Notes under the pieces: model-generated
Told to the model about the DNA's origin: nothing
Database searches by the model: none
Seen by the model: the letters and a program-made list of their open reading frames with translations, nothing else
Program-made: the position numbers and the translations under genes
Source of the DNA: Sphaerisporangium sp.
GTDB lineage: Bacteria; Actinomycetota; Actinomycetes; Streptosporangiales; Streptosporangiaceae
Direction of reading: 5' to 3'
Assembly (NCBI GenBank): GCA_025964675.1
Contig: JAOPYI010000177.1
Span: 1 to 64,000 of the forward strand
Length of the DNA: 64,000 nt
Shown: positions 1 to 64,000 of the stretch, in pieces
Position numbering within the stretch: position 1 is the first letter of the stretch
Layout of the letters: the number at the start of each line of letters is the position of its first letter

Positions 1-71
1 TAGTCGGGGGAAAGCAGCTGCTTGCGGTGACACGATCCGGCGACAGCGATCCGTGACGGCGGAGTGCCCCT

Positions 72-695
72 ATGCTTTCCTCCATGGTGACCGCGGCGGG
101 GAACGGCGGGCGGGATCCGGACCGGCGCCGGTCGCTTCTCGACGCGGCGGACCGGGTCATCCGGCGTGAGGGGCCGCAGGCGTCCATGGCATCCATCGCC
201 GCCGAGGCGGGCATCACCAAGCCCATCCTCTACCGGCACTTCAGCGACAAGAGCGGCCTCTACCAGGCGCTGGCCGACCGGCACATCCGCACCGTGATCA
301 AGCAGCTCCGGCCGGAGTTCGCGCGGTCGCGCACCGACCTGCGCACCCGGGTAGAGGCCACGATCGACACCTACCTCGACATGATCTCGGCCAACCTCAA
401 CCTCTACCGCTTCCTGTTCCACCGCGCGGGCGCCGAGGACAGCCGCACGCACTCCCACATGGCGACCATCGTGCGCAGCCTCGGCGAGGAGCTAGGCGCG
501 GTCATCGCCAGCGACGGCACCGTGGCCGACCCGGTGCGGGCGCAGATCCTCGGGCACGCGTTCGTCGGCATGGTCCAGACGACGGGTGACTGGTGGCTCG
601 AGCACCACGAGGTCGACAGGCGGCAGGTGGTCGACGGCCTCGTCGACGTGATCGTCGCCGCGATGGCGGGCACCGCCGCCGCCCAGGACGCCTGA
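72..695 (+). CDS. TetR/AcrR family transcriptional regulator
   Basis: N-terminal HTH typical of TetR (ASIAAEAGITKPILYRHFSDKSGLYQAL). Confidence 0.9.
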   Translation: MLSSMVTAAGNGGRDPDRRRSLLDAADRVIRREGPQASMASIAAEAGITKPILYRHFSDKSGLYQALADRHIRTVIKQLRPEFARSRTDLRTRVEATIDTYLDMISANLNLYRFLFHRAGAEDSRTHSHMATIVRSLGEELGAVIASDGTVADPVRAQILGHAFVGMVQTTGDWWLEHHEVDRRQVVDGLVDVIVAAMAGTAAAQDA

Positions 696-946
696 TCGTC
701 TAGCGTGGTGACGCCCCCGATCGGTGGTCGGGCTGGAGCGTGACCGGCACGTGCTCGACCGCTTCGCGCGGTGCTCCCACGAGCAGGGCCTGGCGCGCCA
801 GGTGTGGGCGCCGGAGCAGATCGTGCCGGCCGGGGCGTCCGACAGCTTCCGCCTGTAGCCCGGCGGGCGTTCGCCTGGCCGATGATCGTCACGCGGCTCG
901 CGCCCGGCGGTCCTCCGAAGCGGCCGCCGGGCGCGTGGCCCCGAGC

Positions 947-2554
947 TCAGTGGGAGCCGGAGAGCTCGATCTCGTGGACACGGGGGTCGCCCTCGTCGGC
1001 GACGTAGTCCGAGGGGCGGGTGGCGTCCACCCCGTCGGCGACCTTGCCGGCCCGTGCGAGCAGCGTTCCCGCGACCGCGACCACCAGGTTGACGGCGAGT
1101 GCCAGGAAGCCGGCGTAGATCGTCATCTTGGTGTCCAGGCCCAGCTTCGCCAGCGGGAAGGCCGAGCCGCCGAAGTGGGCGTGGCTGGTCGCCGGGTTGG
1201 CGACGTTGTAGAGCATCAGGACGCCGGCCGCCATGCCGGCGGCCCATCCGGCGATCAGGCCGCTCCGGTGGAACCAGCGGGTGTAGAGGCCGAGGCCGAC
1301 CGAGGGCAGGGTCTGCAGGATGATGACGCCGCCGATGAGCTGGAGGTCGATGGAGAACTGCGGGTCGATCAGCAGGATGACGAGCACTGCGCCGATCTTC
1401 ACCACCAGCGAGGCGATCTTGCTGACCGCCGCCTCCTGCGCGTCGGTGGCGTCCCGCTTGATGTACTCCTTGTAGATGTTCCGCGTGAAGAGGTTGGCCG
1501 CGGCGATGGACATGATCGCCGCGGGCACGAGCGCGCCGATGCCGACGGCGGCGTAGGCCACCCCCGCGAACCAGTCGGGGAACATCTTGTCGAAGAGCAG
1601 GGGGACCACGGTGTTGGCGTCCGCCTTGCCATTCGCCGTGATGGGCTTGATCCCGGCCGCGATGGCCATGTAGCCGAGCAGCGCGATCAGGCCGAGCAGC
1701 AGGCTGTAGGCGGGCAGCGCGGACATGTTCCTCTTGACCACGCCACGGCTGCGTGCCGCGAGGACGCCGGTGACGCTGTGCGGGTAGAGGAACAGCGCCA
1801 GCGCCGAGCCGAGCGCCAGCGTGACGTACTGCAGCTGGTTGTTCGGGTTGAGCACGATCCCGTCACCTGGGGCGGGGCTGGCGTCGAACTTCGCCTTGGC
1901 CGCGTCGAAGATCGACCCCCAGCCGCCGAGCCTGGCCGGGATGTAGATGATGGCCACGATGATGACCAGGTAGATCAGGGCGTCCTTGACGAAGGCGATC
2001 AGCGCGGGGGCGCGCAGGCCCGACTGGTAGGTGTAGGCCGCGAGGATCGCGAAGGCGATGATGAGCGGCAGGTCGCCGGTGACGCCCATGGTCTTCAGCA
2101 CGGCTTCGATGCCGACGAGCTGCAGGGCAATGTACGGCATCGTGGCCATCAGGCCGGTGATGGCGATCAGCAGGGCGAGCGTCGGAGAGCCGAAGCGGGC
2201 GCGGACGAAGTCGGCGGGCGTCACCATGCCGTGCACGTGCGACACCGACCACAGCCGGATCAGCACGAGGAACACCAGCGGGTACATCACGATCGTGTAG
2301 GGCAGGGCGAAGAAGCCCATCGCCCCGGCGCCGAACAGCAGTGCGGGGACGGCCACGAAGGTGTAGGCGGTGTAGAGGTCGCCGCCGACCAGGAACCAGG
2401 TGACCCACGAGCCGAACTTCCGGCCGCCGAGGCCCCACTCGTCCAGGCTGGCCAGGTTGTCGGGGCGGTGCCAGCGCGCCGCGACGAAGCCCATGCCGCT
2501 GACGGCGAGGAACAGGATGGTGAAGACGACGATCTCTGTGATGTGATCGCTCAT
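947..2554 (-). CDS. Sodium:solute symporter (SSS) family, monocarboxylate permease-like
   Basis: Multi-TM SSS sequence; start reassigned to MSDHITE at 2554, overlapping the upstream DUF3311 ORF by a few nt. Confidence 0.88.
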   Translation of the reverse strand: MSDHITEIVVFTILFLAVSGMGFVAARWHRPDNLASLDEWGLGGRKFGSWVTWFLVGGDLYTAYTFVAVPALLFGAGAMGFFALPYTIVMYPLVFLVLIRLWSVSHVHGMVTPADFVRARFGSPTLALLIAITGLMATMPYIALQLVGIEAVLKTMGVTGDLPLIIAFAILAAYTYQSGLRAPALIAFVKDALIYLVIIVAIIYIPARLGGWGSIFDAAKAKFDASPAPGDGIVLNPNNQLQYVTLALGSALALFLYPHSVTGVLAARSRGVVKRNMSALPAYSLLLGLIALLGYMAIAAGIKPITANGKADANTVVPLLFDKMFPDWFAGVAYAAVGIGALVPAAIMSIAAANLFTRNIYKEYIKRDATDAQEAAVSKIASLVVKIGAVLVILLIDPQFSIDLQLIGGVIILQTLPSVGLGLYTRWFHRSGLIAGWAAGMAAGVLMLYNVANPATSHAHFGGSAFPLAKLGLDTKMTIYAGFLALAVNLVVAVAGTLLARAGKVADGVDATRPSDYVADEGDPRVHEIELSGSH

Positions 2555-2784
2555 CGTCCGCTCCTCTTCTTGCCGACCTGGTACACGATCGTCGTGGCGG
2601 TGACGCCGAGGATGATGAACGCGAGCTGCAGCCAGTAGAACAGCGGGAACCCCAGCAGGCGGGGCTCGTCCGAGTTGTACAGGGCGGGGACCAATGGAAT
2701 CACGATCGGCACGAGGAGCAGCCAGTTCCACGGGCTGCGGTCGCTCCGGGCCGGGCGCTCGTCGCTGGGTGGCGTGGTCAACAC
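2551..2784 (-). CDS. DUF3311 family small membrane protein (symporter partner)
   Basis: 77 aa with two TM segments (LLLVPIVIPLVPALYNSDEPRLLGFPLFYWLQLAFIIL), immediately upstream of the SSS gene. Confidence 0.85.
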   Translation of the reverse strand: MLTTPPSDERPARSDRSPWNWLLLVPIVIPLVPALYNSDEPRLLGFPLFYWLQLAFIILGVTATTIVYQVGKKRSGR

Positions 2785-2808
2785 ACTCTCCTAGGGAGAA
2801 GAGAGGCG

Positions 2809-2832
2809 TAACTAGCCTGTTGGGGCTAGTTA
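2809..2832. promoter_or_regulatory. Perfect 9-bp inverted repeat TAACTAGCC-N6-GGCTAGTTA, candidate operator
   Basis: Read directly; 25 nt upstream of the DUF3311 start codon. Confidence 0.55.
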
Positions 2833-2930
2833 TCCGGTTGCCCGGAAGCGTAATTTCGCGACGATGGCCCGCGCCTCACCAATCGCCGAACGGATGTGTT
2901 GGCGCGCCGAGCGGCGACCCGGCGACCCCC

Positions 2931-4523
2931 TCACCGGACGTGAGGAAGGATGATCGCCGAAGGGCGGTCCGGGTCGTGGAAGATCTCCTGGTCGGCCGGC
3001 ACGGCCGTGTGACCGGTGCCGAGGGGCTCGCCGGTGCCGAGGTTGCGGGCGAGCCGGGGGTAGGCGCCGCTCGCCACGTGGACGCGTACGCGGTGTCCCC
3101 GGCGGAAGCGGTGGGCGATCGGCCACAGCTCGACCTCGACGCGGCGCACGCCCTGGCCGTCTGCGGGCGGCGTGCCGGGCAGCAGGCGCCGGACGCCCTC
3201 GCACACGTTCAGGGAGCTGCCGTCCGGGTGCACGTCGCACACCCGGACCACCAGGTCGGTGTGCTCGGTGCTGGACCGCAGGAACACATCCGCGGTGACC
3301 GGGCCGATCAGGTCGAGGTCCTCGCCGAGCGCCTCGCCGGTGTAGACGAGCACGTCGGATCGTGACTCCAGGCGCCGGTTGTCCCGGGGCGCGGAGTCGC
3401 CGAGCAGCGTGGGGCCCCCGACGACGGGCGTGGGCCGCGCCGGGTCGTAGTGGTACCGGTCGGGATAGGACTCCGCCGGGCCGGCCTGTCCGAGGCCGAA
3501 TCCCGACTGCAGGTGCCAGCGCAGCTCCTTGGCGCCCGGCACGGGCCAGTCGTCGAAGTCCCGCCACTCCCCGGCCCCCGTGACGTACAGGCGCACCGGG
3601 CTGGCCCGCACGCCCGAGGTGTCGCCGAGCAGGTGGGCGCGGAACCACGCCAGCGCGTCGAGGTTGGCCAGGCGGCCGTGCCGCACGTCGGCGTGGTGCC
3701 AGGGGCCGATCGTGAGGTAGGGCTGCCGCCCCGCGGCTCGCATGGCCGTGTAGTCCTTGAGCTGCCACGGCAGGAAGACGTCGTACCAGCCGCCGGTCAT
3801 GGTGACGGCCGCGTCGACCTCCCCGACCGTCGCCGAGAAGTCCCTCTTCTTCCAGAACGGCACGGCAGGGTCGGCGTGGTGCGTCAGCAACTCCTGGAAG
3901 AACGGCAGCGACCGGCCTGCCGCCAGCAGGTCCAGCTCGCCGAGAGGCCGGCCGGACAGCACGGCCCGCTGGGTACGGCGCGGGGCGAAGAGCATCGCCG
4001 CGCCGCTGAGCGGCCCGGACATCAGGGCGGTCAGGGTGCTCCAGCTCAGGATGGACTCCAGCGCGAACGAGCCTCCGACGTAGGCGGCGTCACGGAACTG
4101 GGACGCGGTCACCTGCGTGGCCATGGCCTTGAGGTCCGGGCCCGCGTACGGCGCTATCGCCCACTGGGCGTAACCGAGGTAGCTCGGGCCGTGCATGGCG
4201 AAGGTCCCGCCGTACCAGGGCTGGGCCCGCATCCAGTCGACCGTGGCGAGCCCGTCGTCCTGCTCGTCCAGCGGGGCGGGCTCGCCGCCGGACCCGAACC
4301 CGCCCCGGCAGCTCTGCAGGATCACCTGGAAGCCCTGGCGCGCGAAGGCCCTGCCGTACGCCAGCCCGAACAGGCCGCGCCTGCCGTACGGTGAGCGGAT
4401 CAGGATGGTCGGCGGGCTGCTCACGCCGATCGGGATGTAGCGGTCTGCCAGCAGGAGGACGCCGTCCGGCATGGGCACCTGCATGTCCCTGTGGACGATC
4501 ACCCTTGACGGGATCCGAGCCAT
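2931..4523 (-). CDS. CocE/NonD family hydrolase (S15-type)
   Basis: MPDGVLLLADRYIP...ILIRSPYGRRG...GPSYLGYAQW, C-terminal jelly-roll-like region. Confidence 0.88.
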   Translation of the reverse strand: MARIPSRVIVHRDMQVPMPDGVLLLADRYIPIGVSSPPTILIRSPYGRRGLFGLAYGRAFARQGFQVILQSCRGGFGSGGEPAPLDEQDDGLATVDWMRAQPWYGGTFAMHGPSYLGYAQWAIAPYAGPDLKAMATQVTASQFRDAAYVGGSFALESILSWSTLTALMSGPLSGAAMLFAPRRTQRAVLSGRPLGELDLLAAGRSLPFFQELLTHHADPAVPFWKKRDFSATVGEVDAAVTMTGGWYDVFLPWQLKDYTAMRAAGRQPYLTIGPWHHADVRHGRLANLDALAWFRAHLLGDTSGVRASPVRLYVTGAGEWRDFDDWPVPGAKELRWHLQSGFGLGQAGPAESYPDRYHYDPARPTPVVGGPTLLGDSAPRDNRRLESRSDVLVYTGEALGEDLDLIGPVTADVFLRSSTEHTDLVVRVCDVHPDGSSLNVCEGVRRLLPGTPPADGQGVRRVEVELWPIAHRFRRGHRVRVHVASGAYPRLARNLGTGEPLGTGHTAVPADQEIFHDPDRPSAIILPHVR

Positions 4524-4709
4524 GAGCGCTCCTCGCTGTAAACGGAGTCATACCCCGGTTGATGTAAGCAGCGCGTTACTCACTGGTAACATGCTAGTGC
4601 TATTAGCCGTCAAGCGCTGTGACGAATGTCACTCCGCCGCCTTCGCGTCCGATCGGGGACTTCGGGCGAAGAAGTGGCGGGGCGTCCGCGATGCCGCTAG
4701 CATTTGGCC

Positions 4710-4751
4710 ATGCGAACCAGTTCACCTGCTCAGTGGTGGCGCCGCACCTAG
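4710..4751 (+). CDS. trpL: trp leader peptide MRTSSPAQWWRRT
   Basis: Short ORF with tandem TGG TGG codons directly before attenuator hairpins and trpEG. Confidence 0.85.
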   Translation: MRTSSPAQWWRRT

Positions 4752-4804
4752 GCGGCGCGTGTTTCGCATCTGTTGAGGATGGCCGCCCCGGGAGGCGGCC
4801 TTTT
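4739..4804 (+). promoter_or_regulatory. trp transcription attenuator (1:2 hairpin, 2:3 antiterminator, 3:4 terminator)
   Basis: GCGCCGC 4739-4745 / GCGGCGC 4752-4758; GGCGGC 4751-4756 / GCCGCC 4782-4787; GGCCGCC 4781-4787 / GGCGGCC 4794-4800 followed by TTTT. Confidence 0.85.
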
Positions 4805-4852
4805 CCATGTCCGCCCGGGGCCAATCGAAGATCAAGAAGGGCGAGGCTCAGG

Positions 4853-7033
4853 GTGGACACGAGCGGATATACCACCGCGGGTGGCATCGACGTCGAGGTC
4901 ACGACCGCCGATGTTCCGGAGTCCGTGCTCGAGGAGGTCGTCTCCTCGCTCGGCGAGCGTCGCGGCGGCGTGCTTTCCTCCGGCATGGAGTACCCCGGCC
5001 GGTACAGCCGATGGCACCTCGCCTACATCGACCCCGTCCTGGAGATCGTGGCGCGGGGGCGCAAAATCTCCGCGCGGGCGCTGAACGATCGCGGGCGGGT
5101 CGTGCTGCCAGCCGTCGCCTCCTGCCTGCTGGCCGCCGGCAAGACCACCATGGAGCCGACCGCCGGCCACGTCGAGGTCCACGTCGACGAGTCCGAGGAC
5201 ATCCTGCCCGAGGAGATGCGCAGCCGCCGTCCCACGGTCTTCACCGCGATCCGCGAGGTGATCGCCGCCTTCTCCGGCCAGGACGAGCACCTCGGGCTGT
5301 ACGGCGCGTTCGGCTACGACCTGGCCTTCCAGTTCGAGCCGATCCGGCAGGCGCTCGACCGGGCGGCCGACCAGCGGGACCTGGTCCTCCACCTGCCCGA
5401 CCGGGTCATGGTCATCGACCGCAAGCGGGAGACCAGCAGGGAGTATCTTTACGAGTTCACCGTCGACGGCGTCTCGACCCGTGGCCTCGACCGCACGGGG
5501 GAGTCGGTACCGCTTCCCCCCACACCCACCCAGATCCCGAAAAATCCGGATCAGGGGGATTATGCCGCGATCGTGGAGGCCGCCAAGCAGAAGTTCCGGC
5601 GCGGTGACCTGTTCGAGGTGGTCCCCGGCCAGGTCTTCCACGCCCCCTGCGCCGACCCCGCCGGGTTCTACCGGGGCCTGCGCAAGATCAACCCCGCCCC
5701 GTACGAGTTCCTGTTCAACCTCGGCGAGGGCGAGCACCTCGTCGGCGCCTCGCCCGAGATGTACGTCCGCGTCCAGGGCGACCGGGTCGAGACCTGCCCG
5801 ATCTCCGGCACGATCGCGCGCGGCACCAACCCCGTCGAGGACGCCGACGCCATCCGCACGCTGCTCAGCTCGGTGAAGGAGGAGTCCGAGCTGACCATGT
5901 GCACCGACGTCGACCGCAACGACAAGTCACGCGTCTGCGTCCCCGGCACGGTCCAGGTCATCGGCCGCCGCCAGATCGAGATGTACTCCCGGCTGATCCA
6001 CACGGTCGACCACATCGAGGGCCGCCTGCGCCCGGAGTTCGACGCCCTCGACGCCTTCCTCACCCACATGTGGGCCGTCACCGTCACCGGGGCGCCCAAG
6101 ACCTGGGCGATGCAGTTCATCGAGGACCACGAGGCGACCGCCCGGCGCTGGTACGGCGGAGCCGTCGGCTACCTCGGCTTCGACGGCTCCATGAACACCG
6201 GCCTCACCCTGCGCACCGCCCAGCTCCGCGACGGGGTGGCGACGGTCCGGGCCGGCGCGACGCTGCTGTTCGACTCCGACCCCGCCGCCGAGGAGCGTGA
6301 GACCGAGCTCAAGGCCAGCGCGCTGCTCGGAGCGCTCGCGGACGTGGGCGCGCCCGAGACGCAGGCCGTACGCGCGCCGCGGGCGCAGCGGCCGGGGGAG
6401 GGCATGAAGGTCCTGCTGGTCGACCACGAGGACTCCTTCGTCAACACCCTCGCCGACTACTTCCGCCAGCACGGCGCGGACGTCCTCACGCTGCGTCACG
6501 GCTTCCCGCTCGCCATGCTCGACGAGGTCGCGCCGGACATGGTCGTGCTCTCACCCGGCCCGGGCTGGCCGTCCGACTTCGGCTGCGCGGCCCTGGTCGG
6601 CGCGCTGTACGCCCGCGACCTGCCCGTCTTCGGGGTCTGCCTCGGGCTTCAGGCGATGGTCGAGCAGGCCGGCGGCACCCTGTCGCTGCTGCCGCATCCC
6701 CAGCACGGCAAGCGGGGCCAGGTCGGCCGGGTGGGGGAAAGCGCCCTGCTGGAAGGCCTCCCGGAGGAGTTCACCGCGGCCCGCTACCACTCCCTGCACG
6801 CCAAGCAGCCAGGGGTGAACGGCTTCACGGTCACCGCGCTGACCCCGGACGGCGCCGTCATGGCCATCGAGGACACCGCCAACCGGCGCTTCGCCGTCCA
6901 GTTCCACCCCGAGTCCATCCTCACCGCCGAGGGCGGCGCCGGAGCCAAGGTCATCGCCAACGTGTTGCGGCTGTGCCGGGGTTCGGTAAAGGCCGGGACG
7001 AAGTCCCGGCCGGAGGAAGGGGCGCGGCCGTAG
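4853..7033 (+). CDS. trpEG: Fused anthranilate synthase component I-II
   Basis: Chorismate-binding domain (VVPGQVFHAP...GASPEMYVRV...CTDVDRNDKSRVC) fused to class I amidotransferase (GVCLGLQAMVE, FHPESI); GTG start chosen after the attenuator. Confidence 0.9.
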   Translation: MDTSGYTTAGGIDVEVTTADVPESVLEEVVSSLGERRGGVLSSGMEYPGRYSRWHLAYIDPVLEIVARGRKISARALNDRGRVVLPAVASCLLAAGKTTMEPTAGHVEVHVDESEDILPEEMRSRRPTVFTAIREVIAAFSGQDEHLGLYGAFGYDLAFQFEPIRQALDRAADQRDLVLHLPDRVMVIDRKRETSREYLYEFTVDGVSTRGLDRTGESVPLPPTPTQIPKNPDQGDYAAIVEAAKQKFRRGDLFEVVPGQVFHAPCADPAGFYRGLRKINPAPYEFLFNLGEGEHLVGASPEMYVRVQGDRVETCPISGTIARGTNPVEDADAIRTLLSSVKEESELTMCTDVDRNDKSRVCVPGTVQVIGRRQIEMYSRLIHTVDHIEGRLRPEFDALDAFLTHMWAVTVTGAPKTWAMQFIEDHEATARRWYGGAVGYLGFDGSMNTGLTLRTAQLRDGVATVRAGATLLFDSDPAAEERETELKASALLGALADVGAPETQAVRAPRAQRPGEGMKVLLVDHEDSFVNTLADYFRQHGADVLTLRHGFPLAMLDEVAPDMVVLSPGPGWPSDFGCAALVGALYARDLPVFGVCLGLQAMVEQAGGTLSLLPHPQHGKRGQVGRVGESALLEGLPEEFTAARYHSLHAKQPGVNGFTVTALTPDGAVMAIEDTANRRFAVQFHPESILTAEGGAGAKVIANVLRLCRGSVKAGTKSRPEEGARP

Positions 7034-7084
7034 AGTCCACAGGCCCGGAGGCGGGCGTGAGCTGACGACCGAGGAGCGGGTGGG

Positions 7085-8254
7085 GTGGCGCCGATGGATC
7101 CTGACGACACGCTGCCCGCCTCGGTCCCGGGAATGGTCCGGGCGGCGCTGCTCGCCCCGCTCGTCGACCATCACTGCCACGGGGTGCGCCGCGACGAGCT
7201 GGCACGCTCGCAGTTCGAGATGCTGATCACCGAGGCGGGCACCCCGGCGCCCCCCGGCACCACCCACTTCGACACGCCGGTGGGCACGGCGATCAGGCGC
7301 TGGTGCGCCCCCGTGCTCGGGCTCGACCCGCACGCGCCCCCGGCGGTCTACCTCACCCGCAGGGCCGAGCTGGGCGCCGAGGAGGCGAACAAGCGGCTGC
7401 TGCGCGCGGCAGGGGTCGTGGCCTTCCTGGTCGACGGCGGGCGGGGCGGTCGCGAGCTGCTCTCCGCCGCCGAGATGGGACGGCTCGGGGGCGCCGCCGC
7501 CGACGAGATCGTGCGGCTGGAGCACGTCGAGGAGGAGCTCGTCCAGGAGGGCCCGACCGCCGTCGGCTACATCCACGCCCTCGAGGAGCGGCTCGGCGCC
7601 CGGGCGGCCCGTGCCGTCGGCCTGAAGTCGATCGTCGCCTACCGGTACGGCCTCGACTTCGACCCGGCGCGGCCGAGCCGCGGCACGGTGATCGCGGCGG
7701 CGGGACAGCGGCTCACCGAGCCCAAGCAGCGGCTCGCCGACCCGGTGCTGCTGCGCCACCTGCTCTGGACGGCGGTCGACATCGCCCGCGACCGTGGCCT
7801 TCCTCTCCAGTTCCACACCGGTTACGGCGACCCGGGCATCGACCTGCACCGGTCCGACCCATCACTGATGACGGGCTTCGTCCGGGCGGTGCGGCCGGTC
7901 GGGGTGCCCGTGATCCTCCTGCACTGCTACCCGTTCCACCGGCAGGCGGCATACTTGGCGAGCGTGTTCCCCCACGTGTACGTCGACGTGGGGCTCGCGC
8001 TGACCTCGACGGCCGCGGGGTCCGCCACGATCATCGGCGAGCTGCTGGAGCTGGTGCCGTTCCACAAGCTGATGTTCAGCTCCGACTGCCACGGCGTCGC
8101 CGAGATGTGCCACCTCGGCGCGCTGTACTTCCGCAGGGGGCTGACCCGCGCGCTCGCCGTCCGGCTGGAGGAAGGCGAGTGGAGCGCGGCCGACGCGGCC
8201 CGGGTGGCCCACATGATCGGATCCGGGAACGCCCGCCGCGTGTACCGGCTGTAG
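7085..8254 (+). CDS. Amidohydrolase family protein
   Basis: LVDHHCHGVRRDEL, VILLHCYPFHRQAAYLA, MFSSDCHGVAEM metal-site-like motifs. Confidence 0.82.
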   Translation: MAPMDPDDTLPASVPGMVRAALLAPLVDHHCHGVRRDELARSQFEMLITEAGTPAPPGTTHFDTPVGTAIRRWCAPVLGLDPHAPPAVYLTRRAELGAEEANKRLLRAAGVVAFLVDGGRGGRELLSAAEMGRLGGAAADEIVRLEHVEEELVQEGPTAVGYIHALEERLGARAARAVGLKSIVAYRYGLDFDPARPSRGTVIAAAGQRLTEPKQRLADPVLLRHLLWTAVDIARDRGLPLQFHTGYGDPGIDLHRSDPSLMTGFVRAVRPVGVPVILLHCYPFHRQAAYLASVFPHVYVDVGLALTSTAAGSATIIGELLELVPFHKLMFSSDCHGVAEMCHLGALYFRRGLTRALAVRLEEGEWSAADAARVAHMIGSGNARRVYRL

Positions 8255-8345
8255 TGTCGGCGCCGCCGTTTCGCCGACATCACCTGGGTCATCGGCGCCG
8301 CCCTCCACTACGATGTGGGCGGTCGGAGACGAGGGGAACCGAACC

Positions 8346-9809
8346 GTGAGATTTCTGAGCGATGTGACAGTGGAGCTGGTCAGGCACAGTGCGGCCGACT
8401 CCGATGTGGTGTGGGCCGCGCGGGTCTCCACGGCGGGGGAGCAGTCGCTGGAGGCGGTGAACCAGGACCCGGAGCGCTCCAAGGGCCTGATCAACTACCT
8501 CATGCGCGACCGGCACGGCAGCCCGTTCGAGCACAACTCGATGACCTTCTTCATCAACGCCCCCATCATGGTGTTCCGCGAATTCCACCGGCACAGGGTG
8601 GGATGGTGCCTGCCTGGGGACGCGCGGATTCCCGTGGGAACGCTGAAGAACGGCGTGAACAAGAAGATCAAAGACATCTATGCCGACTGGCATGAGGGAG
8701 TCCGCGACTCCATGGGGCGGGTCCGTAAAATGCCCTCGTGCCGCAATCTCAGCACGCGAACGGTGAATCTCGACACCGGCCTCATCGAGTGGACCCGCAT
8801 GGTCGACGTCTTCAAGAGTGGTGTCAAGCCGATCTTGAAGATCACCACGGTCAACGGCAAGGTCCTTCGTTGTTCGCCGGAACATGCGATCTTGTCGCGA
8901 GGCGCGTGGGTCAAGGCGAAAGATCTCGTCCCCGGAGACCTTGTCTCCGTCCAGGCGACGGTGCCGGTGGGGGAGTTCACCGGCGTGCCCCGGCGGCTGC
9001 GAGAGGGCATTCAGTTCTGGACTACACGGATGAAGCCGCAGATCGTCGGCGCGATCGACGTATGCCACGTCTGCGGAGGTGTCTTCGACTTCGGCGATCT
9101 CGAAGTGGACCATATCGTGCCCGTGAGCAGGCAGCTCAAACTGGCCTTGGACGAGGACAACCTCGCTCCCATCTGCGCTTCGTGCCACGAGATCAAATCC
9201 GGCAGGGAGGCGTGGGAGGTGGAACGGCGGCCGTCCAGGCTCGGCATCCGCGACGAAAAGGTCTCGTCGGTCGTCTCGGACGGCGAAGAGGAGACCTACG
9301 ACCTCTCCATGCCAGGCCCGTGGCATAACTTCATCGCCGACGGCATCGTGGTTCACAATTCCTACAACGAGGAAAGCGGGAGATATCGCGAGCTTCAGCC
9401 CGTTTTCTACGTGCCGGGGCGGTCGCGCAAGCTCGTACAGGAGGGCAAGCCGGGTCGCTACCAGTTCACCGAGGGCGACGACGAGCAGCACAAGCTGGTG
9501 GCCGAGACGATGGAGCACTCCTACCAGCGGTCCTACGACGCCTACCAGGAGATGCTCGAGGCCGGGGTCGCCAGGGAGGTGGCGCGGGCGGTCCTGCCCG
9601 TCGGCCTGTTCTCCTCGATGTACGCCACGTGCAACGCCCGCTCGCTGATGCACTTCCTGTCCCTGCGCATCAAGGACGACCGTGCGGCCGTGCCGTCGTT
9701 CCCGCAGCGCGAGATCGAGATGGTCGGCGAGAAGATGGAGGCGATCTGGGCCGGGCTGATGCCGCTCACCCACGCCGCCTTCAACGCCGCCGGCCGCGTC
9801 GCACCCTAG
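8346..9809 (+). CDS. thyX: FAD-dependent thymidylate synthase ThyX precursor containing an intein
   Basis: ThyX motif RHRVGW|SYNEESGRY split by an in-frame intein; GTG start in frame at 8346. Confidence 0.93.
   Translation: MRFLSDVTVELVRHSAADSDVVWAARVSTAGEQSLEAVNQDPERSKGLINYLMRDRHGSPFEHNSMTFFINAPIMVFREFHRHRVGWCLPGDARIPVGTLKNGVNKKIKDIYADWHEGVRDSMGRVRKMPSCRNLSTRTVNLDTGLIEWTRMVDVFKSGVKPILKITTVNGKVLRCSPEHAILSRGAWVKAKDLVPGDLVSVQATVPVGEFTGVPRRLREGIQFWTTRMKPQIVGAIDVCHVCGGVFDFGDLEVDHIVPVSRQLKLALDEDNLAPICASCHEIKSGREAWEVERRPSRLGIRDEKVSSVVSDGEEETYDLSMPGPWHNFIADGIVVHNSYNEESGRYRELQPVFYVPGRSRKLVQEGKPGRYQFTEGDDEQHKLVAETMEHSYQRSYDAYQEMLEAGVAREVARAVLPVGLFSSMYATCNARSLMHFLSLRIKDDRAAVPSFPQREIEMVGEKMEAIWAGLMPLTHAAFNAAGRVAP
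8607..9359 (+). mobile_element. Intein (251 aa) with HNH endonuclease domain inside ThyX
   Basis: Cys1 block CLPGDARI, block B SPEHAIL, HNH core CHVCGG...VDHIVPVSRQ...NLAPICASCHEIKSGRE, C-terminal VVHN followed by Ser+1. Confidence 0.93.
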
Positions 9810-9878
9810 ACGCGGGACCGGACGCCCTCCCGGACGCCGGACCGGGCCGTGTCCTGGACGCGAAGACCGGGTGCCGTC

Positions 9879-10184
9879 CTAGAGGGCGGGCAGGACGTAC
9901 ACCTCCGCGCCGGGGGGTAGCGCGCACTCGAGGCCGCCGAGGCGGCGGGCGTTCTCCCCGCACACGAACATGCTGATGTGGCGGCGGATCCCGCCGTACT
10001 CGTCGCACAGCCGCTTCTCGAGCATCGGGTGGGTGCGCCGCAGCGTGTGCAGCGCGGCGCCGAGCGTGGGAGGGCCCTCGTCGGAGTCCGCCACGGCGAA
10101 GACCCGGACCTCGGTCGCCCCGCTGCCCCAGTGGCCGAGCGTACTGGGCAGCACGAACGTCACAAGCGTGACCGGTTTGGCCAT
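9879..10184 (-). CDS. MoaD/ThiS/CysO-like ubiquitin-fold protein lacking a terminal GG
   Basis: Family-like pattern LEKRLCDEYGGIRRHISMFVCGENARRLGGLECALPPGAEVYVLPAL. Confidence 0.78.
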   Translation of the reverse strand: MAKPVTLVTFVLPSTLGHWGSGATEVRVFAVADSDEGPPTLGAALHTLRRTHPMLEKRLCDEYGGIRRHISMFVCGENARRLGGLECALPPGAEVYVLPAL

Positions 10185-10189
10185 GGGAG

Positions 10190-10267
10190 TCAGAGCACCG
10201 CCGGGACGAGGGGGCAGTCCCTGGCGACCGGGGGAGTCGTGCCGGTGGCGAGCAGCGTGCCCTGCAT
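10190..10267 (-). CDS. Putative 25-aa peptide MQGTLLATGTTPPVARDCPLVPAVL
   Basis: ATG preceded by AAAGGAAGGGCGATA (good SD); ends 5 nt before the MoaD-like start. Confidence 0.5.
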   Translation of the reverse strand: MQGTLLATGTTPPVARDCPLVPAVL

Positions 10268-10471
10268 TATCGCCCTTCCTTTCGCGGTGTCGGGCCGCAT
10301 CGCCTGTCCCCCCGGCTCGGCGTGCTCTCGCCCGATCAACGTATTCGGCCGCTGCGCGCGGATCGGCATCATCGTGTCACGTTGCCCGAGCAACCGCCGG
10401 ACTCCGCTTGATTTGGGTGATCAGTTCGCCCGGATCGTCCTCTGATATCTGGTTGATCTCGGGAACCGTGC

Positions 10472-11593
10472 CTAGGGCGTGCTCTGGACGGTGTCCCGGT
10501 GGATGCGCGAGGGGGGGACCCCGTCGTCCTGGAGACGCCGCACGGTCTCGTTGACCATCGCCGGGGGACCGCAGACGTACACCTCGTGGTCGGCCCACGA
10601 GTGGAAGCGCTGCACGACCTCCGGCAGCAGGCCCCGCATCCCGTCGTACGCGGGCTGGTCGGACACCACCGGCAGCACCCTCAGCCAGGGGAACGCGGCC
10701 TCCATGCGGATCAGGTCGTCCAGGTCGTACAGCTCGGTGGCGGTGCGCGCGCCGAAGAGCAGGTGGATGTTGGGGCGCCGGCCGGAGGCGATGACGTGCT
10801 CGACGATGGCCTTGATCGGGGCCAGGCCCGTGCCTCCGGCGACGCAGATGATGTCGCGCATCTGGTCGTCCTCCGGCGGGACCATGGTGCCGACGGGCGG
10901 GCCGAGGAGCACGGTGTCGCCGATCCGCGTGTGCGAGACCAGGGCCGTGCTGACCCACCCGCCCCCCACGGCGCGCACGTGCAGCCGGATGGTGTTGTCG
11001 GGGCGTGGGGCGTTGGCGATGGAGAAGGTGCGCCAGACCCGGGGCCAGCGGGCGGTCTGCACGTTGACGTACTGCCCGGCGGTGAAGTCCATCGGCGCGC
11101 TGGGACGCAGGGTGATGACGGCGATGTCGGGGGCGCGCATCTCGTGGTCGATCACCTCCGCCAGCCACCACGCGGGGGCGACCCCGGCGTCGGTCTCCGA
11201 GGCATCGATCATCATGTTGGCCGCGGCCGTGTAGGCCGCCACCCACGCGGCCTCGATCTCGGCCGTCCACGTGTCGCCGGCGAAGCGCTTGATCGTCGCC
11301 AGGAGAGCGTTCCCCACGGCGGTGTAGTGCTCGGCGACCACGCCGTACTTGCGATGGTCCCTGCCGAGCTGCCCGAGGTAGGAGCCCAGGCTGTCGGGGC
11401 TGTCCAGGCTCCAGACGATCCGGGTCAGCGCGCCGAAGAGACGGTCGCGCTGGACGTCCATGGCGGGAGGGAACATGCCGCGGAGGTGTGGGCTCTCGGC
11501 GAACAGCCGCCCGTAGAAGTACGCGACGGCCTTGCCCATGACGGGCTGGATGGCCGAGAAACTTTCCTTGACTAGACGCGGATTTAACGACAT
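10472..11593 (-). CDS. Flavohemoprotein (globin + FAD/NAD reductase)
   Basis: Globin domain, FAD motif RTFSIANAP, VAGGTGLAPIKAI, YVCGPPAMV. Confidence 0.92.
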   Translation of the reverse strand: MSLNPRLVKESFSAIQPVMGKAVAYFYGRLFAESPHLRGMFPPAMDVQRDRLFGALTRIVWSLDSPDSLGSYLGQLGRDHRKYGVVAEHYTAVGNALLATIKRFAGDTWTAEIEAAWVAAYTAAANMMIDASETDAGVAPAWWLAEVIDHEMRAPDIAVITLRPSAPMDFTAGQYVNVQTARWPRVWRTFSIANAPRPDNTIRLHVRAVGGGWVSTALVSHTRIGDTVLLGPPVGTMVPPEDDQMRDIICVAGGTGLAPIKAIVEHVIASGRRPNIHLLFGARTATELYDLDDLIRMEAAFPWLRVLPVVSDQPAYDGMRGLLPEVVQRFHSWADHEVYVCGPPAMVNETVRRLQDDGVPPSRIHRDTVQSTP

Positions 11594-11613
11594 TTACGGA
11601 CGCCACCCTAATT

Positions 11614-11634
11614 GATCGGATACAGCATCCGATC
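11614..11634. promoter_or_regulatory. Perfect inverted repeat GATCGGAT-N5-ATCCGATC upstream of the flavohemoprotein gene
   Basis: Read directly; 20 nt upstream of the start codon. Confidence 0.5.
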
Positions 11635-12135
11635 TCGTTGTGCCACCTCCCTGACGGTCCGGGTCGAGAGCGTCCGGCGGTCCCGGCCCAACCGATCGCT
11701 CGAAATGGAGTCTTCCATTCCCACATGAGCCCCACAAGCGTTTCACCACAAGGTGACGTGAAAGCGAACTGTTAGTAATTGCTGGGTGATTCTCCGTAAT
11801 GACCTTTACGTGAGCGGCGGGTTAGGTGAAAGAAAATCGCATTCGCAGTTCCGGAATTCGGTTATTCCGGCCGGACGGGAGGCGACCGCGGGACCGTCCT
11901 TAACCGCGGCGCCGGGCCTCCCCGCTGCTCGTCCGCCCGGGCGGCCGGACCGGGTGGCTGCCCGGAGTGCCGGGCCGTGGGAAGCTTGGGGCAGAAGGTG
12001 CGGAAGTGACGTGACTGATACCCGGATACGTGACACACCCGAAATGTTGTGCGTCATGATGGGTTTGCCACTGCAACTGGGCTGGGTGCCGCTGCGAGAT
12101 GGCGGTACGACCTTGCGCGAGCCCCTGGAGACCAT

Positions 12136-12822
12136 ATGTCCCGACCGTTGATCGGTATCACGACCTACTTCGACGCCGCCCGCTGGGGCACGTGGGTCCG
12201 CGAGGCCGTGCTCTCGCCGCCCGCCTACGCGAAGGCGGTGGACAAGGCGGGAGGCGCCCCGGTGCTGGTGCCCCCGCTCAGCCTGGGAGCCATCGACGGC
12301 TACATACGGGGCCTGTCCGGGCTCATCCTCGCCGGAGGCGTGGAGGTCGACCCCGGTGCCTACGGCGAGGAGCGCGACGAGCGGGTCGAGGAGCCCCAGC
12401 CGCAGCGCGACAGGTTCGAGATAGGGCTCGCCAGGGCGGCGGTCCAGGCCGGCATCCCCGTCCTCGGCGTCTCGCGCGGCATGCACATCCTGAACGTCGC
12501 ACTCGGAGGCACCCTGATCCGCTGGCTGCCCGAGGCGGTCCATCACGAGCGGCACGCCGCAAGCACGCCGCACGTGATCCAGATCAGCGTGTCCAGCAAG
12601 GTGGGCAAGGCCATGGGCGACCGCATCGAGGTCGCCACGCCCCACCACCAGGCGCTCAAGCGGCTCGGCGACGGCCTGCTGGCCGTGGCCTGGGCCGACG
12701 ACCAGATCGTCGAAGCCGTGGAGCTCCAGGGCCACCGGTTCTGCGTGGGCGTCCAGTGGCACCCGGAGCGCGGAGACGACAACCGTCTCGTGGACGGCCT
12801 GGTCGAGGCCGCGATGCCGTAG
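12136..12822 (+). CDS. Gamma-glutamyl-GABA hydrolase family (class I glutamine amidotransferase-like), nucleophile Cys replaced by Ser
   Basis: PLIGITTYFD, VLGVSRGMHILNVALGGTLI, GVQWHPE; ATG 12136 with upstream GGAG. Confidence 0.85.
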   Translation: MSRPLIGITTYFDAARWGTWVREAVLSPPAYAKAVDKAGGAPVLVPPLSLGAIDGYIRGLSGLILAGGVEVDPGAYGEERDERVEEPQPQRDRFEIGLARAAVQAGIPVLGVSRGMHILNVALGGTLIRWLPEAVHHERHAASTPHVIQISVSSKVGKAMGDRIEVATPHHQALKRLGDGLLAVAWADDQIVEAVELQGHRFCVGVQWHPERGDDNRLVDGLVEAAMP

Positions 12823-12832
12823 GGCCCGTCCC

Positions 12833-14044
12833 TCAGAAGCTCCGGGGCAGGCCGAGCACCTGGGTGGCCAGATAGTTGAGCAGGAGCTCCTCTGTGACGG
12901 GCGCCACCTTGCCGATGCGGGCGTCCGCCAGCAGCCGGGCCACGGGATACTCCAGCGAGTACGCCATGCCGCCGTGCGTCTGGAAGGCGTGGTCCGCGGC
13001 CTCCCAGGCCACCTGCGAGGCGGTGAGCTTGGCGATGTTGGCCTCGGTGCCGCAGGGCTCGCCCCGGTCGAAGAGCCAGGCCGCCTTGTAGAGCATCAGC
13101 CTCGCCAGCTCGATCTTCGCCTTGACCTGGGCCAGCGGGAACGCGATGGCCTGGTTGGCGCCGATCGGGCGGCCGAACACCTCGCGTTCCTTGGCGTAGG
13201 CCACCGCGACGCGCAGCGCCACCTCCGCGCCGCCCAGGGCGCTGGCGCCGAGCAGGATCCGCTCGGGGTTGAGGATGTCCCACAGCACGACCGCGCCCTG
13301 GTCCACCTCGCCGAGTACGCTGGAGGCGGGTACCCGCAGGTCGTCGAAGAAGACCATGTTCGACGGGGTGGTGTTGGCGCCCATCTTCGGGATCGGGCGG
13401 TAGGACAGCCGGCCCGCGGCCACCGCCTCAGGCACGTCGACCAGGAACACCGTGAGCCCGTTGGTGCGCGGCCTCGCCTCGGCCGCCGGGATGGTGCGCG
13501 CCACCAGCAGCATCCAGGTGGCCCGCTGCACCCCGGTGATCCAGATCTTCTGGCCGTTGATCACGTACTCACCGCCGTCGCGGCGGGCGGAGGTCGATAT
13601 GGCCAGGGAGTTGGACCCGGCGTCGGGTTCGGTCAGCGCGAAGCAGGTCTCGATCTCGCCGGTGGCGAGCTTGGGGAGCAGCGCCGCCTTCTGCCCGGCC
13701 GAGCCGTGGCGGGCGACGGTCAGCGCGCCGAAGCCGGGCGTCAGCACGTAGGTGAACGCCGATCCGCCGGCCGAGCCCGAGGCCGACAGGGTCTCGGTCG
13801 CGACGGCGAGCTCCAGCAGGCCCTGGCCGCCCCCGCCGTACTCCTCCGGCACGGCGAGGCCGAGCCAGCCGCCCTTGGCCAGCTCGGCCCACACCTCCTC
13901 AGGCCAGCGCTTCTCCGCCTCGCAGCGCTGCCAGTAGTCCATGTCGTAGCGGGAGCAGATGCCCGCGACACCGCGCTGTACGTCGCGGGCACTCTCCGGA
14001 AGCGTGAAGTCCACCGTGATCACTCCATTCCCGTCGCCGCGCAA
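12833..14044 (-). CDS. Acyl-CoA dehydrogenase family protein
   Basis: CFALTEPDAGSNSLAISTSARRDGGEYVINGQKIWITG; QTHGGMAYSLEYPVARLLADARIGKV. Confidence 0.92.
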   Translation of the reverse strand: MRGDGNGVITVDFTLPESARDVQRGVAGICSRYDMDYWQRCEAEKRWPEEVWAELAKGGWLGLAVPEEYGGGGQGLLELAVATETLSASGSAGGSAFTYVLTPGFGALTVARHGSAGQKAALLPKLATGEIETCFALTEPDAGSNSLAISTSARRDGGEYVINGQKIWITGVQRATWMLLVARTIPAAEARPRTNGLTVFLVDVPEAVAAGRLSYRPIPKMGANTTPSNMVFFDDLRVPASSVLGEVDQGAVVLWDILNPERILLGASALGGAEVALRVAVAYAKEREVFGRPIGANQAIAFPLAQVKAKIELARLMLYKAAWLFDRGEPCGTEANIAKLTASQVAWEAADHAFQTHGGMAYSLEYPVARLLADARIGKVAPVTEELLLNYLATQVLGLPRSF

Positions 14045-14080
14045 TGGTAGAACGGAGTTCGGCCGCCGTGCGAGCGTGGC

Positions 14081-14671
14081 TCAGCGGCGCGGCCGCCTGG
14101 CGTGGTAGACGAACGCCGGGGGCACGTTGCCCCACACCGTCCGGCTCGGCACGACCTCCTCGAACGCCTCCAGCAGGCGGCGGCGGAAGCGTATGGCCGG
14201 CGGCAGCGTGCGGGCGTGCACGTAGGCGAACGTGGTGAACGCCCCCTCGGGCGCGAGCACCTCGGTGATCGCCCCGAGCAGATCGTCCTGGAGCCTCGCG
14301 GGGAAGGCCGCCCAGGGCAGGCCGCTGACCACCACGTCGGCTCGCTCCAGCCCGTGCTTGGCCAGGAGTTTGGGGAGGTTCACGGCGTCGGCGACGATGA
14401 TCTTGGCGGTCGGATGACGGTCGGTGAGCCGCGCCGCGAGCCGGGGGTTGATCTCGATCGCCAGATGGTGGCCCCGCCCGCCGAGGCGCCGCTGGATCTC
14501 GTCGGTGCCCACGCCCGTTCCCGGGCCGAGCTCGACGACGACCGGCTCCCCCCGCTCGGGCACCGGCGTGGCGAGCACCCTCGCCAGGCGGCGCGAGCTG
14601 GGCGCCACAGCGCCGGTGGTGCCGGGCGACCGTACGAACTGCCCGAAGAAGAGTGCTGCGTCATTCGCCAT
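14081..14671 (-). CDS. Class I SAM-dependent methyltransferase, phospholipid N-methyltransferase-like
   Basis: FVRSPGTTGAVAPSSRRLA; VVELGPGTGVGT; start moved to MANDAALFF. Confidence 0.82.
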   Translation of the reverse strand: MANDAALFFGQFVRSPGTTGAVAPSSRRLARVLATPVPERGEPVVVELGPGTGVGTDEIQRRLGGRGHHLAIEINPRLAARLTDRHPTAKIIVADAVNLPKLLAKHGLERADVVVSGLPWAAFPARLQDDLLGAITEVLAPEGAFTTFAYVHARTLPPAIRFRRRLLEAFEEVVPSRTVWGNVPPAFVYHARRPRR

Positions 14672-14908
14672 GGCACTGAACCTTAAAGAACAAAACGGTC
14701 TTCTCGCTTCCGCCGTTCGGCCGATCTCGTAGACCTCTGGAGGATGCCATCTCCGCCCTGAGGAGGATGCCGTCTTCGCCACGGAAAGGTGTGCCACCCG
14801 CTGACGAGGGTCCGTATCCCAGGATACGGCCCCCGGCCGGACGCCCCCACCGCCGCCGGGAGTCGCACACCGGTAGGGTCGGCACCAGGTCCACGAGGGG
14901 AGTCACGG

Positions 14909-15487
14909 GTGAGATCGGCGGAGGACCGTATCTGGACGGTTCCGAACGCGCTGAGCATGCTGCGGCTGCTCGGCGTGCCGGTGTTCCTGTGGCTGGTGCT
15001 GGGGCCCAAGGCCGACGGCTGGGCCCTTGCCCTGCTCATGGCGGCCGGGTTCTCCGACTGGCTCGACGGCAAGCTCGCCCGGGCGTGGAACCAGACCAGC
15101 AGGCTCGGCAGGCTGCTCGACCCGCTCGCCGATCGGCTCTACATCCTCGCCACCCTGATCGGGCTGACGCTGCGAGAGGTCATCCCCTGGTGGCTGACCG
15201 CCCTCATCATCGGCCGGGACGTCCTGCTGCTCCTCGGCGTCCCCGTCCTTCGCAGGCACGGCTTCGGTCCCGCCCTGCCCGTTCACTTCCTCGGCAAGGC
15301 GGCCACCGCGAACCTGCTCTACGCCTTCCCGCTGCTTTTCCTCGCCTCCCACGACGGCTGGTACGCCGACATAGCCCGGATCCTGGGGTGGGCCTTCGCC
15401 ATCTGGGGAACAGGTCTGTATTGGTGGGCGGGGGCGCTGTACGTGGTTCAGGGGCGTCGGCTCATCGGAGGGGCGAGCCGGGCATGA
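14909..15487 (+). CDS. CDP-alcohol phosphatidyltransferase family protein
   Basis: CDP-OH-P_transf motif area GFSDWLDGKLARAWNQTSRLGRLLDPLADR; GTG start. Confidence 0.9.
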   Translation: MRSAEDRIWTVPNALSMLRLLGVPVFLWLVLGPKADGWALALLMAAGFSDWLDGKLARAWNQTSRLGRLLDPLADRLYILATLIGLTLREVIPWWLTALIIGRDVLLLLGVPVLRRHGFGPALPVHFLGKAATANLLYAFPLLFLASHDGWYADIARILGWAFAIWGTGLYWWAGALYVVQGRRLIGGASRA

Positions 15488-15582
15488 GCGATCGTGGGGA
15501 CCGCCCCGGCGAGTCCCCACGGCGACTGCCCGCGCGAGCGTGACCGTGTGCCCACCGTGACGCAACAGACGGAGGGTGATCT

Positions 15583-18084
15583 GTGAAGGCCGTCGTGATG
15601 GCGGGCGGGGAGGGGACTCGGCTGCGGCCGATGACCGCCAACCAGCCCAAACCCCTGCTAACCATAGTCAACCGGCCGATCATGGAGCATGTGCTCCGCC
15701 TGCTGAAAAGGCACGGCTTCACCGAGACCGTCGTCACCGTCCAGTTCCTGGCCGCCCTGGTGCGCAACTACTTCGGCGACGGCGACGAGCTGGGCATGAG
15801 CCTGCACTACGCCACCGAGGAGATCCCCCTCGGCACGGCGGGCAGCGTGAAGAACGCCGCGGACAAGCTGCGCGACGAGCGCTTCCTGGTGATCTCCGGG
15901 GACGCGCTGACCGACATCGACCTGACCGACATGATCAGGTTCCACGAGGAGAACGGCGCCCTCGTCACCATCGGCCTCAAGCGCGTGCCGAACCCCCTGG
16001 AGTTCGGCATCATCATCGTCGACGAGCAAGGCAGGGTGCAGCGCTTCCTGGAGAAGCCCACCTGGGGTCAGGTCTTCTCCGACACCGTCAACACCGGCGT
16101 GTACGTCATGGAGCCCGAGGTCCTCGACGAGGTCGCCCCGGGAGTGCCGGTCGACTGGTCCGCCGACGTCTTCCCCAAGCTGCTGGCCGGCGGCGCGCCG
16201 CTGTACGGCTACGTCACGGGTGGCTACTGGGAGGACGTCGGCACCCACGAGAGCTACCTCAAGGCCCAGGCGGACGCCCTGTCGGGACGGGTGAGGCTGG
16301 ACCCCGACGGCTTCGAGCTCTCACCGGGGGTCTGGGTCGCCGAGGGCGCCTCCGTCGACCCCGACGCCATCCTGAAAGGCCCCCTCTACATCGGCGGCTA
16401 CGCCAAGGTGGAGGCGGGCGCGGAGCTTCGGGAGTACACCGTCCTCGGCGACAACGTCGTGGTGAAGGAGGGCGCGTTCCTGCACCGCGCCATCGTCCAC
16501 GACAACGTCTACATCGGGCCGAGCGCCCACCTGCGCGGCTGCGTGATCGGCAAGAACACCGACGTGATGACCGGCGCGCGCGTCGAGGAGAACGCCGTCG
16601 TCGGCGACGAGTGCGTGATCGAGGCCGAGGCCTACGTCTCCTCCGGCGTCAAGATCTACCCCTTCAAGACGATCGAGGCGGGCGCGGTCGTCAACACCAG
16701 CGTGATCTGGGAGTCACGCGGCCAGCGAAGCCTGTTCGGCCCCCGAGGCGTCTCCGGCCTGGTCAACGTCGAGATCACCCCGGAGCTGTGCGTGCGCCTG
16801 GCGAGCGCGTACGCCACCACGCTGAAGAAGGGCGCCTCGGTCATCACCTCGCGCGACTCCTCCCGCGCGGCCCGGGCGCTCAAGCGCGCGGTCATCAGCG
16901 CGCTCACCGCGAGCGCGATCAACGTGCTCGACCTGGAGGCCACCCCGCTGCCCGTCGCGCGCTTCCACACCTCCAACGAGACCGCCTCGGGCGGCATCGC
17001 GCTGCGCACCACCCCCGGCGACCCCCAGAGCGTGGACATCGTCTTCATGGACGGGAACGGCGCCGACCTGTCCCAGAGCGCCCAGCGCAAGCTGGAGCGC
17101 GTCTTCTCCCGGCAGGAGTTCCGGCGCGCCTTCCCCGGCGAGATCGCCGAGCTGAGCTTCCCCGCCAGGGCCGTGGAGGACTACACCCGCGAGCTGCTGC
17201 GCTGGGTCGACATGGCCGGCGTGCGGGACGCCGAGATGAAGGTCGTCATCGACTGCGCCGGCGGCACCTCGTCCCTGGTGCTCCCCAGCCTGCTCGGCCG
17301 GGTCGGCGTGGACGTGCTGACCGTCAACAACCGTCTGGACGACGCCTCGCCGACCGAGACGCTCGCCGAGCGCCGCAGGGACCTCCAGCGCCTGGCGGAG
17401 CTCGTGGGGTCCTCCAGGGCCGCTTTCGGCGTGCGTTTCGATTCGGTGGGGGAGCGGATCTCCCTGGTGGACGAGATGGGCCAGCTCATCAGCGAGGAGC
17501 GGGCGCAGCTGGTCGTCCTCGACCTGGTGGCGGCCGAGCGCCGGGGAGGCAGGGTGGCCCTGCCGGTGACCACCACCCGCGTGGCCGAGCAGGTGTGCCG
17601 ATTCCACGGCGCCCAGGTGCAGTGGACCTCGACGGCCCTGGACGCCCTGACCACGGCGGCGGCCGACCCCGAGCTGATCTTCGCGGCCGACGGGCGCGGC
17701 GGCTTCATCGTCCCGGAGTTCGCGCCCACGGTGGACGGCCTGGCCGCCTTCCTGCGCCTGCTCGGGCTGGTGGCCCGCACCCGGCTGTCGCTCAGCCAGA
17801 TCGACGCGCGCATCCCCCAGGCCAAGATGCTCAAGCGCACCGTGCCTACGCCGTGGGCCGCCAAGGGCGCGGTCATGCGGTCGGTCGTCGAGGCGGCCGA
17901 CGGCTACCAACTCGACACCACCGACGGCGTGCGCGTGGTCGAGGAGGATGGCGGCTGGGCACTGGTCCTGCCCGACCCCACGGAGGCCGTGACACATATC
18001 TGGGCGGAAGGCGACGATCTGGACGTGGCCCAGGGCCTGTTGGAGCGCTGGGCCCGCGTCGTGGAGCAGGCCGTCGGCACCTGA
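15583..18084 (+). CDS. Nucleotidyltransferase / phosphomannomutase-like fusion (mannose-1-P guanylyltransferase type)
   Basis: [26 protein letters not shown], hexapeptide repeats, C-terminal phosphohexomutase-like region. Confidence 0.9.
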
Positions 18085-18445
18085 ACGCGAAGGGAAGGGC
18101 GCGTTCTGTATCGAATCAGGCGTTTCCGGTCACATTCGAACGGCGCGCCGCATGGACCGGAGGGCGGCGCGAGCGGTAGCTTTGGACCGGCGCGGCGAGC
18201 CGAGTCGGAAGCAGCGAGGGGCGAGCGCCGTCACCAAGCAAACGCGAGCCCCCCTCAGCGAGGACCCGAGCCAGCCCAGCCAGCAGCATGTCCGAACCCG
18301 CGAGCCTGCCCTCATCTTGACCTTTGCGACTCATCAGCGTAAGTTGCGGCATTCGCAGTCTGAGCAACTATGAGAAGCGAAGAACCGAGGCACGCCGCCC
18401 AGAGCACCGTCGCCGCGACTTCGCGGTAGGAGGCCGAGCCGATCG

Positions 18446-18949
18446 ATGCCGAGCGTCTACTGCACGCAGTGCGGTCATGCCAACCCTGACGACGCCCGTT
18501 TCTGCTCGCGGTGCGGGTCGCCGCTGAGTCGTGTCGAAAACACGCCGGGGGACACCACCTCCACGATCTCCCTCAGCGGGATCGAGGCGATGGACGGCGA
18601 GGCGACGGGACAGACGCTCATCCCCGATCGGGCGGCCGTGGAGCAACTGCCTTCCGGCACGGCCCTGCTGGTCGTGATGCGCGGGCCGAACGCCGGAAGC
18701 CGCTTCCTGCTCGACAGCGATCTCACCACGGCGGGTCGTCACCCAGAGAGCGACATCTTCCTGGACGATGTGACCGTGTCACGCAGGCACGCGGAGTTCT
18801 ACCGCCGGGGCGACTACTTCACCGCCAGGGATGTCGGCAGCCTCAACGGCACCTATGTCAACCGGGAGCGCATCGAGGAGCTGCCGCTGTCCGGCGGTGA
18901 CGAAGTGCAGATCGGCAAGTTCCGGCTGGTGTTCCTCACGCGTGGGTGA
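18446..18949 (+). CDS. Zinc-ribbon + FHA domain protein (GarA/OdhI-related)
   Basis: CTQCGHANPDDARFCSRCG; FHA core GRHPESDIFLDDVTVSRRHAEF...SLNGTYVNR. Confidence 0.9.
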   Translation: MPSVYCTQCGHANPDDARFCSRCGSPLSRVENTPGDTTSTISLSGIEAMDGEATGQTLIPDRAAVEQLPSGTALLVVMRGPNAGSRFLLDSDLTTAGRHPESDIFLDDVTVSRRHAEFYRRGDYFTARDVGSLNGTYVNRERIEELPLSGGDEVQIGKFRLVFLTRG

Positions 18950-18958
18950 GGAGGAGCG

Positions 18959-19645
18959 GTGATGGGCGCGCAGGCCGCCAGGGCGTTCATGGGCATCGGG
19001 GAGGTCCTCGAGATCCTGCGGGCCGACTTTCCCGACGTCACCGTCTCCAAGATCCGCTTCCTGGAGGGCGAGGGGCTCATCGAGCCCCAGCGCTCGCCCT
19101 CGGGGTACCGCAAGTTCACCCACACCGACGTGGAGCGCCTGCGCTACATCCTCACCGCCCAGCGTGACCGCTACCTCCCGCTCCGCGTGATCAAGGACCA
19201 CCTGGACACGGCCGAGCAGGACGGGCCCACCGCCGCCAACCGGCCCCGTGCCGTCGGCGGCGAGTCGCCCGCCCCGGAGGTCCGGCTGAGCCGGGCCGGG
19301 CTGCTGAAGGCCGCAGGGCTGGACGAGGAGACCCTCGCCGAGCTGGAGGACTACGGCCTGCTGACCCCGGTCGCGCGCTGGTACGACGCCGAGGCCCTCA
19401 CCGTCGCCAGGGCCTCGGGCGCCCTTGCCAGGTTCGGGCTGCACCCCCGCCATCTGCGGGTGCTGAAGGCCTCCGCCGAGCGCGAGGCGGGGCTGGTCGA
19501 GCAGGCCGTGGCGCCCCTGCTGCGCCGCCGCGCCCCGGGCGCCGTGGATCAGGCCGAGGAGACCGCCCGTGAGCTGTCCGTCCTGCTCCAGGAGCTGCAC
19601 ACCGCCCTGGTGCGGAGCGGTCTGAGGGGCATTCTGGGCCGCTGA
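18959..19645 (+). CDS. MerR-family regulator (FtsR-like)
   Basis: GEVLEILRADFPDVTVSKIRFLEGEGLIEPQRSPSGYRKFTHTDVERLRYIL; adjacent to FHA gene as in mycobacteria. Confidence 0.9.
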   Translation: MMGAQAARAFMGIGEVLEILRADFPDVTVSKIRFLEGEGLIEPQRSPSGYRKFTHTDVERLRYILTAQRDRYLPLRVIKDHLDTAEQDGPTAANRPRAVGGESPAPEVRLSRAGLLKAAGLDEETLAELEDYGLLTPVARWYDAEALTVARASGALARFGLHPRHLRVLKASAEREAGLVEQAVAPLLRRRAPGAVDQAEETARELSVLLQELHTALVRSGLRGILGR

Positions 19646-19776
19646 CGGAGGCGCCCGGACATTTCGGGGTGCGGGGATGTTACGTTGAATTTTGCGGCGA
19701 TGGTCACGCCGCGAGCCGAGAGCCGCAAGGGAACAGGCCCGGAGCGGGCCGGCGACCCAATGAGACGGAGCAGCCT

Positions 19777-20247
19777 GTGTTGCAGATGGAGGTCGTGGGG
19801 GTCCGCGTCGAGATGCCCTCCAACCAGCCCATCGTCCTGCTCAAGGAGGCGAAGGGTGAGCGTTATCTGCCGATCTGGATTGGGATGACCGAGGCCACGG
19901 CCATCGCTCTGGCACAGGCAGAGGAGCCGCCTCCACGGCCGCTCACTCACGACTTGTTCAAGGACGTGATCGAAGCTCTCGGCGTGCGGTTGCAGACGGT
20001 GAACATCGTCGCGCTGCGGGACGGGATCTTCTTCGCTGACCTGGTGTTCTCCAATGGGGTCGAGGTGAGCGCGCGCCCGTCGGACTCGATCGCGCTGGCC
20101 CTTCGCACCGGTGCCAGCATCTTCGCCAGTGAGGATGTGGTACGCGAGGCCGGCGTCATCATCCCCGACGACCAGGAGGACGAGGTCGAGAAGTTCCGGG
20201 AGTTCCTCGACACGATCACGCCCGAGGACTTCGGTCGTGCGGGTTAG
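19777..20247 (+). CDS. Bifunctional nuclease family protein (DUF151)
   Basis: MEVVGVRVEMPSNQPIVLLKEAKGERYLPIWIGMTEATAIALA; RPSDSIALALRTGASIFASEDV. Confidence 0.92.
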   Translation: MLQMEVVGVRVEMPSNQPIVLLKEAKGERYLPIWIGMTEATAIALAQAEEPPPRPLTHDLFKDVIEALGVRLQTVNIVALRDGIFFADLVFSNGVEVSARPSDSIALALRTGASIFASEDVVREAGVIIPDDQEDEVEKFREFLDTITPEDFGRAG

Positions 20248-20369
20248 CCATATCGGGCATTTACGCTTCACGACGCGCCGGGCGGGATCGTTGACTGAGG
20301 ATCGCCCCAGTCCTACGGTGCAAGGGAAACCACGGTTGTAATTCACGAACCCCCAGATCAGACCGTGGG

Positions 20370-21017
20370 ATGAGAGAAAGCCGGAGGTCCGCAGTGGCGG
20401 TCAGCAGCGGCGAGGGTAAGACGGCCGGCCAGCACGATCCGGCCCAGCGCCAGTCGGCGCGGGAGCGCGCGGGTGAGCAGGGCCTGTTGTTCGACGAGCG
20501 GCCGGCGTCGCTGCCCGCCGACGTGGGATACCGCGGCCCGACGGCGTGCTCGGCGGCCGGCATCACCTACCGGCAGCTCGACTACTGGGCACGCACCCAG
20601 CTGGTGGAGCCGTCGGTGCGGGCGGCGCAGGGCTCTGGATCCCAGCGGCTCTACAGCTTCCGCGACATCCTTGTTCTCAAGGTGGTCAAGCGCCTGCTCG
20701 ACACCGGGGTGTCGCTCCAGCAGATACGCACCGCGGTGCAGCATCTGCGGGAGCGAGGGGTCAACGACCTGGCGCAGATCACGCTGATGAGCGACGGCGT
20801 GAGCGTCTACGAGTGCACCTCGGCCGACGAGGTGATCGACCTGCTCGAGGGCGGGCAGGGCGTGTTCGGCATCGCCCTCGGCGGCGTGTGGCGAGAGGTC
20901 GAGGGATCCCTGGCGGAGCTGCCGGGGGAACGCGCGGAGCCGGCCGACCGTGACTCCATGGAGGAGCACCCGGGGGACGAGCTGGCTCGGCGCAGAAAGG
21001 CCCGCAAGACGGGGTGA
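20370..21017 (+). CDS. MerR-family transcriptional regulator
   Basis: CSAAGITYRQLDYWARTQLVEPSVRAAQGSGSQRLYSFRDILVLKVVKRLLDTGVSLQQIR. Confidence 0.88.
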   Translation: MRESRRSAVAVSSGEGKTAGQHDPAQRQSARERAGEQGLLFDERPASLPADVGYRGPTACSAAGITYRQLDYWARTQLVEPSVRAAQGSGSQRLYSFRDILVLKVVKRLLDTGVSLQQIRTAVQHLRERGVNDLAQITLMSDGVSVYECTSADEVIDLLEGGQGVFGIALGGVWREVEGSLAELPGERAEPADRDSMEEHPGDELARRRKARKTG

Positions 21018-21188
21018 CCCTCGTCACAACGAGGGCGGGGGCGGTCGCCCGGGACCGCAGAGATCCGTAGGAAGAGCGGCGGATCTCCACTAACCCGCAG
21101 GTCAGCCACAAGTCCCGCGAACTCGGAGGACAGGGGTAACCCCCTACCTGGGGCGGGACGGTACGATTGGCGCAAGGCTTACGACCCT

Positions 21189-21425
21189 GTGCGGGAGAGT
21201 CCCTCCCACGGGCCGGCTCCGCGCTCCACGTGGTGCCGGTCGGTGACCGGGACGCCGAAGGAGCAACCTCCCCGGAATCTCTCAGGCTCACGTACCGCAC
21301 AGGTGAGGCGACTCTGGAAAGTAGACGTGCCCGCCAGGCGTGTCTCACCGACGGTGCAAATCCCTTGTTCCGGGATGAAGCTCTCAGGTCGCGATGACAA
21401 TGTCGCGCTGACAGAGGGGGAGACC
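21189..21425 (+). ncRNA. Tandem glycine riboswitch
   Basis: Two aptamer-like units (CGGGAGAGTCC...CGCCGAAGGAGCAA...AATCTCTCAGG...GACTCTGGA and GGTGCAAATCC...GATGAAGCTCTCAGGT...GACAGAGGGGGAG) upstream of gcvP. Confidence 0.9.
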
Positions 21426-21475
21426 CTGCATTCGCGCGCGCCCAGCGCCGGTCTCTACCCCTTCAGGAGGGCCCC

Positions 21476-24334
<2,859 letters not shown>

Positions 24335-24433
24335 CCCTCGGGGGCCGGTCCGGATAGGCATAATATGTCGCGCGCGACGGCGCGCCCGCGTCTCGAAGGC
24401 TCGGGGGGTTTCCTATGCGGAGGAGAGGTCCCG

Positions 24434-25267
24434 ATGGCGGCGCACGAGGTGCAGTCCGGGCGGCGGCGGATCGACGACGCGCGCAGGCTGGCCGAGAGCG
24501 GTGAGCTCGACGCGGCGGCCGAGATCTTCGCCGAGCTCGTGGCCGACGAGGAGGAGGCCGACCGCGCCCAGGCAGCCGTCGGCCTCGCCGTCGTGCTCGA
24601 GCAGCGCGGCGACGTCCCCGGAGCCAGGGCCGCGGCGCGCGCGGCCCTCGCCACCGGGCACCCCGAGTACGCCGCCCAGGCGGCCTGCCACCTGGCGCGC
24701 GGGTTCGAGAGGGACCACCTGGCAGATCAGGCCCGCGGCGCCTGGCAGGCCGTGATCGGTGTCGGCACGCCCGCCTACCTTCCGGCGGCGCACATGGCGC
24801 TGGCGCGCATCGCCGCCGAGCAGGGGGACGACAGAGAGGCAGAGGCGGCGCTGCGGGAGGCCATCGCCACCCGTGACCCGATGACCGGCTCCCTGGCGGC
24901 GCAACGCCTCGCCGAGTATCTCCTGGCGGAGGGGGAGCCGGGCGAGGCCGCCGACGTGCTGATCGAGGCGCTTGACATGCCGGAGGTCGCCGACTCCGGC
25001 CGGCTGCGCGTGCTGCTGGGCATCGCCCATCTCGACATGGCCTGCGGGGAGTTCACCGCCGCCGCCCAGAGCGGCCAGGACGCCGACAGCGCCGCGCTCG
25101 CCATTGAGCTGCTCGCCCGCACCCTCCCCCTGCGCGGGCGCGACGCCGACGCCGAGACGGTGTGGACGTACGGCCTCGACCATCCCGACGAGGGCGTGGC
25201 CGAGCAGGTGCGGTTGCGCCTGCGCCGCGACGAGGAGCCGCAACCGGACGGCGACACGAACGTCTGA
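24434..25267 (+). CDS. TPR-repeat-like protein
   Basis: Repeated A/E/R-rich helical pairs; ATG 24434 with GGAGGAGAGG SD. Confidence 0.75.
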   Translation: MAAHEVQSGRRRIDDARRLAESGELDAAAEIFAELVADEEEADRAQAAVGLAVVLEQRGDVPGARAAARAALATGHPEYAAQAACHLARGFERDHLADQARGAWQAVIGVGTPAYLPAAHMALARIAAEQGDDREAEAALREAIATRDPMTGSLAAQRLAEYLLAEGEPGEAADVLIEALDMPEVADSGRLRVLLGIAHLDMACGEFTAAAQSGQDADSAALAIELLARTLPLRGRDADAETVWTYGLDHPDEGVAEQVRLRLRRDEEPQPDGDTNV

Positions 25268-25411
25268 CCACCGCAAGGCCGCCGGACCCGCGGCGGATCA
25301 TTTCAGCTCGTGGCGAGGTGATCCTAGAACGGCCGACGCCTATCGACAACGTCGCGCGCGAGGCATCCCCCGGAAGAGGTAGAGGTGTGGTCCCCGGGTA
25401 CGGTGTCGGCC

Positions 25412-26005
25412 ATGCAGATCGTGACGCCACGCGGGCCGGCGATCGTGGAGGTCGACGAGGTGCCCGATCCGCGGTTCCTGTTCGTGCTGACCCACGGATC
25501 GGCGGGGGGAGTCGAGTCGCCCGACCTGCTGGCGGTCCGCGACGCGGTGGCCGCGATCGGGGGAACGGTGGCGCGGGTCCTGCAGCCATTCAGGGTCGCG
25601 GGCGCCCGGGCGCCGGGAGCACCGGAAAAGCAGGACGAGGCGTGGACGACGCTGGTGGCCTCGCTCCGGGAGATGTTCCCCGGCCTGGCCCTGGCACAGG
25701 GCGGCCGGAGCAACGGGGCCCGGGTGGCCTGCCGTACGGCACGCGCGGTGGGGGCTCGGGCGGTGGTGGCGCTGGCCTTCCCCCTGCACCCTCCCGGTAG
25801 GCCGGAGCGATCACGGGCCGGGGAGCTGCGCGAGGCGGGGGTGGAGGTGCTCGTGGTCAGCGGGGACCGCGACCGTTTCGGGGTGCCCGACGCGGCGGAC
25901 GCGGCACGCCTGGTGGTGCTCGCCGGTGAGGGACATGATCTCAGCAAAAACCCCGCCCAGGTGGGCGAGGTGGTGGCGAACTGGCTCTGCCCCCGGTTCT
26001 CTTGA
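25412..26005 (+). CDS. Alpha/beta hydrolase family protein
   Basis: LFVLTHGSAGG, LAQGGRSNGARVA nucleophile elbow, VVSGDRDRFG, GHDLS. Confidence 0.8.
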   Translation: MQIVTPRGPAIVEVDEVPDPRFLFVLTHGSAGGVESPDLLAVRDAVAAIGGTVARVLQPFRVAGARAPGAPEKQDEAWTTLVASLREMFPGLALAQGGRSNGARVACRTARAVGARAVVALAFPLHPPGRPERSRAGELREAGVEVLVVSGDRDRFGVPDAADAARLVVLAGEGHDLSKNPAQVGEVVANWLCPRFS

Positions 26006-26007
26006 TC

Positions 26008-26208
26008 TCAGGCGGCGCTGATGGCCAGGTCGGTGGGGCGGTGCGGGGCGATGACCGCGCCGTTGGGCAGGAGCTCCCCGGTGTCCTCGAAAAGCACGAT
26101 GCCGTTGCACAACAGGCTCCACCCCTGCTCGGGGTGGGCCGCGATCGTGCGGGCGGCTTCGCGGTCCGGCGCGGTGGTGGCCGGACAGGACGGCTCATGC
26201 GGGCACAT
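26008..26208 (-). CDS. DUF5999 family small protein
   Basis: MCPHEPSCPATTAPDREAARTIAAHPEQGWSLLCNGIVLFEDTGELLPNGAVIAPHR. Confidence 0.85.
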   Translation of the reverse strand: MCPHEPSCPATTAPDREAARTIAAHPEQGWSLLCNGIVLFEDTGELLPNGAVIAPHRPTDLAISAA

Positions 26209-26332
26209 CGGCGTGCCTCCGGATTTCTCTCTCGATCTGGTGCTCGGCCGGGGTCCTCGGTGCCGGCTGGACTGGCCGAGCCGATTCCCCCGCTCCCCGT
26301 TGGACGGGGCCGAGCCTCGTATGGTTGACGTG

Positions 26333-26473
26333 TGTGTGGTACCTCACACCTACAGAGTAAGTGTGCTGCGGGTCACACGCGGGCGACATAGCCCATTGGG
26401 ACGGTTTCGAGCCTTCGACTAGGGGGTTCGAGGGGGCCCATGGGGCTGGTTCAGCCGTGTGACCTGCGACACT
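26333..26473. promoter_or_regulatory. Cluster of three Crp-like sites upstream of the DUF5999 gene
   Basis: TGTGTGGTACCTCACA 26333-26348; TGTGCTGCGGGTCACA 26362-26377; TGTGACCTGCGACACT 26458-26473; compare TGTGA-N6-TCACA. Confidence 0.5.
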
Positions 26474-26535
26474 AGCGTGCCTCACGGAAGATAACGGTCC
26501 AAGCACGACTCGCCGCCGAACAGATAAACGAACGG

Positions 26536-27156
26536 TTACGTCTCCGCAAGGCCCCTGAGCAGGGCCTCCAGGCCGCGCTCGAAGGCGGCCACGGCCTCCT
26601 GTTCCGACTCGGTCCGCGAGCCCGGCAGGGGAGGGGCGCCGGGCTCCTCCCCGTCGCCCGCCGGGCCGGCCCAGCCCGAGCGCTGGATTTCCACCGCGAC
26701 GCTGCCCATGACGTACGCCCGCAGGCTCCGCACGGCCTGCGTCGAGTCGCCGAGGCCGGAGGCGGCGAGCTGCTCGCCCTGTTCCCGGACCGCTATGAGG
26801 GCGGTGCCCTGGGGAGGCTTGGTCAGGGCGAGGGCGAGCACCCCTGGATGCTCCAGCAGCGCCGCCCGTCCGGCCCGCGCCCAGGCGCGGGCCAGCTCCT
26901 GCCAGGTCGCGGAGCCGGAGGGGTCGACGGTGACGGTGGTGACGTGCTCGGCGAGCGCGTCCATGAGCGCCTCCTTCCCGCGCGGCAGGTGATGGTAGAT
27001 CGCCATCGCCTCGACCTGCAGGGCGTCGCCGAGGCGCCGCATGGTCAGACGGCGCAGACCCTGGCCGTCGGCGATGTGGAGGGCGGCTTCGATGATGCGC
27101 TCGCGGGACAGGGGGACGGGAGGTCGCTTCGCTGGCATAGCAGGCATGATCCGCAT
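26536..27156 (-). CDS. TetR/AcrR family regulator
   Basis: LSRERIIEAALHIADGQGLRRLTMRRLGDALQVEAMAIYHHLPRGKEALMDAL. Confidence 0.9.
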   Translation of the reverse strand: MRIMPAMPAKRPPVPLSRERIIEAALHIADGQGLRRLTMRRLGDALQVEAMAIYHHLPRGKEALMDALAEHVTTVTVDPSGSATWQELARAWARAGRAALLEHPGVLALALTKPPQGTALIAVREQGEQLAASGLGDSTQAVRSLRAYVMGSVAVEIQRSGWAGPAGDGEEPGAPPLPGSRTESEQEAVAAFERGLEALLRGLAET

Positions 27157-27277
27157 TGCGGCTTACTTTGTAAAGGGCGCCGCGCCGTACCGGCTGCCGA
27201 CCATGTCCCCACGCGGCGTACGCTATGGCGAGCAACCAACGCCGGATCACCGGCGACATGCCGAGAAAGGCAAGGCG

Positions 27278-27676
27278 ATGGCGTTTTTCCGTCCCAGTGT
27301 GAGCCGGGAGGCGGAGGTCAGGCACCACGCCGACCAGGAGGTCGGGAAGAGCTTCGCGGAGCTGCTGGAGAAGGCCCGCGAGGCGGAGCACGCCCTGCGG
27401 CGCGTCCAGGCCTCCAGGGCCGGCGCCGACGAGCTGCGGGCGGCCGGGCTCGCCTTCGACCGGGCGCTGACCGACGCTCTTCGGTCCGCTGAGGCGGCCC
27501 AGCGGGCCACCTTCGGCGTGAAGGCCTACGATGACCGCATCCGGCGGCGCAAGGGTGTGGCCACACCCAAGGGCGCCATGTGGACCGCCGAGGTCAACAG
27601 GCTCCGCACGCTCCGCGAGGAGAACCGGCTGAACGGCATCGCCCGCGTGCCGCGCCCCTTCGCACCCGGGCGCTGA
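27278..27676 (+). CDS. Hypothetical protein
   Basis: ATG 27278 with SD-like AAAGGCAAGG; coherent 132-aa C-terminal part of the 27041 ORF. Confidence 0.65.
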   Translation: MAFFRPSVSREAEVRHHADQEVGKSFAELLEKAREAEHALRRVQASRAGADELRAAGLAFDRALTDALRSAEAAQRATFGVKAYDDRIRRRKGVATPKGAMWTAEVNRLRTLREENRLNGIARVPRPFAPGR

Positions 27677-27723
27677 GACCGGCGACGGCTTCCGCCCGGC
27701 CCGGGCGGAAGCCCTCGCCGGCG

Positions 27724-29148
27724 TCAGCTCGCCCAGTCGAGCAGCGGGCGGGTGTTGCTCGGGTGCCGCAGCTTGGAGAGCGACTCCTTCTCCAGCTGGC
27801 GGATCCGCTCCCGGGTCAGCCCGAGGTGCTTGCCGATCTCGTCGAGCGTGTGCGGCTTGCCGTCGACGAGGCCGAAGCGCAGGGCCATGATCTTCGCCTC
27901 GCGCGGGGTCAGGTTGCCGAGCACGCCGCGCAGCTCCGCTCCGAGCAGCTGCCGGTCCACGACCTCCGAGGCCTCAGGGGCGTCGACGTCCTCGATGAGG
28001 TCGCCGATGGTCGTCTCGCCGTCCTCGCCGATGGTGGCGTTGAGGCTGATCGGCTGCCGGCTGGTGCGCAGCAGCTCCTCGATCTGGTCCGGCGTCTTGT
28101 CGAGCTCCACCGCCAGCTCCTCCGGGGTGGGCTCGCGGCCGAGCCGCTGGTGCATGTCACGCTCGATGCGCGAGAGCTTCGACAGCATCTCGAGCACGTG
28201 CACCGGGAGCCGGATCGTACGGGCCGAGTCGGCGAAGCCGCGCTGGATCGCCTGCCGGATCCACCACATGGCGTACGTCGAGAACTTGTACCCCTTGGAG
28301 TAGTCGAACTTCTCCACCGCGCGGATGAGCCCGAGGTTGCCCTCCTGGACCACGTCGAGCAGGGCCATGCCGCGGTCGGTGTACTTCTTGGCGACCGAGA
28401 CGACCAGCCGGAGGTTGGCCTCAAGCATGTGGTCCTTGGCGCGCCTGCCGTCCTGGGCGACCCACTCGAGGTCGGCGCGCCGGGCGGGGGTCGGCGACCC
28501 GGTCTCCAGCTTGTGCTCGGCGTAGAGGCCGGCCTCGATGCGCTTGGCCAGCTCGACCTCCTCCGCGGCGGTCAGCAGGGTGCGGCGGCCGATCGACTTG
28601 AGGTAGGTGTGAACCGAGTCGCCCATGACCGAGGACTGGTCGTCCAAGTCGAACGTCTCGCTCTGGAGCTCGGTCTCCTCCGGCTCGTTCCAGCCGTCCT
28701 CGACCTCGGTGCCGGGCTCGTCGTCCTGGCTCGCCTTGGCGGCGGTGGGGGCGGAAGCCGCCTCGGCCGTCTTGCGGGTGGTGCGGCGTGCGGTGCCCCG
28801 GGGGCGGGTCTCCTCGGGGGATCCGGCCGTGCCCTCCGGGGTCGTGATCATGGTGCGTGTCATTGCGCTCTTCGCGGTAGTCTTCACACTGGTGCTCTTA
28901 CGGGTCTTGTTCGCCGGGCTGTCGGCCCCAGGGATGGCCTCGTTCTCCGCGGCCAGGCTCACGCCGGCCTCGGTCAGCTCGCGCACGATCGAGCGGCCCT
29001 TGGCGGGGCTGATGTGCGCGGACGAGAACGCCTCGCGGAGCTCCGCGAGGGAAAGGTGACCTTGCGCTCGCCCTCGGTCGAGGACCTGAGCGAGGGGGGT
29101 CGGGGTCGCCTCGCGCTCAGTCGAGGTCGCCACGGCAGTTCGGGGCAT
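27724..29148 (-). CDS. RNA polymerase sigma-70 factor, group 1/2 (HrdB/SigB-like)
   Basis: LRLVVSVAKKYTDRGMALLDVVQEGNLGLIRAVEKFDYSKGYKFSTYAMWWIRQAIQR; region 4 LDEIGKHLGLTRERIRQLE; ATG 29148 with GGAGGTGTGCTC SD. Confidence 0.94.
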   Translation of the reverse strand: MPRTAVATSTEREATPTPLAQVLDRGRAQGHLSLAELREAFSSAHISPAKGRSIVRELTEAGVSLAAENEAIPGADSPANKTRKSTSVKTTAKSAMTRTMITTPEGTAGSPEETRPRGTARRTTRKTAEAASAPTAAKASQDDEPGTEVEDGWNEPEETELQSETFDLDDQSSVMGDSVHTYLKSIGRRTLLTAAEEVELAKRIEAGLYAEHKLETGSPTPARRADLEWVAQDGRRAKDHMLEANLRLVVSVAKKYTDRGMALLDVVQEGNLGLIRAVEKFDYSKGYKFSTYAMWWIRQAIQRGFADSARTIRLPVHVLEMLSKLSRIERDMHQRLGREPTPEELAVELDKTPDQIEELLRTSRQPISLNATIGEDGETTIGDLIEDVDAPEASEVVDRQLLGAELRGVLGNLTPREAKIMALRFGLVDGKPHTLDEIGKHLGLTRERIRQLEKESLSKLRHPSNTRPLLDWAS

Positions 29149-29401
29149 GAGCACACCTCCTCCGTCACGGAGTCGTCTTTTGATCGATGGGGTGGCGCGG
29201 CGGTTCGGCGTTCGGCGCACCAGTATCAATAACGCCAGACGGCGTGGTTTGTTCCCGCCATTTCCATTGCCGTCGCGAATCCCTCCTGATCGTCCCGCTC
29301 GTCGTGGCTGGTGGTTCCCCCTCTGCCCCGTATCGGGAACTTGACACGGCGAGGGCGGGCCGCCGCCCGGCGACCCGCCCACTGAAGCCCGCTTACCGAA
29401 G

Positions 29402-29761
29402 CTAGTTCTTCGGCTTCTTCTCACCGGTGATGACCGGGATCGGGAGCGGCTCGGCCTCTTCCATGCGCTTCTCGGTCCAGAACTCCGCGACCTTCTTCGG
29501 GTCGGGGTTCATCTCGCCGTTGGTGACGACGAAGTCCTTCGGCGCCCGGGTGGGCTCGGCGTTCTGGGGGACCTCGGGGCCGGGGATCTGGCCGGGTGCC
29601 TCGCCAGGGCCGTAGGTCTTGGAGCTTTCGGTCTGCTGGCTGACCTTGTCGGTCCTGCCGACCCGTCCCGAGGCGGCGGCCGCCGCGACGGAGATACCCC
29701 CGGCGAGGACCACACCCACCACTCCGGCGGAGATCCACATCTTGCGGGTTGGGTTCATCAA
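29402..29761 (-). CDS. Hypothetical membrane-anchored or secreted protein
   Basis: N-terminal TM/signal-like segment, then Pro-rich extracellular-type sequence. Confidence 0.65.
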   Translation of the reverse strand: MMNPTRKMWISAGVVGVVLAGGISVAAAAASGRVGRTDKVSQQTESSKTYGPGEAPGQIPGPEVPQNAEPTRAPKDFVVTNGEMNPDPKKVAEFWTEKRMEEAEPLPIPVITGEKKPKN

Positions 29762-29836
29762 GGCGTCCTTCCTAGATCCAGCTGCCTGTATGACGTGCCG
29801 GATGCGGCTTCCGGTTCCCTTGACGGGACATTGTGG

Positions 29837-31027
29837 TCAAGAAGGATCCCTTATGCCAACAAACCCGGAAATAGCGCGCCGTATCGCCACAAGATCTTGC
29901 TTGCCGTTCGGCAGCAGCGGGAGCCGGTCATACACCACCAGCGAGCGCGGCGCGGCGTAGCCCGCCAACCGTGTCTTCACCAGGGCGCGCAGCTCCTCGA
30001 GGACCGGGGGAGCGGCAGGGTCGGCCGCGACGGCCACCGCGACGACCTCCTCGCCCCACTCCGGATGCGGCCGGCCGACGACCACCGCCTCGCGGACCGC
30101 CGGATGCCCGGCGAGGATCTCCGCCACCACCCCCGCCACGACCTTCCGCCCACCGGTGTTGATCACGTCGTCGGCGCGGCCCAGCACCCGCAACCGTCCC
30201 TCCTGCAGCACGCCGAGGTCGGAGGTGACGTACCAGCCGCCGTCCAGGGCCTCCGCCGTGAGGCCGGGGCGCAGCCGATATCCCGAGAACAGCACCTGCC
30301 CGGCCAAGCGGACCCGCCCGTCCGGCCCCACCGAGGCCTCCACGCCCTCGAGGGGGACGCCGTCGTAGACGCACCCGCCGCACGTCTCGCTCATCCCGTA
30401 CGTCGTCACGATCCGCGCGCCGGACTCCCGGGCGGCGGCCAGCAGGCCGGGCGGCGCGGCGGCTCCCCCGAGCAGGATCGTGCGGAACAGGGACAGGTCG
30501 ACGCCGAGATCGAGCATGCGCCTGAGCTGCGTGGGGACCAGGGACACGTGGTCGGCGCCGCTGCCGGCCACGCTTTCGGCGGAGAAGCGCTCGTGGATCA
30601 GCGGTTCCGCCCCGCTCAGCAGCGACCGGACCAGCACCTGCAGGCCCGAGACGTGCGAGGGAGGCAGGCAGCACAACCAGCGCTCGCCCGGCCCGGCCGA
30701 AAGACGGCGCAGCGAGGCCGACGCCGACGCGGTCAGGGCGGCGGCCGACAGCTCCACACCCTTGGGCTCGCCCGTGGAGCCGCTCGTCGCGATGATCACG
30801 GCGGTGCCGTCGCGGGCCGGGACCCCGCCGGGCGACGGCCGTACCCCCTCGGATGTGACCACGTGGGTGGGCCGCAGCGCCGCGAGCGTCGCGCGCAGCG
30901 CCGGGCCGGGCAGATCGGGCGCGAGAGGAAGCACGGCGGGGCCGTCACCCAGCAGCGCCTCGCGAACCATGCCGAACAGGGCGGGACCGGGAGGTAGAAC
31001 CACCGCGTGCACAGGACGCTCACTCAC
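29837..31027 (-). CDS. menE: o-Succinylbenzoate-CoA ligase-like AMP-binding enzyme
   Basis: AMP-binding motif ATSGSTGEPKGVE; TYGMSETCGG; adjacent to menB and menD. Confidence 0.87.
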   Translation of the reverse strand: MSERPVHAVVLPPGPALFGMVREALLGDGPAVLPLAPDLPGPALRATLAALRPTHVVTSEGVRPSPGGVPARDGTAVIIATSGSTGEPKGVELSAAALTASASASLRRLSAGPGERWLCCLPPSHVSGLQVLVRSLLSGAEPLIHERFSAESVAGSGADHVSLVPTQLRRMLDLGVDLSLFRTILLGGAAAPPGLLAAARESGARIVTTYGMSETCGGCVYDGVPLEGVEASVGPDGRVRLAGQVLFSGYRLRPGLTAEALDGGWYVTSDLGVLQEGRLRVLGRADDVINTGGRKVVAGVVAEILAGHPAVREAVVVGRPHPEWGEEVVAVAVAADPAAPPVLEELRALVKTRLAGYAAPRSLVVYDRLPLLPNGKQDLVAIRRAISGFVGIRDPS

Positions 31028-31093
31028 GGTCGTAAGGTTAGTCCCGTTGAGAGGCGCCCCCCCGCCCGGCGCGCAGGTGAGTGAGGAGCGAGT

Positions 31094-31921
31094 GTGACCG
31101 TGAGCACTGTCGACTGGAAGCGGTCCGGTGACTACGAGGACATCATCTACGAGACCGCCGAAGGCATCGCGAAGATCACGATCAACCGTCCCGAGCGGCG
31201 CAACGCCTTCCGTCCCACCACGGTCTTCGAACTCCAGGACGCCTTCAACAACGCCCGCGACGACGGCGACGTCGGCGTGGTCGTGCTCACCGGTGCCGGA
31301 GACGAGGCGTTCTGCTCAGGCGGCGACCAGAAGATCCGCGGCGACGACGGCTACATCGGGCCCGACGGCATCGGCCGTCTCAACGTGCTCGACCTCCAGA
31401 TCCAGATCCGCCGCCTGCCCAAGCCGGTCATCGCCATGGTCGCGGGGTACGCCGTCGGCGGGGGCCACGTGCTGCACGTCTGCTGCGACCTCACCATCGC
31501 CGCCGACAACGCAATGTTCGGCCAGACCGGCCCCAAGGTCGGCTCCTTCGACGGCGGCTACGGCGCGTGGCTGCTCGCCGAGACCGTCGGCCTGAAGAAG
31601 GCCCGCGAGATCTGGTACCTGTGCCGCTTGTACAGCGCCCAGGAGGCCCTCGGCATGGGCCTGGTCAACAAGGTCGTCCCCCTTGAGGAGCTCGAGGCCG
31701 AGACCGTCCAGTGGTGCCGCGAGATGCTCGACAAGTCGCCGCTGGCCCTGCGCATGCTCAAGGGCGCGATCAACGCCGTCAGCGACGGTGCCGCGGGCAT
31801 GCAGCAGTTCGCCGGTGACGCCACCCTCCTGTACTACATGAGCGAGGAGGCGCAGGAAGGCCGCGACGCCTTCAAGGAGAAGCGCCGTCCCGATTTCTCC
31901 CGCTTCCCGCGCCGCCCCTAG
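31094..31921 (+). CDS. menB: 1,4-Dihydroxy-2-naphthoyl-CoA synthase
   Basis: Crotonase fold; [27 protein letters not shown]. Confidence 0.94.
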
Positions 31922-31998
31922 ATGAGGGCCTTCCACGTTCGCACAAGCACTCGCCCTCGAGGGTCGCCCGCCCGGAAGGCCGCGTCCGAGGAGGCCAG

Positions 31999-33654
31999 GT
32001 GAACCCCGCCACCGCGCTGTCCCGCGTCCTGGTCGACGAGCTGGTGCGCTGCGGCCTGACCGAGGTGGTGCTGGCCCCCGGCTCCCGGTCGGCGCCGCTG
32101 GCCATCGCGGTCCACGGCGACTCCCGGCTGCGCCTGCACGTGCGCATCGACGAGCGGTCGGCGTCCTTCCTCGCCCTCGGCCTCGCCCGCAGGTCCGATC
32201 GCCCGGTCGCGCTGGTGTGCACCTCCGGCACCGCCGCCGCCAACTTTCACCCGGCCGTGGTAGAGGCCCACGAGTCGGGCGTGCCGCTGCTGGTATTGAC
32301 CGCCGACCGGCCGCCCGAGCTGCGCGCCACCGGCGCCAGCCAGACGATCGACCAGATCAAGCTGTACGGCTCATCGGTCCGCATGTTCAGCGAGGTCGGC
32401 GTCCCGGAGGAACGGCCGGGCCAGGTCGCCTACTGGCGCTCGCTGGCCGGCCGCGCCTACCAGCGCGCGCTCGGCCCCGGTGACCCCGGCCCCGTCCACC
32501 TCAACCTCGCCTTCCGCGAGCCGCTCGTCCCCGACGGCGACCCCACCTGGTGTGAGCCCCTCGACGGGGACGCGAGCGGCCCCTGGGTACGAGCCCGCGT
32601 GGCACCGCCCTCGTCGGGCCTGCACGTCCAGTCCACCCGCCGCGGCGTCCTTGTGGTCGGCGACGGCGCGACCAACGTGCGGCGGTACGTCGCAGCCGCG
32701 GGCATGGCGGGCTGGCCGGTGCTGTCGGAGCCCACCGGCGGCGGCAGGTACGGCGACCAGGCCATCTCGGCGTACCACTTCCTGCTCGGCACGCCCGAGT
32801 TCGCCGACGCCCACCGGCCCGACGTCGTGGTGACCCTCGGCCGGCCGAGCCTTTCCCGGCCGCTGCTGTCATGGCTGAGGGGTGCCGGCGAGCACGTCGT
32901 CGTCGCCCCCGACCTGACCCGCTGGCCCGACCCCACCCGGTCGGCCACCAAGGTCGCCGAGGTCGTCGAGATCACTGTCGCGGCCGGTGACGACGCCTGG
33001 CTGCGATCCTGGCGGGCGGCGGAGTCCGCCGCCCGCGAAGCCGTCGACGCCCTGCTCGACGACTCGGGCCTGAGCGAGCCCCGCCTCGCCAGGGACCTGG
33101 CCGAGGCGCTCCCCAACAACGCCCTTCTGTTCTGCGGCTCCTCGATGCCGATCAGGGATCTCGACCAGGCCATGCGGCCCCGGCGCGGCGTGCGGCTACT
33201 GGCCAACCGCGGCGCGTCCGGCATCGACGGGCTCGTGTCCACCGCGATGGGGGCGGCGCTCGCCCACAACGGGCCGTCGTACGCACTGCTCGGCGACCTC
33301 ACCCTGCTGCACGACCAGAACGGCCTGATCCTCGGCCCCCGCGAGCCCCGGCCGGACCTGTGCGTCGTCGTCGTCAACAACGACGGCGGCGGCATCTTCT
33401 CCCTGCTGCCGCAGGCGGCCCTGCCCGACTCCTTCGAGCGCGTCTTCGGCACCCCGCACGGCGTCGACCTGTCGTTCGTCGCGGCCGCCACGGGCACGCC
33501 CCACACCCTGCTGTCCTCGATCGACGACCTGCCCAAGGCGATCAGGGGAGAGGGCGTGCGCATCGTGGAGGCCCGGACCGACCGCGAGGCGAACGCCCGC
33601 CTGCACGTGGCGATGCGCGACGCCGCCCAGGAAGCGGTCCGCTCGCTCCACTAG
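31999..33654 (+). CDS. menD: SEPHCHC synthase
   Basis: ThDP enzyme; ELVRCGLTEVVLAPGSRSAPLAIA, NRGASGIDGLVSTAMG. Confidence 0.94.
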   Translation: MNPATALSRVLVDELVRCGLTEVVLAPGSRSAPLAIAVHGDSRLRLHVRIDERSASFLALGLARRSDRPVALVCTSGTAAANFHPAVVEAHESGVPLLVLTADRPPELRATGASQTIDQIKLYGSSVRMFSEVGVPEERPGQVAYWRSLAGRAYQRALGPGDPGPVHLNLAFREPLVPDGDPTWCEPLDGDASGPWVRARVAPPSSGLHVQSTRRGVLVVGDGATNVRRYVAAAGMAGWPVLSEPTGGGRYGDQAISAYHFLLGTPEFADAHRPDVVVTLGRPSLSRPLLSWLRGAGEHVVVAPDLTRWPDPTRSATKVAEVVEITVAAGDDAWLRSWRAAESAAREAVDALLDDSGLSEPRLARDLAEALPNNALLFCGSSMPIRDLDQAMRPRRGVRLLANRGASGIDGLVSTAMGAALAHNGPSYALLGDLTLLHDQNGLILGPREPRPDLCVVVVNNDGGGIFSLLPQAALPDSFERVFGTPHGVDLSFVAAATGTPHTLLSSIDDLPKAIRGEGVRIVEARTDREANARLHVAMRDAAQEAVRSLH

Positions 33655-33743
33655 CAAAGGCGTACCGCCCTCCGGTCATCTAGCGCGAAAGTCTCCCCAC
33701 GGTGCGTAAATGGGAACCCATCCCACGACATAGGGTGTGACTT

Positions 33744-34400
33744 ATGCATGTCGAGGAATGGCTTCAGGCGATCCCCCCGATCTGGATCTGCGTGATCGTG
33801 GGCGTCGTGATCGGCCTGGAGAGCCTCGGCATCCCGCTGCCAGGAGAGGTCATCCTCGTCAGCGCGGCGCTGCTGTCGGCGCAGCACCTCGTGAGCCCGG
33901 TGTGGGTGGGGGTCTGCGCGAGCGCCGGCGCGATCATCGGCGACTCGATCGGGTACGCCATCGGCCGCAAGGGCGGGCAGCCGCTGTTCGACCGCCTCGG
34001 CAGGCGGTTCCCCAAGCACTTCGGCCCCGTCCACATCGCCAAGGCCCGGGGGGTCTTCGACCGGTGGGGGATGTGGGCCGTCTTCCTCGGCCGCTTCATC
34101 GCCCTGCTGCGCATCCTCGCCGGACCGCTCGCGGGCGCTCTGCGCATGCCGTACTGGCGCTTCCTGGTCGCCAACGTGCTCGGCGGCATCATCTGGGCGA
34201 GCGGCACCACCGCCGTGATCTACTACCTCGGGATCGTGGCCGACAAGTGGCTCAAGGGCTTCTCCTGGGTCGGGCTCGTCGTCGCGGTCCTGTTCGGCAT
34301 CTGCACCACGCTTTACATCAAGCGACGCGCCGCACGAGTCGAGGAGCCGGAGACCGACGAGGCCGCTCAGCGCTCGATGAGCGTGACCTCCAGCGAGTAG
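33744..34400 (+). CDS. DedA family membrane protein
   Basis: DedA motifs including GRFIALLRILAGPLAGALRMPYWRF. Confidence 0.88.
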   Translation: MHVEEWLQAIPPIWICVIVGVVIGLESLGIPLPGEVILVSAALLSAQHLVSPVWVGVCASAGAIIGDSIGYAIGRKGGQPLFDRLGRRFPKHFGPVHIAKARGVFDRWGMWAVFLGRFIALLRILAGPLAGALRMPYWRFLVANVLGGIIWASGTTAVIYYLGIVADKWLKGFSWVGLVVAVLFGICTTLYIKRRAARVEEPETDEAAQRSMSVTSSE

Positions 34401-35107
34401 TGCGAGGCCCGGTAGACATGGGAGCCGTGCTCCACGGCCCTGCCCTGGTCGTCGTAGGTCGTGCGGATCATCGTGAGCAGCGGCGCGCCGCGGCGCTCCT
34501 CCAGCAGCCGACCCTCGGCCGGGGTGGCCGCCCGGGCGCCGATGCGCTGGTTGGCCACGCGCATCCGCACGCCGGCCCCCCGCAGCAGCTCGTACAGACC
34601 GCGCTCCTCCAGGGCCTGCGGCGTCAGCGAGCCGAGGCCGGCAGGCAGCCAGTTGTGCAGGAGGGCCAGCGGCTCACCGGCCGCGTAGCGCACCCGTTCC
34701 AGGCGCAGCAGTTCCGTGCCCGCCGCGACGCCGAGGACGGCGGCGATCTCCTCGCCGGCGCTGACGGGCCGCAGTGAGAGCACCCGCGTAGTGGGCTCCT
34801 GGCCGGCGCGGCGCAGATCGTCGTACAGGCTGGTCAGCTCGACCGAGCGCTTGACCTGGCCGTGCACCACCTGGGTGCCGACACCGCGCTTGCGCACCAG
34901 CAGGCCCTTGTCCACGAGATACTGGATCGCCTGTCGGATGGTGGGGCGCGACAGCCCGAGCCGGTCGGCGAGCAGGATCTCGTTGTCGAGCCGGGCGCCG
35001 GGCGTGAGGTCGCCACGCCGGATCGCCTCGGCGATCTGCTCGGCCACCTGGAAGTAGAGCGGCACCGGGCTGGAGCGATCGAGGTCGATGTCCAGTCGAG
35101 TGCCCAT
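34367..35107 (-). CDS. GntR family regulator (HutC/UTRA type)
   Basis: QIAEAIRRGDLTPGARLDNEILLADRLGLSRPTIRQAIQYLVDKGLLVRKRGVGTQV. Confidence 0.92.
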   Translation of the reverse strand: MGTRLDIDLDRSSPVPLYFQVAEQIAEAIRRGDLTPGARLDNEILLADRLGLSRPTIRQAIQYLVDKGLLVRKRGVGTQVVHGQVKRSVELTSLYDDLRRAGQEPTTRVLSLRPVSAGEEIAAVLGVAAGTELLRLERVRYAAGEPLALLHNWLPAGLGSLTPQALEERGLYELLRGAGVRMRVANQRIGARAATPAEGRLLEERRGAPLLTMIRTTYDDQGRAVEHGSHVYRASHYSLEVTLIER

Positions 35108-35157
35108 GGCTTCTCCCGGCTCCGTGACTGATCGCTAGGTCACGAGGCTAGCGGACA

Positions 35158-35176
35158 TCAGAATGTCCTGACAAAT
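35158..35176. promoter_or_regulatory. Candidate GntR operator copy 1: TCAGAATGTCCTGACAAAT
   Basis: Contains TGTC-N2-GACA; near-identical second copy at 35352. Confidence 0.6.
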
Positions 35177-35233
35177 AGCTCGAGGAGATTCTGCGGATCG
35201 TGCGCAAGCTTGGGTGAGGTGACGTCCCTTGGA

Positions 35234-35263
35234 GCCCGGCGAGACCGCTCGCCGGGCCTTTTT
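35234..35263 (+). terminator. Intrinsic terminator in divergent intergenic region
   Basis: GCCCGGCGAG-ACCG-CTCGCCGGGC-C-TTTTT, 10-bp perfect stem. Confidence 0.75.
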
Positions 35264-35351
35264 CACGTCCAGGCACAGGTCAGGGTCATGGTGGCCGGCA
35301 GAGCGCTAGATCGGTATGCCCCAATGAAAGCCGATGAGAGTGGGCCATACG

Positions 35352-35370
35352 TCAGAATGTCACGACAAAC
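35352..35370. promoter_or_regulatory. Candidate GntR operator copy 2: TCAGAATGTCACGACAAAC
   Basis: Directly upstream of TTGACA (35373-35378) with TACAAA 17 nt later. Confidence 0.6.
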
Positions 35371-35449
35371 AATTGACAGGGAGGTTACGTGAGGTTACAA
35401 ACCTGACATGCGGCCGATCCCGTCCCCCGGGACGGTACGGGAGGTATCC

Positions 35450-36436
35450 ATGAGGCGAGTCACCGGATTGATCACAGCGACGGTGCTGGGAGCACTGCTG
35501 CTGAGCGGATGTTCCAGCGGCGACAACACGACACCCTCGGCGGGCGCCCCCGCGTCGTCGGCGGCCGGGGGCCAGGGCGGCGGCACCTTCGCCGTCATCA
35601 CGCACGGCGCGCCGGGAGACTCGTTCTGGGACGTCGTGAAGAACGGCGCCGAGGCGGCCGGCAGGCAGTACGGCGCCAAGGTCACCTACCAGGGCGACGG
35701 GGACCCCGCCAAGCAGGCCCAGCTCATCGACCAGGCGGTGAGTGAGAAGGTCGACGGCGTCGTGGTTTCGATGGCCAACCCCGACGCGCTGAAGGAGTCC
35801 ATCGCCAAGGCGGTGGCCGCCAGGATCCCGGTCGTCACCATCAACTCCGGCGCCGACAGGTCCAAGGAGTTCGGGGCGATCACCCACGTCGGGCAGTCCG
35901 AGGAGGTGGCCGGGCGCGGCGCGGGGGAGAAGCTCAGGGCCGAGGGCGTCACCAAGCTGCTCTGCGTCATCCACGAGGCGGGCAACATCGGCCTGGACCA
36001 GCGGTGCGCCGGTGCCACGGCGACCCTCGGCGGCACCGTTGAACGGCTGCAGGTCGACGTCAGCAACCTCGCCGACGCCACCTCCAAGATCAAGGCGAAG
36101 CTCCAGACGGACACCGGCCTCAACGGCGTGCTCACCCTGAACCCAGCGGTCGCCATCGCCGCCCGCGACGCCATCAAGGACGGCGGCTCCAAGGCCAGGC
36201 TCGCCACCTTCGACCTGTCGGCCGACGTCGTCGACGCGATCGGGACAGGGGAGATCCTGTTCGCCGTCGACCAGCAGCAGTACCTCCAGGGCTGGCTGCC
36301 GATCACCTTCCTCTACCTGTTCAAGAAGAACCTCAACACCGTGGGCGGCGGCCTGCCCGTCAACACGGGCCCGGGGTTCGTGACCAAGGAGAACGCCGGG
36401 CAGGTCGCCAAGCTCGCACAGGGGGGCACGCGGTGA
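35450..36436 (+). CDS. Sugar ABC transporter substrate-binding lipoprotein
   Basis: Lipobox LLLSGCSS; periplasmic-binding protein fold (AVITHGAPGDSFWDVVKNGAEAAG). Confidence 0.9.
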   Translation: MRRVTGLITATVLGALLLSGCSSGDNTTPSAGAPASSAAGGQGGGTFAVITHGAPGDSFWDVVKNGAEAAGRQYGAKVTYQGDGDPAKQAQLIDQAVSEKVDGVVVSMANPDALKESIAKAVAARIPVVTINSGADRSKEFGAITHVGQSEEVAGRGAGEKLRAEGVTKLLCVIHEAGNIGLDQRCAGATATLGGTVERLQVDVSNLADATSKIKAKLQTDTGLNGVLTLNPAVAIAARDAIKDGGSKARLATFDLSADVVDAIGTGEILFAVDQQQYLQGWLPITFLYLFKKNLNTVGGGLPVNTGPGFVTKENAGQVAKLAQGGTR

Positions 36437-37463
36437 CCAGCGTCGCCGCCGATGAGCGGATGGCGGGCGCCGGGTGGGTCCGGCGCCTGCTGATCCGCCC
36501 CGAGCTGGGCTCGGTGATCGGCGCCGTCGCGGTCTTCGCGTTCTTCTCCTCGCAGTCGCCGGTCTTCCGGTCGGCCGACGGCGTGGCGAACTGGCTGGAC
36601 CCGGCGTCCACGCTGGGCATCATGGCCGTCGCCATCGCCCTGCTGATGATCGGTGGGGAGTTCGACCTGTCCGCCGGCGTGCTCACCGGCACGACGGGGC
36701 TGGTCCTGGTCACGCTCGCCACCGAGTACGGCTGGAACGTGTGGGCCGCGATGCTCGCCGGGCTGGTCCTGGCCCTGGTGATCGGCTTTCTCAACGGCCT
36801 GCTGGTGGTACGTACCAAGCTGCCCAGCTTCATCGTGACCCTCGGCACCTTCCTCATGCTGCAAGGGCTGAACCTCGGCGTCACCAAGGCGCTGACCGGC
36901 ACGGTGCAGGTCAGCGGCCTCAGGAGGGCCGACGGGTACGACGGCGCGCGGGCGCTGCTGGCGGGCTCGGTCACCGTCGGCGGAGTGGACTTCCGCGTGG
37001 CGATCTTCTGGTGGGCCGGCGTCACGGCCCTGGCCACCTGGGTCCTGATGCGGTCGAGGGCCGGAAACTGGATCTTCGCGGTCGGGGGGAACGAGCAGGC
37101 GGCCCGTGCCGTCGGCGTGCCCGCCGCCCGTACCAAGATCGCGCTGTTCATGGGCACGGCCACCGCGGCCTGGCTGGTCGGCTCGATCCTGGCGCTGCGC
37201 TTCACCTCGGTCCAGGCCAACTCCGGCATCGGCCAGGAGTTCATCTACATCATCGCCGCCGTGATCGGTGGCTGCCTGCTCACCGGCGGATACGGTTCGG
37301 CGATCGGCGCGTCCATCGGCGCGGTGATCTTCGGGATGGCCGACAAGGGCATCGTGTTCGCCGGATGGGACGCCGACTGGTTCAAGTTCTTCCTGGGCGG
37401 GATGCTGCTGCTGGCCACCCTCGCCAACCGCCTGGTCCGCCGCTACGCCGAGGAGGCGCGACG

Positions 37464-37467
<4 letters not shown>
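36433..37467 (+). CDS. Sugar ABC transporter permease (RbsC/FrcC-like)
   Basis: [37 protein letters not shown]; start overlaps preceding stop. Confidence 0.9.
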
Positions 37468-38285
<818 letters not shown>

Positions 38286-38299
38286 GCGCCTCGATCAGC

Positions 38300-39529
38300 T
38301 CAGCCCTCCAGGGCGTACCTCATCACGCGGAACTTGGCCTGTGCCTCGGCCAGTTCGGCGGCCGGATCCGAGCCGCCCATGATGCCGCAGCCCGCGAACA
38401 GCCGGGCCCGCCGCCCCTCGACGTAGGCACAGCGCAGGGCGATGCCCCACTCGCCGTCGCCCCGGGCGTCGATCCAGCCCACGGGACCGGAGTAACCGGC
38501 GCGGTCCATGCCCTCCAGCTCGCGGATCACCTCCAGCGCGACGCCGGTCGGCGTGCCGCCGACGGCGGCCGTCGGATGCATGGCCGCGACCACGTCGAGC
38601 ACCGACGCGCCGTCGGCCAGCCGGCCCCGGACCCGGCTGGCCAGATGCTGCACGTTGGGCAGCACCAGCAGCTCCGGATCGTCGGGCACCGAGAGCGACG
38701 AGCACAGCGGCGTGAGCGCCTCGCGCACCGAGGCGATCGCGCAGGCGTGCTCGTGGCGGTCCTTGGCGGAGGCGAACAGCGCCGCGGCCTTCGCCCGGTC
38801 GTCTGCCGGGCCGGCTCCGCGGTAGGTGGTGCCGGCCAGCACCAGGGACTCGATGGCCTCGCCGGTGTGCCGCACCAGCAGCTCTGGCGTGGCGCCGACC
38901 AGACCGGCGCAGGAGAAGGTGTAGCAGTCGGGATAGGCGCGGGCCAGGCGGTCGAGCAGGATCCGCACGTCGATCTCACGCTCGGCCGTCGCCACCAGGT
39001 CACGGGCGAGCACGACCTTCTCCAGCCGGCCCGACCGTATCTCGCCGACCGCGCGGGCCACGGCGTGCTGCCACTCGGGCGCGGTGAGAGAGCCGTCGCC
39101 GTACACCACCCTGCCGAAGGGCGCGGCGGACGCCATGAGGTCGATGGGCGCGTCTCCTACCGTGGTCAGCCACGCGCGGCCGTTCCTGCGGCCCAGCACG
39201 ACCCGGGGGACGACCAGCACCGACCCCGGGGCGTCGGGGTCGAAGGTGAACGAGCCGAAAGCGACGGGGCCCGAGCCGGGCACGTGCACGTCGTCGTCGA
39301 TGTGGGCCTCGCCGAACGCCGTCGCGAGCCACCGCCTGGCCCAGTCGAAGCGGCCCGGGCCGGAAGGAACCGTCACCCGCGCGGCCTCACCCCAGGCCAC
39401 CAGGCCTTCGCCGTGGCGGACCCAGGCGTAGGGCGGGGCCTGTGGCAGTCGCGCGATCAGGTCTTCCGGGTGGTGGATGGGGATGCTGCGAACCAGCGGG
39501 GGGCGGGTTATCCCGAGCGCGACACTCAC
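38300..39529 (-). CDS. menF: Isochorismate synthase
   Basis: Chorismate-binding family (LVLAGTTYRGAGPADD...HPTAAVGGTPTGVALEVIRELE); GTG start chosen with AAGGTGG SD. Confidence 0.88.
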   Translation of the reverse strand: MSVALGITRPPLVRSIPIHHPEDLIARLPQAPPYAWVRHGEGLVAWGEAARVTVPSGPGRFDWARRWLATAFGEAHIDDDVHVPGSGPVAFGSFTFDPDAPGSVLVVPRVVLGRRNGRAWLTTVGDAPIDLMASAAPFGRVVYGDGSLTAPEWQHAVARAVGEIRSGRLEKVVLARDLVATAEREIDVRILLDRLARAYPDCYTFSCAGLVGATPELLVRHTGEAIESLVLAGTTYRGAGPADDRAKAAALFASAKDRHEHACAIASVREALTPLCSSLSVPDDPELLVLPNVQHLASRVRGRLADGASVLDVVAAMHPTAAVGGTPTGVALEVIRELEGMDRAGYSGPVGWIDARGDGEWGIALRCAYVEGRRARLFAGCGIMGGSDPAAELAEAQAKFRVMRYALEG

Positions 39530-39772
39530 TCTGCCCACCTTATGCGGAAACTGAACGCGTTCGACATCGGGTGCCCGTCTCACAGCCCCGCCCGCTCACG
39601 GTGATTCGCAGTCATGGGCGCCTACACACGCGTCATGCCTTGTCAAGCCGCGATAGGAACTTGGTCAACGGTAGCAACGCCTTGCCTGGAGGTAATAGAG
39701 CGAGGCCTTCCTGATCTCTACCTTGGTTCTCGATCTCTTCCCCGGGATCGTTCGTCCCAGGTGGAGGTGACC

Positions 39773-40627
39773 ATGGTCAGCAAGTTCGCGCTCGTTCTCG
39801 CATCCGCGGTGGTGTGCGTGCCCGGCACGGCGGTGGCGGCGGCGGCCGATCCGGTGCCCACGGTCATGGCGGCGCTCGGCGACTCGATCAGCGCGGGCTT
39901 CAACGCCTGCGGGTGGTATCTCGCGTGCACCTCCCGCTCCTGGTCGGCCGGTGACGATCCCGGCGTCAACAGCCACTACCTGCGAATGCTCGCGATCGGC
40001 CCGAGCGTCAAGGGGCACAACCTCAACCTCGCCGTGGCGGGATCCACCAGCGCCGACCTGGCCGTGCAGGCCGAGAGGGCCGTGGCGGCCAAGGCCGGCT
40101 ACGTCACGATCCTGATCGGCGCGCAGGACGCCTGCGCGTCCAGCGAGTCGAAGATGACGCCGGTCGCGACCTACCGCGCCCGGATCGACCGCGCGTTCGC
40201 GTTGCTCTCCCCGGCGGGTACGAAGATCTTCGCTGCCAGCATCCCCGACATCAAGCGGCTGTGGCGCATCGGCAAGGACAACGTCGTCGCGAAGTCGTTC
40301 TGGGCGCTCGGCCGCATCTGCCCCACGATGCTGGCCCACGCCGGCTCCACCGCCAAGAAGGACCAGGCCCGCAGGGACCGCGTCAGGGAGCGCGTCCAGG
40401 ACTACAACGCCGAGATGGCGCAGGCGTGCGCGGCGTACGGCCCGGGGTGCAGGTCCGACGGCGGCGCGGTCTTCTCCTACCCCTTCACGCTCGACCACAT
40501 CAGCAAGTGGGACTTCTTCCACCCCAACGCCGACGGCCAGCGGGCTCTCGCCCAGGCGACGTTCAAGCTGGGCTTCCCGTGGGATCCGGACACCCTGACG
40601 CGGGAGCCGCTCGCCGTCGCCCCGTGA
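39773..40627 (+). CDS. Secreted SGNH/GDSL-type hydrolase
   Basis: Signal peptide then MAALGDSISAGFNACG, DHISKWDFFHPNADGQRALA. Confidence 0.85.
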   Translation: MVSKFALVLASAVVCVPGTAVAAAADPVPTVMAALGDSISAGFNACGWYLACTSRSWSAGDDPGVNSHYLRMLAIGPSVKGHNLNLAVAGSTSADLAVQAERAVAAKAGYVTILIGAQDACASSESKMTPVATYRARIDRAFALLSPAGTKIFAASIPDIKRLWRIGKDNVVAKSFWALGRICPTMLAHAGSTAKKDQARRDRVRERVQDYNAEMAQACAAYGPGCRSDGGAVFSYPFTLDHISKWDFFHPNADGQRALAQATFKLGFPWDPDTLTREPLAVAP

Positions 40628-40739
40628 CGACCAGCGGCCGGCGGCACCTGGTCACCGGGCTCTCAGCGGGTCAGAGCGCCGTTGTGGCGGGCAAGCGTGG
40701 AGCGCCGGGTGAATCACGCGTTCCCCGGCCAGGATCCGC

Positions 40740-40830
40740 CGGACCTGCTGGCACGTCGAGCGGAAGAACGTCTGCATCTACTCCCAGCTCAAGAGCTGTT
40801 CCTCCCCCGAGGTCGCGGCGATGCTGGCCG
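40740..40830 (+). pseudogene. Remnant of Tn3-family transposase (TnpA)
   Basis: Unlisted frame reads [29 protein letters not shown], resembling the conserved Tn3 TnpA segment (V)CIYSQLKxCSSSEVAAMIEG. Confidence 0.75.
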
Positions 40831-40914
40831 TGCGCGACGGGGCCACGGTCACCGGCCGCGATCAACGAATGGCTTTGATGATCACCCGTGAGATCAGGCG
40901 AAGGTGACTCGGCG

Positions 40915-40945
40915 TTGACATTATGCAGGTAATTGCCTGCATAAT
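40915..40945 (+). promoter_or_regulatory. Promoter/operator: TTGACA plus perfect inverted repeat ATTATGCAGG-N6-CCTGCATAAT
   Basis: Read directly; immediately upstream of the ArsR-type GTG start at 40952. Confidence 0.65.
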
Positions 40946-40951
40946 AGGAGC

Positions 40952-41761
40952 GTGAGCCTCGAAGCGAGAACGGTGGACTCGGTTTTCAAAGCGCTGGCCG
41001 ACCCCACCCGACGACTCCTGCTCGACCGTCTGCGCGAGCACAACGGCCAGACGCTGCGCGAGCTGTGCGAACGATTGGACATGGCGCGCCAGTCGGCGAC
41101 ACAGCATCTCGACATCCTTGAGCGGGCCAACCTCGTGACCGTCGTCCGGCGCGGACGGGAACGGCTTCACTATCTCAACCCGGCGCCGATCCACGAGATC
41201 GAGGAGCGCTGGATCTCGGGGTTCGACAAGCCCCGCCTGCAAGCGATCAGTGCCATCAAGAACCAGGCAGAGGAGTACGCCATGACCAGCAAACCCACGC
41301 CCGTGCCGACCTACGTCTATGTCACCTACATCCGCGCAAGCGCGGAGCAGGTGTGGCAAGCCCTGACGGACGCAGACCTGACGGCGCGCTACTGGGGACA
41401 CGCCAACGTTTCTGACTGGCAGCCGGGCTCGAGCTGGGAGCACCAACGCGTCGACGGATCAGGCGTCGTCGATGTCGTCGGTCGAGTGATCAAGGCGGAG
41501 CCCCCGACGCGCTTGGTCATCACCTTCGACGACGCCCCTGTCGCCGAATCGCCAAGAGAACCGTCGGTCGTCACCTTCCTTGTCGAACCGCACCACGACA
41601 TCGTCCGGCTCACCGTGACCCACGAGAACCTCGCCAACCTGGCGATGCTCAGCGGCATTTCGCATGGATGGCCCGCCGTGCTGGCGAACCTCAAGTCGCT
41701 GCTGGAGACCGGTGAGATCCTCCCGCAAGCGCCATGGGACATGTCCCCCGCGCACGCCTGA
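40952..41761 (+). CDS. ArsR-type HTH fused to SRPBCC (AHSA1-like) domain
   Basis: VFKALADPTRRLLLDRLREHNGQTLRELCERLDMARQSATQHLDILERANLV; C-terminal SRPBCC region. Confidence 0.88.
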   Translation: MSLEARTVDSVFKALADPTRRLLLDRLREHNGQTLRELCERLDMARQSATQHLDILERANLVTVVRRGRERLHYLNPAPIHEIEERWISGFDKPRLQAISAIKNQAEEYAMTSKPTPVPTYVYVTYIRASAEQVWQALTDADLTARYWGHANVSDWQPGSSWEHQRVDGSGVVDVVGRVIKAEPPTRLVITFDDAPVAESPREPSVVTFLVEPHHDIVRLTVTHENLANLAMLSGISHGWPAVLANLKSLLETGEILPQAPWDMSPAHA

Positions 41762-41971
41762 GACGGCAGCCGCCAATCGACACACTGGTGCCCACCCTGC
41801 TCCTGTCCAACGAGACGGTGCTGGTCGATCAGCCCGTCCCGCTGAGGGACCTCATCACCGGCCTCGCAGAAGTCGAGCTGCCCGGCCACACGCAACAGCT
41901 CCTGGCCCTACTGCCGCAAGGCGCCCGGGCCGAAGCCACAACATGATCTTCCCGCGTGCGGCGACTGTCCT

Positions 41972-42023
41972 GTCTCACTTGACCTTGTCCCCGACATGCA
42001 GATCGGAGAACGTCAGGTGAGAC
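41972..42023. repeat. Imperfect inverted repeat with 19-nt arms (16/19 matching)
   Basis: GTCTCACTTGACCTTGTCC ... GGAGAACGTCAGGTGAGAC. Confidence 0.6.
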
Positions 42024-42129
42024 CGAGGAAAGGTCTCGCGAGATCGGAGGTCCGCTGTTAATCTACAAAGTAAAGGCCGTGGGATGAGTCGGCGACCCGT
42101 CAAGCGATCCGAACTTCCTGCACCTCCCC

Positions 42130-42885
42130 CTACAGCGAACCCAGCAGCCGTGCCGTGTCCTCGGGGCGGGAGAACATCGGCCAGTGGCCGGTCGGCAGTT
42201 CGTGAAGCTCCCACTCCGGGCCGGACACCGCCGCGAAGAACGGATGCCCCTGCTCGATCAGCTCCCTGACCTGGGCGAGCGGGAACGAGCAGGTGATCAG
42301 GGCCTTCGGGAGCTTGCCGGCGCCCCCGTCCCCGGGCTCGTCCCCGCTTCCGCGGAGCCGCAGGGGCTGGGTGAGGGTGCCGTACGGCTGGGGCGTCATC
42401 CGGGATGCGATCCGGGCCTTCTCCGCGTCGCCGAGGCCCGCCGTGCTCGCACCGCGCATCTCCTGCTGTTCCCAGGTCGGAGGCTCGTAGCGCCAGCCGT
42501 CGGTCAGGTGCGCCTTCACGAATTCCTGGCCCTCCGGCGGGTACAGGTCCAGCTGCGACAGGCCGGCGGCGAGCGGGCCGCTGTCCAGATACACGATCTT
42601 GCCGATTCTCTCGGGGATCTGGTCGGCCGCACCCGTGACCGGCGCCCCGGCGCCGCTGTGCGCGACGAGCACGACGTCGTGCAGGTCCTCGTGGCTGAGC
42701 GTGTTGACGATGTCGTCGATGTGCGTGTCCAGGCCGGTCTGCGGGCTTCCCAGGTGGACGCGGTCGGCGAGCCCTGTCAGCGTCAGCGGGTAGACCGTGT
42801 GGCCGGCGGCCCGGAGCGGCTCGGTGACGCCCTGCCAGGCCCACCCACCCAGCCAGAAGCCCGGAACCAGTACGAAGGTGCTCAT
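42130..42885 (-). CDS. Alpha/beta hydrolase
   Basis: MSTFVLVPGFWLGGWAWQGV; VVLVAHSGAGAPVTGAA. Confidence 0.87.
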   Translation of the reverse strand: MSTFVLVPGFWLGGWAWQGVTEPLRAAGHTVYPLTLTGLADRVHLGSPQTGLDTHIDDIVNTLSHEDLHDVVLVAHSGAGAPVTGAADQIPERIGKIVYLDSGPLAAGLSQLDLYPPEGQEFVKAHLTDGWRYEPPTWEQQEMRGASTAGLGDAEKARIASRMTPQPYGTLTQPLRLRGSGDEPGDGGAGKLPKALITCSFPLAQVRELIEQGHPFFAAVSGPEWELHELPTGHWPMFSRPEDTARLLGSL

Positions 42886-42971
42886 GCGTTTCTCCCTTGA
42901 GGTTCTGTGCCGTTGAGCTTCACCGTAAAGTGGAATCCGGACAGAACCCGCCCGGATAAAGAGGGAAATAC

Positions 42972-43982
42972 ATGCCACATCCGGTGACGCGGGTGCTGAC
43001 CTTGCTGGAGCTGCTCCAGGCGCACCCCGGGCTGACCGGAGCCGAGCTGGCCCGGCGGCTGGAGGTGGACGAGCGCACCGTACGGCGGTACGCCTTGCGC
43101 CTGGCCGAGCTCGGCGTCCCGGTCGCGGCGGAACGCGGCCGCTACGGCGGCTACCGCCTGCTGCCCGGGTACAAGCTGCCGCCGCTGATGCTCACCGAGG
43201 ACGAGGCGGCCGCCGTCGTGCTGGGGCTCCTGGCGGGCCGCCGTACCGGGCTCGCGGTGGGGGAGAGCGCCACCGCGAGTGCCCTTTCCAAGATCCAGCG
43301 AGTGCTTCCCACGGCGCTCCGCGAGCGGGTGGAGGCGGTGACGGACACCGTGGGGCACACCTCCCGGGCGGCGGAGACGCCCCGTCCGGCCGCCGACACG
43401 CTGCTCACCCTCGCCGCCGCGGCCCGCCGCCGCAGGCGGGTCCGGCTGCGCTACCGCTCGTGGCGAGGGGAGGAGACCGAGCGCGAACTGGAGCCCTATG
43501 GACTGGTCTTCCACTCCGGCCGGTGGTACGTCACCGGGCTGGACCGGCTCAAGCAGGAGATCCGCACCTTCCGGCTCGATCGCGTGGCGTCGGCCGTACC
43601 GCTCGTCGACGGCTTTCCCGACCCGGGGGACTTCGACCCGGTGGCACAGGTGATGGCCTCGCTGTCGTCCGTCCCGTACCGGCACGAGGTCCGGGTGCTG
43701 CTGGAGACCACGCTCGCCGAGGCCCGGCGGCGGCTGCCGCCCTCGGTCGCGTCGCTGAGTGAGACGGAGGGCGGCGTGCTCATGGTGGGCCGTGCGGAAC
43801 GGCTGGACGGTATGGCAACGATGCTGGCCGGTCTCGGCTGGCCGTTCACCGTGATAGCGCCGGACGCCCTGCGGGACGAGGTCGCGGCCCTGGCGGTACG
43901 GTTGCGCGCGTACGGCGCCCGCGAGCCGGGCCCGGCGGCGCCCGTGCCGGAGGAGCCCGGCTCCGGCGGGCCGGTCGCCTGA
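42972..43982 (+). CDS. YafY-type HTH/WYL domain transcriptional regulator
   Basis: LELLQAHPGLTGAELARRLEVDERTVRRYALRLAELGVPVAAERGRYGGYRL; WYL region. Confidence 0.92.
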   Translation: MPHPVTRVLTLLELLQAHPGLTGAELARRLEVDERTVRRYALRLAELGVPVAAERGRYGGYRLLPGYKLPPLMLTEDEAAAVVLGLLAGRRTGLAVGESATASALSKIQRVLPTALRERVEAVTDTVGHTSRAAETPRPAADTLLTLAAAARRRRRVRLRYRSWRGEETERELEPYGLVFHSGRWYVTGLDRLKQEIRTFRLDRVASAVPLVDGFPDPGDFDPVAQVMASLSSVPYRHEVRVLLETTLAEARRRLPPSVASLSETEGGVLMVGRAERLDGMATMLAGLGWPFTVIAPDALRDEVAALAVRLRAYGAREPGPAAPVPEEPGSGGPVA

Positions 43983-44013
43983 TCGCCTGCCGGCACTGAG
44001 CGTACGGGAGCGG

Positions 44014-47000
44014 TTACCGGCGCGGTGGCAGCAGCGGGATGCCGAGACGGGGACGGTCGGCCGGGTTCGGGGTGTGCGCGGACTGCTGGGCGAGGCGCTC
44101 CAGCGCGACGTCGATCGCCCGCTCCAGCTGGGTGTCGACCCCCCGCGCGTAGTCCTGCGGGGTGATGTCGACTTCGATGTCCGGATCGGTGCCGTAGTTC
44201 TCCACGCGCCAGCCCACGTCGTCGAAGGCGAAGGAGAACTCCGGCTGGGTGGTGACAGTGCCGTCGGCCAGCCGGTGACGAGGCCAGATGCCGATGACCC
44301 CGCCCCAGGTGCGCTTGCCGATCAGCGGACCGAGCCCGAGCAGCTTGAAGGTGTGGCTGAAGATGTCGCCGTCGGAACCGGCCCACTCGTTGGTGACCGC
44401 GACCAGCACCCCACGCGGCGACTCGGCGGGGTAGGGAGTGGGCACTCCCCAACGCGGGAAGTCGTAGCCGAGCCGCCGCCGGGCGAGCTTCTGCAGCAGC
44501 AGCCCGGAGACGTGGCCGCCGCCGTTGAAGCGAACGTCGACGACCAGCCCTTCACGGTCGTACTCGGCGAGAAAGCCCCGGTGGAACTCGGCGTAGCCGT
44601 CGGGACCCATGTCGGGGATGTGGAGGTAGCCGATCGTGCCGCCGGTGCGTTCGTGGGTGCGGGCCCGGTTGGCCTCCACCCAGTCGCGATAGCGACCCGG
44701 CTGCTCGTCGGAGAGGGTCTTGACGGTCACCGTCCTGGAAGGCCTGTCCGCGCGCCTGATCGTCAGCTCGACCTCCTGGCCGGCCTGGTTGACCAGCAGC
44801 CGCGCCGGTCCCGCCGCCGCGCCGGCGGGCTGGCCGTTGATCGCCACCACCGCGTCGCCCGGCCTGACGTCCAAGCCCGGACGGTTGAGCGGGGAGGTTG
44901 CGTCCGGGTCCCAGGGGTCGCCGTGGACGATGCGCGCGATCGTGTGGACCCCGTCGGCGTAGGACCAGTCGACGCCGAGCTTGCCCTGCCAGTAGTGCGG
45001 CCGGGTGCGGTACTCACCGCCGCTTTCGTAGGCGTGCGAGGTGCCGAGCTCGCCCTGGAGCTCCCAGAGCAGGTCGGAGAACTCGCCGCGGGTGCCGACC
45101 CGGTCGACCAGCGGGAGGTAATGCTCGTAGACGCCGTCCCAGTCGATGCCGGCCATGTCGCTCACCCAGAAGTTCTCCCGCTGGAGCCGCCACGCCTCGC
45201 GGAACATCTGCCGCCACTCGGCCTCCGGGCAGACCGAGACCTTGACCCTGTCGAGGTCGATCCACCCGCCCGCCCTGCCGGAAGCATCGTCCTCGGACGG
45301 CGGCTCGCCCGCCCTCATCACACGCAGCCGCTGCCGGGAGCGGTAGAGCAGCGTGGCGCCGTCGTGGCCCAGGCGGAAGTCGGTGACGTCGGAGACCAGG
45401 GTCTCGCACTTTTGTTTGGTGAAGTCGTACGCCAGCAGGGTGCCGGAGGTGGACTCGGCGAACTCGTCGCCCCGGCTGCCCTCGACGGGGAAGGAGGTGA
45501 ACAGCGCCTTCCCCTTCACGCCCGCCACGCGGTCGTAGCGGCCCTCCTGCACGGGGAAGGCGACGACGCGGCGCTCGATGCCCTCGAGCTCGATCTCCAG
45601 CTCGGGATCGTGCGGCCCGTCCTCCGTGCCGCCGTCCTTCGCCGGGTCCCCGGAGGTGGCGGTGGTCTCGGCCTCCGCGCCGCCGCCGGCCGGGTCCCGC
45701 CGGCCGGAGGTCTCCTTGTCGGAGGGGTCCTTCGCGGGAGGGTCGTCGCTCGACAGCGGCCTAGGCTCCGGCACGAAGGGCGAGCCGACGCCGGACCGCA
45801 GGACGATGGCGTACGGCCGCGTGCCGAGCGGGAAGCCGAGGTCGAACTGCAGGGAGTCGTAGACCGGGTTGAAGACCCGCTGCCCGATGAAGTAGAGGTA
45901 TCTGCCCTCGGGGTCGAACGCGGGCCTGCTGTCGCGCAGCACCGGGCGGGTGGCCCGGTGGGTCTCCCCGGTGGCGGTCCTGTAGAGCTTGATGGCCGTG
46001 GTCTGCGCCGTGTCGGGGCAGGTGTAGGCGAGCCAGTCGCCGCCGGGGGACCAGGCCGCGTCCTCGATCCTGCCGAACCTGCTGCTGTCGGCCATGGTCA
46101 GCGTGGCCTCGCCCGTCGCGTCCTCGGGCAGGTCGACGATCAGCAGCTCGTTGCGGTGGTTGGTCACCGCGATCCGGGTGGCGCCCGGCGACACCGACAG
46201 GGCGATCACGCGCCCGGTGTCGAGCGCCGCCAGGCGTACCGGGGCGGCGCTCCCGTCGGCCGTCAGGACGACCAGCACCTCGCGGTCGCCGTCGTCGCTG
46301 GCGGCGGCCACCAGCCGCCTGCCGTCGCGCAGCCAGCTCAGCAGGCGGTAGCGCACGCCGTCGGGCTCGCCGTGCTGGCGGACCGGGCCCTCCCAGTTGC
46401 CGAAGGAGTAGGCCTTGCCGCGCGTGGTGATCGCCAGGCCGCTGCCGTCGGGGCTGAGCCTGGCGCTGTCGAGGTAGCGGGCGGCGGAGACGAACCGCCG
46501 GTTTCGCTGGGTGCGGGAGCTTCCCAGGCGTACGTCCACCGCGCGCGCCTCACCCTGGTCGGGGTCGAGCAGGTAGAGCTCGGCCCCCGCGTGGTAGACC
46601 AGCCGCCTGCCGTCGCCGGCGAGGTTACGGGCGTAGTAGCCGGTGTGGTCGGTGTGCCGCTGGAGGTCCTCACCCGTGGGCGTGCAGGAGTAGACGTTGC
46701 CGACGCCCTCGTGGTCGGACAGGAAGTAGACGCGCGAGCCCGCCCAGCACGGGGAGGCGAGGTTCCCGGCCAGGGAGATCAGCCGCGTGAACTCGCCGTC
46801 GCCCTCCCGGTCGACCCACAGGTCGCCGACGGTGCCGCCCCGGTAGCGCTTCCAGCGTGCCGGGTCGGCGGTGTTGCGGCCGAGCACGACCGCCCCGCCG
46901 GGACCGTAGGAGACGGAGTTGGCCGGCCCGTAGGGCAGGCGCTCGGAGATGCCGCTCTCGTCGACGCGGTGCAGCCACTTGCGCCGGCCGAACGGCTCGC

Positions 47001-47313
47001 ACTCGTCGCTGGCGTAGATCACCCCGCCGCCGGGGTCCCAGCCGGTGACCGTGCACTGCGCCCCGCCGTAGGTCATCCGGCGGCCGGCGCCGCCGTCGGC
47101 GGGCATGACGTAGACCTCCTCGGGCCCTTCCTCGCGCCCGACGAAGGCGATCTGGGCGCCGTCGGGGGAGAAACGGGGGTACCCGGCTTCGGCGACGCCC
47201 GCGGTCAGGCGGAAGGCCCTTCCCCCCTCGGCGGGCACCATCCACAGGTCGTCCTCCGCGGCGAAGACGACGTCCTGGCCGAAGATGGTGGGGAAGCGCA
47301 GATAAGCGGACAT
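44014..47313 (-). CDS. Tricorn-type S41 protease with beta-propeller and PDZ domains
   Basis: [34 protein letters not shown] region [14 protein letters not shown]; catalytic region [22 protein letters not shown]. Confidence 0.93.
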
Positions 47314-47567
47314 CGATCCTCGCGTTCGGGCCGGGGGCTTCCATGATCAGGCACCCGTGCCGCCGCGTCGAGACCGTGGACCCGCCGTCTCCGGCGCTGG
47401 GGAGCGCCGTGCGCCCCGCGACTCGAGGTCGCCGGACGTGACGGGCCGGATCTGCCTGCCCGTGCGGTGGCGGGGGGTGGGTGCCTGATCATGCTTTACG
47501 CAGATGCCCAATTTATGGGCTGTGTCCGCCCCGTTGTACAGCTCACCGGGATCGTCCGGTCAGCGGG

Positions 47568-47705
47568 TCACCGCGCCTCGTCGGGACCGGCGACCCGCTT
47601 GTCCTCTTCTTCGCGTTTATTCTGTTTGGTCTCGCGTGTGGCCTTGATAGCCGCTTTCTTGGCCTTTCCTGTGGCCTTGGTGGACTTTTTTCGTGTTCCC
47701 GCCAT
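47568..47705 (-). CDS. Small Lys/Arg-rich basic protein (45 aa)
   Basis: MAGTRKKSTKATGKAKKAAIKATRETKQNKREEEDKRVAGPDEAR; AGGGGG SD upstream; below the 60-aa cutoff of the ORF track. Confidence 0.6.
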   Translation of the reverse strand: MAGTRKKSTKATGKAKKAAIKATRETKQNKREEEDKRVAGPDEAR

Positions 47706-47819
47706 GATTCCCCCTGTACTCATGGGTCGACCATTGAGTGACAATGCGCCATATTCGACGCATCACCCGCGTTAAATACCCAAGAGCGGAGTCAATCACC
47801 CATACGTGTCTTTCGGGTC

Positions 47820-48851
47820 TTACAGCAGAGTGAGCTGCTCGGGACCGGCGGGGCTCACGGGAGGAGCAGGGGGCCGGATGCGCCGCGCCGCGGCCGAGGA
47901 GGATCGGCCGACCCCGCTCCGGGCGGCCAGCTCCTTCACCTGACGGGCGATCCGCTCCTGGTAGGCCTTCGGCGCGTAGGCGCCGCGGCCGTACAGCTCG
48001 AGGTAGCGCGGGACCAGGCGAGGGTGCTCGCGGGCCAGCCAGCCGAGGAACCACTCGCGCGCCCCCGGCCGCAGATGCAGCACGATCGGGACGACGTGGG
48101 TGGCGCCGGCCTCGGCGATCTGCCGCACCGTGCGCGCCAGGGCCTGCGGCGAATCGGTGAGATAGGGGAGGATCGGCGCCATCAGCACGCCGCACGCCAG
48201 GCCATGCTCGGTGAGGGTGGCGCAGACCTCGAGCCGCCTGCCCGGCCGGGGGGTGCCGGGCTCGACCGAGCGCCACAGCTCGTCGTCGACGAACCCGATC
48301 GACAGCGAGGTGCCGACGTCGGTCAGCTCGGCGGCCTCGGTCAGCAGGTCGAGGTCGCGCAAGATGAGCGAGCCCTTGGTGAGGATGGAGAACGGGTTCC
48401 TGGCGTCCCTCAGCGCGGCCAGGATGCCCCGCATCAGCTCGTAGCGCCCCTCGGCGCGCTGGTAGCAGTCGACGTTGGTGCCCATGGCGATGTGATGGCC
48501 GCCCCAGCCCGGGGCGGCGAGCTCCTTGCGGACCAGCTCCGGGGCGTTCACCTTGACCACGATCTTGGAGTCGAAGTCGTGCCCGGCATCGAGGTCGAGG
48601 TATTCATGGGTCTTGCGCGCGAAGCAATATGTGCACGAATGCGTGCATCCCCGATAGGGGTTGATCGTCCATTGGAAAGGGACGTGGCTGGCCGCCGGAA
48701 CGCGGTTGACGATGGAACGGGCGTGGATCTCATAGAAGGTCATGCCCCGGAACTCCGGGGTCGGGAAAGTCCTGGTGACCGCGCCACGGGCGAACAGCGG
48801 CACGGCGGCGCCCTGGCCGGTGTCGGTCAGGCGCAGGTTGTCCCAGCGCAT
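47820..48851 (-). CDS. Radical SAM protein, Rv2578c family
   Basis: INPYRGCTHSCTYCFARKTHEYLDLDAG; start MRWDNLRL. Confidence 0.92.
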   Translation of the reverse strand: MRWDNLRLTDTGQGAAVPLFARGAVTRTFPTPEFRGMTFYEIHARSIVNRVPAASHVPFQWTINPYRGCTHSCTYCFARKTHEYLDLDAGHDFDSKIVVKVNAPELVRKELAAPGWGGHHIAMGTNVDCYQRAEGRYELMRGILAALRDARNPFSILTKGSLILRDLDLLTEAAELTDVGTSLSIGFVDDELWRSVEPGTPRPGRRLEVCATLTEHGLACGVLMAPILPYLTDSPQALARTVRQIAEAGATHVVPIVLHLRPGAREWFLGWLAREHPRLVPRYLELYGRGAYAPKAYQERIARQVKELAARSGVGRSSSAAARRIRPPAPPVSPAGPEQLTLL

Positions 48852-48984
48852 GGCATGATTAGAACAGAGGTTCGAGAAAGATCGCAACTCCTGAAGCGGC
48901 GGTAAAAAGCAGGCCTGCGTAAGGCTAAAGATCTTCGTCCTGGGCAGAACCTCGGCACACCGCTGCGTTGCCGGGAGGTGCGGC

Positions 48985-49257
48985 ATGGCCTGGTCGCAGG
49001 ACGAGGAGCGAATGCTTGCCCAGATCGAGAATTACCTCACCGATGAGGACCCGCGACTCGCCGCCCGGCTGGAGTCGTTCAACGAGCGCGTGCAGCGCAA
49101 GGAGACCGGACGGCAGAAGCGCGCCGCCCGAGTGGGCCGGGGCCGCCTCACCAGATCGACCATCATCATCCTGGTGAGCTGGCTGCTGATCGCCACCCTG
49201 ATCGCGACGCTGTTGATCATGGTCTTCCGCCACGACGCGGCGGCACTGCCCATGTGA
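48985..49257 (+). CDS. DUF3040 domain membrane protein
   Basis: MAWSQDEERMLAQIENYLTDEDPRLAARLESF plus TM segment. Confidence 0.85.
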   Translation: MAWSQDEERMLAQIENYLTDEDPRLAARLESFNERVQRKETGRQKRAARVGRGRLTRSTIIILVSWLLIATLIATLLIMVFRHDAAALPM

Positions 49258-49383
49258 GTGCGGCACCACGCGCCCGCCTCACCCTACGGCCGTCCCGCAC
49301 GGGTCCACTGAGACGGGTCTCGTACCCGGACGGCGGATTTCCCGCCCCCGGGCCGGTCGCTCAGCCCGGCCGGTTGGGGCCGG

Positions 49384-51015
49384 CTAGCCCAGGCCGCGCA
49401 GGAAGTCGGCGGCGGCCGGGGCCGCGACCTCGCCGCCCATGCCCCCCGCCTCGACGACCACGGCGAACGCGACATCGCCGCGGAAGCCGATGAACCACGC
49501 GTGGGAGTCGAGCTTCGGGCCGGTGCCGAACTCCGCGGTGCCCGTTTTGCCGGAGGTGCCCTTGGGCAGGCCTGCCCCCTTGGCGGTGCCCTTGGTCACC
49601 ACGGCCGCCATCATCGTGCGAAGGTCGCTCGCGACCGAGCCCGGGAGCTGCTGCGGCTGGGCCTTCTGCTTCAGCTCGGGCACCAGGGTCGGTGGCCGCC
49701 AGGTGCCGTCGGCCACCGCGGCGGCGACGGACGCCATCACCAGCGGGCTCGCGGTGATGCGTCCCTGGCCGAAGGCCTCGGCCGCGAGGTCGGCGTCGCT
49801 GGTCGGCTTGGGCATGCTGCCCTTGGTCGCGGGGACGCCGATGGTGAGGGGCTGGTTGAAGCCCATCTTCGAGGCGATGTCGTACAGCTTGCCGCCGGCG
49901 AGGTACTGGGCGGCGAGCGGGGCGAACGTCGTGTTGCAGGAGTGGGCGTAGGAGTCCAGGAACGTGAGCGAGCCGAACGACTCGTGATCGGAGTTGCGGA
50001 TCGGCAGCCCGCCGATGGTCGCCTTCGCGGGGCAGCTGACATTCTGGCCGGGGGTGAGCCCTTCGGCGAGCAGGCCGGCGGCGGTGACGGTCTTGAAGGT
50101 CGACCCGGGCGGGTAGCGCCCGTCGAGGGCCCGGTTGAACCCGCCGCGGTTGTTGACCACCGCGAGGATCTCGCCGGTGGAAGGCCGGATCGCCACCAGC
50201 GAGGACGGCTTGTCGAGGGTGCGCACGGCCTCGACGGCCGCCTTCTGCGCGCGCGGATCCAGGCTGGTGCGCACGGCCGTGCCGGGGGAGCCTTCGATGC
50301 TCTTGACCGTCTTGACGGCCTTCTTGGAGCCGTCGACGACGACGATCTCGGTGGTCGGGACGCCCGCCAGCTTCTTCTGGAACGTCTCCTGCAGCCCGCC
50401 CCTGCCGACCACGTCACCCGGCTTGTAGGACGACCCCAGCTTGGCGACGTCCTTGGGCGTCGCCTTGTCGAGGTATCCGGTGAGCTGCTGCACCGACCCG
50501 CCCACGCCGCCCTGGTCGAGGCGGCCTCCGCCGGCGTCCTCGACCGCGGCCCGTTGCGGCCAGGTGGTCTTCAGCGCCAGGTGCGTGGAACCGGTCATCG
50601 AGGGGTGCACGGCCCCGGGAGTCCAGGCGACCTTCCAGTAGTGGTCCTTGACCACCAGGTCGAGCGAGCCGGTGTAGGTCCAGTCGCCGATGTCCTTCAG
50701 CGCCAGGGTCGTGGTGTAGGCGGCCTTGGCCCGCGCGTCACCCGCCGGGGTCACCGCGCCCAGCCTCACGGTGGTCCTCTCGGCGCCGAGGTTCGCGGCC
50801 AGCCCGGCGTAGGCGGCGTCGAACCCGGTCGCAGGCGAGGCCAGGTCGGCGCGCATGGCGGCGAGGTCGCCGCGTGACCAGGCGGACGCGAAGTGCCCCG
50901 CGGTCTGCTCGGCGCTGCCCCTGGTGTGCAGAACGTAGTAGGCGCCACCGGCGGCGGCCCCCGCCGCCAGCGCGGTGGCCACTGACGTGATCGCGATGAT
51001 ACGGCCGCGCGGCAC
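49384..51015 (-). CDS. Penicillin-binding transpeptidase with NTF2-like N-terminal domain
   Basis: YPPGSTFKTVTAAGLL (SxxK), SYAHSCNT (SxN-like), SGKTGTAEF (KTG). Confidence 0.92.
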   Translation of the reverse strand: MPRGRIIAITSVATALAAGAAAGGAYYVLHTRGSAEQTAGHFASAWSRGDLAAMRADLASPATGFDAAYAGLAANLGAERTTVRLGAVTPAGDARAKAAYTTTLALKDIGDWTYTGSLDLVVKDHYWKVAWTPGAVHPSMTGSTHLALKTTWPQRAAVEDAGGGRLDQGGVGGSVQQLTGYLDKATPKDVAKLGSSYKPGDVVGRGGLQETFQKKLAGVPTTEIVVVDGSKKAVKTVKSIEGSPGTAVRTSLDPRAQKAAVEAVRTLDKPSSLVAIRPSTGEILAVVNNRGGFNRALDGRYPPGSTFKTVTAAGLLAEGLTPGQNVSCPAKATIGGLPIRNSDHESFGSLTFLDSYAHSCNTTFAPLAAQYLAGGKLYDIASKMGFNQPLTIGVPATKGSMPKPTSDADLAAEAFGQGRITASPLVMASVAAAVADGTWRPPTLVPELKQKAQPQQLPGSVASDLRTMMAAVVTKGTAKGAGLPKGTSGKTGTAEFGTGPKLDSHAWFIGFRGDVAFAVVVEAGGMGGEVAAPAAADFLRGLG

Positions 51016-51100
51016 GCGTCACCCCCCGGTGTCTGGACGTGCCCCCGAGCCTAGCGCGCGGATTTCGCGGTCTTCGCCGCTTCGCCGGGACGTGATCGGC

Positions 51101-51763
51101 TCAGGCGGCCTCCGTGGCCCGCTCTTTCTGGCTGGAGGCGTACGACGGGACGTACTCCTGGCCCGAGAGCCGCTGGATGGCCTTCATGACCTCGTCGGTG
51201 ACCGTCCGCCGGTCCCTGGCCCTGCCCGGGTCGCCCGTGAACGTCATCGGCTCGCCGATGCGGACGCCGATCTTGGCGATCCTCGGCACCGAGGCCCCGC
51301 GCGGCAGCACGCGGTCGGTGTTGACCATCGCGACGGGGATGACCGGCACGCCCGCCGTCAGCGCCAGCCAGGCGACGCCGATCTTGCCACGGTAGAGCCG
51401 CCCGTCGGGGGAGCGGGTGCCCTCGGGGTAGATGCCGAACAGCTCGCCGCCCTTCAGCACCTGCATGGCCGAGTCCAGCATGGCCTGCGCCGCCGTGGCG
51501 CTCTCCCTGTCGATCGCCACCTGCCCGGTGCCGCGCATGAACATGGCCATCAGGCGGTTGCCGGTGAAGTATTCGGACTTGGCGACGAAGGTGACCTGTC
51601 TTGGAAGCATCAGCGGGAGGAAGACCGAGTCCACGATGGACAGGTGATTGGAGGCCAGGAGCGCCGGTCCCGACCTCGGGACGTTGGCCGCCCCTGTCAC
51701 CTTGGGGCGCCACAGCAGCCGCAGGACGGGACTGCTGATGATCTTTGTGATGCGATACAGCAC
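51101..51763 (-). CDS. Lysophospholipid acyltransferase family (PlsC-like)
   Basis: ASNHLSIVDSVFLP (HX4D), FGIYPEGTRSPDGRLYRGKIG. Confidence 0.9.
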   Translation of the reverse strand: MLYRITKIISSPVLRLLWRPKVTGAANVPRSGPALLASNHLSIVDSVFLPLMLPRQVTFVAKSEYFTGNRLMAMFMRGTGQVAIDRESATAAQAMLDSAMQVLKGGELFGIYPEGTRSPDGRLYRGKIGVAWLALTAGVPVIPVAMVNTDRVLPRGASVPRIAKIGVRIGEPMTFTGDPGRARDRRTVTDEVMKAIQRLSGQEYVPSYASSQKERATEAA

Positions 51764-51858
51764 GGACTCTCCCGGTGTGCGGACGGCCAATGCCAACCAT
51801 ACGGCCCGGAGAGGAAACCTTGTGTTACGGCAGCCCACAAACTGTTACATCGTCGTAC

Positions 51859-51899
51859 AACGAAGCGCCCCGCAAGGCGAGCTTGCGGGGCGCTTCGTT
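51859..51899. repeat. Perfect 18-bp-stem hairpin with 5-nt loop in intergenic region
   Basis: AACGAAGCGCCCCGCAAG-GCGAG-CTTGCGGGGCGCTTCGTT. Confidence 0.8.
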
Positions 51900-52371
51900 T
51901 AAGGCCGATGTGGCGGTCGCCTCCTCGGCGAGATGCACAACACGGCTCCAGCCGAACGGTATTCCGTGAAGGCGGTAATTGCGGCCCGGGGGACACAAAC
52001 CACATCGGCTACTCGACTCTAACCCACTCCCGGCGGTCCTTATTCCAGACCTGCCGTTCCCAGGGGTGAACGTGTGCGGATCCTGGGGGAGGACGGCGGA
52101 CCATGCCGGACACCGAGCGGCTCGTCCCGCGCCGGGGCAAGAACAGGCCCCGGAGCCCTTCGCCGAAGCGCCGCCTGGCGAGCGGTGGTGCGTCACGCCC
52201 ATGCGGATCATCCGGGTGCCTGCCCGGGTCCGCGCGCTGACCGCCCCAGAAGTCCGTTCCAAGCCACTCATGCGGCGGTAGGTGTCCGGGCCCCGTTCCG
52301 CCTGCCCGTTTCGACACCGAGACTTTGCCTTTGAGGCGTAATCTCGCTGGTCAAAGCTGCAAAATAGTGGT

Positions 52372-53514
52372 GTGGGCGGAAAGTGGACCGAGTTCTCCGC
52401 ACGGCACCGCGGATTGGTCGGGGACGTGCTGCTGGCGGCCGCCGTCCTGGCCTTCACGATCCCGACGGCGCTCACGGGCCGGTCCTTCTCGCTGTTCTTC
52501 AACGCACCGCGGTGGCTGCAGATCCTCTCGGGGGTCACCGCGGGGGCGTCGATGCTGCTGCGGCGCCGCACGGCCTGGCCCATGATCATCGCTGCTGCCG
52601 CCTGCGCCGCGCTCACCGGGCAGACCGTGCCGATGACCCTCGCCGCCTACTCCATGACGGCGGAGGACAAGGTGCGCCGCTGGCAGTGGGTGGCCGTGGC
52701 GCTGATGGCGGTCTACATCGTGGTGGACTACGTGGACCCCCACACCGACGCGTTCCTTTACCTCATCACGGTGCGGGCGTTGACGCTGGTGTACCTGCCC
52801 GCGGTGGTAGGGACGTGGGTGCGTGAGTACCGCCGCATGATCGCCGAACTGCGGGCGGGGGTCCGGTTGCGTGAGGAGCACGCCGCCTGCCGGGAGCGGC
52901 GGTGGATCGCGGGCGAGTTGCACGACACCGTGACGCACGCGGTCACCGCCATGGTCCTCAACGCGGGCATCATTTCGGGTTCGCAGGATCCGGCCGAGGT
53001 CAGCAAGCTGGCCACCACCATCGAGGACAAGGGTGTGCAGGCGCTCACGGAGCTACGCGACCTGCTCACGGTGCTCCGGCGCGAGGAGGTGTACCAGTCG
53101 GCGAAAGGGGCGGAGGCCATCCCAGGGCTGGTGAAGGACGCCAGGGCCAGCGGCCTGCGGGTCGGCCTGCACTTCGACATTTCACAGGTCCTGCCGGGGA
53201 AGATCGGGCACGCGTGCTTCCGGGTGGTCCAGGAGGGGCTCAACAACGTCCGCAAGCACGCGCCCGCGTCCCAGGTGCAGGTCACCTGCGAGGCCCATGG
53301 CGATGTCGTGAACGTCTCGGTGGTGAACAGCGGGAACGGCCGGACGGGAGCGGTCGGTGAATGCCCGGTCCTGGAGTCGGGTTACGGGCTGGCCGGTCTG
53401 CGAGAGCGGATCATCCTCACCGGAGGCCAACTCGTGGCGGGGCCGACCTCCGAGGGCGGCTACGCGCTGACGGTCCGGGTGCCCTTCCAGCCATCGACGG
53501 CAGGCACGGCATAG
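52372..53514 (+). CDS. Sensor histidine kinase (HisKA_3/NarL type)
   Basis: GELHDTVTHAVTAMVLNAG; VVQEGLNNVRKHAPASQV; GYGLAGLRERI. Confidence 0.87.
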   Translation: MGGKWTEFSARHRGLVGDVLLAAAVLAFTIPTALTGRSFSLFFNAPRWLQILSGVTAGASMLLRRRTAWPMIIAAAACAALTGQTVPMTLAAYSMTAEDKVRRWQWVAVALMAVYIVVDYVDPHTDAFLYLITVRALTLVYLPAVVGTWVREYRRMIAELRAGVRLREEHAACRERRWIAGELHDTVTHAVTAMVLNAGIISGSQDPAEVSKLATTIEDKGVQALTELRDLLTVLRREEVYQSAKGAEAIPGLVKDARASGLRVGLHFDISQVLPGKIGHACFRVVQEGLNNVRKHAPASQVQVTCEAHGDVVNVSVVNSGNGRTGAVGECPVLESGYGLAGLRERIILTGGQLVAGPTSEGGYALTVRVPFQPSTAGTA

Positions 53515-53627
53515 ACCAGCCGGACAGGAAATCCGAGCCGGTCGACGCTGAGCCCTCCAGACACCCTGTGGTAGAGCTCGACGTAACTACCTTGTCGCTG
53601 TCGCGGGTCGGCGGCTGAACTTCAATG

Positions 53628-53645
53628 ATTCAGGATTGCCTGAAT
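53628..53645. promoter_or_regulatory. Inverted repeat ATTCAGG-N4-CCTGAAT, candidate ArsR operator
   Basis: Read directly; upstream of the ArsR/CDF gene pair. Confidence 0.6.
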
Positions 53646-53649
53646 TCAC

Positions 53650-54006
53650 GTGGATGTGTACTTTGGTGGCATGTTGACCATCGCCCCCGAGGTGGAGGTG
53701 CTCGCCCGGTTCGGCCGCGCGCTCGCCGACCCGATCCGCTGCCGTCTCCTGCTCGCCTTGCGCGAGGCCCCGGCTCATCCCTCCGACCTGGCCGAAGCCT
53801 TGGGCATCTCCCGGACCCGGTTGAGCAACCACCTGGCCTGCCTGCGCGACTGCGGCCTGGTCGTTGCCGTGCCGGTCGGCCGCCGTACCCGTTACGAGCT
53901 CGCCGACCCCCGGCTCGGCCATGCCCTCGATGACCTGCGCAACGCCGTGGTCGCGGTGGAGACCGACCGCCCCTGCCCTGAGGCTGAGGAGAAGGGCTGC
54001 TGCTGA
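53650..54006 (+). CDS. ArsR/SmtB family metal-responsive regulator
   Basis: FGRALADPIRCRLLLALREAPAHPSDLAEALGISRTRLSNHLACLRDCGLV; C-terminal CPEAEEKGCC; start may be internal ATG 53671. Confidence 0.88.
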   Translation: MDVYFGGMLTIAPEVEVLARFGRALADPIRCRLLLALREAPAHPSDLAEALGISRTRLSNHLACLRDCGLVVAVPVGRRTRYELADPRLGHALDDLRNAVVAVETDRPCPEAEEKGCC

Positions 54007-54740
54007 TGGCCACCCTTTCCATCGGCCCCTCGCCGGCCCGCCAGGAGGTGCTGGCCCGCCGGGTCCGGCTCCTGGTCACCGCCACCATCACCTACAACCT
54101 CATCGAGGCGATCGTCGCCATCACCGCCGGCACCATCGCTTCGTCCACCGCGCTGATCGGCTTCGGCCTGGACTCGGTCGTCGAGGTGTCCTCGGCCGCC
54201 GCCGTCGCCTGGCAGTTCTCCGCCCGTGAGCACGCCGCACGCCAGGCCAGGGAGAACACCACGCTGCGGATCATCGCGCTGTCCTTCTTCGCCCTGGCCG
54301 CCTACGTCACCGTGCAGGCCATCCGTACCCTGATGGGCGCGGGAGAAGCCGCGCCCTCGCCGGCGGGCATCGCGTTGGCGGCGCTGTCGATGGCCGTCAT
54401 GCCGTTCCTGTCGGCCGCCCAGCGGCGCGCCGGCCGCGAACTCGGCTCCGCCTCCGCGATCGCCGACTCCAGGCAGACCCTGCTGTGCACCTACCTGTCG
54501 GCCGTCCTGCTGGTCGGCCTGGTGCTCAACGCCACCCTCGGCTGGGGGTGGGCCGATCCGATCGCCGCGCTCGTCATCGCCGCCGTCGCGGTCAAGGAAG
54601 GCCGCGAAGCCTGGCGCGGAGACTCCTGTTGCGCGCCCGCGCTGGTCACCCTCGCCCCAGGCACGGACGCGTGCGGGTGCGGCCCCGGCTGCGACGACGA
54701 CTGCTGCTCCAGCGACGCCCAGAGCGGGGCGAAGCGATGA
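54006..54740 (+). CDS. Cation diffusion facilitator family transporter with Cys-rich C-terminus
   Basis: CDF TM region; tail DSCCAPALVTLAPGTDACGCGPGCDDDCCSSDA. Confidence 0.87.
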   Translation: MATLSIGPSPARQEVLARRVRLLVTATITYNLIEAIVAITAGTIASSTALIGFGLDSVVEVSSAAAVAWQFSAREHAARQARENTTLRIIALSFFALAAYVTVQAIRTLMGAGEAAPSPAGIALAALSMAVMPFLSAAQRRAGRELGSASAIADSRQTLLCTYLSAVLLVGLVLNATLGWGWADPIAALVIAAVAVKEGREAWRGDSCCAPALVTLAPGTDACGCGPGCDDDCCSSDAQSGAKR

Positions 54741-54808
54741 TCGGCCGCCGCATGCCCACCCCGGTGCGCTCCGCCCACGCCAGCAGATGAACGACAGGAG
54801 AGTCGCAA

Positions 54809-55216
54809 GTGGAGGGACCATGGCCAGTGGTCGCCGGCGTCATCGGCGGTCTGCTGCTGCTCTGGCTGGTACTTGTCGCATTCCTGGCGATGGCCCGCCC
54901 GAAAGGCAACGCGCTGACCGAGTCGCTGAGGTTACTGCCCGACCTGTTGCGGCTGGTCACCAGGCTCGCCCGCGACTCCGAGCTTCCCCAGGGCGTGCGG
55001 ATCCGGCTGTGGCTGCTGCTGGGCTACCTGGCTTTGCCCATCGACCTGATCCCCGACTTCATCCCTGTACTGGGCTACGCCGACGACGCGATCATCATCG
55101 CGTTGGTCCTGCGCTCGGTCATCCGCCATGCCGGACCTGACGCACTGGCCCGGCACTGGCCCGGCACCCCGGAGGGGCTGTCCACCGTCCGGCACCTCAT
55201 CGGGCGCCCTCAATAG
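54809..55216 (+). CDS. YkvA/DUF1232 family protein
   Basis: LWLLLGYLALPIDLIPDFIPVLGYADDAIIIALVLRSVIRHAG. Confidence 0.88.
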   Translation: MEGPWPVVAGVIGGLLLLWLVLVAFLAMARPKGNALTESLRLLPDLLRLVTRLARDSELPQGVRIRLWLLLGYLALPIDLIPDFIPVLGYADDAIIIALVLRSVIRHAGPDALARHWPGTPEGLSTVRHLIGRPQ

Positions 55217-55345
55217 CCGACACCCTGGCCGTCGCCGCACCTGCCGGGCGTCGATGACTCAGCTGCTGATGCGGTGACTTGGGTGAACGTCGCCGGGCAG
55301 GCCCAACGGCCGCAGGTCGTGACCAGACCCCTTGGAGTCGTTCAA

Positions 55346-56335
55346 CTAGGGGCCGCCGGGACGCAGGGGGCGGGCGTCTGGCATCCGTAGCCGGTCCACG
55401 GCGTCCCTGCGGCGGCTCTCGGGGCGGCGGTCGTAGCGGGCCGTGGTGACGGGGGAGGCGTGCCCGACCAGCGCCTGGGTGGTGGCCAGGTCCACGCCGG
55501 CGTCGAGGAGCTCGCCGATGAACGTGCGCCGGAAGTCGTGCGGGGTCCTCTTGGAGGCTCCGGCGGCGGCCAGCCGCCTGGCCACGATGTCGGCGATGGC
55601 CTGCCCCGTCATGGGGGCCGGCCTGCCCGCGGGGGCCCGTAGCCGTCCCGCCTTGTTGATGGGGCAGAACAGCGCGCCCGCCGCCCGTCCCCGTGCGGCG
55701 AGCCACGCCTCGGCCCGGCCCACCGCCTCCGCCGTCAGGTAGACCAGGCGCTCCTTGTCGCCCTTGCCGCGCACGCGCAGGGAGCGGGCCGCGGCGTCGT
55801 AGTCGGCCAGCGCCAGCGCCGCGACCTCGGCGCGGCGGCATCCGGTGGAGTACAGCACGGCGAGCAGCGCCCCGTCGCGGATGCCGGCGGGGGAGTCGTC
55901 CTGGTCGCAGGCGGCCAGCGCCGCTCCGGCCACCTCCGGGGGGACGTGCTGCCCGGCCGGCAGCCGGGTGTGCCGGAGGGTGGGCAGGTCGGAGGCGCGC
56001 TGGTAGTCCTCGGCGCTCATCTGGCCGAGGCGCCACGCCTCGCGCAGCACCCGGCGCAGGGCGGTCAGGTGCTTGTTGAGGTAGGCGGGCGACCACCCCT
56101 GCTCGCTGAGGATCGTTCGGATGCGCACGGTGTGCTCGTAGCGCAGCAGGTGCCACGGCTGCCCGGCCCCGGTGGCGGCCTGGTCCCCGGAGATGACGCG
56201 GGCGACCCTGTCCAGGCAGCCGCGCATGGTGCGCCGGGACTCGGCGCTGGTCAGGGCGTCGAGGTAGACCAGGTAGGGGTCGGCGGCGGGCGCGACGGCG
56301 CCGGGGCCGGGGTTCTGTACGGCGGGCACGTCCAC
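55346..56335 (-). CDS. Tyrosine recombinase/integrase
   Basis: Catalytic pattern GCRRAEV...KGDKER...HDFRRTF...GHASPVTTARYDRR. Confidence 0.9.
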   Translation of the reverse strand: MDVPAVQNPGPGAVAPAADPYLVYLDALTSAESRRTMRGCLDRVARVISGDQAATGAGQPWHLLRYEHTVRIRTILSEQGWSPAYLNKHLTALRRVLREAWRLGQMSAEDYQRASDLPTLRHTRLPAGQHVPPEVAGAALAACDQDDSPAGIRDGALLAVLYSTGCRRAEVAALALADYDAAARSLRVRGKGDKERLVYLTAEAVGRAEAWLAARGRAAGALFCPINKAGRLRAPAGRPAPMTGQAIADIVARRLAAAGASKRTPHDFRRTFIGELLDAGVDLATTQALVGHASPVTTARYDRRPESRRRDAVDRLRMPDARPLRPGGP

Positions 56336-56377
56336 GTGCCGATCCTAGAGCCGGGCCGCCCGCCGGATATTGTTGAT

Positions 56378-56854
56378 CTACATTGTAAAGCCGCCGGGCT
56401 GGATGCGAAGCGTCGTGACCAGATCCGTCAACCTCCGGCTCTCCGCCATCAAGCCGACGACGAGGCCGAGGTCGTCGCACCTTCGCCTGACCAGGGCGTA
56501 CCAGGCCTCCCGCAGATCCCTCAGGGCGGGCTCGACGCGCACGCGGTGGGCGGCGCGGTCGGGGTGGACCAGCACCCGGTTGCTGTCGGCCTCGCGGCGG
56601 CGGCTGGCGTAGCCGTCACGCTCCAGGCTGTCCACGACCTGGGCGGCCTCCTCCTCGGTGAGCCCGACCAGCGTGGCCAGGTTGCGGGCCGACATGGGGC
56701 CCTGGCGGCACAGCACCGAAAGGCAGCGAAAGTGGGTCACCTCGAGCCCCACACGCGTGGCGAGGGCCTCCACGAGCCGGTTGGCCTGCGCGAACAGGTC
56801 GGTGGTCTCACGTTCGATCGCTTCCAGGACGTCGATGTTCTCGTCGTGGGGCAT
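56378..56854 (-). CDS. MarR family transcriptional regulator
   Basis: VTHFRCLSVLCRQGPMSARNLATLVGLTEEEAAQVVDSLERDGYASRRREADSNRVLVH. Confidence 0.85.
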   Translation of the reverse strand: MPHDENIDVLEAIERETTDLFAQANRLVEALATRVGLEVTHFRCLSVLCRQGPMSARNLATLVGLTEEEAAQVVDSLERDGYASRRREADSNRVLVHPDRAAHRVRVEPALRDLREAWYALVRRRCDDLGLVVGLMAESRRLTDLVTTLRIQPGGFTM

Positions 56855-56961
56855 GGTCGTGCTCACTCCGTTCGCGGCGGCGGGGCCCGGGCGGGATATG
56901 GCCGGCCCGGGCCCAGGCCCGGCGGAGCGGCGAGCGCCGGCTCCGCCTTGCGCGGCCGATG

Positions 56962-57342
56962 TCACAGCCGGGTCGGTTGGGTCTGGCTGGACGACTGCGT
57001 GACGCACCGCATCATCGAATTACGGAAGAACGCCGCGAACCCGTCGGAGGTGGCGGTGTCCCGGGCGTCGGCCAGGAACGGCACGATGCGGTCCTCGACC
57101 ACGTGGACGTGCCGCTGGCCGGCCAGGTGCCGGGCGATCCCGGAGAAGTCGCCTTCGTAGTGGACCAGCCGTACCAGCACGTCGTCCTTGATGAACACCC
57201 CCGTTCCGAGCAGCCGCGCGGTCTCCTCGCCGTTGTCGTCGGTGACGACCGGCGACTCCAGGGGCGGGGCGCCGCCGAAGAGCTCGGCGAGCTCCTCTTC
57301 GTGCCCGGGCTTGATCCGGAAGGTGATCATGGCGTACGGCAT
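56962..57342 (-). CDS. SchA/CurD-like domain protein
   Basis: MPYAMITFRIKPGHEEELAELFGG; position in type II PKS cluster. Confidence 0.75.
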   Translation of the reverse strand: MPYAMITFRIKPGHEEELAELFGGAPPLESPVVTDDNGEETARLLGTGVFIKDDVLVRLVHYEGDFSGIARHLAGQRHVHVVEDRIVPFLADARDTATSDGFAAFFRNSMMRCVTQSSSQTQPTRL

Positions 57343-57460
57343 CGAATACCTCCGTCGTTGTTCCCGGTGCCCGGATGCGCACCGGATGGTGCCCCGCGGG
57401 GGGATCCAGGTGGGATCCCCCCGCGTGCCCCGGACGGTCAGGGCCGTCCGGGGAGGCCGG

Positions 57461-58090
57461 TCAGTAGGCGGCCAGGACCTCGTACGAGCCGAAGATGCCT
57501 AGGCCCTTGTCGTGGTACCGCGCCAGGGGCGAGGTGGTGGGGAGGTGCTCGGGGCTGCGCTCCCATTCGCGGTAGGTGGGGACGTCGTCCCACTCGCTGA
57601 GCACCGCGAAGCGGCGCGGGTCGCGCAGCGACCGCAGCAGCTCGTTGCCGCGCAGCCCCGTCCTGCCCGCCAGGGTGGTGCTGATCTGGTGGTAGGCGCT
57701 CTCGATCGACCCCTTGTCGGAGTCGGGCTCGCTGAGGTAGAGCGCGACGCGGACCCGGCCGGGGGTGGGGTGCGATCCCAGGCGCGAGGACACGACCATG
57801 GGGGTCATCGAGGTCCCGGCCGGGTCGCGGTAGGGGTCCAGCCGCATGCGGTTGGCGGCGTGCTCGGGGCTGTGCTCGAACTGGTGGAACCGTTCCTCGT
57901 TCTCCCAGTCGCTGACGATGTAGTAGACCCCGTCCTCGTCCGGGCTCTTGGCCAGTGACTGGCCGGCGTTCGCGGGCTGGCGGGCGATGGTCGCGGCGAT
58001 GTCCCGCCAGGTCCGCTCGAAGTCCCGCTCCATGCCCGGGTGGATCCGCATCTTCACCATGACGCGGTACACGCTGTCCTTGTGGTTCAT
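57461..58090 (-). CDS. Antibiotic biosynthesis monooxygenase-like protein, apparently two ABM-like halves
   Basis: MNHKDSVYRVMVKMRIHPGMERDFERTW...SDWENEERFHQFEHSPEH...SEWDDVPTYREWERSPEH. Confidence 0.8.
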   Translation of the reverse strand: MNHKDSVYRVMVKMRIHPGMERDFERTWRDIAATIARQPANAGQSLAKSPDEDGVYYIVSDWENEERFHQFEHSPEHAANRMRLDPYRDPAGTSMTPMVVSSRLGSHPTPGRVRVALYLSEPDSDKGSIESAYHQISTTLAGRTGLRGNELLRSLRDPRRFAVLSEWDDVPTYREWERSPEHLPTTSPLARYHDKGLGIFGSYEVLAAY

Positions 58091-58158
58091 GCCCACTCTC
58101 TTCTTTCCGTCGGACTTTCTGTCATCGAAGGGGGTGGTGTGCCGGTGAGACTGATCGG

Positions 58159-58641
<483 letters not shown>

Positions 58642-58893
58642 TCAGGCCGCGAGCCGGCGGTTGACGTAGTCCACCGCGGCCTGCGGGCTCTTCATCTCGT
58701 CGACGGCGTCATCCGGGATCCGGATGCCGAGCTGCTGCTGGATGCGTGCCGCCATCTCGAGCACCGCCAGGGAGTCGTAGCCCAGCTCGACGAACGACAC
58801 CTCGCCGATGTCGTCGGTGAGATCGACGGTCTCCGGTACTCCCGCGCAGCCGCCCATGATGCGTCTCATGTCGTCGAGGGTGAATGTGGTCAT
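58642..58893 (-). CDS. Acyl carrier protein
   Basis: FVELGYDSLAVLEMAARIQQQLGIRIPDD phosphopantetheine site. Confidence 0.95.
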   Translation of the reverse strand: MTTFTLDDMRRIMGGCAGVPETVDLTDDIGEVSFVELGYDSLAVLEMAARIQQQLGIRIPDDAVDEMKSPQAAVDYVNRRLAA

Positions 58894-58924
58894 GTCGTCC
58901 TCCGTTGTCGCGAGGTCGGTTTTC

Positions 58925-60166
58925 CTAGGGAGCCGTGACGAGCAGGGCCGCGTTGAACCCTCCGTGGCCGCGGGCGAGCACCAGCGCCTTGCGCACGGGG
59001 CCGTCCCTGGCGGCGCTGCGAACCAGGTCCAGCTCGCAGGCGGGTGCGGCGGCGCGCACTCCTACGGTCGGCGGGATGACGCCGTCGCGGATGGCGAGCA
59101 GCGCCGTCGCCATGTCGAGCGCCGACCCGCCGGCGTACAGCCGCCCGGTCATGGTCTTGGGCGCGGTGACCGGCACGCCGTGGGGCCCGAAGACCGCGGA
59201 GATGGCCTGCGCCTCCGCGAGGTCGCGTTCGGGCACCCCGAGCGCGTCGGCGAACACCACGTCCACCTGGTCGGGGGTCACCTCGGCCTCCTCCAGGGCG
59301 AGCGTGATCGCGCGGTGGAGGTTGTACCGGGGTTCCTCGCCCGGTACCGGGCGGGGGTCGAACGTCGCGCCGTACCCGGCGATCACCCCGTATGGCCGGG
59401 CGTCGCGGGCGCGTGCCGTGGCCTCGTTCTCCACCACCAGCATCGCCCCGCCCTCGCCCGGCACGTAGCCGCAGGCGTCCGCGTCGAAGGGCAGGTAGGC
59501 GCGCTCGGGGTCGTCGCGCGGGCTGAGCATCCCGGTGGAAATCTGCGCGACCAGCCCGTACGGGCACAGCGAGGCGTCGGTGCCTCCCGTGACCACCAGG
59601 GTGGCTTCCTGGCGGAGCAGCCGCCTGGCCTGCGCGGCGACGTCCAGGCCGCCGGCCTGCTCGGTGCAAAGGACCCCGCACGGCCCCCGCATGCCGTACC
59701 GGATGGAGATCTGGCCGGTGGTGGCCGCGTAGAACCAGGCGATCGACTGGTAGACCCCGACGTACTCCGGGCCCTGGCTCCACAGCTTCTCGATCTCACG
59801 CTGGCCGAATTCGGTGCCGCCCGAGGAGCTGGCGGTGACCACGGCCATCTCGTATTCCGGCAGGTCGCCGGCGTCGATGCCCGCGTCGCGCAGCGCCATG
59901 TCCGCGGCGGTGAGGCCGAGGTGGCTCCAGTGGTCGGTCTGCACGGCGAGCCGGCTCGGCACGTGCTCGGTGTCGTCGAACTCCGACACCTCGCCGGCCA
60001 CGCGCACCGGATACCGCTCGGAGTCGAACCGGGTGATCCGGCCGAGGCCGCTCTTGCCGTCCAGCGTGGCCGACCAGTAGGACTGGGTGCCGAGGCCGTT
60101 GGGCGCCGCGACGCCGATCCCGGTGACCACGGGGCGGTGGCTCCTCCCGCGGGTCCGCTCAGTCAT
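58925..60166 (-). CDS. Ketosynthase beta / chain length factor
   Basis: KS fold with active Cys replaced by Gln (GVLCTEQAGGLDVA). Confidence 0.95.
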   Translation of the reverse strand: MTERTRGRSHRPVVTGIGVAAPNGLGTQSYWSATLDGKSGLGRITRFDSERYPVRVAGEVSEFDDTEHVPSRLAVQTDHWSHLGLTAADMALRDAGIDAGDLPEYEMAVVTASSSGGTEFGQREIEKLWSQGPEYVGVYQSIAWFYAATTGQISIRYGMRGPCGVLCTEQAGGLDVAAQARRLLRQEATLVVTGGTDASLCPYGLVAQISTGMLSPRDDPERAYLPFDADACGYVPGEGGAMLVVENEATARARDARPYGVIAGYGATFDPRPVPGEEPRYNLHRAITLALEEAEVTPDQVDVVFADALGVPERDLAEAQAISAVFGPHGVPVTAPKTMTGRLYAGGSALDMATALLAIRDGVIPPTVGVRAAAPACELDLVRSAARDGPVRKALVLARGHGGFNAALLVTAP

Positions 60167-61526
60167 GATCGTCGCCTCCCCTGGTCCCGTCCCGCTCGCG
60201 CGCGAGCAGCATGGCCGTCTGGAACCCGCCGAACCCGCTGCCCACGCTGAGGACCACGTCCACGGGCTGCTCCCTGGCGGTGAGCGGCACGTAGTCGAGG
60301 TCGCACTCGGGGTCGGCGGTGTGCAGGTTGGCGGTCGGGGGGACGACGTTGTTCCTGATGGCCAGCGCGCAGGCCGCGACCTCGATGGATCCGATGGCGC
60401 CGAGCGAGTGCCCGATCATGGATTTGATCGAGCTGACCGGAACGCGGTACGCGCGCTCGCCCAGGGCGCTTTTGAACGCGGCGGTCTCGTGCCGGTCGTT
60501 CTGCCGGGTGCCCGACCCGTGGGCGTTGATGTAGTCGACGTCCTCGGGCCGCAGCCGTGCCTGCCGCATGGCCGCGCGGATGGCCTCGGCCATCTCGCGG
60601 CCGTCCGGTTTGAGGCCGGTCATGTGGTAGGCGTTGCTGCGGCTGGCGAACCCGACTATCTCGGCGTACACCTGGGCGCCGCGCCGCAGCGCGGCGTTCC
60701 TCTCCTCGAGGACGAGGATGGCGGAGCCCTCGCCGAGCACGAAGCCGTTGCGGTTCAGGTCGAAGGGGCGTGAGGCGTGCTCGGGCGCGTCGTTGCTCGG
60801 CGAGGTGGCCTTGATGGCGTCGAAGCAGGCGACGGTGATCGGCGAGATCGGGGCGTCGGTGGCCCCGGCGACCACGGCGCCGGCGGTGCCTTCCTTGACG
60901 AGCTGGTAGCCGTACCCGACGGAGTCGAGGCCGGCGGTGCAGCCGGTGGATATCAGCGCGACGGGTCCCTCGGCTCCGCCGGCCCAGGCGATCTCGGTGG
61001 CGATGGTGCTCGGGACCATGTACCCGTAGAGCTGTGGCACGCCGTAGGCCGGGTCGACGAGCCATTTCCTGCCGCCGTCGCTGAGGACGAGGTACTCCTC
61101 CTCCAGGCCCATCGTGCAGCCGACCGCGCTGCCGATGGTGACCCCGAGCCGTTCGGGCGGTACGTCGGCCGTGGTCAGGCCGCTGTCGGCTATGGCCTCC
61201 CGTGTGGCGACCACGCCGAGCTGGGCGGCGCGGTCCATGCGGCGGATCTCCTGTGGGGACAGCCCGTGCGCGCCGGGGTCGAAGTCGCATTCGGCGGCGA
61301 TCCGGGAGCGGAACCCGGTCGCGTCGAACAGCGTGATGGCGCGCGTCGCGGTGCGCCCGGCGGTGATGAGGTCCCAGAAGGCCTTGACCCCCATTCCGCC
61401 GGGCGCCGCGACGCCGATCCCGGTGATGACGACCCGGCGGTCGTCGCGCGTGCGGGGTGAGCCGCCCGCGGCGGCTCGCCTCCGGGTGCGGCGCCGGGTC
61501 GTCGGACGGGTGTCCACGACGTTCAC
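60159..61526 (-). CDS. Ketosynthase alpha
   Basis: Active site LISTGCTAGLDSVGYG; NAHGSGT; overlaps KS-beta. Confidence 0.95.
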   Translation of the reverse strand: MNVVDTRPTTRRRTRRRAAAGGSPRTRDDRRVVITGIGVAAPGGMGVKAFWDLITAGRTATRAITLFDATGFRSRIAAECDFDPGAHGLSPQEIRRMDRAAQLGVVATREAIADSGLTTADVPPERLGVTIGSAVGCTMGLEEEYLVLSDGGRKWLVDPAYGVPQLYGYMVPSTIATEIAWAGGAEGPVALISTGCTAGLDSVGYGYQLVKEGTAGAVVAGATDAPISPITVACFDAIKATSPSNDAPEHASRPFDLNRNGFVLGEGSAILVLEERNAALRRGAQVYAEIVGFASRSNAYHMTGLKPDGREMAEAIRAAMRQARLRPEDVDYINAHGSGTRQNDRHETAAFKSALGERAYRVPVSSIKSMIGHSLGAIGSIEVAACALAIRNNVVPPTANLHTADPECDLDYVPLTAREQPVDVVLSVGSGFGGFQTAMLLARERDGTRGGDDHD

Positions 61527-61942
61527 CGCGGGCTCCCTGCCGCGGCGTCGTCGGCTGCCGGCTCGGTGTCCACGTGGCCGAGTTCGGGCCTCGGCGCGAG
61601 GGGACTGGCGTGGAAGACCATGCAGGCCTCCTCGTCGCCGTGGTTGTCGACCCGGTGCCTGACGGTCTTGGGCACCATCAGGCCCTCGCCGGGGTTCAGG
61701 ATGATCTCCTGCTGCCCGTCGATGCGGGCGCGGACGGTTCCCCGCACGAGGTACATGAACTCCTCGGAGTACGGGTGGTAGTGCTCGACGAAGTGCTCGC
61801 CCGGCTGGAGGAAGGCGACGCCCATGAAGCCGGACGTCGAGCCGACGGTCTTCGGGCTGAGCAGGACGCGGATGTCGCCGCCTCGGCGGCGGTTGGGCGC
61901 GACCTCGTCGACGGTCACCTTGGTGAGGCGGATCTCAGTCAC
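61523..61942 (-). CDS. Cupin domain protein of type II PKS cluster
   Basis: EHFVEHYHPYSEEFMYLVRGTVRARIDGQQEIILNPGEGLMVPKTVRHRVDN. Confidence 0.88.
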   Translation of the reverse strand: MTEIRLTKVTVDEVAPNRRRGGDIRVLLSPKTVGSTSGFMGVAFLQPGEHFVEHYHPYSEEFMYLVRGTVRARIDGQQEIILNPGEGLMVPKTVRHRVDNHGDEEACMVFHASPLAPRPELGHVDTEPAADDAAAGSPR

Positions 61943-62267
61943 GGCCCTCGGCCTCCCACGTGTAGAAGGGCTCGGCCATGGCGTCCTTGGGTTCGCGCCA
62001 GCCGGGGTCGTAGGGCCGGATGTGCTCGCTCAGCCGCTGGTTGATCTCCCCGTACAGCGGGTGGCTGCGTGCCTTGTAGAGGTTGGGCGTGATGTCGTTG
62101 TCCGCCTCGACCAGGTGGAAGTAGAGGTCGTGGAAGCGGAACAGCGTGCGCCTCGACACTCCGATGAGATGCGGCAGGTCGCTCGCGTCCGAGTCGGCGA
62201 AGATCTTGGCTACCGCCTCCGTCTCGGAGGGTTCCATCCTCGCCACGATTAGCGTCCGATGCACCAC
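61935..62267 (-). CDS. TcmI family type II polyketide cyclase
   Basis: VVHRTLIVARMEPSETEAVAKIFADSDASDLPHLIGVSRRTLFRFHDLYFHLVE; GTG start with AAAGGAG SD. Confidence 0.9.
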   Translation of the reverse strand: MVHRTLIVARMEPSETEAVAKIFADSDASDLPHLIGVSRRTLFRFHDLYFHLVEADNDITPNLYKARSHPLYGEINQRLSEHIRPYDPGWREPKDAMAEPFYTWEAEGRD

Positions 62268-62423
62268 AAGTCTCCTTTCATCCGTAGACAGCAATGGTGT
62301 CGGGATCGCCTTGTCTGCCGCTGATGCAGCGCTAGTGCCGGCATGATTCCCGCGCGAAAGCCCGCCACCAGCGCGGATCCTGTCCCGCCACGGCGGGAGC
62401 CCGGCGCCGGGGGCAGGGTGCGC

Positions 62424-64000
62424 CTAGGGCCCGAGGACGCGGGCGGCGCTCCCGTTCACGCACTCGGCGGGTGCCACCAGCAGCGAGAAGGACCGCTCGC
62501 CGTCGCCCTCGCCGCTGTCCATGCCGTTGCCGGGCGCGCCGGGCACCGCCACCCCGTTTCGGGACGGGGACCCCGCCGGCCCGGGTATGCGAGGACCGGG
62601 CGCCTCGGCCGCCTGGGGGCCGGGGACGGGCTCGCCGTAGGTGTCGAGCTCCTTCTCCAGGCACTCCCTGGCGTACAGCCTGGCGAGTTCGTGGATCGTG
62701 TAGCGCACCTCGCCCAGGGAACCCGGCTGCGCCTTCAGCAGCGAGCAGTCGGCGAGGCGGGCGAGCAGCCGCTCGGCGTGGTCGGGGTCGCAGCCGAGCA
62801 GCGCGCCGGCCTGCCTGGTGGTGATGTGCGGGGTCTGCAGCAGGCCGAGCAGCCGGAACAGGCTGCGTTCCGGCTGGCCCAGCCGCTCGTAGGTGCCGCG
62901 AAAAGCGGTGCGCACGTCCAGGTCGGCCACGCGCAGGTCCGACAGCCGCGAGCGGGGGTCCTCCAGCCGCTCGGCGAACTTCGCCAGCGTCAGCCCCTGG
63001 CCGGCGGCCAGCCGGGAGCCGGCGCACCGCAGCGCCAGGGGCAGCCGCCCGCACAGGCGCACGATGTGCTCGGCCGCGTGGCGCTCGGTCTCCAGCCGGG
63101 CCGGGCCGATGATCCTGGCGAGCAGTTCGAGGCCCTCCTCGGCGCTCAGCGGGTCAAGCTCCACCATGTGCGCGCCGGCGAACCCGTGCAGCCCGAACCG
63201 GCTGGTGACGATCACCGCGCAGCCGGCCGACCCGGGCAGCAGCGGCTGGATCTGCGCGGCGCCGGCCGCGTCGTCCAGCACGATGAGGACCTGGCGCTCG
63301 CTGCACCACGTACGAAAGAGCTTGCTGCGCTCCTCGCGGTCGGCGGGGATGTCGTCAGGGGGTACCCCGGCGGCGCGGAGGAATCCGGCGAGCACCTCGC
63401 CGGGGTCGGCCGCTGCGCCCGCCCCGCCGAGATCGGCGAAGAACTGGCCCGAGGGGAAGGCGGCGCGGGCGCGGTGCGCGGCGTGGACGGCCAGGGCGGT
63501 CTCGCCGACCCCGGGCATCCCGCTGACGCAGATCACCCGTACGGCGGTGCCGGACTCCGCGGGGCGGGACAGCAGCGCGGCGATCCGGTCGCCCACCTCG
63601 CCGCGCCCGACGAAGTCGGCGATGTCGGCGGGAAGCTGCGCCGGTTTGACGGCGCCCGCGCGCGCGGCGGCCCGGGGCATGGTCTCGGGCCTCGGGTCCA
63701 GGCCGGGCTGGTCGAGGCCCGGGTTGGCGGACAGCAGGCGCTGCTGCAGGCGGCACAGGGCGGGGGAGGGCTCCAGGCCGAGCTGGCCGACCAGGATGTG
63801 ACGCAGGTTCTGGTACACCTCCAGCGCCTCGCCGCGCCGGCCCACCTGGTAGAGCGCGGTCATGAGCTTGGCGTAGAAGTCCTCGTTGAGCGGGTAGGTG
63901 GCGATGAGCTCCTTCAGCTCGCTGATGAGCTCGCGGTGCCTGCCCAGCCGCAGGTCGGCCTCCAGGCGCAGCTGGAGGGCGCGCAGCCGGCTCTCCTCCA
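62424..64000 (-). CDS. SARP/BTAD-NB-ARC transcriptional regulator (5' end outside window)
   Basis: BTAD region (YPLNEDFYAKLMTALYQVGRRGEALEVYQNLRHILVGQLGLEPSPAL) continues in frame to 64000; NB-ARC P-loop GMPGVGETAL, Walker B LIVLDDA. Confidence 0.9.
   Translation of the reverse strand, partial: EESRLRALQLRLEADLRLGRHRELISELKELIATYPLNEDFYAKLMTALYQVGRRGEALEVYQNLRHILVGQLGLEPSPALCRLQQRLLSANPGLDQPGLDPRPETMPRAAARAGAVKPAQLPADIADFVGRGEVGDRIAALLSRPAESGTAVRVICVSGMPGVGETALAVHAAHRARAAFPSGQFFADLGGAGAAADPGEVLAGFLRAAGVPPDDIPADREERSKLFRTWCSERQVLIVLDDAAGAAQIQPLLPGSAGCAVIVTSRFGLHGFAGAHMVELDPLSAEEGLELLARIIGPARLETERHAAEHIVRLCGRLPLALRCAGSRLAAGQGLTLAKFAERLEDPRSRLSDLRVADLDVRTAFRGTYERLGQPERSLFRLLGLLQTPHITTRQAGALLGCDPDHAERLLARLADCSLLKAQPGSLGEVRYTIHELARLYARECLEKELDTYGEPVPGPQAAEAPGPRIPGPAGSPSRNGVAVPGAPGNGMDSGEGDGERSFSLLVAPAECVNGSAARVLGP

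Follow-up and report, generated by a model that had tools for sequence, protein, structure and literature searches.

An open frame on the plus strand of the window (the whole stretch of 64,000 nucleotides analysed here, from Sphaerisporangium sp.) runs from an ATG at 8313 to a stop at 9809 (498 aa), and reads without interruption through the first part of the thymidylate synthase ThyX, an insert, and the remainder of ThyX. What is this insert, and how would the cell obtain a working enzyme from a gene split within its signature motif? The GTG at 8346, preceded by GAGGGG, is the likelier start of ThyX as judged by eye, and gives a precursor of about 487 aa. The Thy1 profile of Pfam matches this product twice, first over profile positions 1-79 and then over 81-190, and the intein and HNH matches fall between the two. 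As argued below, the insert is very probably a functional and mobile class 1 intein, of the type designated TdS-a group 1, lodged in the sole thymidylate synthase gene native to this Sphaerisporangium sp. (Table 1).

Table 1. Features of the interrupted thyX gene, in coordinates of the window.
Feature	Position	Strand	Evidence
ThyX N-extein	8346..8606	+	Thy1 positions 1-79; alignable to empty congeners; C-terminal end FREFHRHRVGW
Class 1 intein, 251 aa, CLPGD...VVHN	8607..9359	+	PF14890; TIGR01445/TIGR01443; seven empty congeners; fold matches
Cys1, predicted first nucleophile	8607..8609	+	Unchanged across 15 related inteins
Block B SPEH (intein residues 90-93), variant of TxxH	8874..8885	+	His93 unchanged across 15 inteins
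Region missing from the S. album mini-intein (residues 134-212)	9006..9242	+	Protein alignments with L043 and L008
HNH endonuclease domain, CxxC...DHIVP...N...CxxCH	9063..9200	+	PF01844, E=1.2e-11; residue conservation; dN/dS
Blocks F and G, TYDLSMPGPWHNFIADGIVVHN, penultimate His and terminal Asn251	9294..9359	+	Unchanged residues; TIGR01443
ThyX C-extein, including stop codon	9360..9809	+	Thy1 positions 81-190; begins with Ser+1 (SYNEESGRYREL)

The insert comprises 753 bases (251 residues) between RHRVGW and SYNEESGRY, begins with CLPGD and ends with VVHN, immediately followed by a serine. It matches the intein splicing profile PF14890 (Intein_splicing, E=3.9e-13) in a Pfam search, and the NCBIfam models intein_Nterm and intein_Cterm (TIGR01445 and TIGR01443) both score over their cut-offs in the ThyX of the window. 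The leading PDB matches to its predicted fold are all inteins (best E=1.7e-9), the model being of moderate confidence (pLDDT 68) and having served for fold class only; together with PF14890, these matches point to the HINT fold that characterizes class 1 inteins. Across 15 aligned inteins, Cys1, the histidine of block B (H93), the histidine of block F and the C-terminal pair H250-N251 are all invariant, and Ser+1 is found in the window and its relatives. Full-length relatives retain the CxxC, DHIVP, Asn and CxxCH elements of the HNH domain, save for a few isolated substitutions beyond the core of the motif. The ThyX intein yielded no match to a LAGLIDADG domain. Third-position GC is lower in the intein than in the extein (GC3 0.82 vs 0.93). 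An earlier note on this DNA had described a class 1 intein that carries an HNH module and interrupts the signature motif of ThyX, with Cys1, a block B SPEH, a C-terminal VVHN, Ser+1 and no LAGLIDADG domain; each of these features holds, and profiles, fold matches, empty sites and purifying selection agree on the nature of the element. An unrelated in-frame domain misread as an intein was considered, and is ruled out by the profiles, the fold matches and the empty sites.

The site is empty in most of the genus. ThyX lacks the insert in 7/11 Sphaerisporangium genomes, in which the proteins read RHRVGWSYNEES(G/A)RY and RHRVGW is directly followed by SYNEES(G/A)RY. Since these seven congeners present an empty site with matching flanking peptide, the boundaries 8607-9359, as given in the earlier note, are exact. 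The motif had there been written RHRxxSxNExSxRY; the insert does split it, but three residues (VGW), not two, separate RHR from the first serine, a spacing common to the empty congeners and to phage relatives, and therefore not an effect of the intein. The ThyX of one empty congener aligns over its whole length to a solved ThyX structure (4p5a, E=1e-80). Because the FAD and dUMP sites of ThyX are lined by the RHR segment and by the Ser and Arg residues that come after it, the interrupted precursor should be inactive before splicing, its active site not being formed.

The interrupted thyX would be translated as a single precursor of about 487 aa, in which Cys1 would undergo an N-to-S acyl shift, with transfer of the N-extein to Ser+1. 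Cyclisation of Asn251 would then release ThyX with its signature motif rebuilt. The HNH endonuclease presumably cleaves thyX alleles devoid of the intein, at the identical point, which leads to the copying of the intein into them. The element has very probably passed between related bacteria and, on a longer time scale, between bacteria and phages. Whereas the presence of the intein, its boundaries, its conservation, its patchy distribution and its kinship to phage inteins are observed, the splicing chemistry, the endonuclease activity and the dependence of the cell on splicing are deduced.

The other carriers bear on the dependence on splicing. Seven other genomes (G001, G005, G206, G208, G223, G311 and G470) contain an interrupted ThyX with no other match to ThyX or ThyA. 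A draft genome may lack a gene by incompleteness, but the interrupted ThyX is the only synthase found in all seven, so splicing very probably works there, and we strongly infer, as had been proposed, that the ThyX of carriers depends on it. G009 possesses a second, uninterrupted ThyX. The genome of the window has one ThyX and one complete ThyA, the latter on a contig of 3170 bases (L004, G000:C269:1-3170) with the gene order thyA-DUF4424-GNAT-DHFR. This thyA differs in composition from the window (GC 0.59 vs 0.71; GC3 0.78 vs 0.93), the entry of the plasmid collection closest to its product is 73.5% identical, rhizobial records being among the top matches, and no comparable ThyA was found in ten congeners apart from one weak match in G004. 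The contig probably entered the assembly as a contaminant from a proteobacterium. The earlier note had named an intact second thyX or thyA as the finding that would make this copy dispensable and decayed; such a thyA is present in the assembly, but its foreign-looking contig means that the objection probably does not apply. A decaying locus, whose thymidylate would be supplied by this complete thyA, is hence very improbable: the frame is intact, extein and intein are both under purifying selection, and the thyA is foreign in look and without an equivalent in the congeners. As for a dispensable, decayed copy of thyX, that candidate was rejected on selection and because other synthases are missing from congeners.

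The distribution of the intein is patchy. Within the genus, full inteins occur in 3/11 genomes (the window, G005 and G009), the copies of G005 and G009 being 88-91% identical to that of the window, and a mini-intein occurs in 1/11 (S. album, G001). The latter (L008:1777-2292 / L043:3001-3516) is 172 aa long, 79 residues including the whole HNH having gone in frame; its splicing residues are intact and its host gene is the sole thymidylate synthase gene found in the genome. The G001 intein is identical to that of a named S. album record. Beyond the genus, G211 carries an intein 85% identical to that of the window, and the same intein is found in Planomonospora sp. ID82291 (L042). Matches to the intein were found in 11/343 genomes of a family survey, five of the 11 carrying a second lineage, hereafter clade B; the additional full-length carriers (n=10) comprise three of the window lineage and seven of clade B. 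The second thyX of G003 (L026, G003:C21 near 86980-87307), considered as a possible carrier, proved to be a decayed thyX fragment without intein. In G228, a broken intein/HNH fragment (L040, G228:C7:105028-105447) related to residues 110-249 lies antisense beside a divergent ThyX, and looks like the relic of a replaced, intein-bearing thyX.

The intein was also compared with its host gene. In the extein DNA tree, the five genomes with the window lineage fail to group as one clade (AU p=0.0037), and a clade of the Sphaerisporangium carriers alone is likewise rejected. The nearest extein to that of the window belongs to the empty G006 (93% identity, dS 0.18); the exteins of G009, whose site is occupied, and of G004, whose site is empty, are set apart by 11/702 bases (dS 0.06), and G210 and G211, which belong to one genus, contain different inteins at the identical ThyX point. 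The history of the intein is thus in conflict with the host gene tree, and its patchy distribution points, on sequence comparison, to a mobile element; precise loss would, however, leave the same pattern as gain by homing. In the comparisons for which it could be computed, dN/dS is 0.02-0.07 for the HNH part and 0.04-0.11 for the splicing part, which indicates purifying selection on both; the extein is under purifying selection as well. Synonymous divergence is greater in the intein than in the extein, and therefore the carriers show no very recent sweep. A co-conversion tract, a possible sign of recent homing, was looked for around the ThyX insertion site and none was seen.

These last results lend some credit to a resident intein, which would still splice while its endonuclease would no longer be mobile, and which would be kept because its removal would damage an essential active site. 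The insertion in the essential signature motif, the wide synonymous separation of intein copies, the persistence of an HNH-less mini-intein in S. album and the missing co-conversion tract are all compatible with such immobility. Nevertheless, the constraint on the HNH part is as strong as that on the splicing part, all metal-binding and catalytic-type HNH residues are retained, and presence varies among close relatives, so that we regard the loss of mobility as rather unlikely, though deserving of some weight. Considerably less probable is a regulatory switch, in which splicing would respond to a cellular condition and gate thymidylate synthesis. The position in the active-site motif and the fact that ThyX is the only synthase found in several carriers would suit it, but homing into conserved DNA predicts the same position, the intein is absent from most close relatives, and no evident sensing element, for instance a cysteine of the extein close to the junction, is seen. 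The use of the window intein as a conditional-splicing reporter, put forward in the earlier note, is at this stage speculation. A functional and mobile intein remains the preferred reading.

Phage relatives place this intein in a wider context. A tblastn search against phage records returned 20 records, of which 14 are mycobacteriophage entries matching over the full length at 54-56% identity, with ThyX or HNH endonuclease as their annotation; both entries that were inspected belong to Bixzunavirus. ZygoTaiga and Gizmo are among the matches (H12-H14), at 54% identity to the window intein. Phages Colt and Norm have their intein between RHRSGF and SYNEESGRY, an insertion point identical to that of the window, and further ThyX inteins from viruses are found at this point or close to it within the signature motif. 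The search of genome collections for the insertion point that had been called for found it occupied in some relatives as well as in phages. In a tree of inteins built without two long-branch viral rows, the window lineage groups with Bixzunavirus (Colt and Norm) with support 100/98 (90/89 when these rows are included), and clade B groups with other viral inteins, also at 100/98. A single clade of bacterial inteins is rejected (p=6e-7). Separately, the IMG/VR contigs L056 and L059 encode viral ThyX that appears to contain two inteins: the larger precedes TPFEH/TPFES, and the HNH intein sits at the SYNEES/SINEWS point.

Clade B inteins occupy the same ThyX site, are 303 aa long and HNH-bearing, and share about 42% identity with the window intein. 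Their carriers are G206, G208, G210, G223, G311, G470 and G627; of these, G470 and G627 come from a different family within the class, and their inteins, equal in length and position to the others, are of the clade B type. Clade B inteins contain an extra AP2-like DNA-binding domain near intein residue 37 (L035:1240-2148; relatives L036-L039, L107 and L108), the match to PF00847 having E=1.7e-5 in L035 and 0.008 in L036, the latter below Pfam's cut-off.

Both the phenomenon and the intein group are already published: two clades of ThyX (TdS-a) inteins share one insertion point in Streptomyces and its near relatives, one clade is closer to the inteins of the phages Gizmo and ZygoTaiga than to its bacterial counterpart, and the incongruence of the exteins led to the inference of horizontal transfer (Kelley et al., 2016; PMC5050341). 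The window element fits TdS-a group 1 by every feature tested, the Streptomyces members of that group being known here by description. With the group 1 inteins of Bixzunavirus (cluster C1) phages, such as Gizmo and ZygoTaiga, it shares extein, insertion point, class 1 residues and HNH, and aligns over its full length at 54-56% identity; with those of Streptomyces, as described in print, it shares the ThyX extein. It differs from the described group 1 in its Streptosporangiaceae host and in having one congener without the HNH part. Clade B is probably TdS-a group 2 of Kelley et al. (2016); taken as such, group 2 has the same site and overall plan with HNH as the window intein, from which it differs by its roughly 42% identity, its length of 303 aa and its added AP2-like domain. 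The Ter ThyX intein of Trichodesmium, by its published description, likewise resides in ThyX, in a cyanobacterial host, and as a mini-intein splices to about 100% in E. coli (PMC3620165). Kelley et al. (2016; PMC5050341) do not use the word Streptosporangiaceae in their main text, and in the limited open-access literature searched we found no description of a natural HNH-deleted form, of the AP2-like domain or of Streptosporangiaceae inteins.

This element adds the Streptosporangiaceae to the known hosts of ThyX TdS-a inteins; in this family, one genus presents empty, full HNH and HNH-deleted states at a single site, and other genera of the family present a second lineage. It is possible, and we suggest it tentatively, that the ThyX site in this family is a live contest between two HNH intein lineages, one of them with an AP2-like domain, involving repeated invasion, mutual replacement, decay to mini-inteins and exchange with phages, with splicing essential for thymidylate. 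Such a natural series is well suited to testing how inteins are gained and lost, and how they home between bacteria and phages. Moreover, in several carriers no thymidylate synthase other than ThyX was found, so that thymidine auxotrophy offers a simple growth read-out of splicing. Finally, the genome of the window contains a second intein, bearing LAGLIDADG, in a ribonucleotide reductase (L025:673-3150, G000:C2), which like ThyX is an enzyme of DNA precursor synthesis.
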